From a virus, in IMG/VR virus record IMGVR_UViG_3300032213_001637, positions 1-64,000 of that record: 64,000 nt of DNA. One strand, written 5' to 3'. The translations under genes were made by a program, and so were the position numbers. Each line of letters starts with the position of its first letter. Positions within the stretch are counted from its first letter, which is position 1. The notes under the pieces were generated by a model. The model worked only from the letters and a program-made list of their open reading frames with translations, searched no databases and was not told the origin of the DNA. Shown in pieces: positions 1 through 64,000 of the stretch.

Positions 1-43
1 AAAAAGACGCAAGAAATAAAAGTCCGTTTTATTTTTTATAGAT

Positions 44-52
44 ATATTTATA
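44..52 (+). promoter_or_regulatory. ATATTTATA start-proximal motif
   Basis: The motif ATATTTATA ends 5 nt before the ATG at 58. The same motif in the same orientation and at nearly the same distance precedes nine other starts in the window. Read on the opposite strand it contains the T4 late-promoter core TATAAATA. A late -10-like promoter giving almost leaderless mRNA, or a translation signal, are both possible. Confidence 0.5.
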
Positions 53-57
53 AACAT

Positions 58-300
58 ATGACAAAATTAGAACTTAAAAAATTAATCAAGGAAGTTTTAT
101 CTGAAACCCAATTCGTAAACGAAGGTTTGCCAATGGGACAATCTAAAGAGGCGCAAGAGGCTGCTCATAAATTAAACTATATTGTTCATAGTTTGATATC
201 TCGTCCAGATCTACAACGGAAAGGTATAGTGGCGGCGGGTGAACTCATTCGTCTAATCGACCAAGATAGAGATCCAAACTCACCTTTTAATAAGCCCTGA
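58..300 (+). CDS. Small protein with amphipathic leader, possibly virion-associated
   Basis: An 80-residue protein of unknown function. Residues 1-16 alternate Leu/Ile with Lys/Glu and would form an amphipathic helix ending in L-S-E. That tripeptide fits the (L/I)-x-E site cut by T4-type prohead proteases. The rest is helical, polar and lacks cysteines. The start is preceded by the ATATTTATA motif shared with structural-looking genes. A packaged head protein is a reasonable guess from leader and promoter together, but no family was recognised. A bidirectional terminator follows the gene. Confidence 0.6.
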   Translation: MTKLELKKLIKEVLSETQFVNEGLPMGQSKEAQEAAHKLNYIVHSLISRPDLQRKGIVAAGELIRLIDQDRDPNSPFNKP

Positions 301-342
301 GTCTGCCTTTTAATTAGAGCAGAACGAGTTTGTAAGAAGTAT

Positions 343-370
343 AAAAAACCCCACCGTTAAAAGTGGGGTT
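343..370 (-). terminator. Intrinsic terminator between convergent genes
   Basis: An 8-bp GC-rich stem, AACCCCAC with GTGGGGTT, has an 8-nt loop at 355-362. On the minus strand a run of T (complement of A343-A348) follows directly, so it is a strong terminator for the leftward EF-hand gene ending at 378. On the plus strand the downstream tract is only moderately T-rich, so it may also stop the rightward gene at 58-300. Confidence 0.85.
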
Positions 371-377
371 ATTTGAT

Positions 378-710
378 TTAATCTTTCTTTGGTTTACTTG
401 GTCTATCACCATCTTTTGGTGGACCATCGTGTTTTGGTCCTTTTGGTCCGCCTGGTGGTGGTCCAAAACTTCTCATTAATTTACGGTCAGCATCACTGAC
501 TTTGGCTCGTTCTTCCTTGTCCAATTTGCCATCTTTGTTTGCGTCATACTTGGCAACCAATGCAATACGTTGTGTTTTTTGTTCCTCCGTCAACTTTGGA
601 CGGAATGGACGGCCTTCACCGGGAGGTTTACCTTGTTGAGCATTTGGGGGGCCTAAAAGCTCAGCGTTTAGGGTAAATGTTGCGACTAACACTAATAGAT
701 ACTTATACAT
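378..710 (-). CDS. Secreted EF-hand protein
   Basis: A 110-residue exported calcium-binding-type protein. Residues 1-16 form a signal peptide (MYKY followed by a hydrophobic LLVLVATFTL core). An EF-hand loop, D-A-N-K-D-G-K-L-D-K-E-E, sits near residues 55-66 after a helical T-E-E-Q-K segment. The C-terminal third is Gly/Pro/Lys-rich (PPPGGPKGP-like). Only one canonical EF-hand loop is seen, so pairing may occur through dimers. An AAAGGA Shine-Dalgarno-like stretch precedes the ATG, which is unusual here. Similar small EF-hand proteins are known to me from Verrucomicrobiota and Planctomycetota, so host origin is inferred. Role in infection is unknown. Confidence 0.75.
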   Translation of the reverse strand: MYKYLLVLVATFTLNAELLGPPNAQQGKPPGEGRPFRPKLTEEQKTQRIALVAKYDANKDGKLDKEERAKVSDADRKLMRSFGPPPGGPKGPKHDGPPKDGDRPSKPKKD

Positions 711-728
711 ATATTTTCCTTTCGTTGG

Positions 729-743
729 TCAGCATGATGCTGA
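729..743. promoter_or_regulatory. 15-bp perfect inverted repeat, possible operator
   Basis: TCAGCAT-G-ATGCTGA is a perfect dyad with 7-bp arms. It lies 19 bp upstream of the start codon of the secreted EF-hand gene, in the 136-bp gap between divergent genes. Position suggests an operator for the leftward gene, or a hairpin in its leader. No cognate regulator is identified. Confidence 0.4.
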
Positions 744-809
744 TGTTCAAAGATACATATGGCTCAATCGTGTGAAAGTTTTTTCTTTTACATCACCTTT
801 ACAAAATTC

Positions 810-837
810 TTGACATTTTGGTCTTTATGGTGATAAT
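810..837 (+). promoter_or_regulatory. Sigma70-like promoter
   Basis: TTGACA at 810-815 and GATAAT at 832-837 are 16 bp apart (or TAATAA at 834-839 with an 18-bp spacer). The -10 box ends 9 nt before the ATG at 847, so the transcript would carry almost no leader. It probably drives the two small genes at 847 and 1104 and perhaps the RNA ligase. Confidence 0.6.
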
Positions 838-846
838 AAAACTATC

Positions 847-1098
847 ATGAAAAACTGTGGCTGTGGAAATTCTATTCCCGAAGATCGTCTCAATTTGGGA
901 TTTAAAGTATGCATTATCTGTGGAGAAAAGATTGCACTCAAGAAGAAGCCATTTGGTTACGTACACTACGGTCATAAAACGGCCGGCAGCATCGTTATTA
1001 CCTCCAAGTCGGGGTTTGACAACTACAGCAAGGTTTCTTATCGTATGAACAAAGGCAGCAACATGGGTTACGCAAGCAGAATCTGTACATCTTTTTAA
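847..1098 (+). CDS. Small cysteine-rich zinc-finger-like protein
   Basis: An 83-residue protein with two cysteine pairs: C-G-C near residues 4-6 and C-I-I-C-G-E near residues 22-27. The pattern suits one structural zinc site, reminiscent of a DksA/TraR-type finger. The remainder is basic with several Gly-Tyr/Gly-His turns and no recognised domain. It is the first gene after a sigma70-like promoter, consistent with early expression. A regulatory or nucleic-acid-binding role is a guess. Confidence 0.6.
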   Translation: MKNCGCGNSIPEDRLNLGFKVCIICGEKIALKKKPFGYVHYGHKTAGSIVITSKSGFDNYSKVSYRMNKGSNMGYASRICTSF

Positions 1099-1103
1099 TC
1101 AAT

Positions 1104-1322
1104 ATGACAATGTCCGAGATCTACAAAAAAATCTACGATGATGAATTTAACAAACTTGCACGTTGGAAGCAAGTGGCAGTTAATGATGATGTGGCAAACA
1201 AAAAGTCGTCGGGATTAACAGATGAATTTATCAAACTTGTAATAGAAAAGGCTGAAAAGTATTACGATCAAAATAAAAATTCTACAAAACCAAAAAAAGA
1301 GTTGATTAAAACATCTAAGTGA
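1104..1322 (+). CDS. Small Lys/Glu-rich protein, unknown
   Basis: A 72-residue highly charged, predicted helical protein with a lysine-rich tail. No domain was recognised. It starts 5 nt after the preceding zinc-finger gene and shares its promoter. Two in-frame ATGs, at 1104 and 1110, are both possible starts. Confidence 0.5.
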   Translation: MTMSEIYKKIYDDEFNKLARWKQVAVNDDVANKKSSGLTDEFIKLVIEKAEKYYDQNKNSTKPKKELIKTSK

Positions 1323-1340
1323 TGTAGTATATCAGAAATT

Positions 1341-2360
1341 ATGAAAGTCGCTACTATCGAAGAAATTGCAGAGGTTATTCCACATCCTAACGCTGATGCT
1401 CTTGAACTCGCCAAGATCAAGGGATGGCAGGTATGTATCAAGAAAGGTGAATTCAAGAAAGGAGATCTGTGCATCTACATTTGTGTTGACAGCGTTCTTG
1501 AAGACAAGTCGGTCTACGAGTTCTTGCGTAACAAGAACTTTCGTATTCGTACCGTCAAACTTCGTGGTCAAATCAGTCAGGGAATTGCTTTTCCAATGTC
1601 AATGTTCAAGAGTCTTGGACATGATACCGTTGTGTTTACTGAACCAAATGTGGTGGGAAGTGACGTTAGTCATTATGTTTATGCCAAACACTATGAGAAG
1701 CCTCTTTCCGCACAACTTTCTGGACAAGTATATGGTCTGATGCCTTCATATCTTCGTAAGACGGATGAAGACAACATTAAGAACAATCCAGAGATCCTTC
1801 AGGAACTTGCTGGTAAGTCATATTACATCACCATGAAGGTGGATGGAAGTAGCGGAACTTACTTCTACAAGGATGATGTTGGATTTGGCGTTTGTAGTCG
1901 TAACTACCAACTTAAGGAAGACGATAAGAATAGTTTTTGGGTTGTTGCTAGAAAGTATGATCTTGAGAACAAGTTGAAGAATGACGGTCGTAATCTTGCC
2001 ATTCAAGGTGAGGTTTACGGACCTGGCATTCAAGGAAATCTACTTGGTGTTAAGGATATTCAGTTTCGTGCATTCAATCTATTTGACATTGACAACTACA
2101 AGTATCTTGATCGTAATGAGCTTTTGAGATTTTGTGATGTGAATGATATTCCTGTTGTTGAAACCATTGACGATGGTACTTCTTTCAACAAGACTCTTCG
2201 AGAATTGCAGGAGTTTGCCAACAATCTCGTTTATGAGAATAATAATCTTGCAGAAGGTATTGTAGTTCGTCCTACTGTAGAGACGTATAGTGAGACTCTA
2301 AAGGGACGATTGTCAGGTAAGATTATTAGTGAGCCATTCGAACTTAAATACAACGATTAA
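1341..2360 (+). CDS. RNA ligase, OB-fold-plus-ligase type
   Basis: An ATP-dependent RNA ligase of 339 residues. Residues 1 to about 110 look like an N-terminal OB-like domain (H-P-N-A-D motif near 15-19), as in the Deinococcus DraRnl group. The nucleotidyltransferase domain follows. Motif I is K-V-D-G-S-S with the predicted adenylated lysine at K166, motif IIIa is F-R-A-F-N-L-F near 242-248, motif IV is E-G-I-V-V-R-P near 305-311, and a motif V-like F-E-L-K-Y lies near the C terminus. The enzyme seals 3'-OH/5'-phosphate nicks in RNA. A 5'-kinase (3207) and a cyclic-phosphate-processing protein (3662) lie just beyond one convergent gene, so a tRNA-repair role is likely. Confidence 0.88.
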   Translation: MKVATIEEIAEVIPHPNADALELAKIKGWQVCIKKGEFKKGDLCIYICVDSVLEDKSVYEFLRNKNFRIRTVKLRGQISQGIAFPMSMFKSLGHDTVVFTEPNVVGSDVSHYVYAKHYEKPLSAQLSGQVYGLMPSYLRKTDEDNIKNNPEILQELAGKSYYITMKVDGSSGTYFYKDDVGFGVCSRNYQLKEDDKNSFWVVARKYDLENKLKNDGRNLAIQGEVYGPGIQGNLLGVKDIQFRAFNLFDIDNYKYLDRNELLRFCDVNDIPVVETIDDGTSFNKTLRELQEFANNLVYENNNLAEGIVVRPTVETYSETLKGRLSGKIISEPFELKYND

Positions 2361-3145
2361 CTATAGTGTGGTGGTTCTTTTTCTTGACTGCCACTTTCTT
2401 TTTCAACAACAATACTAGGTTTTCCATTAAAATTTCGACCTATTTTTCCGTATAACTTTTCTGCGGTAGGTATTAATTCACTTGGAGTACGTATTGGGAT
2501 AGTATCAATCAATTCATATTTATCATACCACCAACCACCTTCCTCATATCCTCCTAGTGCTCTTGTAATATCATATAAACTGACGTATAACGGATAATTC
2601 AATTCATTGTGAGAATCATTACGATGATGTATCAAACTATACAATTTATGATACGTATCGTGTATTTTTTTAACATTTTCAATATCCTGATCTGTAATAT
2701 TTAGGTTTTTAAGTTCATCGGGGATATTCTTATGAGAAGGATCGGTTTTTGCCAAATCAATAAAACTAATTAACCAATGGTGCATGGACCAATAATTTTC
2801 GTATTCTGCAAATAGACGGTCTATGTAAGACTGAAACTTTTGATAAAACTCTGGCATTTTATCTTTTATGTACTTATAAAGAACCCCGGTACGTTTTTTA
2901 TCATCTTGATCTGAGTGTTCATATGGAACATCAACTATGTGATCAATATGTGCGGTTTCTTTAAAATCTTCATCATCGTTGTGTTTGGGTCTATAATTTG
3001 GATAACCCAATCCATGAGGAAAATTCGTTCCTCCAATTTTCATTCCCGGTTCCAAATCGCTGCCTGGTCTAACCCAATCGTCTCCTTCATCACCGTTTGG
3101 TTTTTTAGCTTCAAATAAATGTTTAAAAAAGTCTTTATAGTCCAT
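2357..3145 (-). CDS. Putative packaged head protein with YKDFF leader
   Basis: A 262-residue protein of unknown function. It opens with M-D-Y-K-D-F-F-K-H-L-F-E-A-K. This resembles the N-terminal capsid-targeting peptides of T4 internal proteins, and L-F-E fits the (L/I)-x-E cleavage rule. A W-V-R-P-G-S-D-L-E-P-G-M-K linker follows. Residues 80-200 are helical and rich in His, Tyr and Trp. The gene is isolated and leftward between rightward metabolic genes and has its own ATATTTATC motif 3 nt before the ATG. Its stop overlaps that of the RNA ligase by 4 bp. Packaging is inferred from leader and promoter only. Confidence 0.6.
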   Translation of the reverse strand: MDYKDFFKHLFEAKKPNGDEGDDWVRPGSDLEPGMKIGGTNFPHGLGYPNYRPKHNDDEDFKETAHIDHIVDVPYEHSDQDDKKRTGVLYKYIKDKMPEFYQKFQSYIDRLFAEYENYWSMHHWLISFIDLAKTDPSHKNIPDELKNLNITDQDIENVKKIHDTYHKLYSLIHHRNDSHNELNYPLYVSLYDITRALGGYEEGGWWYDKYELIDTIPIRTPSELIPTAEKLYGKIGRNFNGKPSIVVEKESGSQEKEPPHYS

Positions 3146-3148
3146 GAT

Positions 3149-3157
3149 GATAAATAT
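3149..3157 (-). promoter_or_regulatory. ATATTTATC start-proximal motif
   Basis: On the minus strand ATATTTATC lies 3 nt before the ATG of the YKDFF-tagged gene ending at 2357. It is one of ten such sites in this window. Confidence 0.45.
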
Positions 3158-3206
3158 AAATAAAAAACGACTTTACAAACTATTTTTCTTACTATACAGT
3201 AACCAT

Positions 3207-3665
3207 ATGAACAACTTTATAATTACAGTTGGAGCACCCGGAAGTGGAAAATCAACGTGGGTTGAAAAGTATAAGACAACTCATGCCGATACCACATTTT
3301 TGAGCAGTGATGCTCTTCGTGCAGTATTTGGCAAGAATGAAAACGATCAAACTGTTAGTGGTCGTGTATTTGAACACATGGAGAACGAAGTTGATCGACT
3401 TTTGCGTGAAGGAAAAGATGTGTGTATTGACGCAACCAATATGCACCGTAAGGCACGTAAAGTGTGGATTACTTTGGCAAAACAACATGGTGCAATATTG
3501 ACTGCCTACGTTTTTGTTGTGAATCGTGATACATTGATAGAACGTAATCAAAAGCGTGGGATAACGGGAGGCAGAAACGTTCCTGTTGATGTTATTGATC
3601 GTATGTTGACTAATTATGTTGAACCTTCAAAAGAAGAGGGATTTAATCAGATACATTTTGTATGA
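3207..3665 (+). CDS. Polynucleotide 5'-kinase domain protein
   Basis: A 152-residue P-loop kinase like the N-terminal half of T4 polynucleotide kinase. Walker A is G-A-P-G-S-G-K-S at the N terminus. D-A-T-N near residue 78 matches the T4 D-T-N element. An arginine-rich lid (R-N-Q-K-R-G) and V-P-V-D-V-I match the T4 V-P-I-D-V-L segment. The T4 C-terminal HAD phosphatase domain is absent. The start was set at 3207 because the upstream in-frame extension lacks the fold. It overlaps the next gene by 4 bp. Presumably it phosphorylates 5'-OH RNA ends for the ligase at 1341. Confidence 0.85.
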   Translation: MNNFIITVGAPGSGKSTWVEKYKTTHADTTFLSSDALRAVFGKNENDQTVSGRVFEHMENEVDRLLREGKDVCIDATNMHRKARKVWITLAKQHGAILTAYVFVVNRDTLIERNQKRGITGGRNVPVDVIDRMLTNYVEPSKEEGFNQIHFV

Positions 3666-4042
3666 ACAAGTATTATTTATTTTTGGACGATATTAGAATG
3701 CCAACCGATGTTAGATGGGTTAAACTGCCTAACGTGGAGTGGACTATTATTCGTAACTATTCAGAATTTCGTAACATTATACTAAATTTGGGTATACCCG
3801 AGTTTGTTGCGTATGATCATGATTTGGCAGACACCCATTATGGTCATGGATTGAATGAGGATGAAATTGATTATAATAAATACACAGAAAAAACTGGTTA
3901 TGACTGTTGTCAGTTTCTACTTAATCAATGTAACAATAAGAGCATTAAACACCCACCATATGCGGTTCATAGTATGAATCCTGTGGGTGCCAGTAATATT
4001 CGTAACATTATTGAAAGGTATAACAGAACTATATCTGTATGA
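3662..4042 (+). CDS. Cyclic-phosphate-processing receiver-like (cPPRR) protein
   Basis: A 126-residue receiver-like protein. L-F-L-D-D-I-R near residues 6-12 supplies paired aspartates, Y-D-H-D-L-A near 50-55 a second acidic/His patch, and V-H-S-M-N-P-V-G near 101-108 the conserved C-terminal signature. This pattern matches the family proposed by comparative genomics to process 2',3'-cyclic phosphates in RNA repair. The gene sits in an ATGA-overlapping operon with the 5'-kinase upstream and a second P-loop kinase downstream. It could supply the end-healing activity missing from the truncated kinase; that activity is inferred and untested here. Confidence 0.75.
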   Translation: MNKYYLFLDDIRMPTDVRWVKLPNVEWTIIRNYSEFRNIILNLGIPEFVAYDHDLADTHYGHGLNEDEIDYNKYTEKTGYDCCQFLLNQCNNKSIKHPPYAVHSMNPVGASNIRNIIERYNRTISV

Positions 4043-4506
4043 TTATTTGGATCACTGGGCAACCCGCAAGTGGTAAAAGTACGCTTTCAAAGAAGTTAAC
4101 TGAATGTTTCGTTGATAAGTCATATCGTATTATTGATGGTGATATTTTTCGTAACCAGACATCAAACAATGATTATTCTGAAAAAGGACGTAGACTAAAC
4201 GTGGAACGCATAATGATATTTGCGTTGGGAGAAGAACGTTACTATGATTATGTTATTGTTGCTGCGGTGAGTCCATTTAAAGATCAACGTGACTGGATTA
4301 AAACCAAGACTAACGTCAAAGAAATTTATTTGACTAGCAGTCGTCAACGTGATGGTAAAATGGTTGAATATTATTCTCCACCCACCGACAATTATTTACA
4401 TATTGACACCGACACACATACTGTGGTAGAAACACAACTCAAATCGTTAACTTATATTTTGACACCATGTTTAAAGCAATTGCAGCAATGGATAAAAACC
4501 GTCTGA
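4039..4506 (+). CDS. APS-kinase-like P-loop kinase
   Basis: A 155-residue kinase. Walker A is G-Q-P-A-S-G-K-S-T near residues 7-15. I-D-G-D-I-F-R near 33-39 matches the substrate-binding D-G-D-x-x-R of adenylylsulfate kinases, and R-R-L-N-V-E-R near 51-57 fits the same family. V-S-P-F and E-I-Y-L are further family-like elements. The start overlaps the cPPRR gene by 4 bp and the 3' end overlaps DHFR by 40 bp. The substrate could be adenylylsulfate or, given context, another nucleotide or RNA end. Confidence 0.7.
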   Translation: MIIWITGQPASGKSTLSKKLTECFVDKSYRIIDGDIFRNQTSNNDYSEKGRRLNVERIMIFALGEERYYDYVIVAAVSPFKDQRDWIKTKTNVKEIYLTSSRQRDGKMVEYYSPPTDNYLHIDTDTHTVVETQLKSLTYILTPCLKQLQQWIKTV

Positions 4507-4940
4507 TTGGACGGGGTGGTGGACTTCCTTGGCCAAGTATCAAGGAAGACTTTCAGTGGTTCAAGACATTTACTGCCAATCAGTATCTTGTTGTTGGATC
4601 TACTACGTATCGAACACTTCCACCTCTTCCTGGCAGAAAGTTGTTGGTATTGACGGATAACTTTACAGACCGTTGGTTCAATCCGTTTAACGACACTGCA
4701 ATGTGTACGTTGTCATATGTTGATGTACTAAAGGTTGCTGAAAAACGTGATGTCATCGTTATTGGAGGTGCAAAAACATATGAATTGTTTATGGACTCAA
4801 TTGATGAATTTTATATTACACAGGTTAATGGTGAATATGAAGGTGATACTTATATGCCAGAACTTGGTAAACACTTAAACAAGGTTTCAAAGTTTATTGA
4901 ATTTGAAGGTGGTCACAAAGTTTGTAAATATACAAGATAA
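4467..4940 (+). CDS. Dihydrofolate reductase
   Basis: A 157-residue DHFR, the usual bacterial length. The N terminus (I-A-A-M-D-K-N-R-L-I-G then G-L-P-W) carries the substrate and NADPH contacts. A G-S-T-T-Y-R-T-L-P segment and the late V-I-G-G-A-K-T-Y NADPH-binding loop are present. It regenerates tetrahydrofolate after the thymidylate synthase reaction encoded two genes downstream. The ATG at 4467 gives the canonical N terminus despite a 40-bp overlap with the upstream kinase. Confidence 0.93.
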   Translation: MFKAIAAMDKNRLIGRGGGLPWPSIKEDFQWFKTFTANQYLVVGSTTYRTLPPLPGRKLLVLTDNFTDRWFNPFNDTAMCTLSYVDVLKVAEKRDVIVIGGAKTYELFMDSIDEFYITQVNGEYEGDTYMPELGKHLNKVSKFIEFEGGHKVCKYTR

Positions 4941-4944
4941 TAAT

Positions 4945-5169
4945 ATGAATTATACAATTTGGGAAAGTACAATAGATAAGAAGTTTAAAGTATGTGTGAC
5001 ACGGGTGGCGCCATACGAAGGTGAATTGATTATCAGTGAAGATGATAAAATGTTGACAATCCAACAGGTTACGATATCACACGATGCAAAATTTGGACCT
5101 GATATAAGTGATATAACTGAATGGGAAAGAGTGTGCATTGATTTCATTGACAATAAATTAAACAAGTAA
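4945..5169 (+). CDS. Small protein of unknown function
   Basis: A 74-residue acidic protein with alternating strands (Y-T-I-W-E-S and K-F-K-V-C-V-T-R) and a C-terminal helix. The start at 4945 was chosen over an upstream in-frame ATG inside DHFR because it directly follows the DHFR stop. It lies between DHFR and thymidylate synthase and is probably co-transcribed with them. No family was recognised. Confidence 0.5.
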   Translation: MNYTIWESTIDKKFKVCVTRVAPYEGELIISEDDKMLTIQQVTISHDAKFGPDISDITEWERVCIDFIDNKLNK

Positions 5170-5170
5170 T

Positions 5171-6331
5171 ATGAACAAAGTAGACACAGAATATTTCAGA
5201 ATTGTCAATGATATTTTGACAAACGGAAAACTTAAAAAGAACAGAACTGGTGTAGATACAATTGGTATTTTTGGTGCTCAAGCCAAATACAATGTGGATC
5301 TAAATGCATTTCCTCTATTAACCACCAAGAAAGTTCATTGGCCAGCAATTGTTCACGAACTATTGTGGTTTATCAGTGGCAGCACTAATATCAAGTATCT
5401 GGTTGATAATAATGTTCGTATTTGGAATGAATGGGCATACAAGAAATATTCTGATTGGTGGGAAAATAGAGCAAAATTCTATACTTCTCCAGAAAACATG
5501 GAGAGAGAAATTCCAGCGGCGCAAGAGAACAAATTGACACAAGAAGAATTTGTTGACAAAATTAAATTTGACGAATCGTTTGCAAATAGATGGGGTGAAT
5601 TGGGTGAAGGAACTTATGGTGGAATGTGGCGAGATTTTCCATTTTTTACAATTGTTGATAAAACAGATCCATCAACGATGCCAAAATTCAAATCATTAGG
5701 AACAAAGGGAATGTATTGTGGAGATGAACCATTAACTTTTCTAGGAAGAATTGATCAAATTACAAAAGTACTTGAAAAGTTAAAGAACAATCCAGATGAT
5801 AGACGCATGATTGTAAGTGCATGGCATCCATATTGGGTAGATCATTGCGCATTACCTCCGTGCCATTGTCTATTCCATTTTCATACTGAAGAATTGACTT
5901 TGGAAGAACGAATTGATATTTTACAGAAACAAGTTGGTCCTGTAAATCTTCCTAAATCTGATGTGTGGATCATTCAAAAACTGAACGAGGACAATATTCC
6001 AACCCGTCGTTTGAATTGTTTGTTATACCAAAGATCCGTGGACACTGCACTTGGAAAGCCATTTAATATTGCAAGTTATGCACTGTTAACTGCTATGATT
6101 GCACAAACTGTTAATATGGTTTCAGGTATGTTTACGCATTCAATGGGTGATACGCATATCTATGTAAATCACATTGACGGATTGAAGTTACAATTAACAC
6201 GGGAACCAAAGAAGCTACCTAGAGTTTGGTTGAATCCAGAAGTTAAATCACTGTTTGATTTCAAATACGATGATATTAAACTATTAGATTATGAGTTTCA
6301 TCCAACAATTAAGTTTAATGTAGCTGTATAA
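5171..6331 (+). CDS. thyA: Thymidylate synthase ThyA with insertions
   Basis: Converts dUMP to dTMP with methylene-tetrahydrofolate. N-R-T-G-V-D-T near 24-30 gives the phosphate-binding arginine, L-P-P-C-H-C near 228-233 holds catalytic Cys231, and Y-Q-R-S-V-D near 286-291, F-N-I-A-S-Y and H-I-Y-V-N-H are all conserved. At 386 residues it is about 100 longer than the T4 enzyme. Extra sequence appears after N-E-W-A (about 95-140), before G-R-I-D-Q (about 155-190) and after the active site (about 240-275). All catalytic motifs survive, so it should be active. It forms a dTMP module with the DHFR gene. Confidence 0.95.
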   Translation: MNKVDTEYFRIVNDILTNGKLKKNRTGVDTIGIFGAQAKYNVDLNAFPLLTTKKVHWPAIVHELLWFISGSTNIKYLVDNNVRIWNEWAYKKYSDWWENRAKFYTSPENMEREIPAAQENKLTQEEFVDKIKFDESFANRWGELGEGTYGGMWRDFPFFTIVDKTDPSTMPKFKSLGTKGMYCGDEPLTFLGRIDQITKVLEKLKNNPDDRRMIVSAWHPYWVDHCALPPCHCLFHFHTEELTLEERIDILQKQVGPVNLPKSDVWIIQKLNEDNIPTRRLNCLLYQRSVDTALGKPFNIASYALLTAMIAQTVNMVSGMFTHSMGDTHIYVNHIDGLKLQLTREPKKLPRVWLNPEVKSLFDFKYDDIKLLDYEFHPTIKFNVAV

Positions 6332-6343
6332 CAAATTAATTAT

Positions 6344-6589
6344 ATGACTGACGACATAAAAGAAATAATTGAAGAACACAATCTTCTAACTATGGATGGA
6401 TTCGATGATTGTATCGACGGTGTTGTATATGGAAAAATGCGTGAATTGGTAGTTGTATATGATCGTGAAAAGGTTATTGAAAAAATTATGTCATACGGTA
6501 TGACTTATGCTGAAGCAGAAGAATATCATGAATATAATCAAGCAGACGCGTGGGTAGGAGATACTACACCGATATTCATAATCAAATGA
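6344..6589 (+). CDS. Conserved small phage protein
   Basis: An 81-residue acidic protein. The arrangement G-F-D-D-C-I-D-G-V, then a G-M-T-Y-A-E-A-E-E-Y helix, then a C-terminal T-P-I-F-I-I is one I recognise from many unrelated phage genomes as a conserved protein without a known function. It lies in the ThyA operon and its stop overlaps the next start (ATGA). Confidence 0.65.
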   Translation: MTDDIKEIIEEHNLLTMDGFDDCIDGVVYGKMRELVVVYDREKVIEKIMSYGMTYAEAEEYHEYNQADAWVGDTTPIFIIK

Positions 6590-6924
6590 AACTACTACTG
6601 GGAATCGGAATATTAACTTTTGTATACATTATTGGGTGGCATCAACTATATGGTCAGTTTATTGCCGAATGGTACAAAAAGTACCAAAATTGGTTGGTGA
6701 TCTTAAGCATACCCAATACATTGTTGTCAATTTATTCTGTCAAACTTATCAGTGAACACTTTGAAGGCAAGATGTGGCCAAATCGCATTCTCACATTTAG
6801 TATTGGAATTGTGATGTTTACATTGTTGACTCAAATATATTTTAATGAGAAAATTAACCTCAAAACACTTGTACTGATTGCATTAAGTGGTCTTATTGTG
6901 GCACTACAAGTTATCTGGAAATAA
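6586..6924 (+). CDS. Four-helix membrane protein
   Basis: A 112-residue integral membrane protein with four hydrophobic segments near residues 3-24, 36-56, 67-87 and 93-111, with a short basic W-Y-K-K-Y-Q loop after the first. The start is at 6586, coupled by ATGA to the upstream gene; an earlier in-frame ATG at 6550 would overlap that gene by 40 bp. Function is unknown; an inner-membrane role in superinfection control or nutrient handling is only a guess. Confidence 0.6.
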   Translation: MKLLLGIGILTFVYIIGWHQLYGQFIAEWYKKYQNWLVILSIPNTLLSIYSVKLISEHFEGKMWPNRILTFSIGIVMFTLLTQIYFNEKINLKTLVLIALSGLIVALQVIWK

Positions 6925-6929
6925 ACAAT

Positions 6930-7118
6930 ATGAACAATACTATTACCAAACTTGAAAACAACGATTTCAAAGTAGAACAAAACGAAACATGTATTATGTG
7001 TGATGTAGAAACTGACGTTCCACGTTCTATGCACATCGATTTTAGACACAACTATATTGAAGGTGTTGGTCAACTGTGTACATCATGTGCATCAGAAATA
7101 AATAACGCTGAAATCTAA
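6930..7118 (+). CDS. Small zinc-ribbon protein
   Basis: A 62-residue protein with C-I-M-C near residues 21-24 and C-T-S-C near 50-53, giving a four-cysteine zinc ribbon. His residues lie between the pairs. No enzymatic motif. It is the last gene before a strong promoter at 7128. Confidence 0.6.
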   Translation: MNNTITKLENNDFKVEQNETCIMCDVETDVPRSMHIDFRHNYIEGVGQLCTSCASEINNAEI

Positions 7119-7127
7119 TTTTTGGTG

Positions 7128-7156
7128 TTGACATTAATGTCAGTTTTACCTATAGT
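7128..7156 (+). promoter_or_regulatory. Consensus sigma70-type promoter
   Basis: TTGACA (7128-7133), a 17-bp spacer and TATAGT (7151-7156) form the best sigma70-type promoter in the window. AGGAGA (7165-7170) follows 4 nt before the ATG at 7175. Both a leader and a Shine-Dalgarno sequence are present, unlike most genes here. Expression early by host polymerase is likely. Confidence 0.8.
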
Positions 7157-7174
7157 TACACGATAGGAGATAAC

Positions 7175-7795
7175 ATGCCAAATTATTTCAAATTACCGTT
7201 GGTCACATTGACCGAAAAACATTCGAAAATAACGGAGATGGAATATCTCGTTGATATTCTTCCACCATTTACTGAAGATGGACCGTGGATTGCAGGTGGA
7301 TCATTGTTGAGAACCAAGATGGGACTTCCAATGATTACTGATATTGACATTTTCTTTAAAAGTGCAGAACAATGTTCAAACTATTACGCTAAATTGAAAT
7401 CAGGATACGATGGAAAACAATTTAGTTATGTAACTGACTCTGATAGTAAATCTGCAAAAAATGTATTTATCAAATACATGGATCGTAACTATAAACTTCA
7501 GTTAATTAAAAGAAAGTTTTATGATAGTCCGTGTAAAGTTTTGGATGACTTTGATATAAATATATGTCAACTTGCGTATGATGGAACAAGTTTATATGTT
7601 GAACAAAATGCAATAAATTCTATAGAAGAACGAACTTTCTATTTGAATAAAATTTCAAATGGTGCAGACGTTATGTCAAGATGTATGAAATATGCACGTC
7701 TTGGATTTTATTTGTCTCACAGTGAAATTAACAAATTTTTTGAAACGATAACCAAAAACAACTCTCACACATCAACCGATACATATGAATTCTAA
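7175..7795 (+). CDS. Nucleotidyltransferase-fold protein
   Basis: A 206-residue protein with polymerase-beta-type nucleotidyltransferase elements. A-G-G-S-L-L-R near 40-46 is the Gly-Ser motif, T-D-I-D-I-F near 55-60 gives the paired metal-binding aspartates, and D-F-D-I-N-I near 124-129 may supply the third. The C-terminal half is helical with R-C-M-K-Y-A-R, reminiscent of tRNA nucleotidyltransferase helical parts. The substrate is unknown. It is led by the strongest promoter and RBS in the window, so high early expression is likely. Confidence 0.7.
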   Translation: MPNYFKLPLVTLTEKHSKITEMEYLVDILPPFTEDGPWIAGGSLLRTKMGLPMITDIDIFFKSAEQCSNYYAKLKSGYDGKQFSYVTDSDSKSAKNVFIKYMDRNYKLQLIKRKFYDSPCKVLDDFDINICQLAYDGTSLYVEQNAINSIEERTFYLNKISNGADVMSRCMKYARLGFYLSHSEINKFFETITKNNSHTSTDTYEF

Positions 7796-7904
7796 TAGTT
7801 CAGGACAAAATGGAAAAGGTGACGCTCCTCGTCCGGTAAATAAAAGCGTCTATGATAAAAACTACGATAATATTAACTGGGGAAGACCAAAAAAGAAGAA
7901 ATGA
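7785..7904 (+). CDS. Tiny conserved phage protein (GKGDAPRPV motif)
   Basis: A 39-residue, very basic protein. G-K-G-D-A-P-R-P-V near residues 10-18 followed by Y-D-x-N-Y-D-x-I-x-W-G is a motif known from small proteins in many tailed phages. The tail is K-K-K-K. It overlaps the upstream nucleotidyltransferase end by 11 bp and the downstream phosphatase start by 4 bp (ATGA). Function is unknown; nucleic-acid contact is plausible from charge. Confidence 0.7.
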   Translation: MNSNSSGQNGKGDAPRPVNKSVYDKNYDNINWGRPKKKK

Positions 7905-8638
7905 AAAGAACACTTATTATATCTGATATCCATCTTAGATGGAAGTTAGTAGACAATATTATCAATGAGGAATCGCCCGATGAAATTATTTTCTTGGGTG
8001 ATTACTTTGATGATTTTGGTGATACACCCGAAAAGAATCTGGTGATGGCAGAATGGTTGGTTCATTCACTTGAACAACCAAATCGAATCCATCTAATGGG
8101 CAATCATGACATCATGTATGGTACACGTGATCGTAAGTATCAATGCTCTGGTTATAGTGAAGATAAAGAGTATTTGATCAATACGGTGATGACCCGTGAT
8201 CATTGGAAGAAGTTCAAGATGTATCATTGGTTGGATGATATTCTTTGTAGTCATGCGGGTGTACACGTTCACTTTCACAAACAAAATAGTGCTAATGGAC
8301 GTGATTTGAAGACTTGGTTGGAACAAGAATCGAAGTTAGCTCTTCGTAATGCGTTTGAACGTCTTTCTCAAATTCACGAAATGTTTAGCGCTGGTTATAG
8401 TCGTGGTGGAATTCAATTGCACGGTGGTATTGTGTGGTGTGACTTTACAGAGTTTAAAGGTATTCCCGGTGTCAAACAAGTTTTTGGACACACTCCACAA
8501 TCAATTCCAACGTGGAAGAATTATGATGAAGACATGTTGACAAGTGAAAATCTATGTTTGGATACACATAACAGAGATTATGTGATATATAGCAATGGTA
8601 AGTTGGAGATTAAATCTTCGATTGATATTAGTCGATAG
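7901..8638 (+). CDS. Calcineurin-like metallophosphatase
   Basis: A 245-residue two-metal phosphoesterase. Motifs in order: S-D-I-H (8-11), G-D-Y-F-D-D (34-39), G-N-H-D (67-70), S-H-A-G (about 122-125) and G-H-T-P (about 198-201). These supply the full set of metal ligands. Phage members of this fold remove terminal phosphates or cleave cyclic phosphodiesters; nearby RNA-repair genes make an RNA or nucleotide end-processing role attractive but unproven. The start overlaps the tiny upstream gene by ATGA. Confidence 0.85.
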   Translation: MKRTLIISDIHLRWKLVDNIINEESPDEIIFLGDYFDDFGDTPEKNLVMAEWLVHSLEQPNRIHLMGNHDIMYGTRDRKYQCSGYSEDKEYLINTVMTRDHWKKFKMYHWLDDILCSHAGVHVHFHKQNSANGRDLKTWLEQESKLALRNAFERLSQIHEMFSAGYSRGGIQLHGGIVWCDFTEFKGIPGVKQVFGHTPQSIPTWKNYDEDMLTSENLCLDTHNRDYVIYSNGKLEIKSSIDISR

Positions 8639-8643
8639 AAATA

Positions 8644-9303
8644 ATGATCATGAATAAACATGTAATTGTATCACGTTATAAAGACAATATAAACTGGGTT
8701 AATAAACTTACCAATCCATATACAATTATAGATAAAGAAAATACAGCGAATGTAGGAAATGAAGCTTGGTCCTACATTCGTTTTCTCATTGATAATTACT
8801 ATAATTTACCTGATAGAATGCTATTTGTACATGGCCACGAAAATTCGTATCATCAAGATTATCCGACATGGTACATTGCTAACAATTTAAACTGGAATCT
8901 TGAATTTATGAACATTAATAGTCGTAGATTTGAAGAGCAATATATCAGTTTGATTAATGATTTTGAAGATAATGAACACAACTATCGTAAAAGTTATGAG
9001 TCGTGGATTAAAACTCCATGGAAACATATATTTGGTCAGTTTCCAATACCACATACATTAACTTTTTTGGGTCATGCACAGTTTTTGGTATCAAAAAATT
9101 ATGTGTTACGTCATCCCATTCACTTTTATAAACATATTCTAAATTGGTTAGAAACAACTAATATTGACCGAGATCTTTATACTGGAAAAATCGAACACTT
9201 TAATAAAAATAATGCGTATGTTAGTGCACGTATACTAGAATATACATGGCATTATGTATTTACTGGTGATCCAGAAGAACAACTTGGTAACTATTTGTTG
9301 TAA
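8644..9303 (+). CDS. DUF3431-like protein
   Basis: A 219-residue protein. The N-terminal V-S-R-Y-K-D-N-I-N-W-V, then N-V-G-N-E near residue 37 and an L-F-V-H-G-H element with histidines near 60-66, resemble the DUF3431 family found near glycosyltransferases in bacteria and giant viruses. The central F-L-G-H-A-Q-F-L-V-S may form the active cleft. A sugar-related role is inferred. Start 8644 or 8650 is possible. Confidence 0.6.
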   Translation: MIMNKHVIVSRYKDNINWVNKLTNPYTIIDKENTANVGNEAWSYIRFLIDNYYNLPDRMLFVHGHENSYHQDYPTWYIANNLNWNLEFMNINSRRFEEQYISLINDFEDNEHNYRKSYESWIKTPWKHIFGQFPIPHTLTFLGHAQFLVSKNYVLRHPIHFYKHILNWLETTNIDRDLYTGKIEHFNKNNAYVSARILEYTWHYVFTGDPEEQLGNYLL

Positions 9304-9375
9304 CAATACAGTAACACATGTAACAAATCAATTACGTATTCAAATTTGATATATTAACTTCATATTTTAACATGT

Positions 9376-9585
9376 ATGAATTTTTTGTGTACATGTTGTA
9401 ACGCACCAACAAAAAAATCCGGTTCAATTGTAAAAATGTGTTGTATTTGTGACGACGATTACAGACATTTACAGTTGGATGAGATATTATTGGGATTTCA
9501 TACTGACAAAGTATATTTATTAAGTGGTGAATTAAATAACGTTTATGACAAAAAAGACTTACACACCGGTTTATCTCATGGCTGA
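9376..9585 (+). CDS. Small cysteine-rich protein
   Basis: A 69-residue protein with C-T-C-C near residues 5-8 and C-C-I-C near 22-25, which could bind one zinc. The C-terminal part lacks cysteines. It overlaps the downstream ClpP-like gene by 41 bp if that gene starts at 9545, or 8 bp if it starts at 9578. Confidence 0.5.
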   Translation: MNFLCTCCNAPTKKSGSIVKMCCICDDDYRHLQLDEILLGFHTDKVYLLSGELNNVYDKKDLHTGLSHG

Positions 9586-10159
9586 CGATGACACAGATAG
9601 TGATTCTACAAAGTCATCCAAAGAAACACTCAACATAAGTAACAATCAAATTTTCTTTTACGATGATGTTACCCGTCAAAGTATATACACTTTGAACCGT
9701 CAATTAGACGCAACATCCAAATCAATTCAGATATTTAAAATACACTACAGTCTACCCATACTAACGCCAATTCAGTTATTCATCAACAGTGAAGGTGGAG
9801 AAGTATTTAGCGCATTCAGTACAGTTGACCGTATAACGTCATCGACGGTTCCAGTACATTCATACGTAGAAGGATTTTGCGCAAGTGCAGCAACCTTACT
9901 TAGTGTGTGTTGTCATAAACGATATATTCGTAAAAACGGATTTATGATGATTCATCAATTGAGCGGAGGCGTGTGGGGAAATTTTGAAACAATCAAAGAA
10001 GAATCTGAAAACATGGAACTACTCATGAAATGTATCAAAAGGATATATTTGCAACACACCAAGATTCCAGAAAATGATTTGATTGAAATACTTAAACATG
10101 ATACCTATTTGGACGCTGAAGAATGTCTGAAATATGGATTGGTTGATGAAATTGTGTGA
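9545..10159 (+). CDS. ClpP-like serine protease
   Basis: A 204-residue Clp-type protease. The serine motif G-F-C-A-S-A-A gives Ser114, M-M-I-H-Q gives His137, and K-H-D near 184-186 with the D-A-E-E-C-L-K-Y-G-L-V-D-E-I terminus gives the catalytic aspartate and conserved tail. I-N-S-E-G-G near 80-85 is the oxyanion loop. All three catalytic residues are present. The first 40 residues are acidic and may be a propeptide; an alternative ATG at 9578 would shorten it by 11 residues. Location among metabolic genes favours a host-directed or processing protease over a head-maturation one, but both fit. Confidence 0.85.
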   Translation: MTKKTYTPVYLMADDDTDSDSTKSSKETLNISNNQIFFYDDVTRQSIYTLNRQLDATSKSIQIFKIHYSLPILTPIQLFINSEGGEVFSAFSTVDRITSSTVPVHSYVEGFCASAATLLSVCCHKRYIRKNGFMMIHQLSGGVWGNFETIKEESENMELLMKCIKRIYLQHTKIPENDLIEILKHDTYLDAEECLKYGLVDEIV

Positions 10160-10171
10160 TATGTATCCAAT

Positions 10172-10483
10172 ATGGCGGTGGGTGGATACTTGTATATAAT
10201 AACCAATGAAAACTTTCCGGGGTGGGTCAAAGTAGGTGTTACTAAAGACCTTGACGCACGTTTGAATAACTATCAAACATCAAGTCCGTATCGAAATTAT
10301 CGGTTGGTATATTCAATTCAACATCCCAAATACCTTGAAGCGGAAAAACGTATCAAGGAAACCATGAAACCGTTTGCTAAAGCCATCAGAAATGAATGGT
10401 TCGAAGTGGATCTTCACATGGCAAAACCACGGCTAGATGAACAACTGGAAGAATACGATAAAAAAGGTATTGACTTATTTTAA
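10172..10483 (+). CDS. T5orf172/GIY-YIG-like nuclease domain protein
   Basis: A 103-residue protein. G-Y-L-Y-I-I-T-N near residues 5-12 and W-V-K-V-G-V-T near 18-24, followed by L-x-x-R-L-x-x-Y-Q-T, match the T5orf172 branch of the GIY-YIG nuclease superfamily. E-A-E-K-R near 56-60 may hold the catalytic glutamate. It is a stand-alone domain without a DNA-binding region, followed by an HNH gene; either may be a small homing-type or repair nuclease. Confidence 0.75.
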   Translation: MAVGGYLYIITNENFPGWVKVGVTKDLDARLNNYQTSSPYRNYRLVYSIQHPKYLEAEKRIKETMKPFAKAIRNEWFEVDLHMAKPRLDEQLEEYDKKGIDLF

Positions 10484-10503
10484 TTTTTTGATATGATGAT
10501 GTT

Positions 10504-11148
10504 ATGAATGGAAGTATTGTAAATAAAGCAGTTTGTCTAAATCTAAACGCAAATTGGCAACCCGTTGGGTTTAAAACTGTGAAGGATGCAATTACTGATC
10601 TTTGCGGTTATGATATCAATGGTAAACCTACTTCCTTGGCTCTGGACATCGAATATGAAATTGACGATAATGGAGAGCCAATCATGAGTGAAGCTAAAAG
10701 TATGAATCCAATCAGTTGGACTGAATGGATGAATCTTCCTATTCGTAGTTGGGATCTTACCATCTCAAGCGTCAATCGAATTTACCGTGTTCCTACTGTT
10801 ATTATTGCAATCAACTATTCCAAAATGCCAGTAAAATATTTCAAGAATAAACCTAGTAAGGAAGCAATATATAATCGTGACAATGGTATTTGTCAATATA
10901 CTGGTAAGAAGGTTGACCGTCACACTGCTACCGTAGATCATATTGTTCCTCGTAGTAAGGGTGGCGCTGATACTTGGACTAATCTGGTGTTATGTTCAAA
11001 AGACATCAACAGCAAGAAGGGTAACAAGAGTAACAGTGAAGCTGGTTTGATTCTTTTGAAAAATCCAAGTGCACCTACTCCAATTCCTGCTTACGCTTTG
11101 ATTAGAGAAGCCAAACATGAAGATTGGAAACATTTTTTGGTGAATTAA
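10504..11148 (+). CDS. HNH endonuclease
   Basis: A 214-residue HNH nuclease. The N-terminal 110 residues form an A-V-C-L-N-L-N-A-N-W-Q-P-V type domain often seen before HNH in phage and bacterial proteins. The nuclease domain follows: C-Q-Y-T-G near 130-134, V-D-H-I-V-P-R-S-K-G-G with the general-base His near 145, and N-L-V-L-C near 157-161. The zinc pattern is not the paired CxxC type. No intron or disrupted gene flanks it, so a simple homing role is not evident. Confidence 0.85.
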   Translation: MNGSIVNKAVCLNLNANWQPVGFKTVKDAITDLCGYDINGKPTSLALDIEYEIDDNGEPIMSEAKSMNPISWTEWMNLPIRSWDLTISSVNRIYRVPTVIIAINYSKMPVKYFKNKPSKEAIYNRDNGICQYTGKKVDRHTATVDHIVPRSKGGADTWTNLVLCSKDINSKKGNKSNSEAGLILLKNPSAPTPIPAYALIREAKHEDWKHFLVN

Positions 11149-11154
11149 TCTAAA

Positions 11155-11370
11155 ATGTTTAAATTAAAATTTCCAGATGATATTTATTTGTCATCTGGAT
11201 TTTTTATGCTTAAATTTCAAACCATTGTTGTTGATAATACTGAAGTTGAATTAACACATGATTTGATTGAACGATACAAAAATACTACACGCAAAAAGAG
11301 AGTAACTAAACGCGGTATTGAAAAGTTTTATAACAAACTTATTTCGTTTATGACAAATCAATTTCAATAA
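11155..11370 (+). CDS. Small basic protein, unknown
   Basis: A 71-residue protein with a strand-rich N-terminal half and a strongly basic segment (T-R-K-K-R-V-T-K-R) near residues 45-53 that could bind nucleic acid. No family recognised. It starts 7 nt after the HNH gene and its stop overlaps the convergent glycosyltransferase by 7 bp. Confidence 0.5.
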   Translation: MFKLKFPDDIYLSSGFFMLKFQTIVVDNTEVELTHDLIERYKNTTRKKRVTKRGIEKFYNKLISFMTNQFQ

Positions 11371-12293
11371 AGTTCATCAACATATTTTATACCCAAATCA
11401 AACTCCACGTTATCCTTGATTGCATGAAAACCAATCAAATCATTTTTATTAACAGGGAACACTGAAGCATCGCCAATATATGGGTAAGAATATTCGTCGG
11501 GAGTCCAAACATGTGTTTTGTTATAATCCGGGTGAAACGTTACATCTATTGGATTTTTGTAAAAGGACAATACGTATTTAACACAATCAGATTTGGAAGT
11601 CCATACCATCGGTCCAATGTGTTGATCGTATCCATACAACCACATTAAAGCATTAACTCCAGATTCATCGTTAATTTGACATATTTCTAAATTACCATAT
11701 TGATCTGGTTTAACAAACGCATCAATATACACTTTACTTTGAATCAAAGATGCCCATGTTTGTAAAAAAGATAAGCAATTTCGGTTAAAGAAAAATAAAC
11801 AGGAAGACAACGAACATACAGATTGTTGGTTTCTTGAGATACCCAATATATTCAATACTCTATCTAATACAAATGGTCTTCCCTCAATATAATAGTTGTT
11901 TGGTGGAAATTTACTCAATAGTGGATATTTTGTACATTTGGACGACCACACATCAAACATGTTATCAATATTTGGTGTAAATAATACATCCAAATCCATA
12001 TAAATAAACTCACTATAATTTGTATTTTTTATAGCTAATTGACACACAGTTGGTTTGAATGTAGTCAAATACACACCACGTACACTAGACGGATTGTGTT
12101 TAGCAACATTAAAATCAAACACATACGGTATATCCATGTAAATAGTTTTCAACCGTATATGAGTAAAGTTAACAGTTCCCTCCGAATAACATAACACTAC
12201 GTCATATGAAGAATATCGTAGAAGATACTCCATAAATGGCTTTACTTTATCGATAAAAGACTGTCCCACCGCATACAAAACATAAGCTCTCAT
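11364..12293 (-). CDS. GT-A glycosyltransferase, GT8-like
   Basis: A 309-residue enzyme. The GT-A signature Y-M-D-L-D-V-L-F lies near residues 98-105 and supplies the metal-binding D-x-D. F-K-P-T-V-C-Q-L-A-I just before it, and a late D-E-S-G-V-N-A-L-M segment, are typical of transferases that move one sugar with a divalent metal. Cysteine content is high for the window. It is physically apart from the main glycan cluster, beside iscU-like and gmd genes. Confidence 0.7.
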   Translation of the reverse strand: MRAYVLYAVGQSFIDKVKPFMEYLLRYSSYDVVLCYSEGTVNFTHIRLKTIYMDIPYVFDFNVAKHNPSSVRGVYLTTFKPTVCQLAIKNTNYSEFIYMDLDVLFTPNIDNMFDVWSSKCTKYPLLSKFPPNNYYIEGRPFVLDRVLNILGISRNQQSVCSLSSCLFFFNRNCLSFLQTWASLIQSKVYIDAFVKPDQYGNLEICQINDESGVNALMWLYGYDQHIGPMVWTSKSDCVKYVLSFYKNPIDVTFHPDYNKTHVWTPDEYSYPYIGDASVFPVNKNDLIGFHAIKDNVEFDLGIKYVDELY

Positions 12294-12694
12294 TACAACC
12301 CTTTTCGTGTCTTATAATCATCTAATGCAGCTTTCAACGCTTCGTGTGCCAGTACGCTGCAATGAATTTTTACAGGAGGTAAACCACCCAACGCATCAAC
12401 AATTTGGTCGTTGGTAAAGTTGGATTGCAAATCATCTATTTTACGACCCTTAATCAATTCGGTTGCCATTGACGATGCTGCAATAGCACTTCCGCAACCA
12501 AATGTTTTAAACCGAGCATCTGTCACTATTTGTGTTTCAGGATCAATTTTAAGACTGATCTTCATAATATCACCACATGCAGCTGCGCCAACCTCACCTA
12601 CCGCATCGGCGTCTTTTATATCACCTAGGTTACGAGGATTCATAAAATGATCCATTACAGTGTCGTTGTAGAGTGTGTAAGTTTCGTTTGACAT
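12293..12694 (-). CDS. IscU/NifU-N-type Fe-S scaffold protein
   Basis: A 133-residue scaffold, the usual IscU length. All three cluster cysteines are visible: A-A-C-G-D-I-M-K near 38-45 (with the conserved Asp after Cys-Gly), F-G-C-G-S-A-I near 65-71, and I-H-C-S-V-L-A-H near 109-116. Hosts use it to build [2Fe-2S] and [4Fe-4S] clusters. The I-scU chaperone-recognition L-P-P-V-K loop is present just before the last cysteine. Candidate clients in this window are uncertain; the Cas4-like nuclease at 41812 has clustered cysteines. The ATATTTATA motif sits 4 nt before the ATG, so expression may be late. Confidence 0.88.
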   Translation of the reverse strand: MSNETYTLYNDTVMDHFMNPRNLGDIKDADAVGEVGAAACGDIMKISLKIDPETQIVTDARFKTFGCGSAIAASSMATELIKGRKIDDLQSNFTNDQIVDALGGLPPVKIHCSVLAHEALKAALDDYKTRKGL

Positions 12695-12698
12695 ATTA

Positions 12699-12707
12699 TA
12701 TAAATAT
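12699..12707 (-). promoter_or_regulatory. ATATTTATA start-proximal motif
   Basis: Minus-strand ATATTTATA lies 4 nt upstream of the IscU-like start codon and touches the last base of the gmd stop codon. It would give the scaffold gene its own promoter within a leftward run. Confidence 0.45.
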
Positions 12708-13936
12708 TACTTGTTTAGATACGCTTTACACCTTAAATAGTGATCGTGTTTGACCATCTTTTGTACCAATTCTTGAAAAGAAGTTTTTGGAGTCCAATTG
12801 AAATCGTTTCTGAACTGGTTACTATCACCGAGTAGAAGTTCAACTTCAGCGGGTCTGTAAAAGTTACTATTGATGGTTACAAGTATATGGTTGGTATCAT
12901 TTTGTATAAACTTTTCATTGATATCAGATCCTTCCCAATAACCATGAACGTTTAGACACTTAAATGCCAATTCTACAAATTCTTTGATTGTGTGAGTTTC
13001 ATTACTTGACAACACATATTCTTTGAGATTTTCAACTGACTCTTTTGTATGTATCAAACAGTTATACATCTTTGGGTTTAATTCTTTACGATACTGTTCT
13101 TGATTCAACATCATCCAAACACACTGAACAAAGTCTTCACTGTCGCTCCAGTCTCGTTTAGCATATACGTTACCAAGTTCAATAGGTGTAGGAACTCTAC
13201 CCTCACTTAATTCTTCAGAAATACGTGCAACGTTTTTTGATATCTTACGTGTTACAAATTCTTCACCTCGACGTGTTCCTTCGTGATTAAACAACCAACT
13301 TTGAATTGCATATAAGTTATAACTATCACGATATACTTTGACAAGTTGTCTAGCAGCGGCTTTACTAGCACCATATGGACTACGTGGTTTAAGAGGATGT
13401 GTTTCGTCTTGTGGAGAAAATGATACATTTCCAAATTCTTCAGATGACCCCGCGTTATAAAACCTACAACTTGGTTTATATAACCGAATTGCTTCAAGAA
13501 TATCTAACACCGCAGTACAATTGGTTTCCCATGTTTGTCTTGGAAAATCCCAACTACTTGCTACAAAACTCTGCGCAGCAAAGTTGATGAAGTAATCGGG
13601 TTTCATTTTTTCGATGAATTGACCAATTGAATGTGAATCGGTAAGATCAAAGTTAACCAAAAAGAATCTGTCAGATGAAATATGAGAAAGGTTACTATGA
13701 TTGTATACGCTCAATCGACGTACACCACCAAATATAATTACGTCAGTGTGTTCCAATAGATAGTCAACCATATGACTACCATCCTGACCTGTCACTCCTG
13801 TGATAATGACTATATTTGCATAAATATTTTTCTTTAACTTATTATCTCTTATTATTTTTGCATCAGATACGCTAAGAATATTTGCGGTATCAATTTTTTT
13901 GCCGTACAATGTAACTTCTAGATTTTTGGATATCAT
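12707..13936 (-). CDS. gmd: GDP-mannose 4,6-dehydratase
   Basis: Makes GDP-4-keto-6-deoxymannose, the branch-point to GDP-fucose, GDP-rhamnose and related sugars. The NADP-binding loop G-V-T-G-Q-D-G-S, S-S-E-E-F-G, catalytic Y-G-A-S-K, and N-H-E-G-T-R-R-G-E-E-F-V-T-R-K are all canonical. About 37 residues precede the Rossmann fold, an unusual extension. A longer start at 13966 is possible, but 13936 is preferred because TTATTTTAAAT abuts it. No GDP-fucose synthase was recognised. The GT11 fucosyltransferase at 47903 would need GDP-fucose. Confidence 0.92.
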   Translation of the reverse strand: MISKNLEVTLYGKKIDTANILSVSDAKIIRDNKLKKNIYANIVIITGVTGQDGSHMVDYLLEHTDVIIFGGVRRLSVYNHSNLSHISSDRFFLVNFDLTDSHSIGQFIEKMKPDYFINFAAQSFVASSWDFPRQTWETNCTAVLDILEAIRLYKPSCRFYNAGSSEEFGNVSFSPQDETHPLKPRSPYGASKAAARQLVKVYRDSYNLYAIQSWLFNHEGTRRGEEFVTRKISKNVARISEELSEGRVPTPIELGNVYAKRDWSDSEDFVQCVWMMLNQEQYRKELNPKMYNCLIHTKESVENLKEYVLSSNETHTIKEFVELAFKCLNVHGYWEGSDINEKFIQNDTNHILVTINSNFYRPAEVELLLGDSNQFRNDFNWTPKTSFQELVQKMVKHDHYLRCKAYLNK

Positions 13937-13950
13937 ATTTAAAATAACCC

Positions 13951-13979
13951 TTGAATGTGATGACAATCATATATATGAT
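13951..13979 (+). promoter_or_regulatory. Promoter with overlapping palindrome
   Basis: TTGAAT (13951-13956), a 17-bp spacer and TATGAT (13974-13979) precede the ATG at 13985 by 5 nt, implying an almost leaderless mRNA. A perfect 14-bp palindrome, ATCATATATATGAT (13966-13979), covers the -10 box and could be an operator. Confidence 0.55.
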
Positions 13980-13984
13980 AGACT

Positions 13985-14347
13985 ATGAAAGATGAATTAT
14001 TCTATTTGATTATTAGTGACAATAAATTCAGCAATGAACTGATCAAAAAATTTCCGGGTCTATACTCTTATATTACCTCATATCGTCAGAATGCTTCACC
14101 CGAACACAATGAAAAGTGTAAAAATATTATTAATAAGTTTTACGATGAAAACGAACATTTTCGTAAACATTTGTTAAACTATATCAAGGATAATTCAAAC
14201 GAACCCCGAGTGGATGGCAAGGTTTTTGAAATTGCAAATGATGAAGAGTATTTACGTTTAATTCGTAAATTAAAAACTGAAAATTGGAAGTATGAAGGAT
14301 TGAGTGTAGTACACTTACATGACAAAATCAAAGTATATTTTTACTAA
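13985..14347 (+). CDS. Protein of unknown function
   Basis: A 120-residue mixed alpha/beta protein with many charged residues and no recognised motif. It stands alone on the + strand between two leftward operons and has its own promoter-like sequence. Its stop overlaps the stop of the convergent gene (shared CTAA). Confidence 0.5.
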   Translation: MKDELFYLIISDNKFSNELIKKFPGLYSYITSYRQNASPEHNEKCKNIINKFYDENEHFRKHLLNYIKDNSNEPRVDGKVFEIANDEEYLRLIRKLKTENWKYEGLSVVHLHDKIKVYFY

Positions 14348-14832
14348 TAGTCTTCTTCATCTTCGTCATCGTCATCGTCATAATGATCATCTTCGTCGTC
14401 ATTATCGTTTTGGATATAGTACTTGTTGGTAAAATCCTTAAAGTCTGAATCTTTTAATCCAAAAGCTCTAACCAGTTGAATGATCAACAAACATGTTTCG
14501 TCTTTGGTCAAATTCTTTTTTAGTATGGTTTGAAAGATTATGGCAGATAATAAAGTTACTTTACGTTTGTCTTTATCATTTATTAACTTTTTTTTGATTT
14601 GAGATTTAACTTTAGCATTGGTAATCAATCCGGGTATCGTGTTGTTGAATATCGCAACCTGAGTTTCTTTTAGTATTTCTTGTTTCAACGATTCTTGAAA
14701 CTCTAAAGAAGTTTCGTCTTCGGTGTTTAACCGTTCAGACATTCTTTTAATGCGTTCTTTGGTGACCTTTTTTGCAATTGAAAAGTTGGCCATCACTCCA
14801 TACCTTGCTAATATATGATCACATGTATTCAT
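14344..14832 (-). CDS. Unknown protein with very acidic tail
   Basis: A 162-residue protein, basic and helical through residue about 130 and ending in roughly 25 residues dominated by Asp and Glu. Such charge-segregated proteins include scaffold and DNA-mimic types, but nothing more specific is visible. The ATATTTATA motif lies 4 nt before the start, suggesting a late gene. Confidence 0.5.
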   Translation of the reverse strand: MNTCDHILARYGVMANFSIAKKVTKERIKRMSERLNTEDETSLEFQESLKQEILKETQVAIFNNTIPGLITNAKVKSQIKKKLINDKDKRKVTLLSAIIFQTILKKNLTKDETCLLIIQLVRAFGLKDSDFKDFTNKYYIQNDNDDEDDHYDDDDDEDEEDY

Positions 14833-14836
14833 ACCG

Positions 14837-14845
14837 TATAAATAT
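14837..14845 (-). promoter_or_regulatory. ATATTTATA start-proximal motif
   Basis: Minus-strand ATATTTATA ends 4 nt before the ATG of the acidic-tail gene. Confidence 0.45.
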
Positions 14846-14846
14846 G

Positions 14847-15563
14847 TTAGAATCTAGTAATAAACAAGTGTTTTGATCCTTGCATAACATCTGGATCAAA
14901 ATGTTTTTGTCCTCTCTTTATAAATCCTTTACCCGCTACAAATGTGCAATTATAACATAACAGCTTGATATTTTCAAGTTTATGGTTCGTTGAGTCGCCG
15001 TCTTCAAAATTCAACAACAATGGTATCTTTCCATCTACAACTCTACGTTCTCTATAATCACACATTTCACAACAAGCGTCTTTTTTGCGTGATCGGATCA
15101 ACTTATCTTTGAGTCTATATACGGGATAATCAGGATGTTTTCCATCAAGCAATTCTTTCAATGGATACTTACCAACTTCAGGATCAACATCTTTTTTGAT
15201 TCCTTTGTTAAACGGATTCAATAGAGTGTGCATATCATACATTCTTGCGTACTTACGATATGTCAAATAATTAACTCCTAACTTACGTGATGCTTCACGA
15301 CCGCTTTTTGATACGGCTTGAGCAGCAGCAATTTCAGACTGTAATAATGGTCTTGCACCGTGACCACGTTTTAACTTGATCTTCAAACTATCTTGTTTGT
15401 CACGAAGATGTGGTACATCAAGAGTCTCTGCGATTTCTTTTTGTATTTCTTCAGCAACGGATTCACCTAATCCTTGAAGTTTCTTAATTTCACGTACTTC
15501 TTGTTTTAGTTTTTCAATTTCTGCCATAAAAGATGGAGAAATATTATCTGGTATACTATCCAT
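14847..15563 (-). CDS. HNH-like protein with HTH segment
   Basis: A 238-residue protein. An N-terminal coiled coil (about 10-50) is followed by a helix-turn-helix-like region (about 85-115: A-Q-A-V-S-K-S-G-R-E-A-S-R-K-L-G-V). A zinc-bound nuclease-like module comes next, with C-C-E-M-C-D near 163-168, L-N-F-E-D-G-D near 182-188, N-x-x-L-E-N-I-K-L-L and C-Y-N-C near 202-205. The usual HNH histidine is replaced near F-E-D-G-D, so it may be a DNA-binding relative of HNH endonucleases with altered chemistry. Confidence 0.65.
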   Translation of the reverse strand: MDSIPDNISPSFMAEIEKLKQEVREIKKLQGLGESVAEEIQKEIAETLDVPHLRDKQDSLKIKLKRGHGARPLLQSEIAAAQAVSKSGREASRKLGVNYLTYRKYARMYDMHTLLNPFNKGIKKDVDPEVGKYPLKELLDGKHPDYPVYRLKDKLIRSRKKDACCEMCDYRERRVVDGKIPLLLNFEDGDSTNHKLENIKLLCYNCTFVAGKGFIKRGQKHFDPDVMQGSKHLFITRF

Positions 15564-15564
15564 A

Positions 15565-15876
15565 CTATTTAGATTTTAACGGTTCTTTTTGTAAATCAAT
15601 TCCACTTGAGTTCATGAATTTTACCCGTAGAGTTTCGGCAAATTTATGTAAACCCGCATTGATTAAAACATTATAGGTATTATACACATGCGTTTTGGCA
15701 CCTTTACGTTCCAAACAAGCAACAATACACGGTGGCGCCGATAGTTTACCAGCGGTTTTGTATTTAAACTCTATTGCTCGAGTACACGCTTCCATAAAAG
15801 GATCATCAAAAATATCCTCTACGTCTATCGTAAAATATTCAGAGGAAAACCTCACTAAAACTTTAGTTCTTTTCAT
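15565..15876 (-). CDS. Small protein of unknown function
   Basis: A 103-residue alpha/beta protein with no recognised motif. It overlaps the 3' end of the helicase by 14 bp and abuts the HNH-like gene, so all three are probably translated from one leftward message. Confidence 0.5.
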   Translation of the reverse strand: MKRTKVLVRFSSEYFTIDVEDIFDDPFMEACTRAIEFKYKTAGKLSAPPCIVACLERKGAKTHVYNTYNVLINAGLHKFAETLRVKFMNSSGIDLQKEPLKSK

Positions 15877-17476
15877 ATTTCAAATCTCCATCGTTCAACA
15901 AATCCATATTCTTTAGTTTTTCATTTACCGAAGTACATACTTTTTCTTCAACCGTCTTTGTAACAAATACAATCTTTTGAATACTCTTACTCTTTGCACT
16001 ATCACGCCAAACACGTCCTGTAGCCTGTCTCATTTGTACCGCACTATACGATGGACTGATCAACGCCATACGTGGATGATTGCCATTTAAGTCATGTAAT
16101 GACAAACCAGCACCACCGGCAGCAATATTCACCAATATAACTCGTTGTGTATCCGCTTGAAAATCATCAATGCTTTGTTGTCGTTCATCATCAGACACGA
16201 CACCATTAACAATACATTTGGTATTGAGACGTTTTGATAACGCTGTAATAGTTTCTGTAAAGTTAACAAATACCACTACGCTCATGTTGTTTTCAAGAGC
16301 CTCCTCAACCATTTCTACAAACAATGGAACTTTTACTAATTCCACCTTTTGTCTTGCTCTCAAAATTGCAGTCAACTCGCTGGCATTATCATTCTTTTCT
16401 TTCTTCATCTTCTTTTTGAGTTTTGCCAATTCAGTTTCCATTTCGTTATAAATGGAATTGATTTTGTGTTGAGCCTCTTCTTCCATGTCATAACACTCAG
16501 CGATAATTTGACTCTCTGGAAAGTTCGGAATGGTATCTCTGGTAAGACGAGTTCCACGGTTAACAAAGATGTCTTTGTGTAGTTTCTTTAACACATCTTT
16601 ATTTCCATTGAATTGTAAACCAAATCTACCTTTAGATACACCATGTGAATACAACCACTGATAATACTGACGGTTGTTTTCAAATAATTTGATCGCCATA
16701 CCCACTGTTCGTAGTTCCAATGGATTGGTAGCGTTTGTAGCACTGCAAAACAACATTTTATAACCATCTTTAAGTGCTTTGAGACACACTTCACTATTTT
16801 TGGTGGTTGCTCCTTTCAATTTCTGACTCTCATCAAACACAATTAAGGTAGATTTAGGAATCTTCCATCTAAACTCGTCTACGTGGGTTTTACGGTTTTT
16901 AACGTAGGATGCAATCATTGAATCAGATCGACCCATACGAAGAAGTTCATAGTTGATAATACCAATTAACCGTGTCTTCATTTTAAAATGGTTAACGATA
17001 ACACGTTTCCAACTCTCCATAACCGCTTTGGGACATACAATTAAAATATCCATGTCCAATTCACGTGCAACACCACATGCTACATAGGTTTTGCCTACGC
17101 CTACATCGCTTCCATCAATACCACATCCCCATGTCTTGATTACAGAACATAGTTTGACAACGCTTTCAACTTGCCATGGACGCAATCCATTTGGATCCTT
17201 CATAACATGTGTCTTTAACACCACATCTTCTGATATCAACTTTTTAGATGCGGTTTTTGTAAATTGATCTTTGGTGGTTTTTATTTGAGTTAAAAACCAA
17301 TCTTTATCCTTTTTAACTACACCAAATCCATTTTCCTTTAACTTATAACTGTTTACCTTCCAATAAGCGAAAAACTCATTACGATACGACGTAGGTATTA
17401 ATCCTTCACGTCTCCACATCGCTTTTTCATCTGTCATTTGATAGGGTTCACCCCACTCAATATCAATGTTAACCAT
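15863..17476 (-). CDS. SF2/SNF2-like DNA helicase
   Basis: A 537-residue ATP-dependent DNA translocase. R-P-W-Q-V-E-S near 99-105 is the Q-motif-like entry, G-S-D-V-G-V-G-K-T at 122-130 is Walker A, D-E-S-Q at 215-218 is motif II, and S-A-T follows near 237. The second RecA lobe holds N-I-A-A-G-G-A-G-L-S (motif V) and Q-A-T-G-R-V-W-R (motif VI). The motif set resembles SNF2 enzymes; the job may parallel T4 UvsW in recombination-dependent replication and branch migration. Confidence 0.87.
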   Translation of the reverse strand: MVNIDIEWGEPYQMTDEKAMWRREGLIPTSYRNEFFAYWKVNSYKLKENGFGVVKKDKDWFLTQIKTTKDQFTKTASKKLISEDVVLKTHVMKDPNGLRPWQVESVVKLCSVIKTWGCGIDGSDVGVGKTYVACGVARELDMDILIVCPKAVMESWKRVIVNHFKMKTRLIGIINYELLRMGRSDSMIASYVKNRKTHVDEFRWKIPKSTLIVFDESQKLKGATTKNSEVCLKALKDGYKMLFCSATNATNPLELRTVGMAIKLFENNRQYYQWLYSHGVSKGRFGLQFNGNKDVLKKLHKDIFVNRGTRLTRDTIPNFPESQIIAECYDMEEEAQHKINSIYNEMETELAKLKKKMKKEKNDNASELTAILRARQKVELVKVPLFVEMVEEALENNMSVVVFVNFTETITALSKRLNTKCIVNGVVSDDERQQSIDDFQADTQRVILVNIAAGGAGLSLHDLNGNHPRMALISPSYSAVQMRQATGRVWRDSAKSKSIQKIVFVTKTVEEKVCTSVNEKLKNMDLLNDGDLKYEKN

Positions 17477-17479
17477 ATA

Positions 17480-17785
17480 TCAATGACCCATTTCGTTAAC
17501 ATACTTAGCGTGATGAGCAACTTCATGTATATTACAACGTACACATGAATTGTTTTTAATCACTCCAATTTCAACGCATTCAGACATTGACTCTGTAAAA
17601 GTACGTCCAATATTATCATCCATTCCATAACCCAGATCAATCAAGTTCTGCATATACTGATTGCGAGTCATCTTAAACTTATACTGTACAACACGTTCAA
17701 GTGTCGTTACAAGTTCTTGTAAAGAATTAAAAATAGCAGGTTTGTTACTAACTTGTTTGTCGATAATATAATATTGTATGTTCAT
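17480..17785 (-). CDS. Small conserved-looking phage protein
   Basis: A 101-residue protein with F-T-E-S-M-S-E and a C-V-R-C-N-I-H segment near residues 81-87 plus H-H near 91-92, possibly a metal site. No function recognised. It is 3 nt upstream of the helicase and likely its operon leader. A TTATTTATA motif precedes it. Confidence 0.5.
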   Translation of the reverse strand: MNIQYYIIDKQVSNKPAIFNSLQELVTTLERVVQYKFKMTRNQYMQNLIDLGYGMDDNIGRTFTESMSECVEIGVIKNNSCVRCNIHEVAHHAKYVNEMGH

Positions 17786-17790
17786 ATTTG

Positions 17791-17799
17791 TATAAATAA
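17791..17799 (-). promoter_or_regulatory. TTATTTATA start-proximal motif
   Basis: Minus-strand TTATTTATA ends 5 nt before the ATG at 17785; one mismatch from the consensus of the other sites. Confidence 0.4.
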
Positions 17800-17840
17800 C
17801 TATTCAAAATCAATGAACGTTATTTTAATTACACTCTATG

Positions 17841-17862
17841 TACACACTATACCCTGTGTGTA
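17841..17862. other. Intergenic hairpin
   Basis: TACACAC and GTGTGTA form a perfect 7-bp stem around an 8-nt loop in the 90-bp gap between two leftward genes. Neither strand has a strong T-run, so it is a weak terminator candidate for the lipoprotein gene at 17876, or a regulatory hairpin. Confidence 0.35.
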
Positions 17863-17875
17863 TAACAAAATCAAT

Positions 17876-18832
17876 TTACTTTATCCACTTTTGTTCTTTT
17901 AAAATATCATCAATCAAATCTTTTTCTGCACTGTCCATCTCTTTATCAAATCTCTTTAATATCTCATTTAACGGATACACTCTATCAGGGGATTCCTTTT
18001 GTTTTTCTTTTAATTCTTGAATCACATCAACAATTTTGACCAATGGTGATTTGTATTCATGTACACTATCTTTTGACGCAAAATTTGCCATTTCAAACGC
18101 TTTGGGTGTCAATCCTTTAACCAATGATAATACTGCGGATCCTAACATATTGAAAATGGAAAAAACAGCACCAGCTGCTGGATGTACTGTGGCTAATACT
18201 CTTAATATAACGAAAACCACAACAAATATGATAATAGCGGTCATTGCACTAATAAAGAATTTTTTCAATCCCCAAAAAACAGCATTAAGACCAAACATAC
18301 CGCTCATAGAATCAAGAGTAGCCTTATTTTGGTCAGCTTCTTTTGCAACCTCTTTGGCTGTATCTGTCATTTTCCAAAGTTGATCATCATATTGTGTTTT
18401 TAAATCTTCTTTTTGTCGTTGAAGTCCTACAATAATGGTATCACGTTGTGACAACAATTCATCACCCTTTTTACGTTCTTCTGATAATGCGGAATTTAAT
18501 AAGTCAACTGTGGCTTTAATACGTTTGATTTCATCCAAATGTGGTGATCCTACTATTGAAACAACTCTTTCATTGAGATTTTTTGCTGTTTGTACTTGAA
18601 TTGGCGGATTCGTTACTTGGTTCAATGTATATTGAATTCCTTGTGATAACACCGATGCTTGTACACGTTTACTCTTTTCATTCTTTACAAGTTCATCATA
18701 TGTTTCATCTACCTTTTTTTCTTGCTTTGCAACAGCATCTTGCGCCTCTGTAACTTGTTTAGAAGGTGTTATTTTTGAAGAAAAACAACCAGTCAAAACT
18801 AATAGAAAAACCAAAGTAAGTACGTATCTCAT
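17876..18832 (-). CDS. Lipoprotein with coiled coil and internal membrane segment
   Basis: A 318-residue protein. Residues 1-16 form a signal II peptide with lipobox L-T-G-C, so Cys16 should be lipidated. Residues about 25-185 are charged coiled coil. A strongly hydrophobic segment at about 195-216 (A-I-I-I-F-V-V-V-F-V-I-L) is followed by a second, weaker one near 224-245. The C-terminal 75 residues are charged. Lipid anchor plus downstream membrane helix recalls unimolecular spanins, though here the helix is central, not terminal. The start-proximal late-type motif fits a lysis or membrane-disruption role. Alternative: structural or exclusion membrane protein. Confidence 0.65.
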   Translation of the reverse strand: MRYVLTLVFLLVLTGCFSSKITPSKQVTEAQDAVAKQEKKVDETYDELVKNEKSKRVQASVLSQGIQYTLNQVTNPPIQVQTAKNLNERVVSIVGSPHLDEIKRIKATVDLLNSALSEERKKGDELLSQRDTIIVGLQRQKEDLKTQYDDQLWKMTDTAKEVAKEADQNKATLDSMSGMFGLNAVFWGLKKFFISAMTAIIIFVVVFVILRVLATVHPAAGAVFSIFNMLGSAVLSLVKGLTPKAFEMANFASKDSVHEYKSPLVKIVDVIQELKEKQKESPDRVYPLNEILKRFDKEMDSAEKDLIDDILKEQKWIK

Positions 18833-18838
18833 ATTAGC

Positions 18839-18847
18839 AATAAATAT
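18839..18847 (-). promoter_or_regulatory. ATATTTATT start-proximal motif
   Basis: Minus-strand ATATTTATT ends 6 nt before the ATG of the lipoprotein gene. Confidence 0.45.
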
Positions 18848-18867
18848 GGGGTTTTATAATTAAACAA

Positions 18868-19236
18868 TTATAAATCTCTTTCGGTTTGACCCCTAATAGT
18901 TTCAAAATACTGAATTAATCGATTTATTAAATCATCAGCCATAGGTTCAATCCAATCTTGTGTTTTAAACTCAGTAGTACTAAGTCCTTGATGTAACGAT
19001 TTCAAGTTATCATTACGAAATTCACTATCTAAAAACAATATTAAATCTTTTTTCAACTTATTTTTATCATTAATAGTAAATACTTCACGCAATTCTTCTT
19101 TGTAACTGACTCTTACTGGTGACTTACCTTTACCACCACTACCAGTTGAACTACCAGTCGGACCTTTGCCAAACCATTGTTTTAGATCTTCATCCAATTG
19201 AAGAATTTTATTTAAAAGTTTTTGTTCGTGGTCCAT
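18868..19236 (-). CDS. Unknown protein with Gly/Ser linker
   Basis: A 122-residue protein: an N-terminal acidic helix (1-22), a flexible G-P-T-G-S-S-T-G-S-G-G-K-G-K linker (25-38), then a helical domain. The layout is common in virion components. It has its own ATATTTATT motif 5 nt before the start and sits in the structural-looking block. No family recognised. Confidence 0.5.
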   Translation of the reverse strand: MDHEQKLLNKILQLDEDLKQWFGKGPTGSSTGSGGKGKSPVRVSYKEELREVFTINDKNKLKKDLILFLDSEFRNDNLKSLHQGLSTTEFKTQDWIEPMADDLINRLIQYFETIRGQTERDL

Positions 19237-19241
19237 TAATC

Positions 19242-19250
19242 AATAAATAT
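19242..19250 (-). promoter_or_regulatory. ATATTTATT start-proximal motif
   Basis: Minus-strand ATATTTATT ends 5 nt before the ATG at 19236. A plus-strand copy at 19282-19290 drives the opposite direction, making this a compact divergent pair. Confidence 0.45.
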
Positions 19251-19281
19251 ATTTTAAAACGTAGATCTACCGGTTTTTATT

Positions 19282-19290
19282 ATATTTATA
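19282..19290 (+). promoter_or_regulatory. ATATTTATA start-proximal motif
   Basis: Plus-strand ATATTTATA lies 8 nt before the ATG at 19299, the longest spacing among the ten sites. Confidence 0.45.
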
Positions 19291-19298
19291 CGTATTGT

Positions 19299-19772
19299 AT
19301 GCCACTATATCCATTAAGCATCATATTTTCACAGAGAAATGCTTCTAATACGAAGTTCGATGAAAAGTATCTGTCTGGCTCCAACATTGTATTTGGTACC
19401 GATGGATCTGGAAATTTAGCAACCATCAGCATTGGGAATATAGTTACAAGTATTAGTAGCAGTGCTAGTACTGGAAGCAATACATTTAATGGAAACCAAA
19501 TTATCAGTGGTAGTTTAGTTATAGTACCAAGTGATGTAAGTTCAAGTCTTAGTGGCAGCGGCGGTGAGATTACTGCTTCTAACGCATACTTTACTAACTC
19601 AATATCATCTCCAAGTGGATCATTTGTATCATTTCAACTGAATACAACAGCATCAGCACCAACCAATCCTACGGCTGGTGGATTGGTTGGCGAAGTGCGT
19701 TTGGATGATAATTATATTTATGTATACGTTAACAATAATTGGAAACGTATCGCAGTAAATCTTTGGGTTTAA
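19299..19772 (+). CDS. Short fibre-like structural protein
   Basis: A 157-residue protein rich in Ser, Thr, Gly and Asn with beta-repeat character: T-F-N-G-N-Q-I-I-S-G-S-L-V-I near 64-77 and A-S-N-A-Y-F-T-N-S-I repeat-like turns follow. The C terminus ends in an aromatic strand pair (Y-I-Y-V-Y-V-N-N-N-W-K-R). Such sequences occur in tail-fibre and adhesin proteins. It is the only + strand gene between 14.4 and 27.8 kb. The start at 19299 was chosen because the upstream in-frame extension runs into the promoter motif. Confidence 0.65.
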   Translation: MPLYPLSIIFSQRNASNTKFDEKYLSGSNIVFGTDGSGNLATISIGNIVTSISSSASTGSNTFNGNQIISGSLVIVPSDVSSSLSGSGGEITASNAYFTNSISSPSGSFVSFQLNTTASAPTNPTAGGLVGEVRLDDNYIYVYVNNNWKRIAVNLWV

Positions 19773-20050
19773 CCCTTTAATATCTGTTTTATTTGAGTAT
19801 TAGTAACTTCGTTGTGACTTAATACTCCCAATTTACCCTTCAACATTTGTAATGCTGCTTTAGGATTCATTCTTCCACAGTTGAATCCTAATATGCTATG
19901 TGATCTACAAAAAGATTCCAACTCGTCAATATCTGCCTGTGGAAACTCCTGAACAGGAGGAAGTGTTGTATCTTCACCTTGTTGTTTTCTACGAACCAAA
20001 CTTTGAAAGATTGGGTCGTTCATAGATGTCGAAAATTCAGGAAAGTTCAT
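19769..20050 (-). CDS. Small protein, unknown, coupled to lysozyme-like gene
   Basis: A 93-residue protein with C-R and C-G pairs near 48 and 58 and a helical C terminus. Its start overlaps the stop of the lysozyme-like gene (ATGA), so the two are translationally coupled and probably act in the same particle or step. Its stop shares TTAA with the fibre-like gene. Confidence 0.5.
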   Translation of the reverse strand: MNFPEFSTSMNDPIFQSLVRRKQQGEDTTLPPVQEFPQADIDELESFCRSHSILGFNCGRMNPKAALQMLKGKLGVLSHNEVTNTQIKQILKG

Positions 20051-22104
20051 ATCGCTTCGTTTTTTGTCTTACTAATGGAAGCGATTGACGAATCTGCTCC
20101 TTTAAGAAGTTCAGCGTTACGTTTCATACGAACAAATACACCACTACCTTTACCTTCGCTTGAACGATACTCATCATCATCCAAATAAACTTTTGCAACT
20201 TGATTCCAATCTGGATTTGGAGAATTAACCAACTTATCAGTTGTTGGATGTTTTTCACCTCTGAAAATACTATCAACCAACATTGTCTGTACCAACGCTG
20301 GAAACTTATTGAAGTTTTTATACTTCTTTTTTGCAATTTCTACTTTTTCTTCATAATCGTATTTAAACAACATAGAAATTTGATCGTTTGATAATAATAC
20401 TTCGGAGAAAGTTTGTGCCGTTGCAGGACCACCTTCCACATATCTTATCAACTGTTCATTTGTTTTTGGATTGTCATTAGGCATTGATGCAATACGACGT
20501 ATATTGTTTCGACTCCCAGCACTTCCATCCAAATGATGCCCCCCGCCAATATGTGGTTTATCTCCAATTAAATAATAGTTTCTAACAGCACCTTCATTCT
20601 TCAATGTATATTTTTGTGATGGAGTTGATGTTTTAATTTCATCAACATTAACATAGATTTTACTACCTTGTTTTTTGATAGCTGTCACTGGCGATTTTCC
20701 TTTTGTTGCAGCATCTACATTAGGGGTACCAAACGCAGCCGCAGCTGCTAATGCAACTGTAGATAACGTTTTTGCTCCCCATGATTCGTTCATAATCTCG
20801 TCAATTCGTATTATACCACGATCATCTGAAACTAAAAGAATATTCTTTTCTTTAATAAACTCACGTATTGTGTTTTTTGTTTTTGGAGTCACTGGTGGTG
20901 TGCCAGTACTTTTATTTCCATCTACATAAAATCCATAACTTTTATCTTCACCTGAGTTTTGTAAATAGATGGTACTATCATTTGGAAGATATTTCAAACG
21001 TACATAACCCTTTCTAAATGCAGATGTATATGGTTCCTTTTCATTAAATCCCATTATCTTATCACTATTATCTTTTACCCACTGTTTGTGATCTCTAACC
21101 ATAATAAGGTCACCACTTGGTGAAATCCAATATGCAATTTCTAAAATGACAGGACGTGAAGCGTTTCTTAACCGTTGTTGTTGATTTCTTTTATAAAATT
21201 GTGGGTCACTGGGTAAATCATTTTCGGTGATGTTATGAAGTGTCATTCCAGTAACTTGATGTATCAAATCTTTAACACACTCAACGTTTTTATCAGCCAA
21301 ACAGTCATCCATTTGTTGACGTTGTTCATCTGACGCTTTTCCATAAAACATCATCAATTCATGAAATCCAACCATGCCTCGATAATCCTCTTCGTTAATG
21401 TTTTCATCAAACTTACGTCCATCTGAACCGAAATGATCCAAGTGATGATAAACATCATCCAAATATTCACCTGCTAAATTCAATTTGGCTTTAACCCAAT
21501 CTTCCAATTTAGTCTCAGGTTTCAACATAGATTGAAGTTCTTTGGCATCATTGTTGATTTGTTTCAACGCACCCATAGCCATATTACTATTGCCAATATC
21601 TTCAATCAACTCTGCAACTAGATTTTTCAGTACCTCATTGTACAGTTCAACTTCACTCACAGAACTACTCTTGGTACGTTTTCCGGCCTGTCTAGCTCTA
21701 CGACCTGCACAATGTGCTCGTTGACTAAATCCTTTGGGATTTGAACAATCAATGCCCTGTTTGTATTTTCTACTCCACTTTTCGTTGATTTGATCTTCTG
21801 GTGTTCCCGCATCTTTTTCGTCACGATAAAACTTCAAATAATCACGAACTGTGGCAACATAATCACATGCGTGATTGAGCTTTGCTTCCACCCAATCCTC
21901 AAGATCTTCAGATGGATTGAACATCTTCTGTAAATCTTCACTGTACTTGATAAGTTTGGTTACATCGCTCATAGCCATTTCAGCGTTTTCTAACTTAACC
22001 ATCAATTTATCGGGATGTGGATTGTCATGATTAATAGGATGATCACTGTCACCCAATCCAGTTGACATACTTTTTTTCCATTGATCTTTTGTAAGTTCGT
22101 TCAT
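20047..22104 (-). CDS. Multidomain virion-type protein with lysozyme-like C terminus
   Basis: A 685-residue protein. Residues about 40-93 and 173-225 are two copies of a helical repeat, each with L-E-D-W-V-x-A-K-L-N, known to me from uncharacterised marine-phage proteins. Between them lies a basic I-D-C-S-N-P-K-G-F-S-Q-R-A-H-C-A-G motif (118-134). Residues about 318-395 hold an E-I-A-Y-W-I-S-P-S-G module. Residues about 500-665 resemble T4/pesticin-type lysozymes: E-G (504-505) as catalytic-Glu candidate, I-G-G-G-H (519-523), F-P-A-L-V-Q (601-606), and R-M-K-R-N-A-E. Histidine 518 occupies the place of T4 lysozyme Thr26. It could cut peptidoglycan during entry. Confidence 0.7.
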   Translation of the reverse strand: MNELTKDQWKKSMSTGLGDSDHPINHDNPHPDKLMVKLENAEMAMSDVTKLIKYSEDLQKMFNPSEDLEDWVEAKLNHACDYVATVRDYLKFYRDEKDAGTPEDQINEKWSRKYKQGIDCSNPKGFSQRAHCAGRRARQAGKRTKSSSVSEVELYNEVLKNLVAELIEDIGNSNMAMGALKQINNDAKELQSMLKPETKLEDWVKAKLNLAGEYLDDVYHHLDHFGSDGRKFDENINEEDYRGMVGFHELMMFYGKASDEQRQQMDDCLADKNVECVKDLIHQVTGMTLHNITENDLPSDPQFYKRNQQQRLRNASRPVILEIAYWISPSGDLIMVRDHKQWVKDNSDKIMGFNEKEPYTSAFRKGYVRLKYLPNDSTIYLQNSGEDKSYGFYVDGNKSTGTPPVTPKTKNTIREFIKEKNILLVSDDRGIIRIDEIMNESWGAKTLSTVALAAAAAFGTPNVDAATKGKSPVTAIKKQGSKIYVNVDEIKTSTPSQKYTLKNEGAVRNYYLIGDKPHIGGGHHLDGSAGSRNNIRRIASMPNDNPKTNEQLIRYVEGGPATAQTFSEVLLSNDQISMLFKYDYEEKVEIAKKKYKNFNKFPALVQTMLVDSIFRGEKHPTTDKLVNSPNPDWNQVAKVYLDDDEYRSSEGKGSGVFVRMKRNAELLKGADSSIASISKTKNEAI

Positions 22105-22108
22105 AATT

Positions 22109-22117
22109 TATAAATAT
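22109..22117 (-). promoter_or_regulatory. ATATTTATA start-proximal motif
   Basis: Minus-strand ATATTTATA ends 4 nt before the ATG of the lysozyme-like gene. Confidence 0.5.
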
Positions 22118-22123
22118 ACAGAA

Positions 22124-22552
22124 TCAATCTAATGATCCTTCTAGTATTCGTTTTTTTATATTGGTGGTACTGATACCTTTTGTATACGATAAATAAACCA
22201 ACACAATATCTTGTTCATCTAACCAGTCTTGTGTAAAATTCATTTGAGCAAAATAATCTTTTTTTGCCCAATCATCTCCAATTGCAACAATGTTAGGATG
22301 AACGGATAATATTGAAGGTTTACTATCTTCTCCACCAATATTAGGAATCACTTCGTCAACATATCTAACACCCTCTAAAGAACGTTTTCGTTCATCATAT
22401 GTCATTATAGGGTATTTGTTTTTATATTTAAAAATGAATTCATCCGTATTTAGAGAAACGATGACTCTATCTGAAATTTTTGAACACTGTTTCAAAAAGT
22501 TCATATGACCATAGTGTAATAAGTCAAACGTACCGCCGGTATACAGTATCAT
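22124..22552 (-). CDS. Glycerol-3-phosphate cytidylyltransferase-like enzyme
   Basis: A 142-residue cytidylyltransferase-fold enzyme close to TagD/HldE-C in size. G-G-T-F-D-L-L-H-Y-G-H near residues 6-16 contains the H-x-G-H CTP-binding motif. The R-x-x-S-L (R-K-R-S-L-E-G-V-R) segment near 55-63 and I-S-T-T-N-I-K-K-R-I near 126-135 match the family's C-terminal nucleotide-binding motif. It joins NTP to a phosphorylated small molecule such as glycerol phosphate or a sugar phosphate. It overlaps the NTase gene by 4 bp at the end of the ArdC operon, oddly far from the glycan cluster. Confidence 0.85.
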   Translation of the reverse strand: MILYTGGTFDLLHYGHMNFLKQCSKISDRVIVSLNTDEFIFKYKNKYPIMTYDERKRSLEGVRYVDEVIPNIGGEDSKPSILSVHPNIVAIGDDWAKKDYFAQMNFTQDWLDEQDIVLVYLSYTKGISTTNIKKRILEGSLD

Positions 22553-23631
22553 AACGTGGATATATAGTTTTTAACAAAATCAATCACTTCTTCTTCTGGA
22601 GTTGTGTCTAGATTATCACCATACTGTTTGTTCAAAACGTTTTTAATATCGCCTATAACCTTACCAGGCTTCAAATTGAACGTATTCATGATCCATTCAC
22701 CAGTATACTTTTCAGTACTAACTATGTCAGCGTCTAACTTTTGTTTTTCTTGTTCTACTTTGTCATACAAAGATGGAAACAATGACTTAAAGAAAAAGTC
22801 ATTGTCACCCACATTACGACGTTGACCACTCTGTAACAATTGATCACTTATATACTGTGCGGATTGACGTTCACTACGCATCTTTCTACGATCACCACGA
22901 TTTAATTCTCCACTCAATTGACGAACGTCAAACAATGGAGAAGTTTTGATATACTCAACGATGTCATCTTCGCTCTTAATATTGGAGAAATTGGTATCTA
23001 CATTACGAAAACCAAGAATCTTTTGAGCGTCACGAAGGTTTTTAGTGATAAAAATAGATCTATTTTGACCTTTCTTATCAACAAAGATCTTAAAGAAACC
23101 GTCACTACCATACTTAAATCCGAGTTTTCTAGATATAACGCCAACAATACCTGAAAAGTCGTTGTATGCTAGATAATCTTGTTTGTTACGTGCATCTTCT
23201 TCATCTTTTGCTATAATAAAGTCGATGTGTACTTGTTTATCTAATTTATCCGGACGATACAAAATAGAAAATATGTTACCATTGGTAGTTGCGTACATTT
23301 GTTTTGGTTGATATACGTTACCATTTGATGTTACTATCACAGTTGGTTCGGTGTTTCTGACAATGTTTGAACCAATTATATTTGTTACAATATCTTTTGT
23401 AGATTGTCCAGATGGTGGTACAACCACAATATCAATATCGCCATGATCTTGACGACTTGACAACTTGGTTGTGTTATTGAAGCTAGAAAACTTCTTGGCG
23501 AGTTTCTTTTTCAACTCACCAAATACGCCATGCATTTCTTCGGTTGTTACTCTGTTAGATAAAGATCCAAAGAGTTTTTTAACATTTTCCTCCGAAAGAA
23601 TTTTTCTTGCTATGTCCGATAGTTTGATCAT
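22549..23631 (-). CDS. CCA-adding-like nucleotidyltransferase
   Basis: A 360-residue protein. Residues 1-15 form an I-A-R-K-I-L-S-E leader similar to that at 58-300, with a fitting L-S-E cleavage tripeptide. H-G-D-I-D-I-V-V-V-P near 63-72 is the paired-Asp active site of polymerase-beta nucleotidyltransferases, and H-I-D-F-I-I-A near 134-140 supplies the third Asp. The C terminus (K-P-G-K-V-I-G-D-I-K-N-V-L then T-P-E-E-E) resembles the head/tail of CCA-adding enzymes. It may act on RNA 3' ends. Coupled by overlap to both neighbours. Confidence 0.72.
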   Translation of the reverse strand: MIKLSDIARKILSEENVKKLFGSLSNRVTTEEMHGVFGELKKKLAKKFSSFNNTTKLSSRQDHGDIDIVVVPPSGQSTKDIVTNIIGSNIVRNTEPTVIVTSNGNVYQPKQMYATTNGNIFSILYRPDKLDKQVHIDFIIAKDEEDARNKQDYLAYNDFSGIVGVISRKLGFKYGSDGFFKIFVDKKGQNRSIFITKNLRDAQKILGFRNVDTNFSNIKSEDDIVEYIKTSPLFDVRQLSGELNRGDRRKMRSERQSAQYISDQLLQSGQRRNVGDNDFFFKSLFPSLYDKVEQEKQKLDADIVSTEKYTGEWIMNTFNLKPGKVIGDIKNVLNKQYGDNLDTTPEEEVIDFVKNYISTL

Positions 23632-24548
23632 GTGTCTTTCAATATGTCTTTAAGTATATCAGTTAACTTGATGGGACTTGATTGTTCAACTGATTCATTC
23701 TTTTTCTTTTGCCAAGAAACTGGACTTGGACCTTTTTTCTTACTGGTTCCCTTTTTATTACACTGTGATGGTGTTGGACGGCATGCTGGATACTTGGCTC
23801 TTTTCTCACCAGCTTGACGACCACATGCTTTACATGTTTTACGACTAGTTTTTTTATTTTTACGACAAGTATTACAATCTACCCAACCTTTGCTTTTTCC
23901 TTTTCCACCTTGTCTTGCAAACCATCCATGTAGACCTTGTTTCTTTTCTTTACTAAAGTCTTTTTTCTCTTCTAACTCAACAGATTCTTCTTTTTTCTCC
24001 CAAATTTCACCTGTTCTGCATCGAACCATCGCACCCGATTTGTAAGCAGATGTTTTAGGACCATACACACTATCTGCTTTTTTATGACATCTATCTTTAT
24101 TCTTTTTACGTTCATCTAAAGATGGTTCATCGATATCAAGATCGATACCTGACACCTTACTTGGACCAACTGGTTCACTATCTTTGACTTGTCCAACAGG
24201 TGTAGTTCCTATCTTACCTACCACATTGTTTCCCGGTGTACAAGATATTTCACTTCCCAATCTGGATTTATCATTAAAACTCTGTTTAGGATCACCAAAT
24301 CCAGAATTGGCTTGTGGTTGGAATTCCTTGGCAAGTCCAGCAGCAACCAACTTGGTATAATATTCTGGATCTTCTGTCAAATGATCCAATGCAATTTCGG
24401 TTGCAATCTTTTCATTATTCGTATGTTCCATTTCTACTTGAACACCAATTGCAAGTTGTGCGGGGTTAACAGTTGAAGACGCAGTTGCGTCACCAACTCC
24501 ACCTTTTAGTTGTCCATCTTCATTGATAAAAAAGTCTTTGTATTTCAT
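23628..24548 (-). CDS. YKDFF-tagged DUF5661/DUF5872-like basic protein
   Basis: A 306-residue protein. It opens M-K-Y-K-D-F-F-I-N-E-D; I-N-E fits the prohead-protease rule. Residues about 33-70 (Q-V-E-M-E-H-T-N-N then D-H-L-T-E-D-P-E-Y-Y) match the DUF5661 pattern. The C-terminal half carries D-R-C-H-K-K-A-D-S-V-Y near 151-161, W-F-A-R-Q-G-G-K-G-K-S-K-G-W-V-D-C near 208-224, three C-x2-C-type pairs and Y-P-A-C-R-P-T, as in DUF5872-like proteins of marine phages and algal giant viruses. Basic, cysteine-rich composition suits DNA packing or an injected protein. Confidence 0.7.
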   Translation of the reverse strand: MKYKDFFINEDGQLKGGVGDATASSTVNPAQLAIGVQVEMEHTNNEKIATEIALDHLTEDPEYYTKLVAAGLAKEFQPQANSGFGDPKQSFNDKSRLGSEISCTPGNNVVGKIGTTPVGQVKDSEPVGPSKVSGIDLDIDEPSLDERKKNKDRCHKKADSVYGPKTSAYKSGAMVRCRTGEIWEKKEESVELEEKKDFSKEKKQGLHGWFARQGGKGKSKGWVDCNTCRKNKKTSRKTCKACGRQAGEKRAKYPACRPTPSQCNKKGTSKKKGPSPVSWQKKKNESVEQSSPIKLTDILKDILKDT

Positions 24549-24742
24549 GGTCGGTTATTACCTTTATGTTTATGTTGTGACGCTTCTTGTTCTGCTTGTT
24601 GCATTTTACTATAACCATTTGAAGGATATGCATAATCGATTTGCCATCTACGACCTTTCATCGCAGGATGGCCAATCAATGGATCTTGAAGTTTCTTCTG
24701 AGATCCAATTATATACCAATCCCCCGGTGGTTTAGAGTCCAT
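24545..24742 (-). CDS. Small protein within the ArdC operon, unknown
   Basis: A 65-residue protein: D-W-Y-I-I-G-S-Q at the front, then a R-R-W-Q-I-D-Y-A-Y-P-S segment and a Gln/His-rich tail. No family recognised. The ATG at 24742 is preferred over one at 24778 because it overlaps the ArdC-like gene by only 11 bp; its own end overlaps the next start by 4 bp. Confidence 0.5.
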   Translation of the reverse strand: MDSKPPGDWYIIGSQKKLQDPLIGHPAMKGRRWQIDYAYPSNGYSKMQQAEQEASQHKHKGNNRP

Positions 24743-26648
24743 AATTACGTCTCTTTTTCTTTTCTTCCCACTTTTCATCCATCAACTTCTTAATAGCTTC
24801 AAAGTTACCATATTTTTGTTCAACACGTTCACGTGTTTTAGATGCATTAGCCATATCACGTATGATACTTCCAATCGTCTCCTTTTGAGTTTCGTTCATT
24901 GTAGGTTGTTCTTTCTGTTTTTCTTCTGCAATTTCATCAATACCTAAAATAATAAATCTAGCAACTGTGTGTATCACAGTTAAATTTTTCTGTATTGCAT
25001 CTTTATTGCCTTGCCATAATGCAATATATGTTGCACCATGTTTTGTATCCAAATTATAATGATTTGTTACAGTGTATGCAACTGCTTCTGCTTGAAGTTC
25101 AGCTTCTGCTCTGGTTAATCTCATTGTTTCATCATTTCCATAGAACACTGAACTATCTTTGAAATGCAATAGTGAATGTGCAATTTCATGAACCAACGTA
25201 GACAAACGATTTATTCCGGAAACATTACTTGTCAAGTTAATATGGTCACCGCTTGCCCATCCCATTTCTCCACCTTTTGCGTCACTATGAGTAACCTTGA
25301 TTTGTTTATCCTTACAAAACTTTAAAAGATACTCATATATTTTATCTGCTGTTTCACTTGGTGTATTTTGATCGTGCCATACTGGAGCTTCTGGAATTTT
25401 TCCTTTTTCAGCAGCGTTGGTGTCTGAAATATCATATACGATGCCGATTCTAAATTTTGTTATTTGATTTTTTGAAATTTCATCATCTACTCCTTCATCA
25501 TCTCCGGGTTTAAAACGATCACCTGGCTTACTTTCACTATCGTCTTTCTTGTTTTTAATAGGTACCCATATTCTAATATGAGTAGCAGTTTTTAAATTTA
25601 CGGTTACGCCAAGTTCTCTCCATTTTGATTTACCAGCAACCTGTGTTGCGTTTGGTTTTTGTGCCCAAATCAATAAACTGTTAGTAAAACTATACTTTTT
25701 AAATTTCTTTTTAAAATCTAAAAACGATTTCAATTTGTCGCTAACTTTAACACCTTCAACGGCATCAGCCAATCCGTCAATGATTGTTTTAACTTTTTCA
25801 GCGAGTTCTCTTCTTTTATTAAAATCGTCTCTCTCCACAAACACTTTGAGATTTTCAAAGGTGTGTAACAACTCTTCAAATTGTATTGGACCGGACTTTG
25901 GAGGTGTCCATGTTTTAGTCTTCCAATTATATGAATAACCAGCATTTATTTTATCAATCGCTTTCATATAATATCTTAAATCTTCATCAGTAGTATATGG
26001 TTTTTCCCATCCTATATCTGGATTCCATGTAAAGCCTAAAGATTTAATACCATCCTTGGATTTGTAGGTTTCATTACCAGCCGCTCTAGAACTGGCAAGA
26101 GTATTTTTGGGATCGTTATCAGGAGATTCTGGTTTATCTGGATCATATGGTTTGTATAAATCAGAAACCACAATAATGTACTGTTTGCCAGTTTCTTCGT
26201 CATCATACCGATGAAGTTCTAACTTTTCATTGATATCACCATCAACCGATTCGTTCATCATATCAGTAGTCATTCCTAACATACCAAGATCACGATAATA
26301 ACGTGGGTTTTCTTTCAAATTTTGAACAACATTTTGTTTAGCAACCATCTTGTTCTTGAAAATCTGTTTCTTGAGTTCATAGTCCATTCCCTGAATGATA
26401 TCATCAGGGGTGACCTTGGTTTTGATATCCTCAATATCTTTTTTGTACTGTTCTGGATCAATTTTTGATTTAATGTCTTGATCGACTGGTTGTACAACAT
26501 TGACATTTGAACTGTCAGCAGGAAAAGATCCGGGGTTCTGAACGACATCAGGTGATGAATATGTCCCAGATTGACCAGATAAGGGTGATTGACCCCCTAC
26601 CGCAATCTGACTCATGTTATATTCTTTGAAGAAGTCTTTATATGTCAT
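24732..26648 (-). CDS. ArdC-like antirestriction metalloprotease with capsid-type leader
   Basis: A 638-residue protein. The leader M-T-Y-K-D-F-F-K-E matches two other proteins here. Residues about 86-125 include E-N-P-R-Y-Y-R-D-L, DUF5661-like. Residues about 305-365 match the ssDNA-binding N domain of ArdC: Y-S-F-T-N-S-L-L-I-W-A-Q, A-T-Q-V-A-G-K-S-K-W-R-E-L-G and H-I-R-I-W-V-P-I. Residues about 425-540 are the metallopeptidase, with zinc motif H-E-I-A-H at 487-491 and a downstream acidic helix R-A-E-A-E-L-Q-A-E near 513-521. ArdC shields DNA from restriction. A packaged form could protect the genome at entry. First gene of a five-gene coupled operon. Confidence 0.82.
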   Translation of the reverse strand: MTYKDFFKEYNMSQIAVGGQSPLSGQSGTYSSPDVVQNPGSFPADSSNVNVVQPVDQDIKSKIDPEQYKKDIEDIKTKVTPDDIIQGMDYELKKQIFKNKMVAKQNVVQNLKENPRYYRDLGMLGMTTDMMNESVDGDINEKLELHRYDDEETGKQYIIVVSDLYKPYDPDKPESPDNDPKNTLASSRAAGNETYKSKDGIKSLGFTWNPDIGWEKPYTTDEDLRYYMKAIDKINAGYSYNWKTKTWTPPKSGPIQFEELLHTFENLKVFVERDDFNKRRELAEKVKTIIDGLADAVEGVKVSDKLKSFLDFKKKFKKYSFTNSLLIWAQKPNATQVAGKSKWRELGVTVNLKTATHIRIWVPIKNKKDDSESKPGDRFKPGDDEGVDDEISKNQITKFRIGIVYDISDTNAAEKGKIPEAPVWHDQNTPSETADKIYEYLLKFCKDKQIKVTHSDAKGGEMGWASGDHINLTSNVSGINRLSTLVHEIAHSLLHFKDSSVFYGNDETMRLTRAEAELQAEAVAYTVTNHYNLDTKHGATYIALWQGNKDAIQKNLTVIHTVARFIILGIDEIAEEKQKEQPTMNETQKETIGSIIRDMANASKTRERVEQKYGNFEAIKKLMDEKWEEKKKRRNYGL

Positions 26649-26652
26649 AATC

Positions 26653-26661
26653 TATAAATAT
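26653..26661 (-). promoter_or_regulatory. ATATTTATA start-proximal motif
   Basis: Minus-strand ATATTTATA ends 4 nt before the ATG of the ArdC-like gene and is the only such site for the five-gene operon running to 22124. Confidence 0.5.
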
Positions 26662-26694
26662 GTTAGAAATAACAAACAACACTGGATATTATAG

Positions 26695-27732
26695 TTAAAA
26701 CTTAACAAACTTATTGTATATCTCAATCATTTCAAAGATAACGGTACTTAAATAATCTTGTGAAAAGTGATTCATTACAAAGTTACGTCGTTCCTTTAAA
26801 TTCGAATTATTATCAATCAACGACTCAATAGAATTTAAAAACTGTGTATTAGGAGTATCACAGACGGCGTTAACCAATGGATAATCACAAGATTCAACCA
26901 TTAAATCAATTAACCCCTTATAATGTGACGGTCCAATTCTGATGATATGTCCATTATTGTATAACGCCATCAAGTAACGAGCATGTGATACCGATGAGTT
27001 TCCTTCATTTAATAAGTTAATTTGAACTTTTAATTGATCGTTCCACAGTTCATGTATATCGATTTGGTCATACGTTTGTCCATATATTGGCAATTTATCA
27101 ATAAAATCTTGCATGTCTCCAAGATGACCTTTACGAGCGTTTTCATGTACAAAAAAAAGTTTAAAATCACATTTATCTGGAAACATATTGGAAAATAAAG
27201 CAAATTTCATCTTATAATGATTAAACCATGTATCTTTGTTAAATACGTCTTTATTAATTCCAGTTAGTCCTATTCTTGCGTATGCTACTTTTTTCTTATC
27301 TTCAAAATTTATTTGGTTGAATGACTTATCAATAAACATGGGAACTTCAAATAAACAATCGTGAAAACATAATGGATTAAACGATCCATCATTGGGAACG
27401 TTAGAAACCACAAATATAGGAAAATTAACAATATCTCCAATCAGGTTATCATACTTCCAAAATAAAAACTGAGTTTCTAATTGTGGATATTTTTTTAAAA
27501 CTATTGAAAGAGATAATTTCAATTGATACGGATGACCGTTAATACCAACATCAATATGATTACCGTCGAGATCAGTAACAATAATGTCTCCGTTTTTAAT
27601 TGTATACCAACATATATGATCTTGAAGATTTTTAGATTTCAACCAGTCAATTGTATCTTTTAATGAAACTTTAAAATTAACGTGATGATATTGGTTTTCT
27701 ATTTCAATCAATAGTTTTTCTTTCATAAGCAT
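26695..27732 (-). CDS. Glycosyltransferase-like protein, possibly GT90
   Basis: A 345-residue protein. F-V-V-S-N-V-P-N-D-G near residues 109-118, a D-C-L-F-E-V-P-M-F segment, and H-A-R-Y-L-M-A-L-Y-N-N-G-H near 250-262 resemble CAP10/GT90-type O-glycan transferases; the last is where such enzymes bind donor nucleotide. Assignment is tentative. It is leftward and divergent from the next glycosyltransferase at 27830. Start may be at 27732 or two codons in. Confidence 0.5.
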   Translation of the reverse strand: MLMKEKLLIEIENQYHHVNFKVSLKDTIDWLKSKNLQDHICWYTIKNGDIIVTDLDGNHIDVGINGHPYQLKLSLSIVLKKYPQLETQFLFWKYDNLIGDIVNFPIFVVSNVPNDGSFNPLCFHDCLFEVPMFIDKSFNQINFEDKKKVAYARIGLTGINKDVFNKDTWFNHYKMKFALFSNMFPDKCDFKLFFVHENARKGHLGDMQDFIDKLPIYGQTYDQIDIHELWNDQLKVQINLLNEGNSSVSHARYLMALYNNGHIIRIGPSHYKGLIDLMVESCDYPLVNAVCDTPNTQFLNSIESLIDNNSNLKERRNFVMNHFSQDYLSTVIFEMIEIYNKFVKF

Positions 27733-27829
27733 TTTGATGACACAGACTTAAATATATCGAATGGTAACTCTTCGTTATAACAAACGCATATCGTGACAAT
27801 TCTCATATTAAATAACTATATATTATAAT

Positions 27830-28495
27830 ATGCATATTGTTTTATCCCTGTGTGAAAAATCAAGATCCCCATATTCAAAACGAAAGTGTTTTGAAAACCT
27901 ATATAAAGTCTTTTCAAAACATTCTATTCACGTTTTAGGCGATGATTTGGACGATGATATGGAAACATATGTAAAGTCTTTTGATAACGTAAACTTAGAA
28001 AATAAAGTTCGTGGTAAAAATCAATACATGGTTGATAAGTTTAATTTCTGTATAAACAACTTCAACGTTGATGATACAATTTACATGTTAGAGGACGACT
28101 ATATGCACTATCCAGACTCAGATGTTCTTATAGAAGAAGGATTACAACATGCAGATTATGTTACACTATATGATCATCCTGACAAATATGAAGGGTTCAC
28201 GTATAAAAATCCAGAAATACAATGTATAGGAGAACAAACCGTCGTATTTTTAACTAAACATTCACATTGGAAATATACAAACTCTACAACTGGTACGTTT
28301 GCATTCAAAAAACAAACATTGATCGAAGACTATGACATTTGGATGGATCAAGTCGTTAATAATATTTGGAATTACGATTACCAAGGATTTGTTAATTTAA
28401 GAACAAACAACAGAAAAATAGCATCATGTATACCCGGACGTAGTTCACATATGTATCCGGATCAATGTCACAGTCCATTTTTTAATATTGTTTGA
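27830..28495 (+). CDS. GT-A glycosyltransferase-like protein
   Basis: A 221-residue protein. M-L-E-D-D-Y-M-H near residues 85-92 may be a D-x-D-type metal motif at the end of a Rossmann half. The C terminus P-G-R-S-S-H-M-Y-P-D-Q-C-H contains several possible ligand residues. A TATAAT at 27824-27829 abuts the ATG, again hinting at a leaderless transcript. The family was not identified. Confidence 0.55.
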   Translation: MHIVLSLCEKSRSPYSKRKCFENLYKVFSKHSIHVLGDDLDDDMETYVKSFDNVNLENKVRGKNQYMVDKFNFCINNFNVDDTIYMLEDDYMHYPDSDVLIEEGLQHADYVTLYDHPDKYEGFTYKNPEIQCIGEQTVVFLTKHSHWKYTNSTTGTFAFKKQTLIEDYDIWMDQVVNNIWNYDYQGFVNLRTNNRKIASCIPGRSSHMYPDQCHSPFFNIV

Positions 28496-29387
28496 ACTCA
28501 TTAATTGCAGCAAGTATTTTCGTTGATGATATATAACTACATTTTGGATATGATGAAAACTTCCACTGTACATTAAAATCCGGTCGATTATCTAACGCAC
28601 ATCCACCATGCATTTTACAATTCAGACATTCTAAATCTACATTTATAGATACTATATTTGATTTGGTATTGTATGCATACTCTTTAGAGTGCCATGCTTG
28701 TTCGATAGATACAATATTTTTATTAAATGCAAAACCAAAGTGTAAACTACTAGTGTTGCTTGAAACCAACAAGTCACAACAATCGATTGCTGTTATATAA
28801 TAAAAGAGTTCGTTACCAAACACATCTACAATATTGTTTTTTAACAATTTGTCGTTATTTCCAATCCAAAATATAGTCCCTGATCCGTTATATAACGATT
28901 GAACTTCTTGTGCAATTGAAATTGGAATACTTCTATTTGCAATCGACGATGTTGTATTAATCACTATCCACGGTCGTGGAAAATTATTTAAATAAAACAT
29001 CATTTGATCACGGTATTCGGATGGATACTTTATATCATATTCCAATTCCGATCTATTGACAATTCCACCCAGAATTGAATTGACATATCGTATATAAACT
29101 TCAGATGATGGATCTTTTTGCCATTCATGAATTTTTTGAACATTTTTCATCCATTCATCACAAAATCTGGTATCATGTTCTATACCTTCAAAATCAATAA
29201 TATTATCGTTATTGTTTACCTCGTTTACGGTATCAATGTAATTCTGATATTTTAGAAATGATGTTAGATGTCCACCGGTTGTAAAATCAATAGTATATCC
29301 ACGATTAAATAAAAATTTAGCGATTGATAATATCATTACTACATCACCAAGTCCACCAAGTCGTTTGATATTAATTCGATTCATCAA
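28482..29387 (-). CDS. GT9 heptosyltransferase-like protein
   Basis: A 301-residue GT-B protein. R-L-G-G-L-G-D-V-V-M near residues 9-18 is the N-terminal glycine-rich loop of ADP-heptose transferases. N-T-T-S-S near 144-148 opens the second Rossmann domain, and S-S-N-T-S-S-L-H-F near 209-217 matches the sugar-nucleotide-binding element. Four cysteines cluster near 255-266. It overlaps the tri-domain transferase stop by 4 bp and would extend a lipopolysaccharide-like core. Confidence 0.8.
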   Translation of the reverse strand: MMNRINIKRLGGLGDVVMILSIAKFLFNRGYTIDFTTGGHLTSFLKYQNYIDTVNEVNNNDNIIDFEGIEHDTRFCDEWMKNVQKIHEWQKDPSSEVYIRYVNSILGGIVNRSELEYDIKYPSEYRDQMMFYLNNFPRPWIVINTTSSIANRSIPISIAQEVQSLYNGSGTIFWIGNNDKLLKNNIVDVFGNELFYYITAIDCCDLLVSSNTSSLHFGFAFNKNIVSIEQAWHSKEYAYNTKSNIVSINVDLECLNCKMHGGCALDNRPDFNVQWKFSSYPKCSYISSTKILAAINEFKQY

Positions 29388-31921
29388 ATGATATATTTAT
29401 CGATATACATTTTAATGTTTTTATAATCAACTGAGTCTTTAGTATCAGTCAAATATGAATTATATCTTCGGTACATGCAATTAGGAACAAGATCAATTGA
29501 CGTTTCCTGTATAGAATTCAACTTCATACCTTCTACTAATGAATACGGAAAACTTTGATTTCCTATAAAAAGTTTGCCTCCACTTAAAATATTTGCAAGA
29601 TCAATCATACGATCTGTTTTATAGTAATCAACATGACCAAATTCTTCAACGAACAAAGAATGTTCTTTTGGAGTACCTACAAATATAATTTGATTACAAT
29701 AATCATTTACAATCGATTTCCACGGAAAGTTTTTATTGTGATATCTTTCTGTTCTATTAACAACAATTGGTTTTCCATCCACAACTTTTTTATCAAAGTT
29801 TAACCACTCGGATTGATCAAAATCAGCGTTTATTTTTGGATCTATACATTGTCTATATAACTGTGTTAATGGTATACGTCGAACCTGTTCAACTTCTTTT
29901 TCAGAGAATCTACCTTCTCCCCATTTTGTAAAGATCTTTCTAAAGTCATTCAAATCATAATCAACGTCAACCGGCTTGGTTAAACTGAACTGAATATCAT
30001 AAAGATAGGGTGTTTTCTTTAATAACTCTCTAATGGTCATAGCCTTATCATAAGTCATTGGACATCTGATATCCATTTTATAATAGTTAGGTGTCAATAC
30101 CAACACTCCTCCACCCAATTTCTTAATAAACGGTAAAGAGTAAATAACATCACCCAAATCTCCAGAATGATGAAATTTCATTTTATAGTACTTCTGTGCA
30201 CCAGCGTTGTTACTTGTTGAAAAGTTATGGAAACCAAATGATCCATTTGACATTTCATTTTCTACAGAAAACTTTCTGGCAAAATCAGGAGTAGGAAATT
30301 TAAACCCATTTTTAACCAAGTATGGACCATGAATTTCACATATGAATTCATCTTCCGGATTTTTTCCATCATACGGAATATACTGAATCTCGTTCATCAA
30401 CTTCTTGGAGCGTAATGAAAATCCTCCATTTCCCCCAACAACTTTATCATATTTCCAAAACCAAGGAGCGCCAATATAATCGTAATTGAGAAAATTGTTA
30501 TCCCACGCATTATAATTGATTATGAAGCCGTCCCATTGACTAATCAAACAAAATTCAGTATCAATATAATCATTTAACTCTTTCAAAACAAAGTGACTAT
30601 ATTCGGTTGTTGAATTTATTGGATTAATTTTAACCACATATGGAGAAGATATATCTTTTGACGTAAATAACTTAATGTTAGTTATTCCATGTTCAACGTA
30701 ATCATCAATGATTTTTAAACAACGATCCGTGTACAAATCGTCAATAAATACATAAGTAATCAAAGAATTTAATCGTTCAAACACGTTGTTTTGTAATGTA
30801 TCAATTGACAAAAAACTTAATATGTTAGAACATACAGTATTCACAGAAACTCTATTTTTCAAGTGTCTATGATAAGTGTTTTTATTATATTGAATCGTTC
30901 GATCTTTCAATCGGGATTGAATATCTATAATCGACTTTATAACATCGTTTACATTATACTTATTCAAAACTTCATCGTGTGGAGTAACATATAAATGTGA
31001 GTCGCCTGAAGATTTTAGTGTTACAACACCCAATCCAAGATATAAAGATTCTAACACAACTAACGGACATGGATCTTCCCTTGAAAGCAATAAGAATATA
31101 TCTGATTGATGAACTTGATCATATACTGATTTCAATTCTCCTACAAAATTAACAGGATATGGATCAACTACAACATCATTGTAAATGTTATAACCTTCCA
31201 CGGTTATATAACAGTTGTTCGTCTTTTTAGGAGCGCTACCAATCCATATAAATTCATAATCATCTGGATTAAATTGTTTAGCAACTTCGATAAATCGATC
31301 TAATCCTTTACGTATTGATGGTGTACCAATTCCAATCACTCTTTTTTTAGAATGACCAGTTTTTTTCTTGGTCAATACAATATCCAACATGTCTGTATCA
31401 ATGCACGCCGGTGTGTAAATGATTCTTTCATTGGGTATCGACTTTGACAATAGATACTTCAGTTGCCATTCAGACACCACAATAAACTTATCAATATAAT
31501 CTAATGCAACATCAATGTTTCCAATGTCAGACTGAACATAATTAAACATATCTTCATTTTCATGAAAATGTACCGTCGTCGTAATATTTGGATTTAGTTT
31601 CTTGAATATCACCAAATGTGGGATGGACAATATTGTATTTCCATACACAAGATCGGGATTAATTGTTTCAACAATTAAATTGACCGATTCAAAGTTATTT
31701 TTCTTTTCTTTCTTGATTTGATTAATCTTGAAACAATTGTACTTTCTTACCCATTCTTGATATCCAGTCGAAGAAACATAACCGGTATCAATGCATGAAA
31801 CGTATGTGTTAACGTTTTTGACATTTGAAATAAAGTGATTGATCACATATTCTAAAACAAGAGGAGCACCTGTTAGAGTACAATCATGTGTAATAAATAA
31901 AACACTTTTTAATTTTGACAT
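29384..31921 (-). CDS. Three-domain glycosyltransferase fusion (GT4, DUF5672, GT9-like)
   Basis: An 845-residue protein. Residues about 1-370 form a GT4 enzyme: I-G-T-P-S-I-R-K-G near 198-206 and the donor-binding E-D-P-C-P-L-V-V-L-E near 283-292. Residues about 390-570 match DUF5672: Y-I-G-A-P-W-F-W near 481-488, then V-G-G-N-G-G-F-S-L-R near 493-502, and F-G-F-H-N-F. Residues about 580-845 are GT9-like: H-S-G-D-L-G-D-V-I-Y near 583-592, I-G-N-Q-S-F-P-Y late. Three sequential transferase activities in one chain would couple assembly steps. No stop or frameshift interrupts it. Confidence 0.8.
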   Translation of the reverse strand: MSKLKSVLFITHDCTLTGAPLVLEYVINHFISNVKNVNTYVSCIDTGYVSSTGYQEWVRKYNCFKINQIKKEKKNNFESVNLIVETINPDLVYGNTILSIPHLVIFKKLNPNITTTVHFHENEDMFNYVQSDIGNIDVALDYIDKFIVVSEWQLKYLLSKSIPNERIIYTPACIDTDMLDIVLTKKKTGHSKKRVIGIGTPSIRKGLDRFIEVAKQFNPDDYEFIWIGSAPKKTNNCYITVEGYNIYNDVVVDPYPVNFVGELKSVYDQVHQSDIFLLLSREDPCPLVVLESLYLGLGVVTLKSSGDSHLYVTPHDEVLNKYNVNDVIKSIIDIQSRLKDRTIQYNKNTYHRHLKNRVSVNTVCSNILSFLSIDTLQNNVFERLNSLITYVFIDDLYTDRCLKIIDDYVEHGITNIKLFTSKDISSPYVVKINPINSTTEYSHFVLKELNDYIDTEFCLISQWDGFIINYNAWDNNFLNYDYIGAPWFWKYDKVVGGNGGFSLRSKKLMNEIQYIPYDGKNPEDEFICEIHGPYLVKNGFKFPTPDFARKFSVENEMSNGSFGFHNFSTSNNAGAQKYYKMKFHHSGDLGDVIYSLPFIKKLGGGVLVLTPNYYKMDIRCPMTYDKAMTIRELLKKTPYLYDIQFSLTKPVDVDYDLNDFRKIFTKWGEGRFSEKEVEQVRRIPLTQLYRQCIDPKINADFDQSEWLNFDKKVVDGKPIVVNRTERYHNKNFPWKSIVNDYCNQIIFVGTPKEHSLFVEEFGHVDYYKTDRMIDLANILSGGKLFIGNQSFPYSLVEGMKLNSIQETSIDLVPNCMYRRYNSYLTDTKDSVDYKNIKMYIDKYII

Positions 31922-32463
31922 ACTGATATGGGAGTTATATCACTCAACCTAAATTGCATCAAGTGATTATATGGAATTATGTTTTTCTTTAAATCCAAAT
32001 CGATAATAGATATTTCACTAATATATAAACCTAATTCTCTATTATCATTATCTGGAATCATTGGTTTGCTTTTAAACTTATAACTAGATGCATATGGTAT
32101 TTCTATATCAACATGTCCATCCATATATGAAGTTTCAAATAGTATTTGATCTTGTGATGTAACCACCAATTTATTGTTTTCAACTGACGCTAAACCTATA
32201 CGCATGTTTAATGAAATAAACGGAATGTTGACTGGAAATATAACTTCCAAAATAAACTCTGATTTTGACCAAAATAATCCATCTTGTTCAAGATCATACT
32301 TATTATTAAAGTACAAAAACCAAGACTCCGATTTTTGATATTCGGTCTTGATAATTTCTCCAATAACACCAGATGTCACAACTTGTACACGTTTTTCGGA
32401 ACGAGAAATTTTTGACTGTTTATTTACATAATCAGGTAAAAAGTTAAACTTATCTCTCGTCAT
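31909..32463 (-). CDS. Beta-rich protein of unknown function
   Basis: A 184-residue protein with alternating hydrophobic strands and no obvious active site. Aromatic residues near F-L-Y-F-N-N-K-Y could stack on sugars, so a carbohydrate-binding module is a guess. The start was set at 32463, overlapping the upstream stop by ATGA. It precedes the glycosyltransferase fusion by a 13-bp overlap. Confidence 0.45.
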   Translation of the reverse strand: MTRDKFNFLPDYVNKQSKISRSEKRVQVVTSGVIGEIIKTEYQKSESWFLYFNNKYDLEQDGLFWSKSEFILEVIFPVNIPFISLNMRIGLASVENNKLVVTSQDQILFETSYMDGHVDIEIPYASSYKFKSKPMIPDNDNRELGLYISEISIIDLDLKKNIIPYNHLMQFRLSDITPISVCQN

Positions 32464-33044
32464 ATAGTTAATTTGCGTTCCAATTTCCAAACTTTAGCAA
32501 TCAAAAATGAACCAAATTTATATATCAATCTACAGATAAATCGAATAACCTTGTTATATGGTTTGATGATTAATCTATAAAACATAGTGGATTCAACCAC
32601 TTTTCGATTTTTAAGTTCTTCAATATGTTGTTTATGGAGTTCTTTTCGTTTGGTGTTATCGTTTATTTCAAACTTAATTGGTTTAATCTTGTCAATAACT
32701 CCGTCAATAAATACAACTTCAAATTCAACCCAATAGTCATATACACCACCATCATTATTTTGATAATCATACATACGGATGGTTCTGGTTGTTTTTACAT
32801 GAGTCCACCAATGTTTGATTTCTTTTATAATACCAAACTTTTGTGAAAATGTTTTACCATTCGGATCGCCATCGATGTGTTCTCGTTCACATTCACGTAA
32901 CCACAATGTACCATCTTCACGGATTTCATAAGAATCCAATCCGCAATCTAAATCTTTGGTTTGAAAAGACTCAACGATATACCCTTTAGTATCTTCCGGC
33001 AGCGGAAGTGGATACTTACATACTATGTCATCGAACATTCCCAT
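32460..33044 (-). CDS. Conserved-looking phage protein MGMFDDI family
   Basis: A 194-residue protein. The opening M-G-M-F-D-D-I-V-C-K-Y-P-L-P-L-P with F-Q-T-K-D-L-D-C near 27-34 and E-I-R-E-D-G-T-L-W near 40-48 is a pattern I have seen in many phage proteins without known function. The C-terminal 50 residues are basic and hydrophobic (R-F-I-C-R-L-I-Y-K-F), perhaps membrane-associated. Confidence 0.55.
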   Translation of the reverse strand: MGMFDDIVCKYPLPLPEDTKGYIVESFQTKDLDCGLDSYEIREDGTLWLRECEREHIDGDPNGKTFSQKFGIIKEIKHWWTHVKTTRTIRMYDYQNNDGGVYDYWVEFEVVFIDGVIDKIKPIKFEINDNTKRKELHKQHIEELKNRKVVESTMFYRLIIKPYNKVIRFICRLIYKFGSFLIAKVWKLERKLTI

Positions 33045-33047
33045 AAA

Positions 33048-33251
33048 TCATCCTTTTGGATATGTAATTTCATACTGAATTTCATGATACTTGCCCATAA
33101 AAATACGAAATTGAGGCATTTCTAATGTAGGATAATAGTTGGCTTGAATCACAATCTTGTTTGATTGTTCATTTTCATAGTTAGCATACTTGAACCACTC
33201 TTTTGCAGCCCAATTATCCCAAACATCTTTAAGAATTTGACGTTTATTCAT
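33048..33251 (-). CDS. Small protein with ANYYP motif
   Basis: A 67-residue protein. I-V-I-Q-A-N-Y-Y-P near residues 33-41 also occurs as F-I-I-Y-A-N-Y-Y-P in the gene at 33634, so the two are likely paralogues. Function unknown. It overlaps the preceding gene, which contains a terminator-like hairpin shortly before its stop. Confidence 0.5.
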   Translation of the reverse strand: MNKRQILKDVWDNWAAKEWFKYANYENEQSNKIVIQANYYPTLEMPQFRIFMGKYHEIQYEITYPKG

Positions 33252-33615
33252 GTTTTGTTTTAGTTTCTACCATCGGTGAATTAAAAAATTTCGACTGTAA
33301 ACGGCGCTTACAGTCGAAACGGGTTAAATTAGTGTTATCAATATCTTTTCCAATTGAAACTTCTTCACTAGAACGAATTTTATCTACCAATAGGAATGTT
33401 TTACAATTTTCATCATACAGATCTCGATACTCTTGTGAAGTAATTATTTCTGTGACCTTTTCATATCCCAATTGGTGATACAATTCATCAAAGAGTTTAT
33501 TAAACCCAAGTTGTGATGCCGCAATCTTTGAGGGATCAATACAATTAGCAATCTTGACTTGAAAAATAGTCAAGATATCAAACGCATAACCTTCATCGAC
33601 ACTGATTGTAACCAT
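33244..33615 (-). CDS. Small protein of unknown function with internal terminator
   Basis: A 123-residue acidic alpha/beta protein without recognised domains. Its last 25 codons contain a perfect 12-bp inverted repeat followed by six T on the coding strand. Transcripts ending there would lack the stop codon. It overlaps the next gene by 8 bp. Four short genes of this kind separate the glycan and replication blocks. Confidence 0.5.
   Translation of the reverse strand: MVTISVDEGYAFDILTIFQVKIANCIDPSKIAASQLGFNKLFDELYHQLGYEKVTEIITSQEYRDLYDENCKTFLLVDKIRSSEEVSIGKDIDNTNLTRFDCKRRLQSKFFNSPMVETKTKHE
33283..33319 (-). terminator. Intragenic terminator-like hairpin
   Basis: On the minus strand TTTCGACTGTAA, a 7-nt loop and TTACAGTCGAAA (12-bp perfect stem, 33289-33319) are followed directly by TTTTTT (complement of A33283-33288). 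This is the layout of an intrinsic terminator, placed inside the 3' end of the 33244-33615 reading frame and upstream of the gene at 33048. Confidence 0.65.
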
Positions 33616-33633
33616 AATTTGTGGGTATATATA

Positions 33634-33822
33634 TTAGATACCTAATGTACGGATACTTATTTTAATTTTATTTGATTTGGCAAAATCATAAACCTTACCG
33701 TCTTCAGTATATGGATAGTAATTTGCATAAATAATAAACTCACGTTTATTTAATCCATTTTCTATACGATTATACCAAGGACGTTTGCCAAATGTATTTG
33801 TAATTAATTCAATCGGTGTCAT
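33634..33822 (-). CDS. Small protein with ANYYP motif
   Basis: A 62-residue protein with I-I-Y-A-N-Y-Y-P near residues 30-37 and a basic C terminus; likely paralogue of the gene at 33048. Its start overlaps the clamp-loader stop by 4 bp, so it is coupled to replication genes. Function unknown. Confidence 0.5.
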   Translation of the reverse strand: MTPIELITNTFGKRPWYNRIENGLNKREFIIYANYYPYTEDGKVYDFAKSNKIKISIRTLGI

Positions 33823-34787
33823 TTTCGTAAATCAGTCAGAAGTTTGCTGATACATGCCATCAAAGCAATCTCCTTCAAAGGAGTAATCAACAAACTACAC
33901 TGATACATATATTCCGAAATGATTATTGTAGCAATAGCTTGTTTGCCATTTGCGTATTCATCCACCTTCTGATATAAAACCGCAAAGTAATCATCGTAGA
34001 CCTTAATACGTTGATCCGCAATAAATTGTCGAATCTCATTAAAAGTTGTAGGTTTACCAATACCATTCTTGATCATTTCAATCAACTTCTGATGGGTATC
34101 AGTCTTTAAGGATGACTCCTTATTGATCTTCAACTTACCTTCAAAAGTAGACTGTTGTGCAACATTGATAACCTTACGAATGTCAGGATAATACGTGTTA
34201 ACAATATACGCCAAGTCGTCGTTTTGATATTCAACATTCTCAGTCTTGAGAATCTTGGTCATATGAACTGCGACCGAAACCTTGGTCATTGGTGCAATCT
34301 CAAACGTCATACAACGTGAAACAATCGGAAGAATCATCTTCTCATGATAGTTACATGTCAGAATGAACCTAGTAGACATACTAAACGTCTCCATCAAGTT
34401 ACGCAAAGCCGCTTGTGCTTCTGGTGACATATAATCACATTCGTCAAGAATGATAACCTTCAAAGGTTTGATACCTACACAAGACGCAAAACTCTTGATC
34501 TTGGTTCGAACATTATCGACCTTATTTTCATCAGACGCATTAATATACAATACATCACAGCTGATCTGTTTAGTCAACAGTTTAGCCAACGTGGTCTTTC
34601 CAGTGCCAGCACCACCATACAACATCAAATGTGGAATGTTCTGTTGATCGATATACGACTTAACCGTATTGGTGATATTCTCATTACCGATGTAGTTTTC
34701 AATAGTTGTAGGTCGATACTTCTCAACCCACAAACTATGAACCTTAGTATCATCAGTATGACTGACCTCTTCAAAAAAGGCATCCAT
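33819..34787 (-). CDS. Clamp-loader ATPase, T4 gp44-like
   Basis: A 322-residue AAA+ protein, near T4 gp44 in length. G-G-A-G-T-G-K-T at 58-65 is Walker A, D-E-C-D at 115-118 is the Walker B box of clamp loaders, and the trans-acting S-R-C lies at 157-159. E-K-Y-R-P near 22-26 is the usual N-terminal motif. It opens the sliding clamp at primer ends. No gp62-like partner was recognised. It lies 5 nt after the clamp gene. Confidence 0.93.
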   Translation of the reverse strand: MDAFFEEVSHTDDTKVHSLWVEKYRPTTIENYIGNENITNTVKSYIDQQNIPHLMLYGGAGTGKTTLAKLLTKQISCDVLYINASDENKVDNVRTKIKSFASCVGIKPLKVIILDECDYMSPEAQAALRNLMETFSMSTRFILTCNYHEKMILPIVSRCMTFEIAPMTKVSVAVHMTKILKTENVEYQNDDLAYIVNTYYPDIRKVINVAQQSTFEGKLKINKESSLKTDTHQKLIEMIKNGIGKPTTFNEIRQFIADQRIKVYDDYFAVLYQKVDEYANGKQAIATIIISEYMYQCSLLITPLKEIALMACISKLLTDLRK

Positions 34788-34792
34788 AAGAA

Positions 34793-35536
34793 TTATTCTC
34801 TGGCTTGAACAGGACCAAAGTGATAAGTAGCATCAAAGGTATCGGTACTGAACTGAACAGTTGCCAATCCTGACTCAGAAACCTTCAATACAGCGTTTTC
34901 ACACTCGTTGTTAGAATCCAACACACTCTTGAGAAAATCTGCATTAAAGTTCAAAGGCTTGTCAAGCTTCGCCGTTCCAGTCTTGATAGGAACATCCAAA
35001 GTTACACGATTGCTGTTGATTGAAGCGTATCCGATTACCAATTGAACCGTATTAGTCTTTTTGTTCATCAAAAGAGTAAACTTGGATTCGTCAGACAACG
35101 CATCCTTGGCACTACGATACTTAGAAATGAACTCCTTGTTGAGATCAATTTCAAAGTGATATGTAGGTTGTTTCGCAAGACGTGAAGACTTAGGAATCAC
35201 AGTCAACTCAGCCGTCATAAACTGAATCTCAGAGGTTTTATCAGAGAATGATAGAGAAGTCACACGTCCATCGTTCTGATTGATCGTCATGGTGATATCT
35301 TCACCCAGAGCCTTCAACATCTTCTGCAACTTATCAGTGTCATACACACCAATCTCATAATCGGCAGAAAGTCCTTCGACGTTCTTCCAGTTCACATCAT
35401 AAACCAAACTTTTGTCGCTGGTGATGGCACTCAGACTGATCTGATTGTCCTTGGTGGAAAGATTCCACTTAACTGCGGTTACTTCTCCGTTAAGAGAATA
35501 TTTATTAATGAATTTTTGTAGGTTTGTCTTTGTCAT
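34793..35536 (-). CDS. Sliding clamp, T4 gp45-like
   Basis: A 247-residue processivity factor, close to T4 gp45 in size. Two repeated alpha/beta halves are visible, with a basic patch (P-K-S-S-R-L-A-K-Q) near the middle and the F-N-A-D-F-L-K-S-V-L motif typical of gp45 near residue 200. The chosen start, M-T-K-T-N-L-Q-K-F, gives a normal length; an ATG 66 bp upstream would overlap the preceding gene. It tethers the polymerase at 38193 and may also act in late transcription, as gp45 does in T4. Confidence 0.87.
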   Translation of the reverse strand: MTKTNLQKFINKYSLNGEVTAVKWNLSTKDNQISLSAITSDKSLVYDVNWKNVEGLSADYEIGVYDTDKLQKMLKALGEDITMTINQNDGRVTSLSFSDKTSEIQFMTAELTVIPKSSRLAKQPTYHFEIDLNKEFISKYRSAKDALSDESKFTLLMNKKTNTVQLVIGYASINSNRVTLDVPIKTGTAKLDKPLNFNADFLKSVLDSNNECENAVLKVSESGLATVQFSTDTFDATYHFGPVQARE

Positions 35537-35589
35537 AACTTTTTTAAGTTGTTCTTTATACTGTAGTCTAACTATCTCGATCTGTCCAT

Positions 35590-36051
35590 TTAATTTATCC
35601 AATATTCGTTCTCAGACTGTTCGGGGAATTCTTTCACAAAGTCCGTACATATAGCATGGCATTTGGTACGATCTCCAATCCATCCTCTTTCTGGCAAAAC
35701 ACACACGCTTTCAGGATACAACTGTTTGCCCGGATAGGTCCAAATGTATCGTTTGCTGGTCAATACCCAATCTTCGGTGGTATGCCAAAATACGTTAACT
35801 GAATAATCCTGAAACAACATATTAAATGCGTCTCCATTTTTTGCATGAAGCCAAAACTTATGATTGGTTAGAAAATCATACTTGACTTCATACAATGGTT
35901 CATCATGTCCCAGATACCACTTGGTTTTAATATACCAGACATCAATTTCAACATCATGTCCAGCCTTTTCAGCAAATTTGATATAATCCGGATGGTTTTC
36001 CTTTTCAGGAATAGATCCATTCAAATTACCTCGGTGTGATATTAGTTTCAT
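35590..36051 (-). CDS. GDPD/PLC-like phosphodiesterase
   Basis: A 153-residue protein. I-S-H-R-G-N near residues 4-9 and V-E-I-D-V-W near 34-39 match the His and Glu/Asp metal site of glycerophosphodiester phosphodiesterases, and Y-L-G-H-D-E-P near 46-52 gives the second histidine. It is about 100 residues shorter than usual GDPDs, so the barrel is minimal. Phospholipid headgroup or teichoic-type substrates are possible. It overlaps the HAD-nucleotidyltransferase gene by 26 bp. Confidence 0.7.
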   Translation of the reverse strand: MKLISHRGNLNGSIPEKENHPDYIKFAEKAGHDVEIDVWYIKTKWYLGHDEPLYEVKYDFLTNHKFWLHAKNGDAFNMLFQDYSVNVFWHTTEDWVLTSKRYIWTYPGKQLYPESVCVLPERGWIGDRTKCHAICTDFVKEFPEQSENEYWIN

Positions 36052-37411
36052 AATACTTCAAAAAATACTCCAAATCTTCTGGTGTTCCCAATCCCCACAT
36101 CTTTTCAATGTTAAATGTACGAATACGTTTACCATCCATAATAGCTTCATTGAATACGGGACAAACATAAAACTCGTTATTAACCCGAATATTCTTTTGA
36201 ATCATCTGTTCGGCATACTTAACATAATCACTTCCACGTCTCCAATAGTATATGCCTACCGTCGCCACGTCACTTATAGGACGTTTTTCAGCAACTTCGG
36301 TAACATACCCAAATTCGTTCAGTTTTACATAACTCCACTTAGGATGTGTAGACTTAAAGGTAAGAATGTTACCGTCCAAATCCCCCGTTGTCGAGACATA
36401 AATGAACTCTTCATTGTTCCACTCCACAAACTGATCACTATTGGCAATAATAAGAGGTTCATCTTTATCGATAAATGTTTTTGCCAACAAGGTTGTACAT
36501 GCCGCGCCCTCAGTGATTCCCTCGACCTGAACAATTTCATTGTTGGGACAGAAATTATTCAATGTATCTTTTAGATTATACTTTTCAAAATGACTCTTTT
36601 GAACAATAAAGATATACTTCGATTCTACATTCAAATTGTCAACAACCCATTGAATCATAGGCTTTCCTCTTACATCAATCAAAGGTTTTGGAAATGTATA
36701 TCCCGCCTTTTCAAATCGACTTCCAGCTCCTGCCATTGGTATTAAAACATTCATTTTTCCTCCTTGCCACTTTGGTATTTTAACATTCTTATTTATACAA
36801 TCAATATGTCCAGTAATATGTTCATATGTTACATCTGATGAATTATTTACTCCAAGTAAATATGCCCCACTGTTGTTTGCCGCGTTACGTCCAATCACAC
36901 TATCTTCAATGATAAACGTTTCTTTAGGTGTTACACCAGCGGTAATCATTGATCTCAAATAAATTTCCGGGTGGGGTTTTGGATATTTAACATCTTCATT
37001 AGACAAATAAAAGTCAACATATTCCAATAATCCCAACTTCAATAAAGTAATCTTTACACTATCACGAATGCTGTTACTAGCAACTGCAATTGTATAACGA
37101 TGTTCATTTTTTAACTTTTTAAGAACTTCAATTAGTCGATTATCAGGTGATAACTCTTTCAACATTTGATAAGTATATGATTGTTTCCGTAGCCATATAC
37201 ATTGAAACTCTGTTCCAGATAATCCCTTTTCACGACCAAGTAAATCCAATTTCTTATGAGTACTCAGTCCATCATACTTGGCAAGATGTTCATCATATGA
37301 AATTTCATACTTTGGATCAACATCACGTAACGATTTGTTGAAGGCATCATAGTGAAGTTTCTTGGTTTCAACCAAAACTCCATCCAAATCAAAAACAATT
37401 AATTTAATCAT
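36026..37411 (-). CDS. HAD phosphatase fused to sugar nucleotidylyltransferase
   Basis: A 461-residue bifunctional protein. Residues 1 to about 215 are a HAD hydrolase: F-D-L-D-G-V-L-V at 7-14, S-N-S near 111-113, K-P-H-P-E near 146-150 and I-E-D-S near 164-167. Residues about 222-461 are a nucleotidylyltransferase: P-M-A-G-A-G-S-R-F near 226-234, P-K-P-L near 241-244, and N-S-D near 320-322. It could dephosphorylate and activate one sugar, as in heptose or aminosugar pathways. It sits between polymerase and clamp genes. Confidence 0.85.
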   Translation of the reverse strand: MIKLIVFDLDGVLVETKKLHYDAFNKSLRDVDPKYEISYDEHLAKYDGLSTHKKLDLLGREKGLSGTEFQCIWLRKQSYTYQMLKELSPDNRLIEVLKKLKNEHRYTIAVASNSIRDSVKITLLKLGLLEYVDFYLSNEDVKYPKPHPEIYLRSMITAGVTPKETFIIEDSVIGRNAANNSGAYLLGVNNSSDVTYEHITGHIDCINKNVKIPKWQGGKMNVLIPMAGAGSRFEKAGYTFPKPLIDVRGKPMIQWVVDNLNVESKYIFIVQKSHFEKYNLKDTLNNFCPNNEIVQVEGITEGAACTTLLAKTFIDKDEPLIIANSDQFVEWNNEEFIYVSTTGDLDGNILTFKSTHPKWSYVKLNEFGYVTEVAEKRPISDVATVGIYYWRRGSDYVKYAEQMIQKNIRVNNEFYVCPVFNEAIMDGKRIRTFNIEKMWGLGTPEDLEYFLKYYETNITPR

Positions 37412-38196
37412 ACGTACTGAGTAACATCAAAATTTGGGTATACATGTTCAAAGTAATGAAACATATATGTACCCTCAGATGTTTTACGACTCATAATTAA
37501 CGAAGAATTAGGAAGTAAAGTTTTTATATTATTCAATTCGAATTGTTTTTTAAACAACAAATGAGATATACAGTTCTGACACATATCACATAGTGACAAT
37601 ATATCATCGTATACACTACAATAGACCTCAAATGGATGTTGTTTAGCAATACAGAAATTGTCATCTATCCATCCTTCTCCACATCCATATATCTTACCAC
37701 CACAATTAACTACGTGGTCAACGTGGGTAATAATAGAATCATCCGTTAACCGATTTAAATGATCTACATTAAATGGATGTCTCAATCCAACGTCAGGTCG
37801 AATACGAACATAATAGTCATATTTCATACTATTCATACGTTCATACTGTTTAACAATTTTATATAAACGATTTAACTTATAAAGCCAATACAATGTATTT
37901 GAAACTTTATTATCAGTGCTATGTTGATACTTCTTAATACGTTCCTGATGTTCGTTAAAATTATTAACAATACCACCGGTAAAAGGTGTCAGCGTTTCAA
38001 TGTCAGTAATTTTAAAATGTGGTTGAAACGCATCAATACATGATTCAGTATCGTGTTCATCCCAGAAAGATCCAAACATATCAACATTATGACCCGAATC
38101 TAAAAGTGGTTGAATCAAATTGTTTTTATTCAAATCTAACACCAAATTAAACCGTTCGGTTCTTCCTGACATCAAAATAGCAATATTCATAATCAA
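37408..38196 (-). CDS. Glycosyltransferase-like protein
   Basis: A 262-residue protein. The N terminus I-A-I-L-M-S-G-R-T-E-R-F resembles capsule-type transferases. Y-D-Y-Y-V-R-I-R-P-D-V-G near 135-146 has the R-x-R-P-D element seen in GT-A-like viral sugar transferases. Several cysteines and Trp residues cluster late. Donor and acceptor unknown. It overlaps both the polymerase stop and the HAD-fusion start by 4 bp. Confidence 0.6.
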   Translation of the reverse strand: MIMNIAILMSGRTERFNLVLDLNKNNLIQPLLDSGHNVDMFGSFWDEHDTESCIDAFQPHFKITDIETLTPFTGGIVNNFNEHQERIKKYQHSTDNKVSNTLYWLYKLNRLYKIVKQYERMNSMKYDYYVRIRPDVGLRHPFNVDHLNRLTDDSIITHVDHVVNCGGKIYGCGEGWIDDNFCIAKQHPFEVYCSVYDDILSLCDMCQNCISHLLFKKQFELNNIKTLLPNSSLIMSRKTSEGTYMFHYFEHVYPNFDVTQYV

Positions 38197-40736
38197 AACT
38201 CAAAAAACTCAGATGCAGCTTTCCAATTTGAATTAGGATACTCCCACTTCAAAACCGTGTAAAAGTCAACAAGTTTACTCTTCAACTCTTGTTCATACAT
38301 GGTATCACGATCCATATACTTGGTGATAATATCCATAATCTGATGAGGATCCGTACCATCTGCCTTCATCGCAAGACACTCAATACCATACTCATTCTGT
38401 TTTAGATACACCCACTTGATTTTCTGACCATGAAATATCGGCGGAATAATCTTTGTCAAATTGAAATGAGTCAACAAATCATTATAGTACAACGACGCTT
38501 TAACCTGTGCAGGAGTACCAGATATAATTTGAAACGGTTGACGACTCTTAGGATTATAGTCAGCCTTAGTGGCTTCACTCTTGAACTTCACACTCGTATT
38601 CTTTGCAAGTTCAATAACACCAAAATTCTTCATGTCCTCTGTGAACTGTAGAATGTTGTTATTGATCGTCTCTTTATCAACATTCTTCAACAGATCAATC
38701 AAAAACTGTTTCATGAAGGTACGAAATTTGGCAGGAAACGACGTTCTAACTACGTCAATACCTTTAACTTCCAATTCGTCACACTCAACACCACCCTTGT
38801 TAATGATGAACTGACAATACCTTTTCTTAGCCAGCCAAAACGATGACTTAGCAATCACCTCTTGTTTTGCATCAAAACGATGATTCTTAACATTAAACAA
38901 ACGAACCGCCATAATGTCAAACATCTGATTAACATACTTCTGAACTTCTTCAGTAACTTTCAGAATAGCTTCAGTCATCTGTTTTTCATCATTCACATCA
39001 ATGTCAGGCATCGTTTTCTTGATAATAGGTAACGCACTGGCAAAACAAGAATCGGTATCAACATAAATGACATAATCGTTTCCATTAGCGTCATCACCCA
39101 ATACATTCTTATAATACTGGTTGATTGCCATATTCGCCGTCTTGATAATACTGACACCACTCAATGTAACTGCTTCAGCGTTGTCCTTATCATAAAAACG
39201 AAACACAGGAAGACCCAAACAACCATAAATGGAGTTTAGCAAGATCTTCTGCACCTTTTGACGTTGATCATAGAACTCATACATTTCCCATTCCTTTGCA
39301 TCAGCGTGTTTCTTAGCCAACTTACGCATTTCTTTACGTTCATTGAACCACTTAATTAGAATACTAGGAATTGTACCTTCTTGACCTTCTCCCTTTGGAA
39401 GTTTGTATACCGCTCCATTACTAGCAACGCTGAGATTGTTTTGAACCAACATTTCGTTAAAGTCCTGAGTAGAATACTTCTGACCACTGAGAATTACTTC
39501 AGTCAACTTACCACGAACAAAATCTTCGGCATTCCAATTTTCAACCTTCGCTATCTTAGTCTCAGGACTAATGTTGAGGCTGATAATGATATTAGGATAC
39601 ATTGATGTAAGGTCCAAGTCAAAAACCCAATCATAACGGCCAGGCACAGGAGGTTTAACATACGCACCTTCAAATCCTTCTTCTCCGTCTTCCAATCGTT
39701 GTTCATATTCTTCACGTCCTTCCAAAGGTTTGTTCGGAGCCACACGACCTTGACGACGCAAATAAATCAATATTGCACCTTCAAGGTAACGTGATGAAGT
39801 TCCAAAGTGTTCATAACCAACGTGTCCGGTATGACAAATACGACGTGCCAGATCAATGAATTGGAGTTTCTTATCAAGCGCCACAACGATCTTAACGTCA
39901 TTCAAGTTATATTCGATATATGTTTGAATGTCATCACGATACAAGTCGTTAAGACTTCCAGTATAAGTGATCTTATCAATATTGACTACCTTTTTACCAA
40001 TAGCACCAAGGGTATAACTCGGTTCATTTTTGCCACTGAACTTCTTGTAGAGTTCAATGTAGTCCATACATGAAACACCTGCTACGACCATTCGTTTGGC
40101 AAAGTTGTTATAATAACACTCATGAATTGGACTCAACCTCTTGGCAAAGTTGACACCCATCACACGTTTGATACGATTGTACAAATAAGGAACGTCGAAT
40201 CCATCAATGTTCCATCCTGTGATGATTGTGGGTTGAATTTCTTCCCATTTATTCATGAAGTGACTGATTAAAGATTCTTCATTATTGAAACTCTGAATAA
40301 TTGTATCATTGGTTTCACTGTCTTGAAGTTTACCTTCCTTATCCAAAATAAACGCTGTGTACTTGGATGTAGCACCATCATACAAAGCGATAGCAGTCAG
40401 TTCCTTATCACCCTCATCAATAATTGGAAATCCACCTTCGGAACTAACTTCAATATCGAAAAACACCACACGATGTCCCTTGGAAGGTTCATCACTGTCT
40501 TCGTAAGCGTCAATCAACACTCTTGTTTCGGGAGGAACGTCTCCTTCAAAGATTGAAGGATCGTTACGGTTGAAGTTTGTAACCTTTTCTAGTTCATCAC
40601 CGTAAACGGAACGATAACGTCCACCTGACTTCTTACGATACGCATACTTAGGTTGGGGAAACGTAACGTATCCCTTTTGATCGTCCCACAGGTGGACGGT
40701 TTCAGTTTTCTTGTCGATATAAATATTTTGATACAT
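38193..40736 (-). CDS. Family-B DNA polymerase, T4 gp43-like
   Basis: An 847-residue replicative polymerase. Exo I is F-D-I-E at 93-96, Exo II N-I-D-G-F-D near 174-179, Exo III Y-N-L-N-D near 274-278. Palm motif A is D-L-T-S-M-Y-P-N, motif B is Q-K-I-L-L-N-S-I-Y-G, motif C is Y-V-D-T-D-S. All catalytic aspartates are intact. It should have both synthesis and 3'-5' proofreading. First main gene of a leftward operon, 3 nt after a 77-residue gene, and with the clamp and loader downstream after three sugar-related genes. Confidence 0.96.
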   Translation of the reverse strand: MYQNIYIDKKTETVHLWDDQKGYVTFPQPKYAYRKKSGGRYRSVYGDELEKVTNFNRNDPSIFEGDVPPETRVLIDAYEDSDEPSKGHRVVFFDIEVSSEGGFPIIDEGDKELTAIALYDGATSKYTAFILDKEGKLQDSETNDTIIQSFNNEESLISHFMNKWEEIQPTIITGWNIDGFDVPYLYNRIKRVMGVNFAKRLSPIHECYYNNFAKRMVVAGVSCMDYIELYKKFSGKNEPSYTLGAIGKKVVNIDKITYTGSLNDLYRDDIQTYIEYNLNDVKIVVALDKKLQFIDLARRICHTGHVGYEHFGTSSRYLEGAILIYLRRQGRVAPNKPLEGREEYEQRLEDGEEGFEGAYVKPPVPGRYDWVFDLDLTSMYPNIIISLNISPETKIAKVENWNAEDFVRGKLTEVILSGQKYSTQDFNEMLVQNNLSVASNGAVYKLPKGEGQEGTIPSILIKWFNERKEMRKLAKKHADAKEWEMYEFYDQRQKVQKILLNSIYGCLGLPVFRFYDKDNAEAVTLSGVSIIKTANMAINQYYKNVLGDDANGNDYVIYVDTDSCFASALPIIKKTMPDIDVNDEKQMTEAILKVTEEVQKYVNQMFDIMAVRLFNVKNHRFDAKQEVIAKSSFWLAKKRYCQFIINKGGVECDELEVKGIDVVRTSFPAKFRTFMKQFLIDLLKNVDKETINNNILQFTEDMKNFGVIELAKNTSVKFKSEATKADYNPKSRQPFQIISGTPAQVKASLYYNDLLTHFNLTKIIPPIFHGQKIKWVYLKQNEYGIECLAMKADGTDPHQIMDIITKYMDRDTMYEQELKSKLVDFYTVLKWEYPNSNWKAASEFFEF

Positions 40737-40739
40737 AAC

Positions 40740-40973
40740 TTATTTGATATAACCCAACTTTGACTTCAAACTTTCATAGATGGAAAGGTGTTCTTCCTTA
40801 ATAGCAGTTTGTGTTGACAATACCCGTTCTGTCAACCAATGTTTTTGAATTGAAGGAAACAGCGCGGGTTCAATTTCAATGTCTGTAATAGCGGGCTTAT
40901 AAATCTTATTGACCATAAACCACAACATGGCTGTTTCATCCTCGTTTAGAGAATGTAGTTGTTCTAATGTCAT
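40740..40973 (-). CDS. Small protein preceding DNA polymerase
   Basis: A 77-residue helical acidic protein without recognised motifs, 3 nt upstream of the polymerase gene. TTGACG and a TATACG abutting the ATG may form a short-spaced promoter for the operon. Possible translational or replication accessory; unproven. Confidence 0.5.
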   Translation of the reverse strand: MTLEQLHSLNEDETAMLWFMVNKIYKPAITDIEIEPALFPSIQKHWLTERVLSTQTAIKEEHLSIYESLKSKLGYIK

Positions 40974-41004
40974 CGTATAACCTTAATCTACATTCGTCAA
41001 AACG

Positions 41005-41760
41005 TCAATTAATTTTAATCCCACGAACGTTTTTATCGATTACGCAAAATCGAACGTTCTTTGAATCTTCAACCAACGAATTGACTCCCAATAGATATGA
41101 TTCAGAGTCTCCATTTACAGTTTCTTTAATTGAGAATATATTGCCACGACGTATGGTGTCAACTCCTCTTCCTTGAAATTTGGGAGCGGGAACAATAACC
41201 ACGGTTTGGTTAACTTTGACGCTTTCTTTTCTCTTGGACGAATTATCCAAAATAACGGCTGATCCGTCAAGAACAATAACCACGGTGGTACGGTCATCGG
41301 CCTGAATGACAAATTTACCCTTGGATAAAATGATTGATGCCAATTTGGTGTTGATGGTAGCAATTGATTCGGCATTTCCTCCTTGATTAGAATAAACATC
41401 AAGTTCACCTTCAATCAGTGACAAAGATTTTGAGTAAGTTTCGTACTTAACCGTTTCTGGTAAAGCGTTTGTATTAACGAAGGTTTGATCAAAGTTGTCA
41501 ACGGTAACATGTGCCAATTCTTTAACTTTAACAAAAACATCGTCTGAAAATGCCACAGTTACTTCTGAATTGGTGGCTGTTTTGAACGCATAGTTTTGAC
41601 CGTTGACAGTATATGTTTGACCAATAACGGGAGAATTGGTGGATAAAACATTATTAACCACATTTTCTAAAACGACATCTCCGGTTGATTTTTGGATGTA
41701 AAGCACTCCGTTAGCGTAGGTGGTTAACGTGAACAATAGGGTGAATATTATATTTCGCAT
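41005..41760 (-). CDS. Exported FecR-like protein
   Basis: A 251-residue protein with a signal peptide (residues 1-17: I-I-F-T-L-L-F-T-L core, A-N-G cleavage region). The middle, with S-E-V-T-V-A-F-S-D-D-V-F-V-K near 62-75 and L-S-L-I-E-G-E-L-D-V-Y near 111-121, matches the beta-helical FecR domain of exported bacterial regulators and surface proteins. Repeated strands continue to the end, and no transmembrane helix is seen. Probably host-derived, acting in the periplasm. Confidence 0.7.
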   Translation of the reverse strand: MRNIIFTLLFTLTTYANGVLYIQKSTGDVVLENVVNNVLSTNSPVIGQTYTVNGQNYAFKTATNSEVTVAFSDDVFVKVKELAHVTVDNFDQTFVNTNALPETVKYETYSKSLSLIEGELDVYSNQGGNAESIATINTKLASIILSKGKFVIQADDRTTVVIVLDGSAVILDNSSKRKESVKVNQTVVIVPAPKFQGRGVDTIRRGNIFSIKETVNGDSESYLLGVNSLVEDSKNVRFCVIDKNVRGIKIN

Positions 41761-41780
41761 AGGATTAGAAGATCTGGACT

Positions 41781-41808
41781 TTGAATATCGTATATGATAC
41801 TGTATATA
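41781..41808 (+). promoter_or_regulatory. Promoter-like sequence
   Basis: TTGAAT (41781-41786), a 16-bp spacer and TATATA (41803-41808) precede the ATG at 41812 by 3 nt. It would launch the large rightward run as a nearly leaderless transcript. Confidence 0.45.
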
Positions 41809-41811
41809 AGT

Positions 41812-42729
41812 ATGTCTGAAATTACAGAAGAAAAAAACAAAAAGACTGTTAGCTTTTCACAATATTCGGGATGGTTTAAGTGTCCACACAGTTGGTATCT
41901 TAACTATTTGAAAGGTTTGCGTAAATATGAAGCGAGTTTAAACACGTGTTTTGGTACGGCTATTCACAACACCATTCAAGATTATATTAAGTTGCTATAT
42001 ACTGAAGGCGTTGAACAAGCAGATGAAATTGATTTGATCAAAAAGTTCCGTGAGGAATTTACAAGAATTCTTTCAGAAGAAAAGGATACTATTAAGGATC
42101 CATATACTGATGATGATGTTACTGGGTTCATGTTTGACGGTGAAGATATTTTGAAAACGTTTAGTAGTTCTGCTAATCGTATCAAGTATTTTCCAAGTCG
42201 TAAGTATGAGTTTATCGGTGTTGAAGTTCCGTTGGATGTTCCAATCAAGAATAACGTCCGATTCATTGCATATGTTGACTTGATTCTACGTGATAAAACT
42301 ACCGGTAAATACAAAATCTGGGATTTTAAAACCAGTACCATGGGATGGAACAAGTATCAGATTGCAGATGAAAGTAAGTATTCTCAATTGTTGTTGTACA
42401 AGGCTTTTTATTCCAAACAGTTTAACGTACATTTGGATGATATTGACGTTGAATTCTTTATCCTAAAACGTAAACTTTATGAGAATGCTGCGTTTCCTCA
42501 AAATCGAATTCAAATATTTGAACCATCTAACGCTAAAAACTATGTTTCAAAGTCTTTGGTGACATTTACATCTTTCATTGACGAGTGTTTTACGGCTGAA
42601 GGAACTTATAAAGAAGATGGTTATTATCCAAAGGTTCCGGGTAAGGCTAAAAAGAACTGTAAATACTGTACACATTATAAGACAAATTGTGACGGTAAAG
42701 AAACCAAAGACGATAAACAAGACAATTAA
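41812..42729 (+). CDS. Cas4/RecB-like PD-(D/E)XK nuclease
   Basis: A 305-residue nuclease. G-T-A-I-H near 48-52 supplies the conserved histidine, Y-V-D-L-I-L near 152-157 the metal Asp, and D-F-K-T-S near 170-174 the catalytic Asp/Lys pair. C24 (C-P-H-S-W-Y) with the C-terminal C-K-Y-C-x5-C near 285-293 gives four cysteines, as in Fe-S AddB/Cas4 enzymes. No cas1 or cas2 neighbour exists, so a recombination or host-DNA degradation exonuclease is more likely than a CRISPR role. Start at 41812 gives M-S-E-I-T. Confidence 0.85.
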   Translation: MSEITEEKNKKTVSFSQYSGWFKCPHSWYLNYLKGLRKYEASLNTCFGTAIHNTIQDYIKLLYTEGVEQADEIDLIKKFREEFTRILSEEKDTIKDPYTDDDVTGFMFDGEDILKTFSSSANRIKYFPSRKYEFIGVEVPLDVPIKNNVRFIAYVDLILRDKTTGKYKIWDFKTSTMGWNKYQIADESKYSQLLLYKAFYSKQFNVHLDDIDVEFFILKRKLYENAAFPQNRIQIFEPSNAKNYVSKSLVTFTSFIDECFTAEGTYKEDGYYPKVPGKAKKNCKYCTHYKTNCDGKETKDDKQDN

Positions 42730-42747
42730 AAATAACAATTTTTAATT

Positions 42748-42766
42748 CGTATATATACGTATATAC
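42748..42766. promoter_or_regulatory. Overlapping palindromes, candidate operator
   Basis: CGTATATATACG (42748-42759, perfect dyad) overlaps GTATATAC (42759-42766, also a perfect dyad). They lie just upstream of a ribbon-helix-helix-like gene starting at 42773. Autoregulation by that protein is the simplest reading. Confidence 0.5.
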
Positions 42767-42772
42767 AAAGTT

Positions 42773-43003
42773 ATGTCAAAAGTCTTAACTAGCGTCAAAG
42801 TGGAACCAGATGTATATAATCAGTTCAAGCAAAATACAACACACACAAAGTTTCATTTACAAGACCTAGTTAATAGGTCAATGCATTTATTTTTAAATGA
42901 TTCATCGTTTAGAGACACGGTATTAAACTATAATATTCCAGTGTTATCCACAGAGAGTCAACAAACAAAATTACCAAGTTTAGAAAAATCAGAAACAGTA
43001 TAA
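42773..43003 (+). CDS. Ribbon-helix-helix-like DNA-binding protein
   Basis: A 76-residue protein. T-S-V-K-V-E-P near residues 6-12 would form the ribbon strand, with D-V-Y-N-Q-F-K and L-Q-D-L-V-N-R-S-M as the two helices, a typical dimeric repressor fold. The C-terminal 30 residues look disordered. Palindromes lie directly upstream and glycan genes downstream, so it may control the cluster. Confidence 0.65.
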   Translation: MSKVLTSVKVEPDVYNQFKQNTTHTKFHLQDLVNRSMHLFLNDSSFRDTVLNYNIPVLSTESQQTKLPSLEKSETV

Positions 43004-43009
43004 TAAGTT

Positions 43010-43561
43010 ATGAAAAAAAAGAAAATTCTCTTATTGAGTGATGATTTACGTATGCATAGTGGCATATCCACAATGAGTCGTGAATTAGTTATTGGTACCG
43101 TTCATCAGTATGATTGGGTTCAGATCGCAGGTGCGATTAACCACCCTGATCAAGGAAAGATTATCAACCTGAGCGACGAAATCAAAAAGAATACCAACAT
43201 CAACGATGCGTATGTCGTACTGTATCCTACTGCAGGATATGGTAACGAAGATATCTTGTACACGGTTATTGCACGAGAAAATCCCGATGCAATCATGCAT
43301 TTCACAGATCCTCGTTATTGGACTTGGTTGTACGCTATTGAACGTGAACTTCGTAAGAAGATTCCTATCACATATCTTAATATTTGGGATGATCTACCAT
43401 ATCCAATGTGGAATCGTCCATTTTATGAAAGCTGTGATGCGTTATTTAGCATCAGTAAACAAACATACAATATCAATAAGTGGGTACTTGGACCTGAAAA
43501 CTGTACCACTTTAGACGGTGATTTTGACAAAGAAGGTAACATTATCAAGGAGAACGTTTAA
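43010..43561 (+). CDS. GT4 glycosyltransferase, N-terminal half
   Basis: A 183-residue protein equal to the first Rossmann domain of a GT4 enzyme: L-L-L-S-D-D near 6-11, S-G-I-S-T-M-S near 17-23, and N-I-W-D-D-L-P near 126-132. A single TAA stop ends it, then one codon (TAT) and an ATG start the second half in the same frame. The two halves may reassociate, or readthrough may join them. Confidence 0.75.
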   Translation: MKKKKILLLSDDLRMHSGISTMSRELVIGTVHQYDWVQIAGAINHPDQGKIINLSDEIKKNTNINDAYVVLYPTAGYGNEDILYTVIARENPDAIMHFTDPRYWTWLYAIERELRKKIPITYLNIWDDLPYPMWNRPFYESCDALFSISKQTYNINKWVLGPENCTTLDGDFDKEGNIIKENV

Positions 43562-43564
43562 TAT

Positions 43565-44536
43565 ATGTCAATCAAAAGAAAAACACTTTTACATTATGTA
43601 CCCCACGGAATTAATAGTGAGGTATTTAAACCAGTTGATGCGTCTGATAAAAATCTAATCGAAGGAAAGAAGAGATTCTTTAACGGTAACGAATATGACT
43701 ATACGATCTTTTTCAATAGTCGTAACGTCAAACGTAAACAGGTTTCAAATGTAATTCTTGCATACCGAATTTTCTGTGACAGTCTTCCCAAAGAAGACGC
43801 AAAAAAGGTATGTTTGATTTTACATACTGAGGTGATTGGTCAAAACGGTCACGGTACAGATCTTCCCTCAGTGAAAGAAGCAATTTGTCGTGATTATGTT
43901 GTATACTTTTCTCAACGTAAAATTACACCGGGAGAAATGAACTTGATGTATAATTTGTCAGATGTCACAATTAACGCGTCAAGTAACGAGGGATTTGGAT
44001 TGAGTATTAACGAGTCAATTATGTCCGGCACTCCAGTTATTGTGAGTGTTACTGGTGGTTTACAAGATCAAATTGGTCAAGTGGATGACAATGGAAATCA
44101 AATTGAATTCACCAAGGAATTTGGTTCCAACAATATTGGAAAGTATAAGAACCACGGTGTATGGGCAAAACCAGTCTGGCCACGGGTGCATGATATGCAC
44201 GGCAGTAATCAAACTCCATACATTTTTGATGACATGGTTGATTCACGTGATTTGGCAGAAGCAATGATGTATTGGTACCTACTTCCAAACGAAGAACGTG
44301 TTCGTCGTGGTGAAGAAGGTCGTAGATGGGCACTCAATGAAGGTGGATTGAACGCCGTCAACATGTGTAACCAGTTTATCAAAGCAATGGATTATACGAT
44401 AAACAACTTTCAACCCAGTGAAACTTTTAGTGTCCACACCACCAAAGAATTCATTGGACAATCACAACCCGATAATTGTATGGGCATTGACTTTGGTAAA
44501 GTTGATGTTGAAAAAATCAGAAAGGAAATTGTATGA
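43565..44536 (+). CDS. GT4 glycosyltransferase, C-terminal half
   Basis: A 323-residue protein holding the donor-binding Rossmann domain of a GT4 enzyme. Y-V-P-H-G-I-N near 11-17 is the interdomain segment and S-S-N-E-G-F-G-L-S-I-N-E near 139-150 the donor-binding E-G-F-G-L motif with its E-x7-E glutamates. It is in frame with the upstream half across one stop codon. The stop overlaps the dUTPase start by 4 bp. Confidence 0.8.
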   Translation: MSIKRKTLLHYVPHGINSEVFKPVDASDKNLIEGKKRFFNGNEYDYTIFFNSRNVKRKQVSNVILAYRIFCDSLPKEDAKKVCLILHTEVIGQNGHGTDLPSVKEAICRDYVVYFSQRKITPGEMNLMYNLSDVTINASSNEGFGLSINESIMSGTPVIVSVTGGLQDQIGQVDDNGNQIEFTKEFGSNNIGKYKNHGVWAKPVWPRVHDMHGSNQTPYIFDDMVDSRDLAEAMMYWYLLPNEERVRRGEEGRRWALNEGGLNAVNMCNQFIKAMDYTINNFQPSETFSVHTTKEFIGQSQPDNCMGIDFGKVDVEKIRKEIV

Positions 44537-45222
44537 AGATTCAGATACTAAAAAATGAAACATATCAATCCGTAGATAATCTTCCCAAGAAGGGTACAGA
44601 TAGAGCTACAGGTTATGATGTAATTGCAACTAGTGGTCCAGAAATTATTGGAGAGACCAATGATCGTGGTGGATATAAACGTGTTGATTATATTCAATAT
44701 CGAACCAATCTAAAACTAGCCGTTCAAAAAGACCGTGTATTTAGTAACTTTGGTTATAATGATTTTGATCATGATATTCTAGCGTTTCCACGTAGTAGTA
44801 TCAGTAAATATAATCTAGTATTGGCTAATTGTATTGGACTGATTGATGCTGATTATCGTGGCGAAGTTTTACTTCGTTTCAAGTATATCTTTCAGCCAGA
44901 AGATTATAATATCATAGACAATCAAATTATAGGTGGTGTTAACCAAACTAAGATCTATAGTATTGGAGACAAAATCTGTCAACTTAAAGTGACTAAGGTA
45001 GAAAACGTAGAGTTCACACTTGTTGATGAATTGGACGTGACTGACCGTGGTGATGGTGGTTTTGGAAGTACTGATATTCCTAAACCAACAACAACCACAT
45101 CCGCATCTACTGGAAAAAGTATTGAAGATTTAATCAAACAAAAGGAAGGATATTTTCAAGCTAACGCTCAAAAGTATTCAGATATGATCAAGGAAAGAGA
45201 CAATAAAGTTTTTGGAAATTAA
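44533..45222 (+). CDS. dut: dUTPase (trimeric type) with C-terminal extension
   Basis: Hydrolyses dUTP to dUMP and PPi, feeding thymidylate synthase and keeping uracil out of DNA. Five motifs are visible: A-T-G-Y-D (25-29), F-P-R-S-S (85-89), N-C-I-G-L-I-D-A-D-Y-R-G-E (99-111), G-D-K-I-C-Q-L (145-151) and R-G-D-G-G-F-G-S-T (172-180). At 229 residues it exceeds the usual 150, through an internal insertion (about 37-58) and a Thr-rich plus coiled tail (183-229). The T4 counterpart is an unrelated all-alpha enzyme. Confidence 0.92.
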   Translation: MKIQILKNETYQSVDNLPKKGTDRATGYDVIATSGPEIIGETNDRGGYKRVDYIQYRTNLKLAVQKDRVFSNFGYNDFDHDILAFPRSSISKYNLVLANCIGLIDADYRGEVLLRFKYIFQPEDYNIIDNQIIGGVNQTKIYSIGDKICQLKVTKVENVEFTLVDELDVTDRGDGGFGSTDIPKPTTTTSASTGKSIEDLIKQKEGYFQANAQKYSDMIKERDNKVFGN

Positions 45223-45223
45223 T

Positions 45224-46540
45224 ATGAGTAAACCATTATGTGTTATACAAGGACCAATCTTTAGTCGAAGTGGCTATGGTGATTGGTCCAGAGAAGTCGC
45301 TAAAAGCATTCTACGTTACAATAAGTACGATCTACGTATTGCAACTACCAAGTGGGGTGCCAATCCAATTAAACGTTTTCAGGATGACTTGGATTGTAAT
45401 GATCCTCTCAATCTTGCATTGTTTGATAAAATGTTGAAGGAACCTTTAAATAGACAACCCGATTTGTTTATTCAAATCGCAATACCAAACGAGTTCAAAC
45501 CGATTGGCAAATACAACATCGGAATGACAGCTGGTATTGAAACAACAGCTGCTGCTGGAGAATGGATTGAAGGATTAAACAAGATGGACATGAACATTGT
45601 TACATCTCGTCATTCCAAAAAGGTATTTGATGAAGCAGACTATACCAAGGAGTATAAGGATGGAAGTGGACGTAAAGAGCAATTACGTAATAACAAACCT
45701 ATGGAAATATGTTTCTGGGGAGCCAATACCGAAATCTATAAGATTACCAATGAAAAAGTTGAGTCTGTAGAAAAGGTATTAAATCAAATTCCTGAAACCT
45801 TTGCGTTCTTGTTTGTTGGTCAATGGACTCACGAAAATCCATTCGCTGATCGAAAAGATATTGGTAACTTGATTAAGACGTTTCTTACTACGTTTAGAAA
45901 TCGTCCGCAAAAACCATGTTTGATTCTCAAGACAAGTGGAACTAACTACTCCAAAGTTGATAAGGATTCAATTTTGAAGAAGATTAAAGCGGCAGAATCA
46001 CAGGTTGACGGTGATAAACCCAACGTGTATTTAATCCATGGAGAACTCAATGATGTTGAAATGAACGCACTATTTAACCATGAAAAGGTTAAATGTCATG
46101 TCAGCTTTACACATGGTGAGGGTTTTGGTCACCCATTGTTGTTGGCATCACTCAGTGGAAAACCCGTTCTAGCTCCAGATTGGAGTGGACATTTGGATTT
46201 CTTGGAATCTAACAAAGAAGGTTTGTTGCAAGGAAAGGTCGATGTTATCGATTCCGCATCAGTTAACCAGTGGTTGATCAAGGAATCTGCATGGTTTACA
46301 GTATCATATAGTTTAGCAGAAGAACGATTGAAACAGTATTATTTCAGTATGAATCAAAGGACTAAAGATAACGCACTTGCATTGTCTGAACGTAATGCTG
46401 AACAATTTTCTACACATGCAATGGATAAGAAACTACATGAAATTTTAGAAAAATATGTTCCTCAATTTGCGGTAGAACAAAAGATAGTTATTCCTCAACT
46501 GAAAATGAATATACCATCTGTTCCTCAAATTAATGTATGA
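45224..46540 (+). CDS. GT4 glycosyltransferase
   Basis: A 438-residue GT-B enzyme. F-S-R-S-G-Y-G near residues 13-19 is the N-terminal glycine loop. F-V-G-Q-W near 197-201 marks the second Rossmann fold, and H-G-E-G-F-G-H-P near 295-302 is the donor phosphate/sugar site, with the preceding histidine. The start at 45224 follows the dUTPase stop by one base. Product unknown. Confidence 0.82.
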   Translation: MSKPLCVIQGPIFSRSGYGDWSREVAKSILRYNKYDLRIATTKWGANPIKRFQDDLDCNDPLNLALFDKMLKEPLNRQPDLFIQIAIPNEFKPIGKYNIGMTAGIETTAAAGEWIEGLNKMDMNIVTSRHSKKVFDEADYTKEYKDGSGRKEQLRNNKPMEICFWGANTEIYKITNEKVESVEKVLNQIPETFAFLFVGQWTHENPFADRKDIGNLIKTFLTTFRNRPQKPCLILKTSGTNYSKVDKDSILKKIKAAESQVDGDKPNVYLIHGELNDVEMNALFNHEKVKCHVSFTHGEGFGHPLLLASLSGKPVLAPDWSGHLDFLESNKEGLLQGKVDVIDSASVNQWLIKESAWFTVSYSLAEERLKQYYFSMNQRTKDNALALSERNAEQFSTHAMDKKLHEILEKYVPQFAVEQKIVIPQLKMNIPSVPQINV

Positions 46541-47187
46541 AACCGTTTATTTCGTATTTAGTTACTTGTCATAATGAGGGTGTGCAACTGCGTGCCCTTT
46601 TATCTCTTCTTTTAAAGTACTCAGAAGGAAATCAAATTGTAGTATTAGATGATTATTCTACAGATCCAATTACTTTAGAAGTATTACATGAATATCAATC
46701 AGTTGTTGGTGTTAAATTGGTTGCACACCATCTCAATAAAGATTATGGTACACATAAAACTTATGGCACACAACAGTGTGACGGTGAATATGTGTTTCAA
46801 ATTGACGCAGACGAATTGCCCAGCGAAATTTTGTTGGCTAACTTATACGAACTTCTCAGATCAAATCCAAAATGTGAAATGTTTTGGGTTCCACGTGTAA
46901 ATAATTTCATTGGTGTAACCCCAGAAGATATCAAAAATTATGGTTGGCAAGTAAATGAAAAAGGTCACGTCATGTGGCCAGATTATCAATCTCGTATATA
47001 CAAAAACCAACCGAATATTCGGTGGGAACGTAAACTACATGAAACCATCATAGGATTCAAAGAGTTTACACGTATTCCCGCAATGGAAGAATTGTCGTTA
47101 TATCACACCAAGACAATTGAAAAACAACGTAACGATAACAAGAGATACATGAATGAATTTTCACTAGAAGATAATGTTAGAAAGTAA
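46537..47187 (+). CDS. GT2 glycosyltransferase
   Basis: A 216-residue GT-A enzyme. V-T-C-H-N-E-G near 9-15 binds the nucleotide, L-D-D-Y-S-T-D near 37-43 is the first Asp pair, and Q-I-D-A-D-E near 92-97 is the metal-binding D-x-D. It is short, so it likely transfers one residue. ATGA overlap with the upstream GT4 gene. Confidence 0.85.
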   Translation: MKPFISYLVTCHNEGVQLRALLSLLLKYSEGNQIVVLDDYSTDPITLEVLHEYQSVVGVKLVAHHLNKDYGTHKTYGTQQCDGEYVFQIDADELPSEILLANLYELLRSNPKCEMFWVPRVNNFIGVTPEDIKNYGWQVNEKGHVMWPDYQSRIYKNQPNIRWERKLHETIIGFKEFTRIPAMEELSLYHTKTIEKQRNDNKRYMNEFSLEDNVRK

Positions 47188-47189
47188 TC

Positions 47190-47906
47190 ATGGAAAAGAC
47201 ACCCGTATATTGTTTATATTCATCACAGATGGACGAAATATTTCACAGACATTTCCATCCGTCTTTTATAAAGTTTAATAAATATAATTATGATCTTCGT
47301 ATCTTTGAAACCAATGTTAATGGAAACGGAGATTATAATACAGATGAATACATTGAATGTTTACACAATAAAACAAGGTTGATGTTACATACTACAAAAG
47401 AAAATCTTGGTAGAACAATAATATGGACCGACATTGATATTAAGTTTTTCTCTACTATTGATTTAACATCGTTTGATAAAACATTTACGGCGTTAAAAGA
47501 AGATGAAAATCCATCAGATACCTTTGTAAATCCAGCATTTTGTAAAATAGAATGTAACGATATAATGGTAGATTTTTTTGAAAAACTATTAATTAGTTGT
47601 AAAAATAATGATGTACATGATATGGATGTTATCAATTACTTTGCGGATACCATTCCTAGTATCGAAGTTGGTACATTTGATTTTCGATATCTTCAATACA
47701 CATCATTGTCATATAGAAATGATACAATCCAATGTAATATATGTTCAAATAACCATGGATGTTATAAATGTACACATCAATTATCAAATTTAGATACAAT
47801 TGACACGTCAAAAATAATACTTTATCATGCAAATTGTACAATTAACACCGATAGAAGTACCAGCATGGAACTAAAACTAGAACAACTAAACTATCTATCA
47901 AAATGA
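47190..47906 (+). CDS. GT-A nucleotide-sugar transferase
   Basis: A 238-residue protein. I-I-W-T-D-I-D-I-K-F near 76-85 is a metal-binding D-x-D like that of nucleotide-diphospho-sugar transferase families. C-N-I-C-S-x4-C-Y-K-C near 182-193 gives four clustered cysteines, perhaps a structural zinc. Acceptor unknown. It overlaps the GT11 gene by 4 bp. Confidence 0.65.
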   Translation: MEKTPVYCLYSSQMDEIFHRHFHPSFIKFNKYNYDLRIFETNVNGNGDYNTDEYIECLHNKTRLMLHTTKENLGRTIIWTDIDIKFFSTIDLTSFDKTFTALKEDENPSDTFVNPAFCKIECNDIMVDFFEKLLISCKNNDVHDMDVINYFADTIPSIEVGTFDFRYLQYTSLSYRNDTIQCNICSNNHGCYKCTHQLSNLDTIDTSKIILYHANCTINTDRSTSMELKLEQLNYLSK

Positions 47907-48715
47907 TTACAGTTACAATAGGATCAAATGGAAGGTTTGGCAATCAAATGTTTCAATACGCATCGTTGATGGGTATTGCAGACAAACAAAATTGTTTATA
48001 CGGCGTTGATTATTCAGGTGAAAATACAATACCGTGGAATGAATTTACAGATAATGAAATTATTAACAAACAAACGTTTGTGTTGCCAAAAGCATTTCAA
48101 CTATCTGCATTACAATGTAATGAAAAGTATCGAATGGTTCATGAAGGACAACACTTTCACTTTAACCAAGACCTTTTTAAAATTGGTGATAATGTACATC
48201 TTCATGGGTATTTTCAAACCGAAAAGTATTTTAAACACATAGAATCTAAAGTTAGGTCGGAATTTACATTTAGACCAGATATTGTCAATACAGTAAATGA
48301 CTATTTAAAAAATAAACAATCATATGAAACTGTTTCTATTCATGCTCGTAGAGGTGATTATGTACATTTGTCACATCATGGTACATGTGATTTAACATAC
48401 TATACCAATGCCTTAAGTCATTTTACGGACAAATCATATAATTTTATAGTTGTATCAGATGATATTGATTGGGCAAAATCAACATTTAGTGGATGTGATA
48501 ACTTTTTTGTGTCAGAATATCGTAACCAATTTGTTGATATGTGTATTATGACTCAATGTAATCACAATATTATTGCTAATAGTACATTTAGTTGGTGGGG
48601 AGCGTGGTTAAATGCAAATCCAAATAAAAAGGTTATTTCACCATCACGATGGTTTGGTCCAAATGTTCTCTTAGACACAAAAGATTTATATATTCCAGAT
48701 TGGATTATAATATGA
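47903..48715 (+). CDS. GT11 alpha-1,2-fucosyltransferase-like enzyme
   Basis: A 270-residue fucosyltransferase. G-R-F-G-N-Q-M-F-Q-Y-A near 10-20 is the GT11 N-terminal motif, I-H-A-R-R-G-D-Y near 146-153 is the GDP-fucose-binding H-x-R-R-G-D, and S-T-F-S-W-W-G-A-W-L near 225-234 is the C-terminal signature. Family members make Fuc-alpha-1,2-Gal. A GDP-4-keto-6-deoxymannose source, Gmd, is at 12707. The GT6-like gene lies one gene downstream. Confidence 0.9.
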   Translation: MITVTIGSNGRFGNQMFQYASLMGIADKQNCLYGVDYSGENTIPWNEFTDNEIINKQTFVLPKAFQLSALQCNEKYRMVHEGQHFHFNQDLFKIGDNVHLHGYFQTEKYFKHIESKVRSEFTFRPDIVNTVNDYLKNKQSYETVSIHARRGDYVHLSHHGTCDLTYYTNALSHFTDKSYNFIVVSDDIDWAKSTFSGCDNFFVSEYRNQFVDMCIMTQCNHNIIANSTFSWWGAWLNANPNKKVISPSRWFGPNVLLDTKDLYIPDWIII

Positions 48716-49542
48716 AAATTCCAACAGAAATTCAAACAATACAAAAAGCAAAAACAATCACGGATGGATTGATTCCATTACAAGAGTGTACGTTTATTAT
48801 ACCCGTTTGCATCGAAAGTGAAGATAGAAAGAAGAACTTTACTATTATATATGATTATCTACGTCGTAACTTTGAAACAAACATTATTGTATACGAATGT
48901 TCCAAAGAACCTATCGTTTCATCTTTGATTAAAGATGATGTAACTTATATACATCAAAACATCCCAGATGAGTCATTTCATAGAACACGGTATCTAAACC
49001 GAATGTTAGCGTTATCAAACACCACAGTTACGGTAAATTATGACGCAGATGTAATTCTACCCATCGAATCATACCTAATGGCATACAAAAAAATAACTCG
49101 TCAAAATCATGATTTGGTATATCCGTTTGCTATTGGAAAATTCCAAAAGAAAGTTGATGCATCTGGAAGAGAAAAGTTGTTAAATCAATCATCTGTTGTA
49201 GAACTTACACCTCAAGATTACTCAGAGTGTGTTGCAGAATATGGTCACTGTCAATTTTTCAAAACATCATCTTATAAAAATTATGGTTGGGAAAATGAAA
49301 ACTTTATATCGTATGGTCCAGAAGATAGAGAACGATATGACAGATTCAAGAAGTTTAATACCGTGGTTACGCACCTTGATAAAGGGTTTGTATATCACAT
49401 CGAACATAGTCGTGGATCAGACTCCAGCGAAAAAAATCCTTATTTCAAATCCAACAATGATTTATATAAAAAATTGAGTGATATGAATCAAGATCAATTA
49501 AATACCTATTATAACGGCGTTGAGTATTTGAAGAATTATTAA
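48712..49542 (+). CDS. GT2/GT27-like glycosyltransferase
   Basis: A 276-residue GT-A enzyme. T-F-I-I-P-V near 24-29 starts the fold, N-Y-D-A-D-V-I near 104-110 is the D-x-D, and E-N-F-I-S-Y-G-P-E-D-R near 190-200 matches the E-D acceptor motif of galactosyltransferase-like families. The start at 48712 gives ATGA coupling with GT11. Confidence 0.78.
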   Translation: MKIPTEIQTIQKAKTITDGLIPLQECTFIIPVCIESEDRKKNFTIIYDYLRRNFETNIIVYECSKEPIVSSLIKDDVTYIHQNIPDESFHRTRYLNRMLALSNTTVTVNYDADVILPIESYLMAYKKITRQNHDLVYPFAIGKFQKKVDASGREKLLNQSSVVELTPQDYSECVAEYGHCQFFKTSSYKNYGWENENFISYGPEDRERYDRFKKFNTVVTHLDKGFVYHIEHSRGSDSSEKNPYFKSNNDLYKKLSDMNQDQLNTYYNGVEYLKNY

Positions 49543-49545
49543 GTT

Positions 49546-50256
49546 ATGAAGATTGCCATTATTACGTTAGCTACTAATAAATACAAATCGTTTTTACACC
49601 CGTTGTGGACATCGGTTAAAACACACTTTTTGCCAAGTGCACAAAAAGATTTTTACTTTTTTACGGATGAAAAGTTAGAATGGTTTGACGACTCAATTAA
49701 ATGGTGTCAAATTGACCATCAACCTTGGCCATACATTACATTAAAACGTTTTGAGTTTATATCATCGTATCTAAAAGAACTAACTCAATATGATTATGTA
49801 TTCTATGTCGATAGTGATATGGAATTTGTAGATACATTAAGTCGTTTTGATATTGGAGATAAAAAATATTACGCTGTTTGTCATCCATCTGTTGTAGCTA
49901 ATTTAAACTTCTGGCCTGTTGAAACCAATTCTAATTCAACCGCATATATTCCAGAACGTCACCGTTGTGTTTACGTTCAAGGATGTGTGTGGGGTGCAAA
50001 AGGAAGTCACATCGAATATATGGTCAGTTTGATGAAGAATAACATCAATATAGATCTTCAGAACGATATCATTGCGGTATGGCATGATGAATCTCACCTT
50101 AACAAATTCATAGTTGATCATCGAACCGAAGTAGCTATTTTGAGTCCTAGTATGGCATATCCAGAACATTGGAATTTGCCTGTAAATAAATTGATGATAC
50201 ATAAAGATAAGAATATGGTTGAGTATCCAAGATTCAAAGGAGCCTCACCAACATGA
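49546..50256 (+). CDS. GT6 glycosyltransferase, ABO/alpha-1,3-Gal-type
   Basis: A 236-residue enzyme of the family that includes blood-group A and B transferases. F-F-T-D near 36-39, H-Q-P-W-P-Y-I-T near 57-64, Y-V-D-S-D-M-E-F near 86-93 (metal D-x-D), and the family hallmark A-V-W-H-D-E-S-H-L-N-K near 179-189 are present, followed by L-S-P near 200-202. Many bacterial GT6 proteins have a metal-independent N-x-N; here it is D-S-D. GT6 genes are known in some cyanophages. Most members add GalNAc or Gal in alpha-1,3 linkage, often onto Fuc-alpha-1,2-Gal. Confidence 0.9.
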   Translation: MKIAIITLATNKYKSFLHPLWTSVKTHFLPSAQKDFYFFTDEKLEWFDDSIKWCQIDHQPWPYITLKRFEFISSYLKELTQYDYVFYVDSDMEFVDTLSRFDIGDKKYYAVCHPSVVANLNFWPVETNSNSTAYIPERHRCVYVQGCVWGAKGSHIEYMVSLMKNNINIDLQNDIIAVWHDESHLNKFIVDHRTEVAILSPSMAYPEHWNLPVNKLMIHKDKNMVEYPRFKGASPT

Positions 50257-51215
50257 AAATAGTTATTTGGGGTCATCCTCTATATTCACATACTCATTCG
50301 TATGTTCATTCTTCATACTACAAAGCATTATCTCATATGGGTCATGAAGTACATTGGTTTCATGACAAAGATTATCCCAAAGATTTTGACTATTCCGATT
50401 GTATTTTTATCACCGAAGGATTTGCGGATCAGAACATTCCTCTAAATAATACAAGTACATACTTTGTAATGTATTGTCCGTCACCAAAAAAGTATTTGGA
50501 AGCGGGTGTTAAACGTTATATTGACGTTAGATGTGTAGCAAAAGATCATAAAGATCACATACACGAATACTCAATAGATAAAACAATAACTCAAAAGGTT
50601 GGTCCATCATGTTATTATGTACCAAAAACCAACCAACAAGTACACATAAAAAACAATTATGTAGATTACATCATTGATGATTTTGATAAGTTTTACTTGA
50701 GTTGGGCAACCAATTTATTGCCTGAAGAATTTAACCTCGACGACGTTTATCTTCCCAGAGAAAACGCAATTTATTTCTGCGGAAGTCTTTCCAATTCAGG
50801 TGTATGTGAAAACATGAGCAATTGGCTTCCATTTATGCAAGAGTGTAAACGTAATAATATCACGTTTTATCACAACGATCCATGGAAAAATCCTTTGTCA
50901 GATGATAAAGTAAAAGAACTTGTTCAAAAATCATTATTGGGAATTGATATTCGTGGACCAGAACACGAAAGAACTGGCATCATTACATGTCGAATATTTA
51001 AAAACGTCAGTTATGGTCATTTGGGATTGACCAATTCCAAAGAAATATACAATGAAATGGAAGGAAATTGTTTATACAATCCAAATCCATCAGAGTTGTT
51101 TAATATTGGTATACGAAACCGAACAAACTATGATTTCATCAAAAAATCAATGTTGTATGTAAAAGAGAATCATACTTATGTGAACAGAATTAATAGTCTA
51201 TTTTCAATTTTATAA
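50253..51215 (+). CDS. GT-B glycosyltransferase-like protein
   Basis: A 320-residue protein with a Rossmann-like start (I-V-I-W-G-H-P) and a second half with L-L-G-I-D-I-R-G-P-E-H-E-R-T-G near 222-236 and C-R-I-F-K-N near 240-245, as in CgeB-type transferases. Donor unknown. ATGA coupled to the GT6 gene. Confidence 0.65.
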   Translation: MKIVIWGHPLYSHTHSYVHSSYYKALSHMGHEVHWFHDKDYPKDFDYSDCIFITEGFADQNIPLNNTSTYFVMYCPSPKKYLEAGVKRYIDVRCVAKDHKDHIHEYSIDKTITQKVGPSCYYVPKTNQQVHIKNNYVDYIIDDFDKFYLSWATNLLPEEFNLDDVYLPRENAIYFCGSLSNSGVCENMSNWLPFMQECKRNNITFYHNDPWKNPLSDDKVKELVQKSLLGIDIRGPEHERTGIITCRIFKNVSYGHLGLTNSKEIYNEMEGNCLYNPNPSELFNIGIRNRTNYDFIKKSMLYVKENHTYVNRINSLFSIL

Positions 51216-51218
51216 TTT

Positions 51219-51824
51219 ATGTTTAGATCACAAGCACATCAAGATCAATTTGCACACAAGATTCTAAATGGAAAACACAATGGTTATTTCGTAGACATTG
51301 GAAGTTGTGGTGCAGTAGATCATAACAATAGTTACTTTTTTGAATCCATCGGATGGAAAGGTATTTGCGTTGAAATCGAAAAAGGATACGCTCCTACATA
51401 TTCATCAAGGACATGTCAATTTATAAATCAAAACGCACTAACAGTTGATTATAAAAATCTATTCGAAAGTCTTTCTTATCCATCTGTGATTGACTACCTC
51501 TCACTTGATATAGACCAATTTAGTACTGACGCTCTTAAATTGTTACCACATGACTCTTATCAATTTAGCGTTATTACTATTGAACATGATGCATACATTT
51601 ATGGAGACACATTTCGTATACCACAACGTGAATATCTAAAAAATCTTGGATATCATCTATTAGGATCAAATGTACGTGTTCCAGATTTACATTTTAAATC
51701 ATTAAGTACATTAAATCATTTGAATAATAATGGGTTTGAAGATTGGTGGGTACATCCTTCTTTGAATAAAAATAATTACTATTTCGAAAGTTCATTTCCA
51801 GAAAATCTAATTGCACAATTGTGA
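51219..51824 (+). CDS. FkbM-like methyltransferase
   Basis: A 201-residue SAM methyltransferase. Y-F-V-D-I-G-S near 23-29 is motif I, W-K-G-I-C-V-E near 46-52 motif II, and S-L-D-I-D near 94-98 a later metal/substrate motif of FkbM enzymes. The N-terminal S-Q-A-H-Q-D-Q-F is typical too. It would O-methylate a sugar residue. The next gene overlaps it with a GTG start. Confidence 0.8.
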   Translation: MFRSQAHQDQFAHKILNGKHNGYFVDIGSCGAVDHNNSYFFESIGWKGICVEIEKGYAPTYSSRTCQFINQNALTVDYKNLFESLSYPSVIDYLSLDIDQFSTDALKLLPHDSYQFSVITIEHDAYIYGDTFRIPQREYLKNLGYHLLGSNVRVPDLHFKSLSTLNHLNNNGFEDWWVHPSLNKNNYYFESSFPENLIAQL

Positions 51825-52759
51825 AATTATTTTTAGTTAACCATAAAGTAAAAAATTGTGGCGTGTACCAATATGGTAAACGTGTTGCATCTATTATTTC
51901 CAAGTCAAAAAACCTAATCGTTCATTATTTGGAAATGGATAACCGAGATGAATTTAAAAAAGAAGTTGATCTGCATAAACCTCAAGTGATTGTTTATAAT
52001 CATCTCACAGGTACAATGCCGTGGGTTGACGGTGAGTATGTTAACCAACTTCGTCAATTGGGAATTAAACAAGGAACTATTGTTCACAATGTTGCGTACT
52101 CTACATTCTTTGATTTTTATCTACACCAAGATCCCAATTATAAACCTAACGAAAACAATTATCGGTTATTGAGACCATTGTTTCAATATACCAACAAGAC
52201 CAATTTAAATCCAAACAAACTAAAGATTGGGTCATTTGGATTCGGATTTGCATCAAAACAATATGAAAGTCTATGTGCGTGTATACGAGACAATTTTCAT
52301 CGAACCACATTTCCAGTTGAATTAAGGTTACATCTTACACATTCACATTTCTGTGAAAATTCCAGAGACATTGAAACGATTAAGTTTGTATCAAATAGAA
52401 TACTAAACAATCCTAATATCACTTTGAATATTACCACAAATTTTATCAGTGATGACGAACTGTTGGAATTTCTTGCCGGTAATGATCTCAATATCTTCTT
52501 CTATCAAAAATATCCAAGTTACAATGGTATATCATCATCCATAGATTACGCATTGTCAGTAAAACGTCCTATTGCGATTTGTCGTAGCAACATGTTTTCA
52601 CACATTTGGAATACAACTCCATCTATTTGCGCCGAAGATTCTTCATTAAAAGAAATAATCAACAACGGTTTTGGTCCTTTAGAACACTATTATAATCAGT
52701 GGTCACATTCAAATTTCATTAAAGTATTCGAAGACAATATTAAAAATGTAGTGTTATGA
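51821..52759 (+). CDS. GT-B glycosyltransferase-like protein, GTG start
   Basis: A 312-residue protein. C-G-V-Y-Q-Y-G near 13-19 is a glycine-loop variant, G-S-F-G-F-G-F near 137-143 opens the second domain, and Y-N-G-I-S-S-S-I-D-Y near 232-241 lies where donors bind. It starts with GTG at 51821, overlapping the previous stop as GTGA; no ATG fits the N terminus. Confidence 0.65.
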   Translation: MKLFLVNHKVKNCGVYQYGKRVASIISKSKNLIVHYLEMDNRDEFKKEVDLHKPQVIVYNHLTGTMPWVDGEYVNQLRQLGIKQGTIVHNVAYSTFFDFYLHQDPNYKPNENNYRLLRPLFQYTNKTNLNPNKLKIGSFGFGFASKQYESLCACIRDNFHRTTFPVELRLHLTHSHFCENSRDIETIKFVSNRILNNPNITLNITTNFISDDELLEFLAGNDLNIFFYQKYPSYNGISSSIDYALSVKRPIAICRSNMFSHIWNTTPSICAEDSSLKEIINNGFGPLEHYYNQWSHSNFIKVFEDNIKNVVL

Positions 52760-53502
52760 TAACGTTGGGAGTTTTAGTTACATGTTATAATGAAGTACGA
52801 GCGGTAGAATATTCCTTAACATATTTCAGGAAAATATACCGCTCTACAAATATTTACCTTACCACCGAAAGTCACGATTCAGACTACAATAGTTTATTGA
52901 ATCTAAATAACATTAGTATCAATCATGTTGACGATACAATGTATTTTATAAAAGAAGTCACAGATCAGAACTTTTTAGAGCCATATTTTCAAGAAAAAAT
53001 ACTATTTGCAACACGATCATTCTTAAATCGTGTCAAACAAGCAATTGAATACTGTCAAAGTGATTATTTGTTATTAATGGATCCTGACACCCTTGTTCGT
53101 GGACCATTATCAATTCCACAAGGAGCCAAGTTATTAGGATCTAGAATAAATTGGGGATTGCCTATGGCGTTGAGAACCATATTGACACAAACACCCGGCG
53201 CAATTGATATTAACTGTTGGGGAGCAACTCCAGCAATAATTCATTGTGATACTTTTTTGAAATCATATAAGTATGTGATGGAACAAGATCCAACCTTTTT
53301 ACCACGTATTGCAAAAACGTTTTATGCTATTTTTGCACATGACGTAATTCTCCCAATTTTATTTGCATTACAAGGAGAGCAAGAAATATTTAATAGTCAG
53401 ATTATCGAGTGTGGTCGATATCCGTATTGGCAACAAACATCACATCCAATAGTACATCAATTTAAATATTTATATGACAACAATCGTAACATCGTTTATT
53501 AA
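52756..53502 (+). CDS. GT-A glycosyltransferase
   Basis: A 248-residue GT2-like enzyme. V-T-C-Y-N-E-V near 8-14 binds nucleotide and L-L-M-D-P-D-T near 105-111 is the D-x-D. C-W-G-A-T-P-A-I near 156-163 may shape the acceptor site. ATGA coupled to the preceding gene. Confidence 0.75.
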   Translation: MITLGVLVTCYNEVRAVEYSLTYFRKIYRSTNIYLTTESHDSDYNSLLNLNNISINHVDDTMYFIKEVTDQNFLEPYFQEKILFATRSFLNRVKQAIEYCQSDYLLLMDPDTLVRGPLSIPQGAKLLGSRINWGLPMALRTILTQTPGAIDINCWGATPAIIHCDTFLKSYKYVMEQDPTFLPRIAKTFYAIFAHDVILPILFALQGEQEIFNSQIIECGRYPYWQQTSHPIVHQFKYLYDNNRNIVY

Positions 53503-53541
53503 CGGTATACTACAAATCGGTGTAAATGTTACATAAAACTT

Positions 53542-54360
53542 ATGAGTAAATTATCTGCTGTATTTATTGGAAATTGTCAAAATTCTGGAATTGTTACTTA
53601 TCTTAAAAAGAACAAAGAATTTGCAGACAATTACGAGGTAAAAATTTACGCAAATTGGGAAATGATTAAAAATAAAGATTCTTTGCCGATCAAAGAATTA
53701 TTAACTGCTGATTTATTTGTGTATCAACCATTACCCGATATATATGGCTGTTATTCTACAGATCCAACCGTCCCCGATTCTTTAATTCACTATTTAAAGT
53801 CATCATGTATTCAAATTTCGTATCCATACGTATTTAACTCAGCATTATGGCCTATATATCAAAAAGGACATGAACAAAATTCTTGGTTTGGAGATAGTGT
53901 TATAAATAAATTGTTATTATCAAAAGCAACTCATGATGATATAATTAAACTATATCAATCAAATCAAATTGATTGGGAATATGAAAATAGGTTCAATGAA
54001 TCAATGTCAATTCTAAAAACTAAAGAAATTATAACCGACGTAAAGATTTCTAATTATATCGAATCAGAATTACAAAATCGTCTTTTGTTTTTAATTCCAC
54101 AACATCCTACAAGCATTATATTTTTAAACATGGTTAATCAAATTTTAACAAAACTAAAAATGAATCAATTAAATGAGGATGTTATATTAGACAAAAATGA
54201 AACAAAATTACCAGACTCAACATATAACAATCCCAATGGAATGTTTCCAATTCACGCATCAGTAATTAATCATTATGGATTAAAAAACTGTGATGGTTAT
54301 GTACTTGATGCAAATCAGTTTTATTTGGATAAACTTATAAAATATATAAATATGTTATAG
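53542..54360 (+). CDS. WcbI-like polysaccharide biosynthesis protein
   Basis: A 272-residue protein. V-F-I-G-N-C-Q-N-S-G near residues 7-16 is the G-N-C-Q start of the WcbI family of capsule acetyltransferase-like proteins, F-V-Y-Q-P-L near 59-64 a second family-like element, and H-P-T near 192 a possible catalytic His. It probably adds a nonsugar group to the glycan. A 39-bp gap precedes it. Confidence 0.7.
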   Translation: MSKLSAVFIGNCQNSGIVTYLKKNKEFADNYEVKIYANWEMIKNKDSLPIKELLTADLFVYQPLPDIYGCYSTDPTVPDSLIHYLKSSCIQISYPYVFNSALWPIYQKGHEQNSWFGDSVINKLLLSKATHDDIIKLYQSNQIDWEYENRFNESMSILKTKEIITDVKISNYIESELQNRLLFLIPQHPTSIIFLNMVNQILTKLKMNQLNEDVILDKNETKLPDSTYNNPNGMFPIHASVINHYGLKNCDGYVLDANQFYLDKLIKYINML

Positions 54361-54383
54361 TATTTACTATTAAAATAATAATT

Positions 54384-55133
54384 ATGACAACAATAGTTAC
54401 AGCGTTATTTGATATTAACAGAAAACAATACGGCGACGGACGGTCATTTGAAAAATATTTAGAATGGCTTCCGGAAACATTATCATTATCTTCAAATTAT
54501 GTTATCTACACTGAAGATAAAGTTGTACCATATATTCCAAAAAAAGATAACATCAAGGTTATAGTTTCATCATTGGAAGAAGTTCCACTATATCACAAAC
54601 ACGATCAAATTGAATCAATACTTAAAAATCCAGAGTATTTAAACAAAATTAAAGATCCTCACCGCGTTGAATGTGTTTTACCGTTATATAACATAATTCA
54701 ATATTCAAAGTTTGAATGGTTAAAACGAACAATCAAAGAAAATCCATTCAATTCATCATACTTTTTTTGGATGGACGCTGGGTGTAGTCGTTTTTTTGAT
54801 AACCTCCCAAACTCTTTTCCCAATCCAGATAAACTTCCACCCAAGTTTTTGATTCAAGGTAATGCCAATACTAATAGAATTGTTATTGACGATAGTTACA
54901 AATGGATGTCAGACTGTGTATTGGTAGGCACGTTCTTTGGAGGTCATTACGAATACGTAACCAAGGTTTCTGATCTCACGTTACAGTTCTTACAAGAAGA
55001 AATGTTGGATCAAAATATGATTAATAACGAACAAATTGCATTAGCTTACATTTGTAAGCGTAATCCATCATTGTTTAATGTATATATACAGTTGAACGGA
55101 CAACACTTACCCGTGTTAAAAATACTTGTATGA
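54384..55133 (+). CDS. YibB/HtrL-like protein
   Basis: A 249-residue protein. V-T-A-L-F-D-I near 5-11, V-I-Y-T-E near 39-43, and F-W-M-D-A-G-C-S-R near 128-136 match the HtrL/YibB family of LPS-locus proteins, thought to be sugar transferases. The D-A-G-x-x-R segment replaces a classical D-x-D. ATGA coupled to the following FkbM gene. Confidence 0.72.
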   Translation: MTTIVTALFDINRKQYGDGRSFEKYLEWLPETLSLSSNYVIYTEDKVVPYIPKKDNIKVIVSSLEEVPLYHKHDQIESILKNPEYLNKIKDPHRVECVLPLYNIIQYSKFEWLKRTIKENPFNSSYFFWMDAGCSRFFDNLPNSFPNPDKLPPKFLIQGNANTNRIVIDDSYKWMSDCVLVGTFFGGHYEYVTKVSDLTLQFLQEEMLDQNMINNEQIALAYICKRNPSLFNVYIQLNGQHLPVLKILV

Positions 55134-55750
55134 ACGAAACATTTTTTGCAGAACATAAAGAGGATCAATTTCTTAGATTAAAATACTTTCCTGATTATAG
55201 TTACAAAGGTACTTTGGTTGAAGTCGGTGGAGCAACTCCCGAGTTTATATCTGTATCTCGTCACTTCACATTAAACGAATGGAGAACAGTTATTGTAGAA
55301 CCAAATCCTACATTTGCTAAACAACACCGTGATATTGGAAATGAAATATACGAATATGCACTATCTGACACTGAGGAAGATGATGTTGATTTTACATTGG
55401 TACATATCACCGGAGGCAATGTCACCGATCACGCATTTTCTTCTTTAAAGATTAAAGACTCATATCAGTCAATATCAAATGGATGGGTGAATAAATTAAA
55501 TAAAACCCAAATTAAAGTTAAACAACGTCGTTTGGACACAATAATTAAAGAAGCGAACATCGAACATATAGACATTCTTTCAGTTGATACCGAAGGTTGG
55601 GAATTAGAAGTTATGAAAGGACTTAGTTTACTTAGACCCAAGGTAATCATGTTGGAAAATCTATTTAATGAAAACTCGTATCGTGAATATATGACCGAAA
55701 GAGGTTATAAGTTTGATACACGAATTAAAGACTGTGACATTTATCTATGA
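55130..55750 (+). CDS. FkbM methyltransferase
   Basis: A 206-residue SAM enzyme. L-V-E-V-G-G-A near 29-35 is motif I, V-I-V-E-P-N-P near 54-60 motif II, and L-S-V-D-T-E-G-W-E near 151-159 the FkbM catalytic/metal motif. It is clearly different from the FkbM-like gene at 51219. Likely sugar O-methylation. Confidence 0.88.
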   Translation: MNETFFAEHKEDQFLRLKYFPDYSYKGTLVEVGGATPEFISVSRHFTLNEWRTVIVEPNPTFAKQHRDIGNEIYEYALSDTEEDDVDFTLVHITGGNVTDHAFSSLKIKDSYQSISNGWVNKLNKTQIKVKQRRLDTIIKEANIEHIDILSVDTEGWELEVMKGLSLLRPKVIMLENLFNENSYREYMTERGYKFDTRIKDCDIYL

Positions 55751-56694
55751 AAATTTCAATTATTGGACCCGGAATTATGCCCATACCTCCTAAAGGATGG
55801 GGTGCTGTAGAATCTCTGATATGGGATTATAATATCGAATTAACCAAACTTGGTTACGATGTGCAAATTGTCAACACACAAAATCGTCAAGAGATTATTA
55901 ATCAAGTTAATCAATATAATCCTGACTTTGTACATCTTCAATACGACGACTTGTTTGATGTGTTACCATATATCAAATGTAAACACAAAGCCGCAACTAC
56001 CCATTATGGCTACCTAGAACAACCACATCGTTACGGTGGATATGCTCGAATCTTTGAAGCATTTCTTCGTGGAGACTTTAACATCATCTGTTTATCAGAA
56101 GGTATCAAAAACGTATATAAAAAATATGGTGCCAATGAAAATAGATTGTACATAGTGTGTAACGGTGCAAGACAAGACATGTTCCGATATACCTCCACGC
56201 CATCTAAACCCGAAAAGAGCGTTTATCTCGCTAAAATCACAGATCGAAAACGTCAGTGGATGTATCAAAACATCAATGACATTGACTTTATTGGCAATAA
56301 GGACGATAATCGGTTTAATTTCTCTCGTCCAAACTATATTGGAGAATGGGATAAGCCTACATTGTATGACAATCTAACCAATTATGCCAACTTGGTATTA
56401 TTGAGTGATGGAGAAGCAGATCCACTTGTGACTAAGGAAGCGTTAATTGCGGGTCTTGGAGTGGTTATTTCAGAATGTTCTGTTGCTAATTTGGACTTGT
56501 CAAAACCATATATTAGTGTAATATCTGAAGATAAAATTTACGATTTAAACTACATTCGTGGCGTTATTGAAACCAACAGACAACAATCGTTGTTACACCG
56601 TGATGAAATTCGTCAATATGGAATTACTAATTTTGCGTGGGAAAACGTTGTGAAACAATATATTAATGTAGTAAATCAAATTATCTCAAAATAA
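55747..56694 (+). CDS. GT4 glycosyltransferase
   Basis: A 315-residue GT-B enzyme. G-P-G-I-M-P-I-P-P-K-G-W-G-A-V-E near 7-22 is the acceptor-side loop. S-D-G-E-A-D-P-L-V-T-K-E near 221-232 is the donor motif with its paired glutamates. A short interdomain region makes it compact. ATGA coupling with the FkbM gene. Confidence 0.82.
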   Translation: MKISIIGPGIMPIPPKGWGAVESLIWDYNIELTKLGYDVQIVNTQNRQEIINQVNQYNPDFVHLQYDDLFDVLPYIKCKHKAATTHYGYLEQPHRYGGYARIFEAFLRGDFNIICLSEGIKNVYKKYGANENRLYIVCNGARQDMFRYTSTPSKPEKSVYLAKITDRKRQWMYQNINDIDFIGNKDDNRFNFSRPNYIGEWDKPTLYDNLTNYANLVLLSDGEADPLVTKEALIAGLGVVISECSVANLDLSKPYISVISEDKIYDLNYIRGVIETNRQQSLLHRDEIRQYGITNFAWENVVKQYINVVNQIISK

Positions 56695-56697
56695 GTT

Positions 56698-57783
56698 ATG
56701 TACGATTATTTAATTGTAGGCAGTGGTATGTTTGGATCAGTGTGTGCAAGAGAACTCACTGATAAAGGTTACAAGTGTTTGGTGATTGAAAAACGCAATC
56801 ATATTGGTGGCAATTGTTATACTGAAAACAAAGATGGTATTAACATTCACAAGTATGGCGCTCACATATTTCACACATCCAATAAAGAGATTTGGGATTA
56901 TATCAATAAGTTTGCGAAGTTTAATAACTTTGTAAATCATGTCAAGGTCAATTATAACGGTCAAATTTATTCTTTTCCGGTTAACATGATGACACTGCAT
57001 CAAATCTATGGAGTAACCACACCAGAACAAGCAAAAAAGAAACTAGATGAAGTTCGTATTCACAATGAAAATCCAAAGAACTTAGAAGAGTGGATACTAT
57101 CGCAAGTAGGAAAAGAAATATACGAAATATTCATCAAAGGATATACCACAAAACAATGGGGAAGACATCCCGTAGATTTACCATCTTCCATTATTAAACG
57201 TCTTCCTATTCGATTTACCTACGATGATAGTTACTATGGACTTGACTATCAAGGTGTTCCTATCGGTGGTTACACTCAAATATTTGAAAAGTTATTGGAT
57301 GGAATCGAAGTACGGTTGAATGAGGACTATCTTCAAAACAAAGAGTCACTTAACAATGTCGCTAAAAAAGTTATTTATACCGGTTCAATTGATGCATACT
57401 ATAACTACTGTTTTGGAAACTTGAACTACAGAAGTCTAAAGTTTGAAACTGAACGAATTGAAATACCGGATTATCAAGGAAACGCAGTTGTCAACTATAC
57501 AGAACTTCATGTTCCATTTACCCGAATTCTTGAACATAAACATTTTGATCCTGTTAATACAAACTTCACCTATATTACACGTGAATATCCAAGAGAATAT
57601 GGTGAAGGACTTGAACCATATTATCCTATAAATGATAAAGTTAATACACCAATATATGAGAAGTATAAAACATTAACTGAAAAAGAATCGAATGTTATAT
57701 TTGGTGGTCGGTTGGCTGAATATAGATACTATGATATGCATCAAGTGATTGGTTCCGCATTACACACCTGTAAAAAACTATGA
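56698..57783 (+). CDS. glf: UDP-galactopyranose mutase
   Basis: A 361-residue FAD enzyme, normal for the family, which converts UDP-Galp to UDP-Galf. V-G-S-G-M-F-G near 7-13 binds FAD, E-K-R-N-H-I-G-G-N near 31-39 is its ribose/phosphate region, K-Y-G-A-H-I-F-H-T near 52-60 is the mutase signature, and F-G-G-R-L-A-E-Y-R-Y-Y-D near 338-349 closes the FAD site. It supplies galactofuranose for the glycan. Confidence 0.94.
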   Translation: MYDYLIVGSGMFGSVCARELTDKGYKCLVIEKRNHIGGNCYTENKDGINIHKYGAHIFHTSNKEIWDYINKFAKFNNFVNHVKVNYNGQIYSFPVNMMTLHQIYGVTTPEQAKKKLDEVRIHNENPKNLEEWILSQVGKEIYEIFIKGYTTKQWGRHPVDLPSSIIKRLPIRFTYDDSYYGLDYQGVPIGGYTQIFEKLLDGIEVRLNEDYLQNKESLNNVAKKVIYTGSIDAYYNYCFGNLNYRSLKFETERIEIPDYQGNAVVNYTELHVPFTRILEHKHFDPVNTNFTYITREYPREYGEGLEPYYPINDKVNTPIYEKYKTLTEKESNVIFGGRLAEYRYYDMHQVIGSALHTCKKL

Positions 57784-58685
57784 AAATACAAATTGTTACA
57801 CACCTTCTTCCCCACGAATTAGATGAATTTGAACGTCAATTGACCGTATTGAGTCAAGAAATGATTGATTGTCATGAAGTTACCTTGGATGTTACATTGA
57901 ATTTGAACACAGTTGATTGGAACAAAACAAAAATTCCAAAGGATTTCTTTATTGAGAAGTTCGAATCATTGTCAAAGTACGTTACTCATACCAGTTGGGC
58001 AAGAAACTACATCTTTGATGTAGATGACCATGGTACTTGTAGAGGGATCAACGACAAACGTCGTAATAGCATACGTAAATACGGTAAAGATGTAGACGCA
58101 TTTATATACTTGGATTCAGACTTGGTATTTCCTCCAGCAACTTTGTCATATTCGATACACTGTGCTACTCAGGTAAAGAACAAATATTATATTATTTCAC
58201 CTCAAATCACCAAAATTTGGGATCAAACATGGGACCATTTGGTAAATCATCAGTTCATTAACAACAAATATGGAAGTGAAAAGACGATCAATCCATATTT
58301 TGAAGTCAACCGTAAATCATATTTGAATCACATCAATCTTATCAAATGTGATCCTACCAAATTTGGTGGTGGATGGTTCAATTTAATTAGTTCCAACCTA
58401 TTAACATTTACAGATATACCCGATGCACTTGGACCCTATGGCGTTGATGATACCTATGTTATGTTCGCGGCTCAAATCATGAAAGTCAATAATATTGATT
58501 TCCAACAATATTTAATGGAACACATTATTGTAGCTGAGAACTATTTATTGAGACACAATTCATACAAAGATTACATAACCTATTTCGAAGACAGAAACAA
58601 CTTCAAAAGCAAGGCGGAGGCATCATTAGGCGACTGCCTAAGAGACTTTGTTAACAAAAACCAATACACATTCAAACATCTATGA
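57780..58685 (+). CDS. GT-A glycosyltransferase
   Basis: A 301-residue enzyme. Y-L-D-S-D-L-V-F near 109-116 is the D-x-D, and G-P-Y-G-V-D-D-T-Y near 220-228 an acceptor/catalytic D-D motif typical of GT2/GT27-like enzymes. It overlaps glf by 4 bp. As the neighbour of glf it may use UDP-Galf, but this is only by context. Confidence 0.75.
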   Translation: MKIQIVTHLLPHELDEFERQLTVLSQEMIDCHEVTLDVTLNLNTVDWNKTKIPKDFFIEKFESLSKYVTHTSWARNYIFDVDDHGTCRGINDKRRNSIRKYGKDVDAFIYLDSDLVFPPATLSYSIHCATQVKNKYYIISPQITKIWDQTWDHLVNHQFINNKYGSEKTINPYFEVNRKSYLNHINLIKCDPTKFGGGWFNLISSNLLTFTDIPDALGPYGVDDTYVMFAAQIMKVNNIDFQQYLMEHIIVAENYLLRHNSYKDYITYFEDRNNFKSKAEASLGDCLRDFVNKNQYTFKHL

Positions 58686-59035
58686 TAAACCTGATAAACA
58701 TACTAAATACTACATTTATTGGAGTTGCATTTTTGGTTGTGTGGTTTCATACAGAAGCGTTTCTTGAATACAGTGGTTTGTTTAAAATGAAACGTCTTTT
58801 TAAAATAGATGAATTTGAAAAAGCACAAGAAAACGATTTCAGTTTAGAATACTTACAGTGGATAAAACAAACCTATCCAAACTTCTTCACTAAACTTGTC
58901 AATTGCCCGTGGTGTATTGGGTTTTGGTTTACCGTATTATCTTCATGGATTTTCTCCACGTTTTACATATTTCCCGTAACTTATGTGTTTACACTTGTTA
59001 TATATTTACTTATCGTAAATAAGTTTTTTAAATAA
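58682..59035 (+). CDS. Membrane protein with CPWC motif
   Basis: A 117-residue protein with hydrophobic segments at about 5-22, 80-92 and 95-113. N-C-P-W-C-I-G-F-W near 73-81 lies at the edge of the second and recalls C-x-x-C-G-F-W small phage membrane proteins (DUF1360-like). Orientation and function unknown. ATGA coupled to the upstream GT. Confidence 0.6.
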   Translation: MINLINILNTTFIGVAFLVVWFHTEAFLEYSGLFKMKRLFKIDEFEKAQENDFSLEYLQWIKQTYPNFFTKLVNCPWCIGFWFTVLSSWIFSTFYIFPVTYVFTLVIYLLIVNKFFK

Positions 59036-59036
59036 T

Positions 59037-59330
59037 ATGATACTGGTTCAAAACTTCACCGAATTTTACAACATATTAAAAACGCACAATGGAATACCCA
59101 ATTCAGTTTCTAAACTGAAAGAGTATGTATTATTGGTAGAACGTTTTAAAAATACGTGCAGTTGTAGAGGTACCGAAAAACAACGTGTAAAAAACGAGTG
59201 TGAATCCCAATACCGATTATTGGTTATAACCGAAGTTAGTAACCATATCAATCTATTCAAAAACTCTTTGGGTGATGGTAACATTAAATTTATTCAAAAT
59301 AATGTTATCATCCAAGAGTTTAATGTTTGA
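59037..59330 (+). CDS. Small protein, unknown, last gene of the glycan run
   Basis: A 97-residue alpha-helical basic protein with C-S-C near 41-43 and one further Cys. No motif recognised. Its stop abuts the convergent rmlB stop, with no terminator between. Confidence 0.5.
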   Translation: MILVQNFTEFYNILKTHNGIPNSVSKLKEYVLLVERFKNTCSCRGTEKQRVKNECESQYRLLVITEVSNHINLFKNSLGDGNIKFIQNNVIIQEFNV

Positions 59331-60293
59331 TTATAGATAACTTTCAATAGTTGTCTTTAAAGCGTTTGAAAAGTCTGTAAGGTTCATTTGTCCAAACTTC
59401 TGTTCATAATCAAAGGTCTCAATCGAATAACGCAAGTCATGTCCCTTGCGATCTTCTACATAGTTGATATAATCATAGTCGATCTTAGTGTTAGTAACAT
59501 CTTCATAAACAGATTTAATATGTTCAATCAACTCAAGATTGGTTAATTCATTCTTTCCGCCAATCAAATACTGACTTCCTACATCCCCAGTTTCAAGAAC
59601 GTCCCAAATACAGTTAACGTGATCTTTTACATAAATCCAATCACGTACATTTTGACCAGTTCCATATACAGGAATTGGTTCACGGTTTTTCAACTTACGA
59701 ATACAAGTTGGAATTAACTTTTCACCATTTTGTCTTGGTCCAAAATTATTGCTACAATTAGTAATGATAGCAGGTAACTTATATGTCTTAACATAACTAC
59801 GTACAAGTAAGTCACTTGCAGCCTTTGTGGCAGAATATGGACTGTTGGGTCGATATGGACTATCTACAGTAAATGAAGACTCCTTTGCATTCAATGATCC
59901 ATACACTTCATCAGTGGATATATGAATAAACTTCTCTACCTTTCCATAATCATATATCGCTTTAATCAAATTAAATGTTCCCAAAACATTGGTGGTAACA
60001 AACGGATCGGGAGAATAAATTGAATTATCAACATGAGTTTCTGCGGCAAAGTTTACTACATGAGTAATCTCAAACTTATTCAACGTCTGCCACAGAATAA
60101 CACCATCGTTAATATCCGCAACATAATGTTTATATCGTGGATCAACATTAAACTGTAAATTCTTATTGGCAGCATATGTTAACTTATCAAAGTTAATGAT
60201 ATTGTCAATATCAGGATTGTTCAATAACTTCTCTACAAAATGTGATCCTATAAAACCACATCCACCTGTGACTAAAACGTTTTTCTTATTCAT
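59331..60293 (-). CDS. rmlB: dTDP-glucose 4,6-dehydratase
   Basis: A 320-residue SDR. T-G-G-C-G-F-I-G near 9-16 binds NAD, H-V-D-N-S-I near 90-95 and S-T-D-E-V-Y-G near 126-132 are family motifs with catalytic D-E, and Y-S-A-T-K near 153-157 the catalytic Tyr/Lys. It makes dTDP-4-keto-6-deoxyglucose from RmlA's product. It overlaps the C-methyltransferase stop by 4 bp and is the last gene of the leftward operon. Confidence 0.94.
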   Translation of the reverse strand: MNKKNVLVTGGCGFIGSHFVEKLLNNPDIDNIINFDKLTYAANKNLQFNVDPRYKHYVADINDGVILWQTLNKFEITHVVNFAAETHVDNSIYSPDPFVTTNVLGTFNLIKAIYDYGKVEKFIHISTDEVYGSLNAKESSFTVDSPYRPNSPYSATKAASDLLVRSYVKTYKLPAIITNCSNNFGPRQNGEKLIPTCIRKLKNREPIPVYGTGQNVRDWIYVKDHVNCIWDVLETGDVGSQYLIGGKNELTNLELIEHIKSVYEDVTNTKIDYDYINYVEDRKGHDLRYSIETFDYEQKFGQMNLTDFSNALKTTIESYL

Positions 60294-61549
60294 ATAATTT
60301 CAAATGTGGGACACGGAACAATAAAATGACCACCAGCCATCAAATACGGTGCTTCTCTCCTCTTGAATTCATCAATAAAATGCCAAGGCAAAATCAAAAG
60401 ATAATCTGGTCTAGCCTTTCTCATTTCATTTTCAGAATATATAGGAATGTCAGTGCCAACTGTTCTTAGTCCAAATTTATATGGACTACGTTCAGCCGCA
60501 CCATCAATCAACCGTTTATCCAATCCAAAGTACTGTAATAATGTATTTCCCTTAGTAGATGCTCCGTATACCCAAATCTTTTTACCTTTCAACTTCTCTT
60601 GTTTGATGAAGTTATACGTTTTAATCTTCAACTCTTGAAGTTTCTTATAGAAATCCATGTAAAATTCAATAGTGTTTGCACCAATCTTGTTTTCATATTC
60701 CAAAATAGAGTTTACACGATAACGAGCGACATCACGATATGGCGCAGTAGCGAAAGAAGTAACCTTAGCGACATCTTTCTGTAGATATACTCTAAATGAT
60801 CCACCGTTAACATCATTCAACTCACAATCAACAATTTTAAACTTGGCTCTATCAGCAACATGTTTAAATGAATGTAATGAATAGTACATTAAATGTTCAT
60901 GACAAATGTTATCAAATGCCATTTGTTGAATCATCAACGGAGTATAACTCATTTGAACCACAAACATTCCTTCATCACCCAACACGTCATAAATCTCATT
61001 CATGAACGCAACTGGGTCAGGCAAGTCATAGAACATCGCAATACATGTGATTACGTCACACTTACGTCCTTTAAAAATACTTCGATCAAATGCGTCCTTA
61101 GAGAAGTAGTCTTGAATTACCTGATCAGCAAACTTAACACTCTCTTTGGTATATGAATCATCCGCTGGATCAATTCCTAGACGAGCATATGGTGTGGGAA
61201 CATAGTTCAACAACGTTCCATCGTTACACGCAATATCCAACCATAACGGAGTATCACATGGAATGTGCACATTGATACAACTATCAACCACGTTTTTAAG
61301 TTGATTACGCATGGTTTGATTAGTACCAGAACGATACCAATACTGACCATACATTTTGTTTGGATCGGCGCCCTGTTCTAACTGTACCAACTTTGATGTC
61401 GGTGAAAACATCAACTTCATTTCAGACTTATAATCGTCAGATGGTTGTTTTTTTACAAAGTTTGAAATGAACAAATTACCCAACGTAAACAACGGAGTTA
61501 ATGTATCATTTGATACCCGACAATTTGTAACTTTTTCAGTATATTTCAT
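60290..61549 (-). CDS. Sugar-nucleotide C-methyltransferase
   Basis: A 419-residue three-domain methyltransferase. The N-terminal zinc domain is degenerate (one C near 9, then the L-F-T-L-G-N-L-F-I-S-N-F motif). L-D-I-A-C-N-D-G-T-L-L near 113-123 is the SAM site. The C-terminal K-K-I-W-V-Y-G-A-S-T-K-G-N near 318-330 is the TylC3/NovU-like second Rossmann domain. These enzymes C-methylate dTDP-4-keto sugars, so the pathway should yield a branched-chain deoxysugar. Confidence 0.87.
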   Translation of the reverse strand: MKYTEKVTNCRVSNDTLTPLFTLGNLFISNFVKKQPSDDYKSEMKLMFSPTSKLVQLEQGADPNKMYGQYWYRSGTNQTMRNQLKNVVDSCINVHIPCDTPLWLDIACNDGTLLNYVPTPYARLGIDPADDSYTKESVKFADQVIQDYFSKDAFDRSIFKGRKCDVITCIAMFYDLPDPVAFMNEIYDVLGDEGMFVVQMSYTPLMIQQMAFDNICHEHLMYYSLHSFKHVADRAKFKIVDCELNDVNGGSFRVYLQKDVAKVTSFATAPYRDVARYRVNSILEYENKIGANTIEFYMDFYKKLQELKIKTYNFIKQEKLKGKKIWVYGASTKGNTLLQYFGLDKRLIDGAAERSPYKFGLRTVGTDIPIYSENEMRKARPDYLLILPWHFIDEFKRREAPYLMAGGHFIVPCPTFEII

Positions 61550-61550
61550 A

Positions 61551-62411
61551 TTATTTCCAGTTCTCTAAACAGTAATCTAATGCTTCATCTACAGTTCTCA
61601 TTTTAATTCCAGTTGATAACAATTTTTGATTGTTCATAACACAGTTGGAACGTGGTGTTTTTGCGGCTGTGGTATAAAACGATTCTTCATTATCAAAAAA
61701 TTCGAAGACTTTATCTTTAGCAATAGTCTTTTGCATTTTTTCAATAACTTGTTTTGTAGTTATAAATCCAGTATTAGTAACGTTGTAAATACCATACGGT
61801 ACATCTCGCGTAATAGTTTCAATACAAGCACGTACAAACTCTTGTTTATTAGATATAGAATTTTCAGCATCTAATAGTTTTTTATAATTCAACATTTTGG
61901 ATAGATAATTACGAGGATTGTCAATATCTTCAAATGGAATTCTCAATCGCCAAATATAATGTTTAGGAGAATTCTTTATGATGATATTTTCCGCCATAGC
62001 CTTTGTTCCACTATAAAAGCTACAATTGTTTTGTTCAAAACTGAAATTGGGAGGATCAAATTCGGTAAACGGACTTCCATCACTACGCCGTCCAGTATAA
62101 ATACACCCACTTGACACATGTGCAAACGTAATATTATTGTTTCCACAAAACGTTGACAATATAGTAGGTAGTACAACATTACCATAAATGGTGTTATGTT
62201 TATCAGTTTCACACGCATCTACATTTGGTTTGCCAGTGTATCCAGCACAATTAATGATTGCAGTTAACTTTAACGATTTGTGTAGAAGTTGTAATTGTGT
62301 GTATGTAATGTCCCTAGAAGGAATATGTGTACGAGTTGGAATTCCTTTTTGAAATAGTTGTTTATAAAACTCTTTTCCAACATAACCATTTGAACCTAAT
62401 AATAAAATCAT
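61551..62411 (-). CDS. RmlD-like sugar-nucleotide reductase
   Basis: A 286-residue SDR. L-L-G-S-N-G-Y-V-G near 4-12 binds NADP, I-N-C-A-G near 53-57, V-S-S-G-C-I-Y near 98-104, and catalytic Y-S-G-T-K near 132-136. It matches dTDP-4-keto-sugar reductases, with C-terminal N-V-T-N-T-G as in the plant-type UER/NRS group. It probably reduces C4 of the C-methylated sugar, in place of RmlD. Confidence 0.82.
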   Translation of the reverse strand: MILLLGSNGYVGKEFYKQLFQKGIPTRTHIPSRDITYTQLQLLHKSLKLTAIINCAGYTGKPNVDACETDKHNTIYGNVVLPTILSTFCGNNNITFAHVSSGCIYTGRRSDGSPFTEFDPPNFSFEQNNCSFYSGTKAMAENIIIKNSPKHYIWRLRIPFEDIDNPRNYLSKMLNYKKLLDAENSISNKQEFVRACIETITRDVPYGIYNVTNTGFITTKQVIEKMQKTIAKDKVFEFFDNEESFYTTAAKTPRSNCVMNNQKLLSTGIKMRTVDEALDYCLENWK

Positions 62412-62426
62412 AACCGGGAATATATA

Positions 62427-63266
62427 TCAAAGAATAGATTCCAAATAATTTCTATATTCGGATTTTGGTGTTTTTTCAATTATAATTTTGTATTGATCCA
62501 CATTGATAAAGCCATTGTTTAAACAATCTTCTTCAATACAAGCAATTTTGATACCCTGACGTTCCTGAATAGTTTGAACATAACTACTAGCTTGTGCTAA
62601 TGTAGTTGGTGTTCCAGCGTCCAACCATACAGATCCACGTTTCATTAACGTGGCATACAACTCATTTCTTTCCAAAAACACTTTGTTTACGTCAGTGATT
62701 TCCAATTCACCTCTAGCAGATGGTTTTAACTTTTTAGCAATACCAACCACCGCATTATCATAAAAATATAAACCCGGAACCGCATATTTACTCTTAGGAA
62801 CCTCTGGTTTTTCTTCTATTGACTTTACTCGTCCATCATAAGAAAACTCAACCACACCATAATCCCGTGGGTTTGTTACTGAATATGCAAAGATTTGTGC
62901 CGGTGAAAACAACGTATCAACCAAGGTTCCAAAAATAATGTTATCACCCAATATCAAAGATACACAATCCTTCTTAATAAAATCTTCAGCGATCAAAAAT
63001 GATTGAGCAATACCTTTTGGTTGTGGTTGTACACCATATACAATCTTTAATCCCAAATGTTTTCCATTTCCAAATAACGCCTTGTACTCAGGAATCCATT
63101 TGGGCGTAGATATAATCATGATTTCTCGGATTCCTTTGTTAATCAATGTTGACAAAGGATAATAAATCATGGGTTTATCAAATACAGGCAACAACTGTTT
63201 GTTACATGTACATGTAAGTGGATATAACCTACTACCAGTTCCACCAGATAAAATAATGCCTTTCAT
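62427..63266 (-). CDS. rmlA: Glucose-1-phosphate thymidylyltransferase
   Basis: A 279-residue enzyme, close to the short RmlA type. L-S-G-G-T-G-S-R-L-Y-P near 6-16 is the nucleotide-binding signature, K-Q-L-L-P-V near 23-28 the sugar-phosphate side, and L-G-D-N near 111-114 and E-K-P near 154-156 family motifs. It joins dTTP and glucose-1-phosphate and starts the dTDP-sugar route. It overlaps the dNMP-kinase end by 4 bp. Confidence 0.94.
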   Translation of the reverse strand: MKGIILSGGTGSRLYPLTCTCNKQLLPVFDKPMIYYPLSTLINKGIREIMIISTPKWIPEYKALFGNGKHLGLKIVYGVQPQPKGIAQSFLIAEDFIKKDCVSLILGDNIIFGTLVDTLFSPAQIFAYSVTNPRDYGVVEFSYDGRVKSIEEKPEVPKSKYAVPGLYFYDNAVVGIAKKLKPSARGELEITDVNKVFLERNELYATLMKRGSVWLDAGTPTTLAQASSYVQTIQERQGIKIACIEEDCLNNGFINVDQYKIIIEKTPKSEYRNYLESIL

Positions 63267-63928
63267 TTTTTGAACATCGTTTCGTAAATTGGTGACACAA
63301 TCTTGTTCAGAGTTTCATCGTTCATAATATCCTGATATGTTTTACCGGTGGAATTTATATGTTCCCATTCAACCAAAACGTCGGATTCATCCTTAACCTT
63401 AGGATCGTTCCAACGTTCATGATCATTCGCAGGATCAGTCCAAATCTTTTTGGTTGTATTGGCAATATCACTACGAATACGTCTTCCATCTGTAGGAAAA
63501 CCATATGTGTACTTGGAAACGTGAATTAACTTACCTTGCAAATCGTTGGTAATCCAATACACTTCGTCTTTTGGATAAAAGTTATACCGAATATCTGTTA
63601 TAAAAATAACATCCGAATTATCCTTTTCCATATCAGATTGAAGTTTCTCGGTCCAATAACGACCATGTGTTTGTTTACGTTTTACATCACCATACCAAAC
63701 AAGCATATCTCGAAATACCTTTTTTTCTTCAGTATTCTCCGTAAAAACATCCACCCCCAACTTATCCTGTATAAACTCCTTACAGTCATTCTTGAGATAA
63801 TACGCTAAAGCATAAGAACTGACTGACAATCCATATGTTTCGGCAATGATTTTCTTTGATATATCACAAAACAAGTTCTTGCCTGATCTTGCGACTCCAG
63901 ATATTCCGATATAAACTTTTTTATTCAT
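63263..63928 (-). CDS. Deoxynucleoside monophosphate kinase-like protein
   Basis: A 221-residue P-loop kinase, near T4 gp1 in size. G-V-A-R-S-G-K-N near 11-18 is Walker A, and T-D-I-R-Y near 112-116 an acidic substrate element. The family phosphorylates dTMP, dGMP and modified dCMP. Here it heads the dTDP-sugar operon, so its dTDP output could support both replication and RmlA. Overlaps the partial upstream gene by 8 bp. Confidence 0.75.
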   Translation of the reverse strand: MNKKVYIGISGVARSGKNLFCDISKKIIAETYGLSVSSYALAYYLKNDCKEFIQDKLGVDVFTENTEEKKVFRDMLVWYGDVKRKQTHGRYWTEKLQSDMEKDNSDVIFITDIRYNFYPKDEVYWITNDLQGKLIHVSKYTYGFPTDGRRIRSDIANTTKKIWTDPANDHERWNDPKVKDESDVLVEWEHINSTGKTYQDIMNDETLNKIVSPIYETMFKK

Positions 63929-64000
63929 TTGTCATTAGTTTTTCCGCTTCTTCGTCGGTCAAACCATACGCTTTACATATATTGATCATTTCTGTTAAAC
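63921..64000 (-). CDS. Partial gene, C-terminal end only
   Basis: The last 26 codons of a leftward gene: a helical acidic terminus with Y-G-L-T-D-E-E-A-E-K-L. The 5' part lies beyond the window. It overlaps the kinase gene by 8 bp and so belongs to the same operon. Function unknown. Confidence 0.55.
   Translation of the reverse strand, partial: LTEMINICKAYGLTDEEAEKLMTNE

Follow-up and report, generated by a model that had tools for sequence, protein, structure and literature searches.

In phage P1, DarA, DarB and DdrB are head-packaged, partly processed defence-against-restriction proteins that are delivered with the DNA. In T4, IPI* (PMC3012670) and Ip2 and Ip3 (PMC12373910) are injected anti-restriction proteins, and in the leader of IPIII residues 4 and 7 serve mainly targeting, residues 8 and 10 processing (PMC9026906). 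The plasmid R388 protein ArdC works once it is made in the recipient, where it can do without its metalloprotease activity (PMC7213743); given that it acts after such expression, pre-packaging of an ArdC by a phage would be a phage innovation. The idea that phages package proteins with ArdC and MPTase domains was published in 2017 (Iyer et al., PMC5512222).

The protein considered here, P0001, is encoded in a window of 64,000 nt, the first part of a 109-kb viral record with 132 proteins that was analysed as a whole (Table 1). The first-pass annotation had drawn its reading frame at 24732-26661; the 24732 end stands, whereas the 5' end does not, the start lying at 26648, 13 nt short of 26661. 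Apart from this coordinate difference, its description of P0001 is right: the ArdC-like ssDNA-binding domain that it recognised is a Pfam ArdC-N (PF08401) match at residues 305-374, the HEIAH metalloprotease motif occupies residues 487-491, and the MTYKDFFKE tag is common to P0001 and two other proteins, P0002 (23628-24548(-)) and P0003 (2357-3145(-)). Orthologues of P0001 are found among viral relatives, and all the close ones keep the N-terminal tag; NCBIfam holds no model for P0001 and its kin.

Table 1. Features of P0001 and of related genes in the window (positions are those of the window; a slash in a sequence marks a predicted cut)
Feature	Position	Strand	Basis or remark
P0001, carrier-ArdC fusion protein	24732..26648	-	ORF, 638 aa, ATG start
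ATATTTATA element, 4 nt before the P0001 ATG (TATTTATA-N4-ATG)	26653..26661	-	orthologue comparison
Leader MTYKDFFKE, residues 1-9, T4 capsid-targeting-like, Glu9 conserved	26622..26648	-	tag comparison
Carrier N-terminal part, residues 1-133	26250..26648	-	without ArdC in L007 and about 14 others
Degenerate DUF5661-like region, residues 79-131	26256..26414	-	hhalign
Predicted prohead-protease site INE141/K, carrier/ArdC boundary	26226..26234	-	hydrophobic-x-E there in 24/24 viral relatives
ArdC module, residues 142-590 (N-terminal strand/helix extension, ArdC-N, zincin)	24879..26225	-	AlphaFold model, PDB match 6SNA
ArdC-N ssDNA-binding domain, residues 305-374	25527..25736	-	Pfam PF08401
HEIAH zinc metalloprotease motif, residues 487-491	25176..25190	-	sequence
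Conserved basic carrier C-terminus, residues 587-638	24735..24890	-	in L007 joined directly to the N-terminal part
Small same-operon protein MDSKPPGDW...DPLIGHPAMKGRRWQIDYAYPS	24545..24742	-	start inferred from relatives
P0002: leader MKYKDFFINE/D, DUF5661, variable basic modules	23628..24548	-	Pfam DUF5661, orthologues
Nucleotidyltransferase-like protein, leader MIKLSDIARKILSE	22549..23631	-	phrog_24943, E 8.5e-9
Mosaic protein; lysozyme domain in the G006 orthologue; TATTTATA before its start	20047..22104	-	
P0003, third tagged protein, MDYKDFFKHLFE/AKK; TATTTATA before its start	2357..3145	-	

The ArdC-N match of P0001 lies just above the curated Pfam cut-off (22.9 against 22.6 bits), the same domain being matched in 5/5 close homologues tested (best E 2.4e-11) and with scores of up to 41.9 bits in stand-alone ArdC relatives. 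Matches to M78-like and phrog_87 metalloproteases span the HEIAH motif; the Pfam MPTase-PolyVal model gives a weak match, solely in one relative (L256). P0001 has the ArdC-N plus MPTase domain content of the polyvalent proteins. In an alignment of 34 homologues, the HExxH residues together with H495, E517 and E521 are invariant (alignment positions 347/348/351/355/377/381, to each of which 140 is added). An AlphaFold model of residues 141-590, built on the 34 viral homologues, has a mean pLDDT of 81. The comparison of a predicted structure with ArdC that the first-pass annotation had proposed came out in its favour: in a Foldseek search, R388 ArdC (6SNA) is the sole PDB match with E < 0.001 (E 9.2e-6, probability 1.00). 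The whole-chain TM is low (0.23/0.35, rmsd 18.4), which we take to mean that the two domains are set at a different angle in the model. A profile search of solved structures with the ArdC profile gave no match, the fold search alone doing so. We infer from these domains a probable ssDNA-binding and anti-restriction role for P0001.

Three of the 132 proteins in the record contain YKDFF, each of them at residues 2-6, and the motif is found at no other place; the pattern [YF]K[DE]F is seen at three N-termini against 0.04 expected. The tag opens P0002 as MKYKDFFINEDG and P0003 as MDYKDFFKHLFEAKK, and it is kept even in a relative whose best aligned segment is just 61% identical. The T4 leaders, read from AF158101, are MKTFKEF in IPI and MKTYQEFIAEA in IPII and IPIII; the resemblance to the IPI type that had been noticed earlier is borne out by a Y/F-K/Q-E/D-F core shared by the P0001 tag with MKTFKEF and MKTYQEFIAE.

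After its tag, P0002 has a clear DUF5661 domain (Pfam PF18905, E 6.6e-12). P0001 gives no Pfam PF18905 match and its profile-profile similarity is weak; the DUF5661-like region that it does have is degenerate (hhalign probability 90.5 against the DUF5661 alignment). DUF5661 occurs in many phage proteins, examples being P0002 itself, L024:3827-5656, L023:4341-5609, L099 and L104; proteins with it include a DUF2213 head-region protein of Vibrio phage VPs20, the product of an S-SRM01 gene between the terminase small subunit and the sheath, and some that are very long (up to 1844 aa). Our literature search returned no paper that names it. The nucleotidyltransferase-like gene with the leader MIKLSDIARKILSE adjoins P0002 and may encode another packaged enzyme. 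A phage protein of 748 aa (L249:3419-5665) joins a leader, MKYSDFYNLKE, to an ArdC module and a weakly glucosaminidase-like C-terminal region, and is possibly an ArdC fused to a cell-wall enzyme.

Profiles made from the first 133 and the last 52 residues of P0001 find, in relatives, a short gene of about 160-220 aa that has no ArdC. About 15 relatives possess this ArdC-less carrier (e.g., L007 of G006, and L037-L061), in the same operon and upstream of the DUF5661 gene; in L007 the N- and C-terminal parts of the carrier meet at ..MMKENNQKEE... In L044 a separate ArdC gene is found in the same operon, just downstream of the DUF5661 gene, and most relatives that keep the carrier are without ArdC. 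Because the same gene occurs without it, ArdC is, as far as comparison of the sequences can tell, a cargo inserted in a separable phage carrier protein. On the carrier tree a single change, weakly supported, explains the ArdC-less state of L007, against two changes on the DUF5661 tree; the cargo may have been lost there or may never have been present. A hydrophobic-x-Glu lies within residues 2-12 in 18/18 carrier orthologues, as opposed to 22% of other genes, and its first residue is L or I in 14 of the 18; the ArdC-bearing group and L007 have F instead, and L060 has V. At the position equivalent to FKE9, most ArdC-less orthologues have L/I-x-E; the P0001 tag ends F-K-E, that is, F-x-E rather than L/I-x-E.

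Against its own reading, the first-pass annotation had pointed out that the tag is without a clear (L/I)-x-E site. Outside the tag P0001 does have such a site, INE/K at residues 139-141, and the objection appears largely removed. A scan of viral contigs with the ArdC alignment yielded 80 loci. In the closest group, most proteins open with a leader that is short and amphipathic and has hydrophobic-x-Glu as its last residues; the first ArdC-module strand comes immediately after it, at junctions such as MKDLLKKLLRE/ALILKKD, MKKLIKKFLYE/ALILKVD, MLKNILNE/ALILKKD and MVHKLFE/YLDLKKD. Behind long unrelated sequence, the junctions are SLNE/ALKLQ and FIKE/ALKLQ, and in the window protein INE141/KLELHR. 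A Glu at -2 and a hydrophobic residue at -4 of the module are present in 24/24 relatives, which form 15 clusters at 60% identity, whereas a Glu occupies any other of 14 upstream positions in at most 5/24. What precedes the site varies between short leaders, the present carrier and 430-600 aa of unrelated sequence. As we set the anchors on the LxLK strand by eye and the 24 relatives are not statistically independent, we give no probability for this pattern; it is the pattern to be expected of a conserved prohead-protease site, although in principle the Glu could instead belong to the fold of the ArdC module and not be cut. By shuffling, an excess of (L/I)-x-E is found in P0002 (p 0.005) and in four relatives (p 0.009-0.04, uncorrected), and none is seen in P0001 (p 0.37), the lysozyme mosaic (p 0.22) or P0003. 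As this excess is patchy, we do not claim polyprotein-like processing throughout the mosaic proteins.

A second shared feature lies before the start codon. In 18/21 carrier orthologues the exact sequence TATTTATA lies no more than 12 nt from the start, against 19/347 background genes, and in most of the orthologues it sits 3-6 nt before the start codon. In the window's record it precedes 11 ORFs, 2-12 nt from the ATG: P0001, four further genes with a tag or leader (one belonging to the tail cluster), one more gene of that cluster, a fibre-like and an IscU-like gene, the lysozyme mosaic and two remaining ORFs. It is thus found on 5/7 leader genes and 6/123 other genes of this record (Fisher p 3e-5), the seven leader genes having been chosen by us earlier, but from the same record. 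This distribution, which extends to genes not obviously of the virion such as the IscU-like one, suggests expression together with virion genes, and the element may be a late promoter. TATTTATA is the T4 late-promoter core TATAAATA read on the opposite strand; no T4-type late promoters of the form TATAAATA were found upstream of these genes. The element leaves almost no space for a leader or ribosome-binding site before the ATG, and the late transcripts of these genes are possibly leaderless.

The protease and head genes of the window's phage were sought in the 109-kb record and not found, and their nature is here judged from the relative G030, which probably has their counterparts. Along 1.3-17.8 kb of the window, 15 genes have counterparts in G030 in a nearly collinear block, with identities of 70% for the UvsW-like helicase and 82% for the IscU-like protein; the sheath is shared in addition (63%). 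It encodes T4-type TerL, portal, S77 protease and Gp23, and proteins of its head cluster start MIKLKDLIDE and MIKLKDLILE, resembling the MIKLSDIARKILSE of P0001's neighbour. Within the closer ArdC group, in which the leader type prevails, 5/25 records have an S77 prohead protease, all five very large (163-362 kb); of the other ArdC records, 0/23 have one. Record length confounds this comparison, and in the leader group one record of 200 kb gave no S77 match. Small proteins near these S77 proteases carry leaders in the style of those on ArdC, namely MKRLIKHLLREA and MKEYIKKLLREG in G061 and MKSFIKKLLREN in G055. In the cultivated Flavobacterium phage immuto, a DUF5661 gene (MKKSQLRQIIKEAL) lies 5-13 kb upstream of the terminase, portal, protease and capsid genes, and a gene between portal and protease starts MKKSQIVKAVQEVLEE.

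Some features of the assemblies deserve mention. The contig of G005, a relative that also has this gene, opens within a collagen-like fibre gene of very great length, its end being a 4390-aa ORF with GTSG/collagen-like repeats (L227:2656-15828); we suspect that repeats of this kind break the assemblies of the lineage and probably leave the head genes unlinked. The tail sheath ORF of the window's record (L009:17042-19879, record 99441-102278) has 945 aa against about 1100 aa in relatives, perhaps through a frameshift or assembly error. Between about 43000 and 63300, some 20 kb are, by eye, dense with glycosyltransferase-, nucleotide-sugar- and methyltransferase-like genes.

We propose that P0001 is a late-expressed, head-packaged precursor. 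Its carrier, comprising the leader MTYKDFFKE, a linker and the degenerate DUF5661-like region, would bring it into the prohead core in the manner of T4 capsid-targeting sequences; a T4-type prohead protease would then cut after Glu, most likely at INE141/K and perhaps also at FKE9/Y, and the freed ArdC module would stay in the head with the DNA. At infection, the module would be ejected with the genome, bind it or its exposed single-stranded parts, and so block host (probably type I) restriction ahead of any phage gene expression. Packaging and processing we consider likely; the full chain, from late expression through packaging, cleavage and ejection to anti-restriction, we favour with moderate confidence. 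A broader reading is that many large T4-related phages use a family of such carriers, with interchangeable short leaders and DUF5661-like docking regions, as a modular delivery system that would load exchangeable cargos (ArdC, nucleotidyltransferase, lysozyme and small basic modules) into the prohead core, where the protease would free them at hydrophobic-x-Glu junctions ahead of their ejection into the host. This we offer tentatively, as a possibility that we would not yet expect to hold.

Other accounts share parts of this evidence. The invariance of HExxH and the candidate zinc ligands across the 34 homologues suggests selection on the protease, and R388 ArdC needs no protease activity for anti-restriction (PMC7213743); the two together leave room for another or an additional target, and host proteins have been proposed as targets of such zincins in a survey of jumbo phages (PMC7824862). 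P0001 might thus be packaged and ejected with a role other than anti-restriction, for instance covering single-stranded or damaged genome ends or cutting a host protein as a zincin. However, the ssDNA-binding ArdC-N domain is conserved too, scoring above its cut-off, and anti-restriction is the demonstrated function of ArdC, so that such a substitute role seems unlikely to us. The zincin could also act at an earlier stage, cutting itself or the scaffold in the prohead as a head-maturation factor with no role in the new host: the polyvalent-protein account notes that most ArdC-N polyvalent proteins carry MPTase, and proposes autoproteolysis before packaging for those of the P1 DdrB type (PMC5512222). 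Since most carrier-bearing relatives lack ArdC, and S77 proteases are encoded by relatives themselves, the zincin is unlikely to be essential for maturation, and we hold this account to be very improbable.

A simpler possibility is that P0001 is an ordinary intracellular ArdC made after entry, its tag and Glu site serving another purpose such as binding a phage protein or folding. R388 ArdC does work when expressed in the recipient (PMC7213743), the tag of P0001 is without the textbook L/I-x-E, and the protease gene is absent from the window's record. Yet leaderless ArdC proteins, those of the plasmid relatives compared and of Gordonia phage, begin directly at ArdC-N; homology ends at the Glu site regardless of what stands before the module; the carrier exists without ArdC and has the same kind of site; and the TATTTATA start element is common to leader and tail-region genes. 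On this balance we hold the intracellular account to be quite improbable, and return to the packaged, processed precursor as the preferred reading.

As far as our literature searches show, a signature made of leader and boundary site, and an arrangement of carrier and cargo in T4-type phages, are new: the accessible parts of two phage surveys that mention ArdC and the prohead do not describe a carrier-ArdC protein with this leader and boundary site. The conserved leader and site of head-protease type on ArdC in 15 divergent viral clusters offer a concrete, testable answer to the question of when phage ArdC acts, namely that it is preloaded in the head. More generally, a leader, a hydrophobic-x-Glu at a domain edge and an S77 protease in the genome would together make a sequence rule for predicting ejected proteins, of use for uncultured T4-like phages, where virion proteomics is impossible.

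Compared with the known systems, P0001 shares with R388/pSa ArdC (6SNA) the succession of ArdC-N and a C-terminal zincin with an intact HExxH, but differs in that a phage carrier surrounds the module, a conserved hydrophobic-x-Glu stands just before it, and residues 141-300 add a strand/helix unit at its N-terminus. Like the T4 internal proteins, which bear anti-restriction cargo, it has a Glu at the processing position of the leader; those proteins are about 95-193 aa long, whereas the cargo of P0001 is a 450-aa plasmid-type ArdC, and the most promising cut site is at residue 141, where carrier and cargo meet, unlike in the T4 proteins with their gp21 processing. We know of no sequence relation between the T4 internal proteins and ArdC. 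The likeness to P1 DarA, DarB and DdrB is drawn from their description in the literature alone. The polyvalent proteins resemble P0001 in combining ArdC-N with MPTase and in being predicted to be packaged and delivered with DNA; the accessible part of that account gives neither a capsid-targeting leader nor a prohead-protease boundary site (PMC5512222), and P0001, whose carrier is separable, would differ further as part of a T4-type head system. Taken with its relatives, P0001 is thus a well-supported candidate for a variant of phage-injected anti-restriction.
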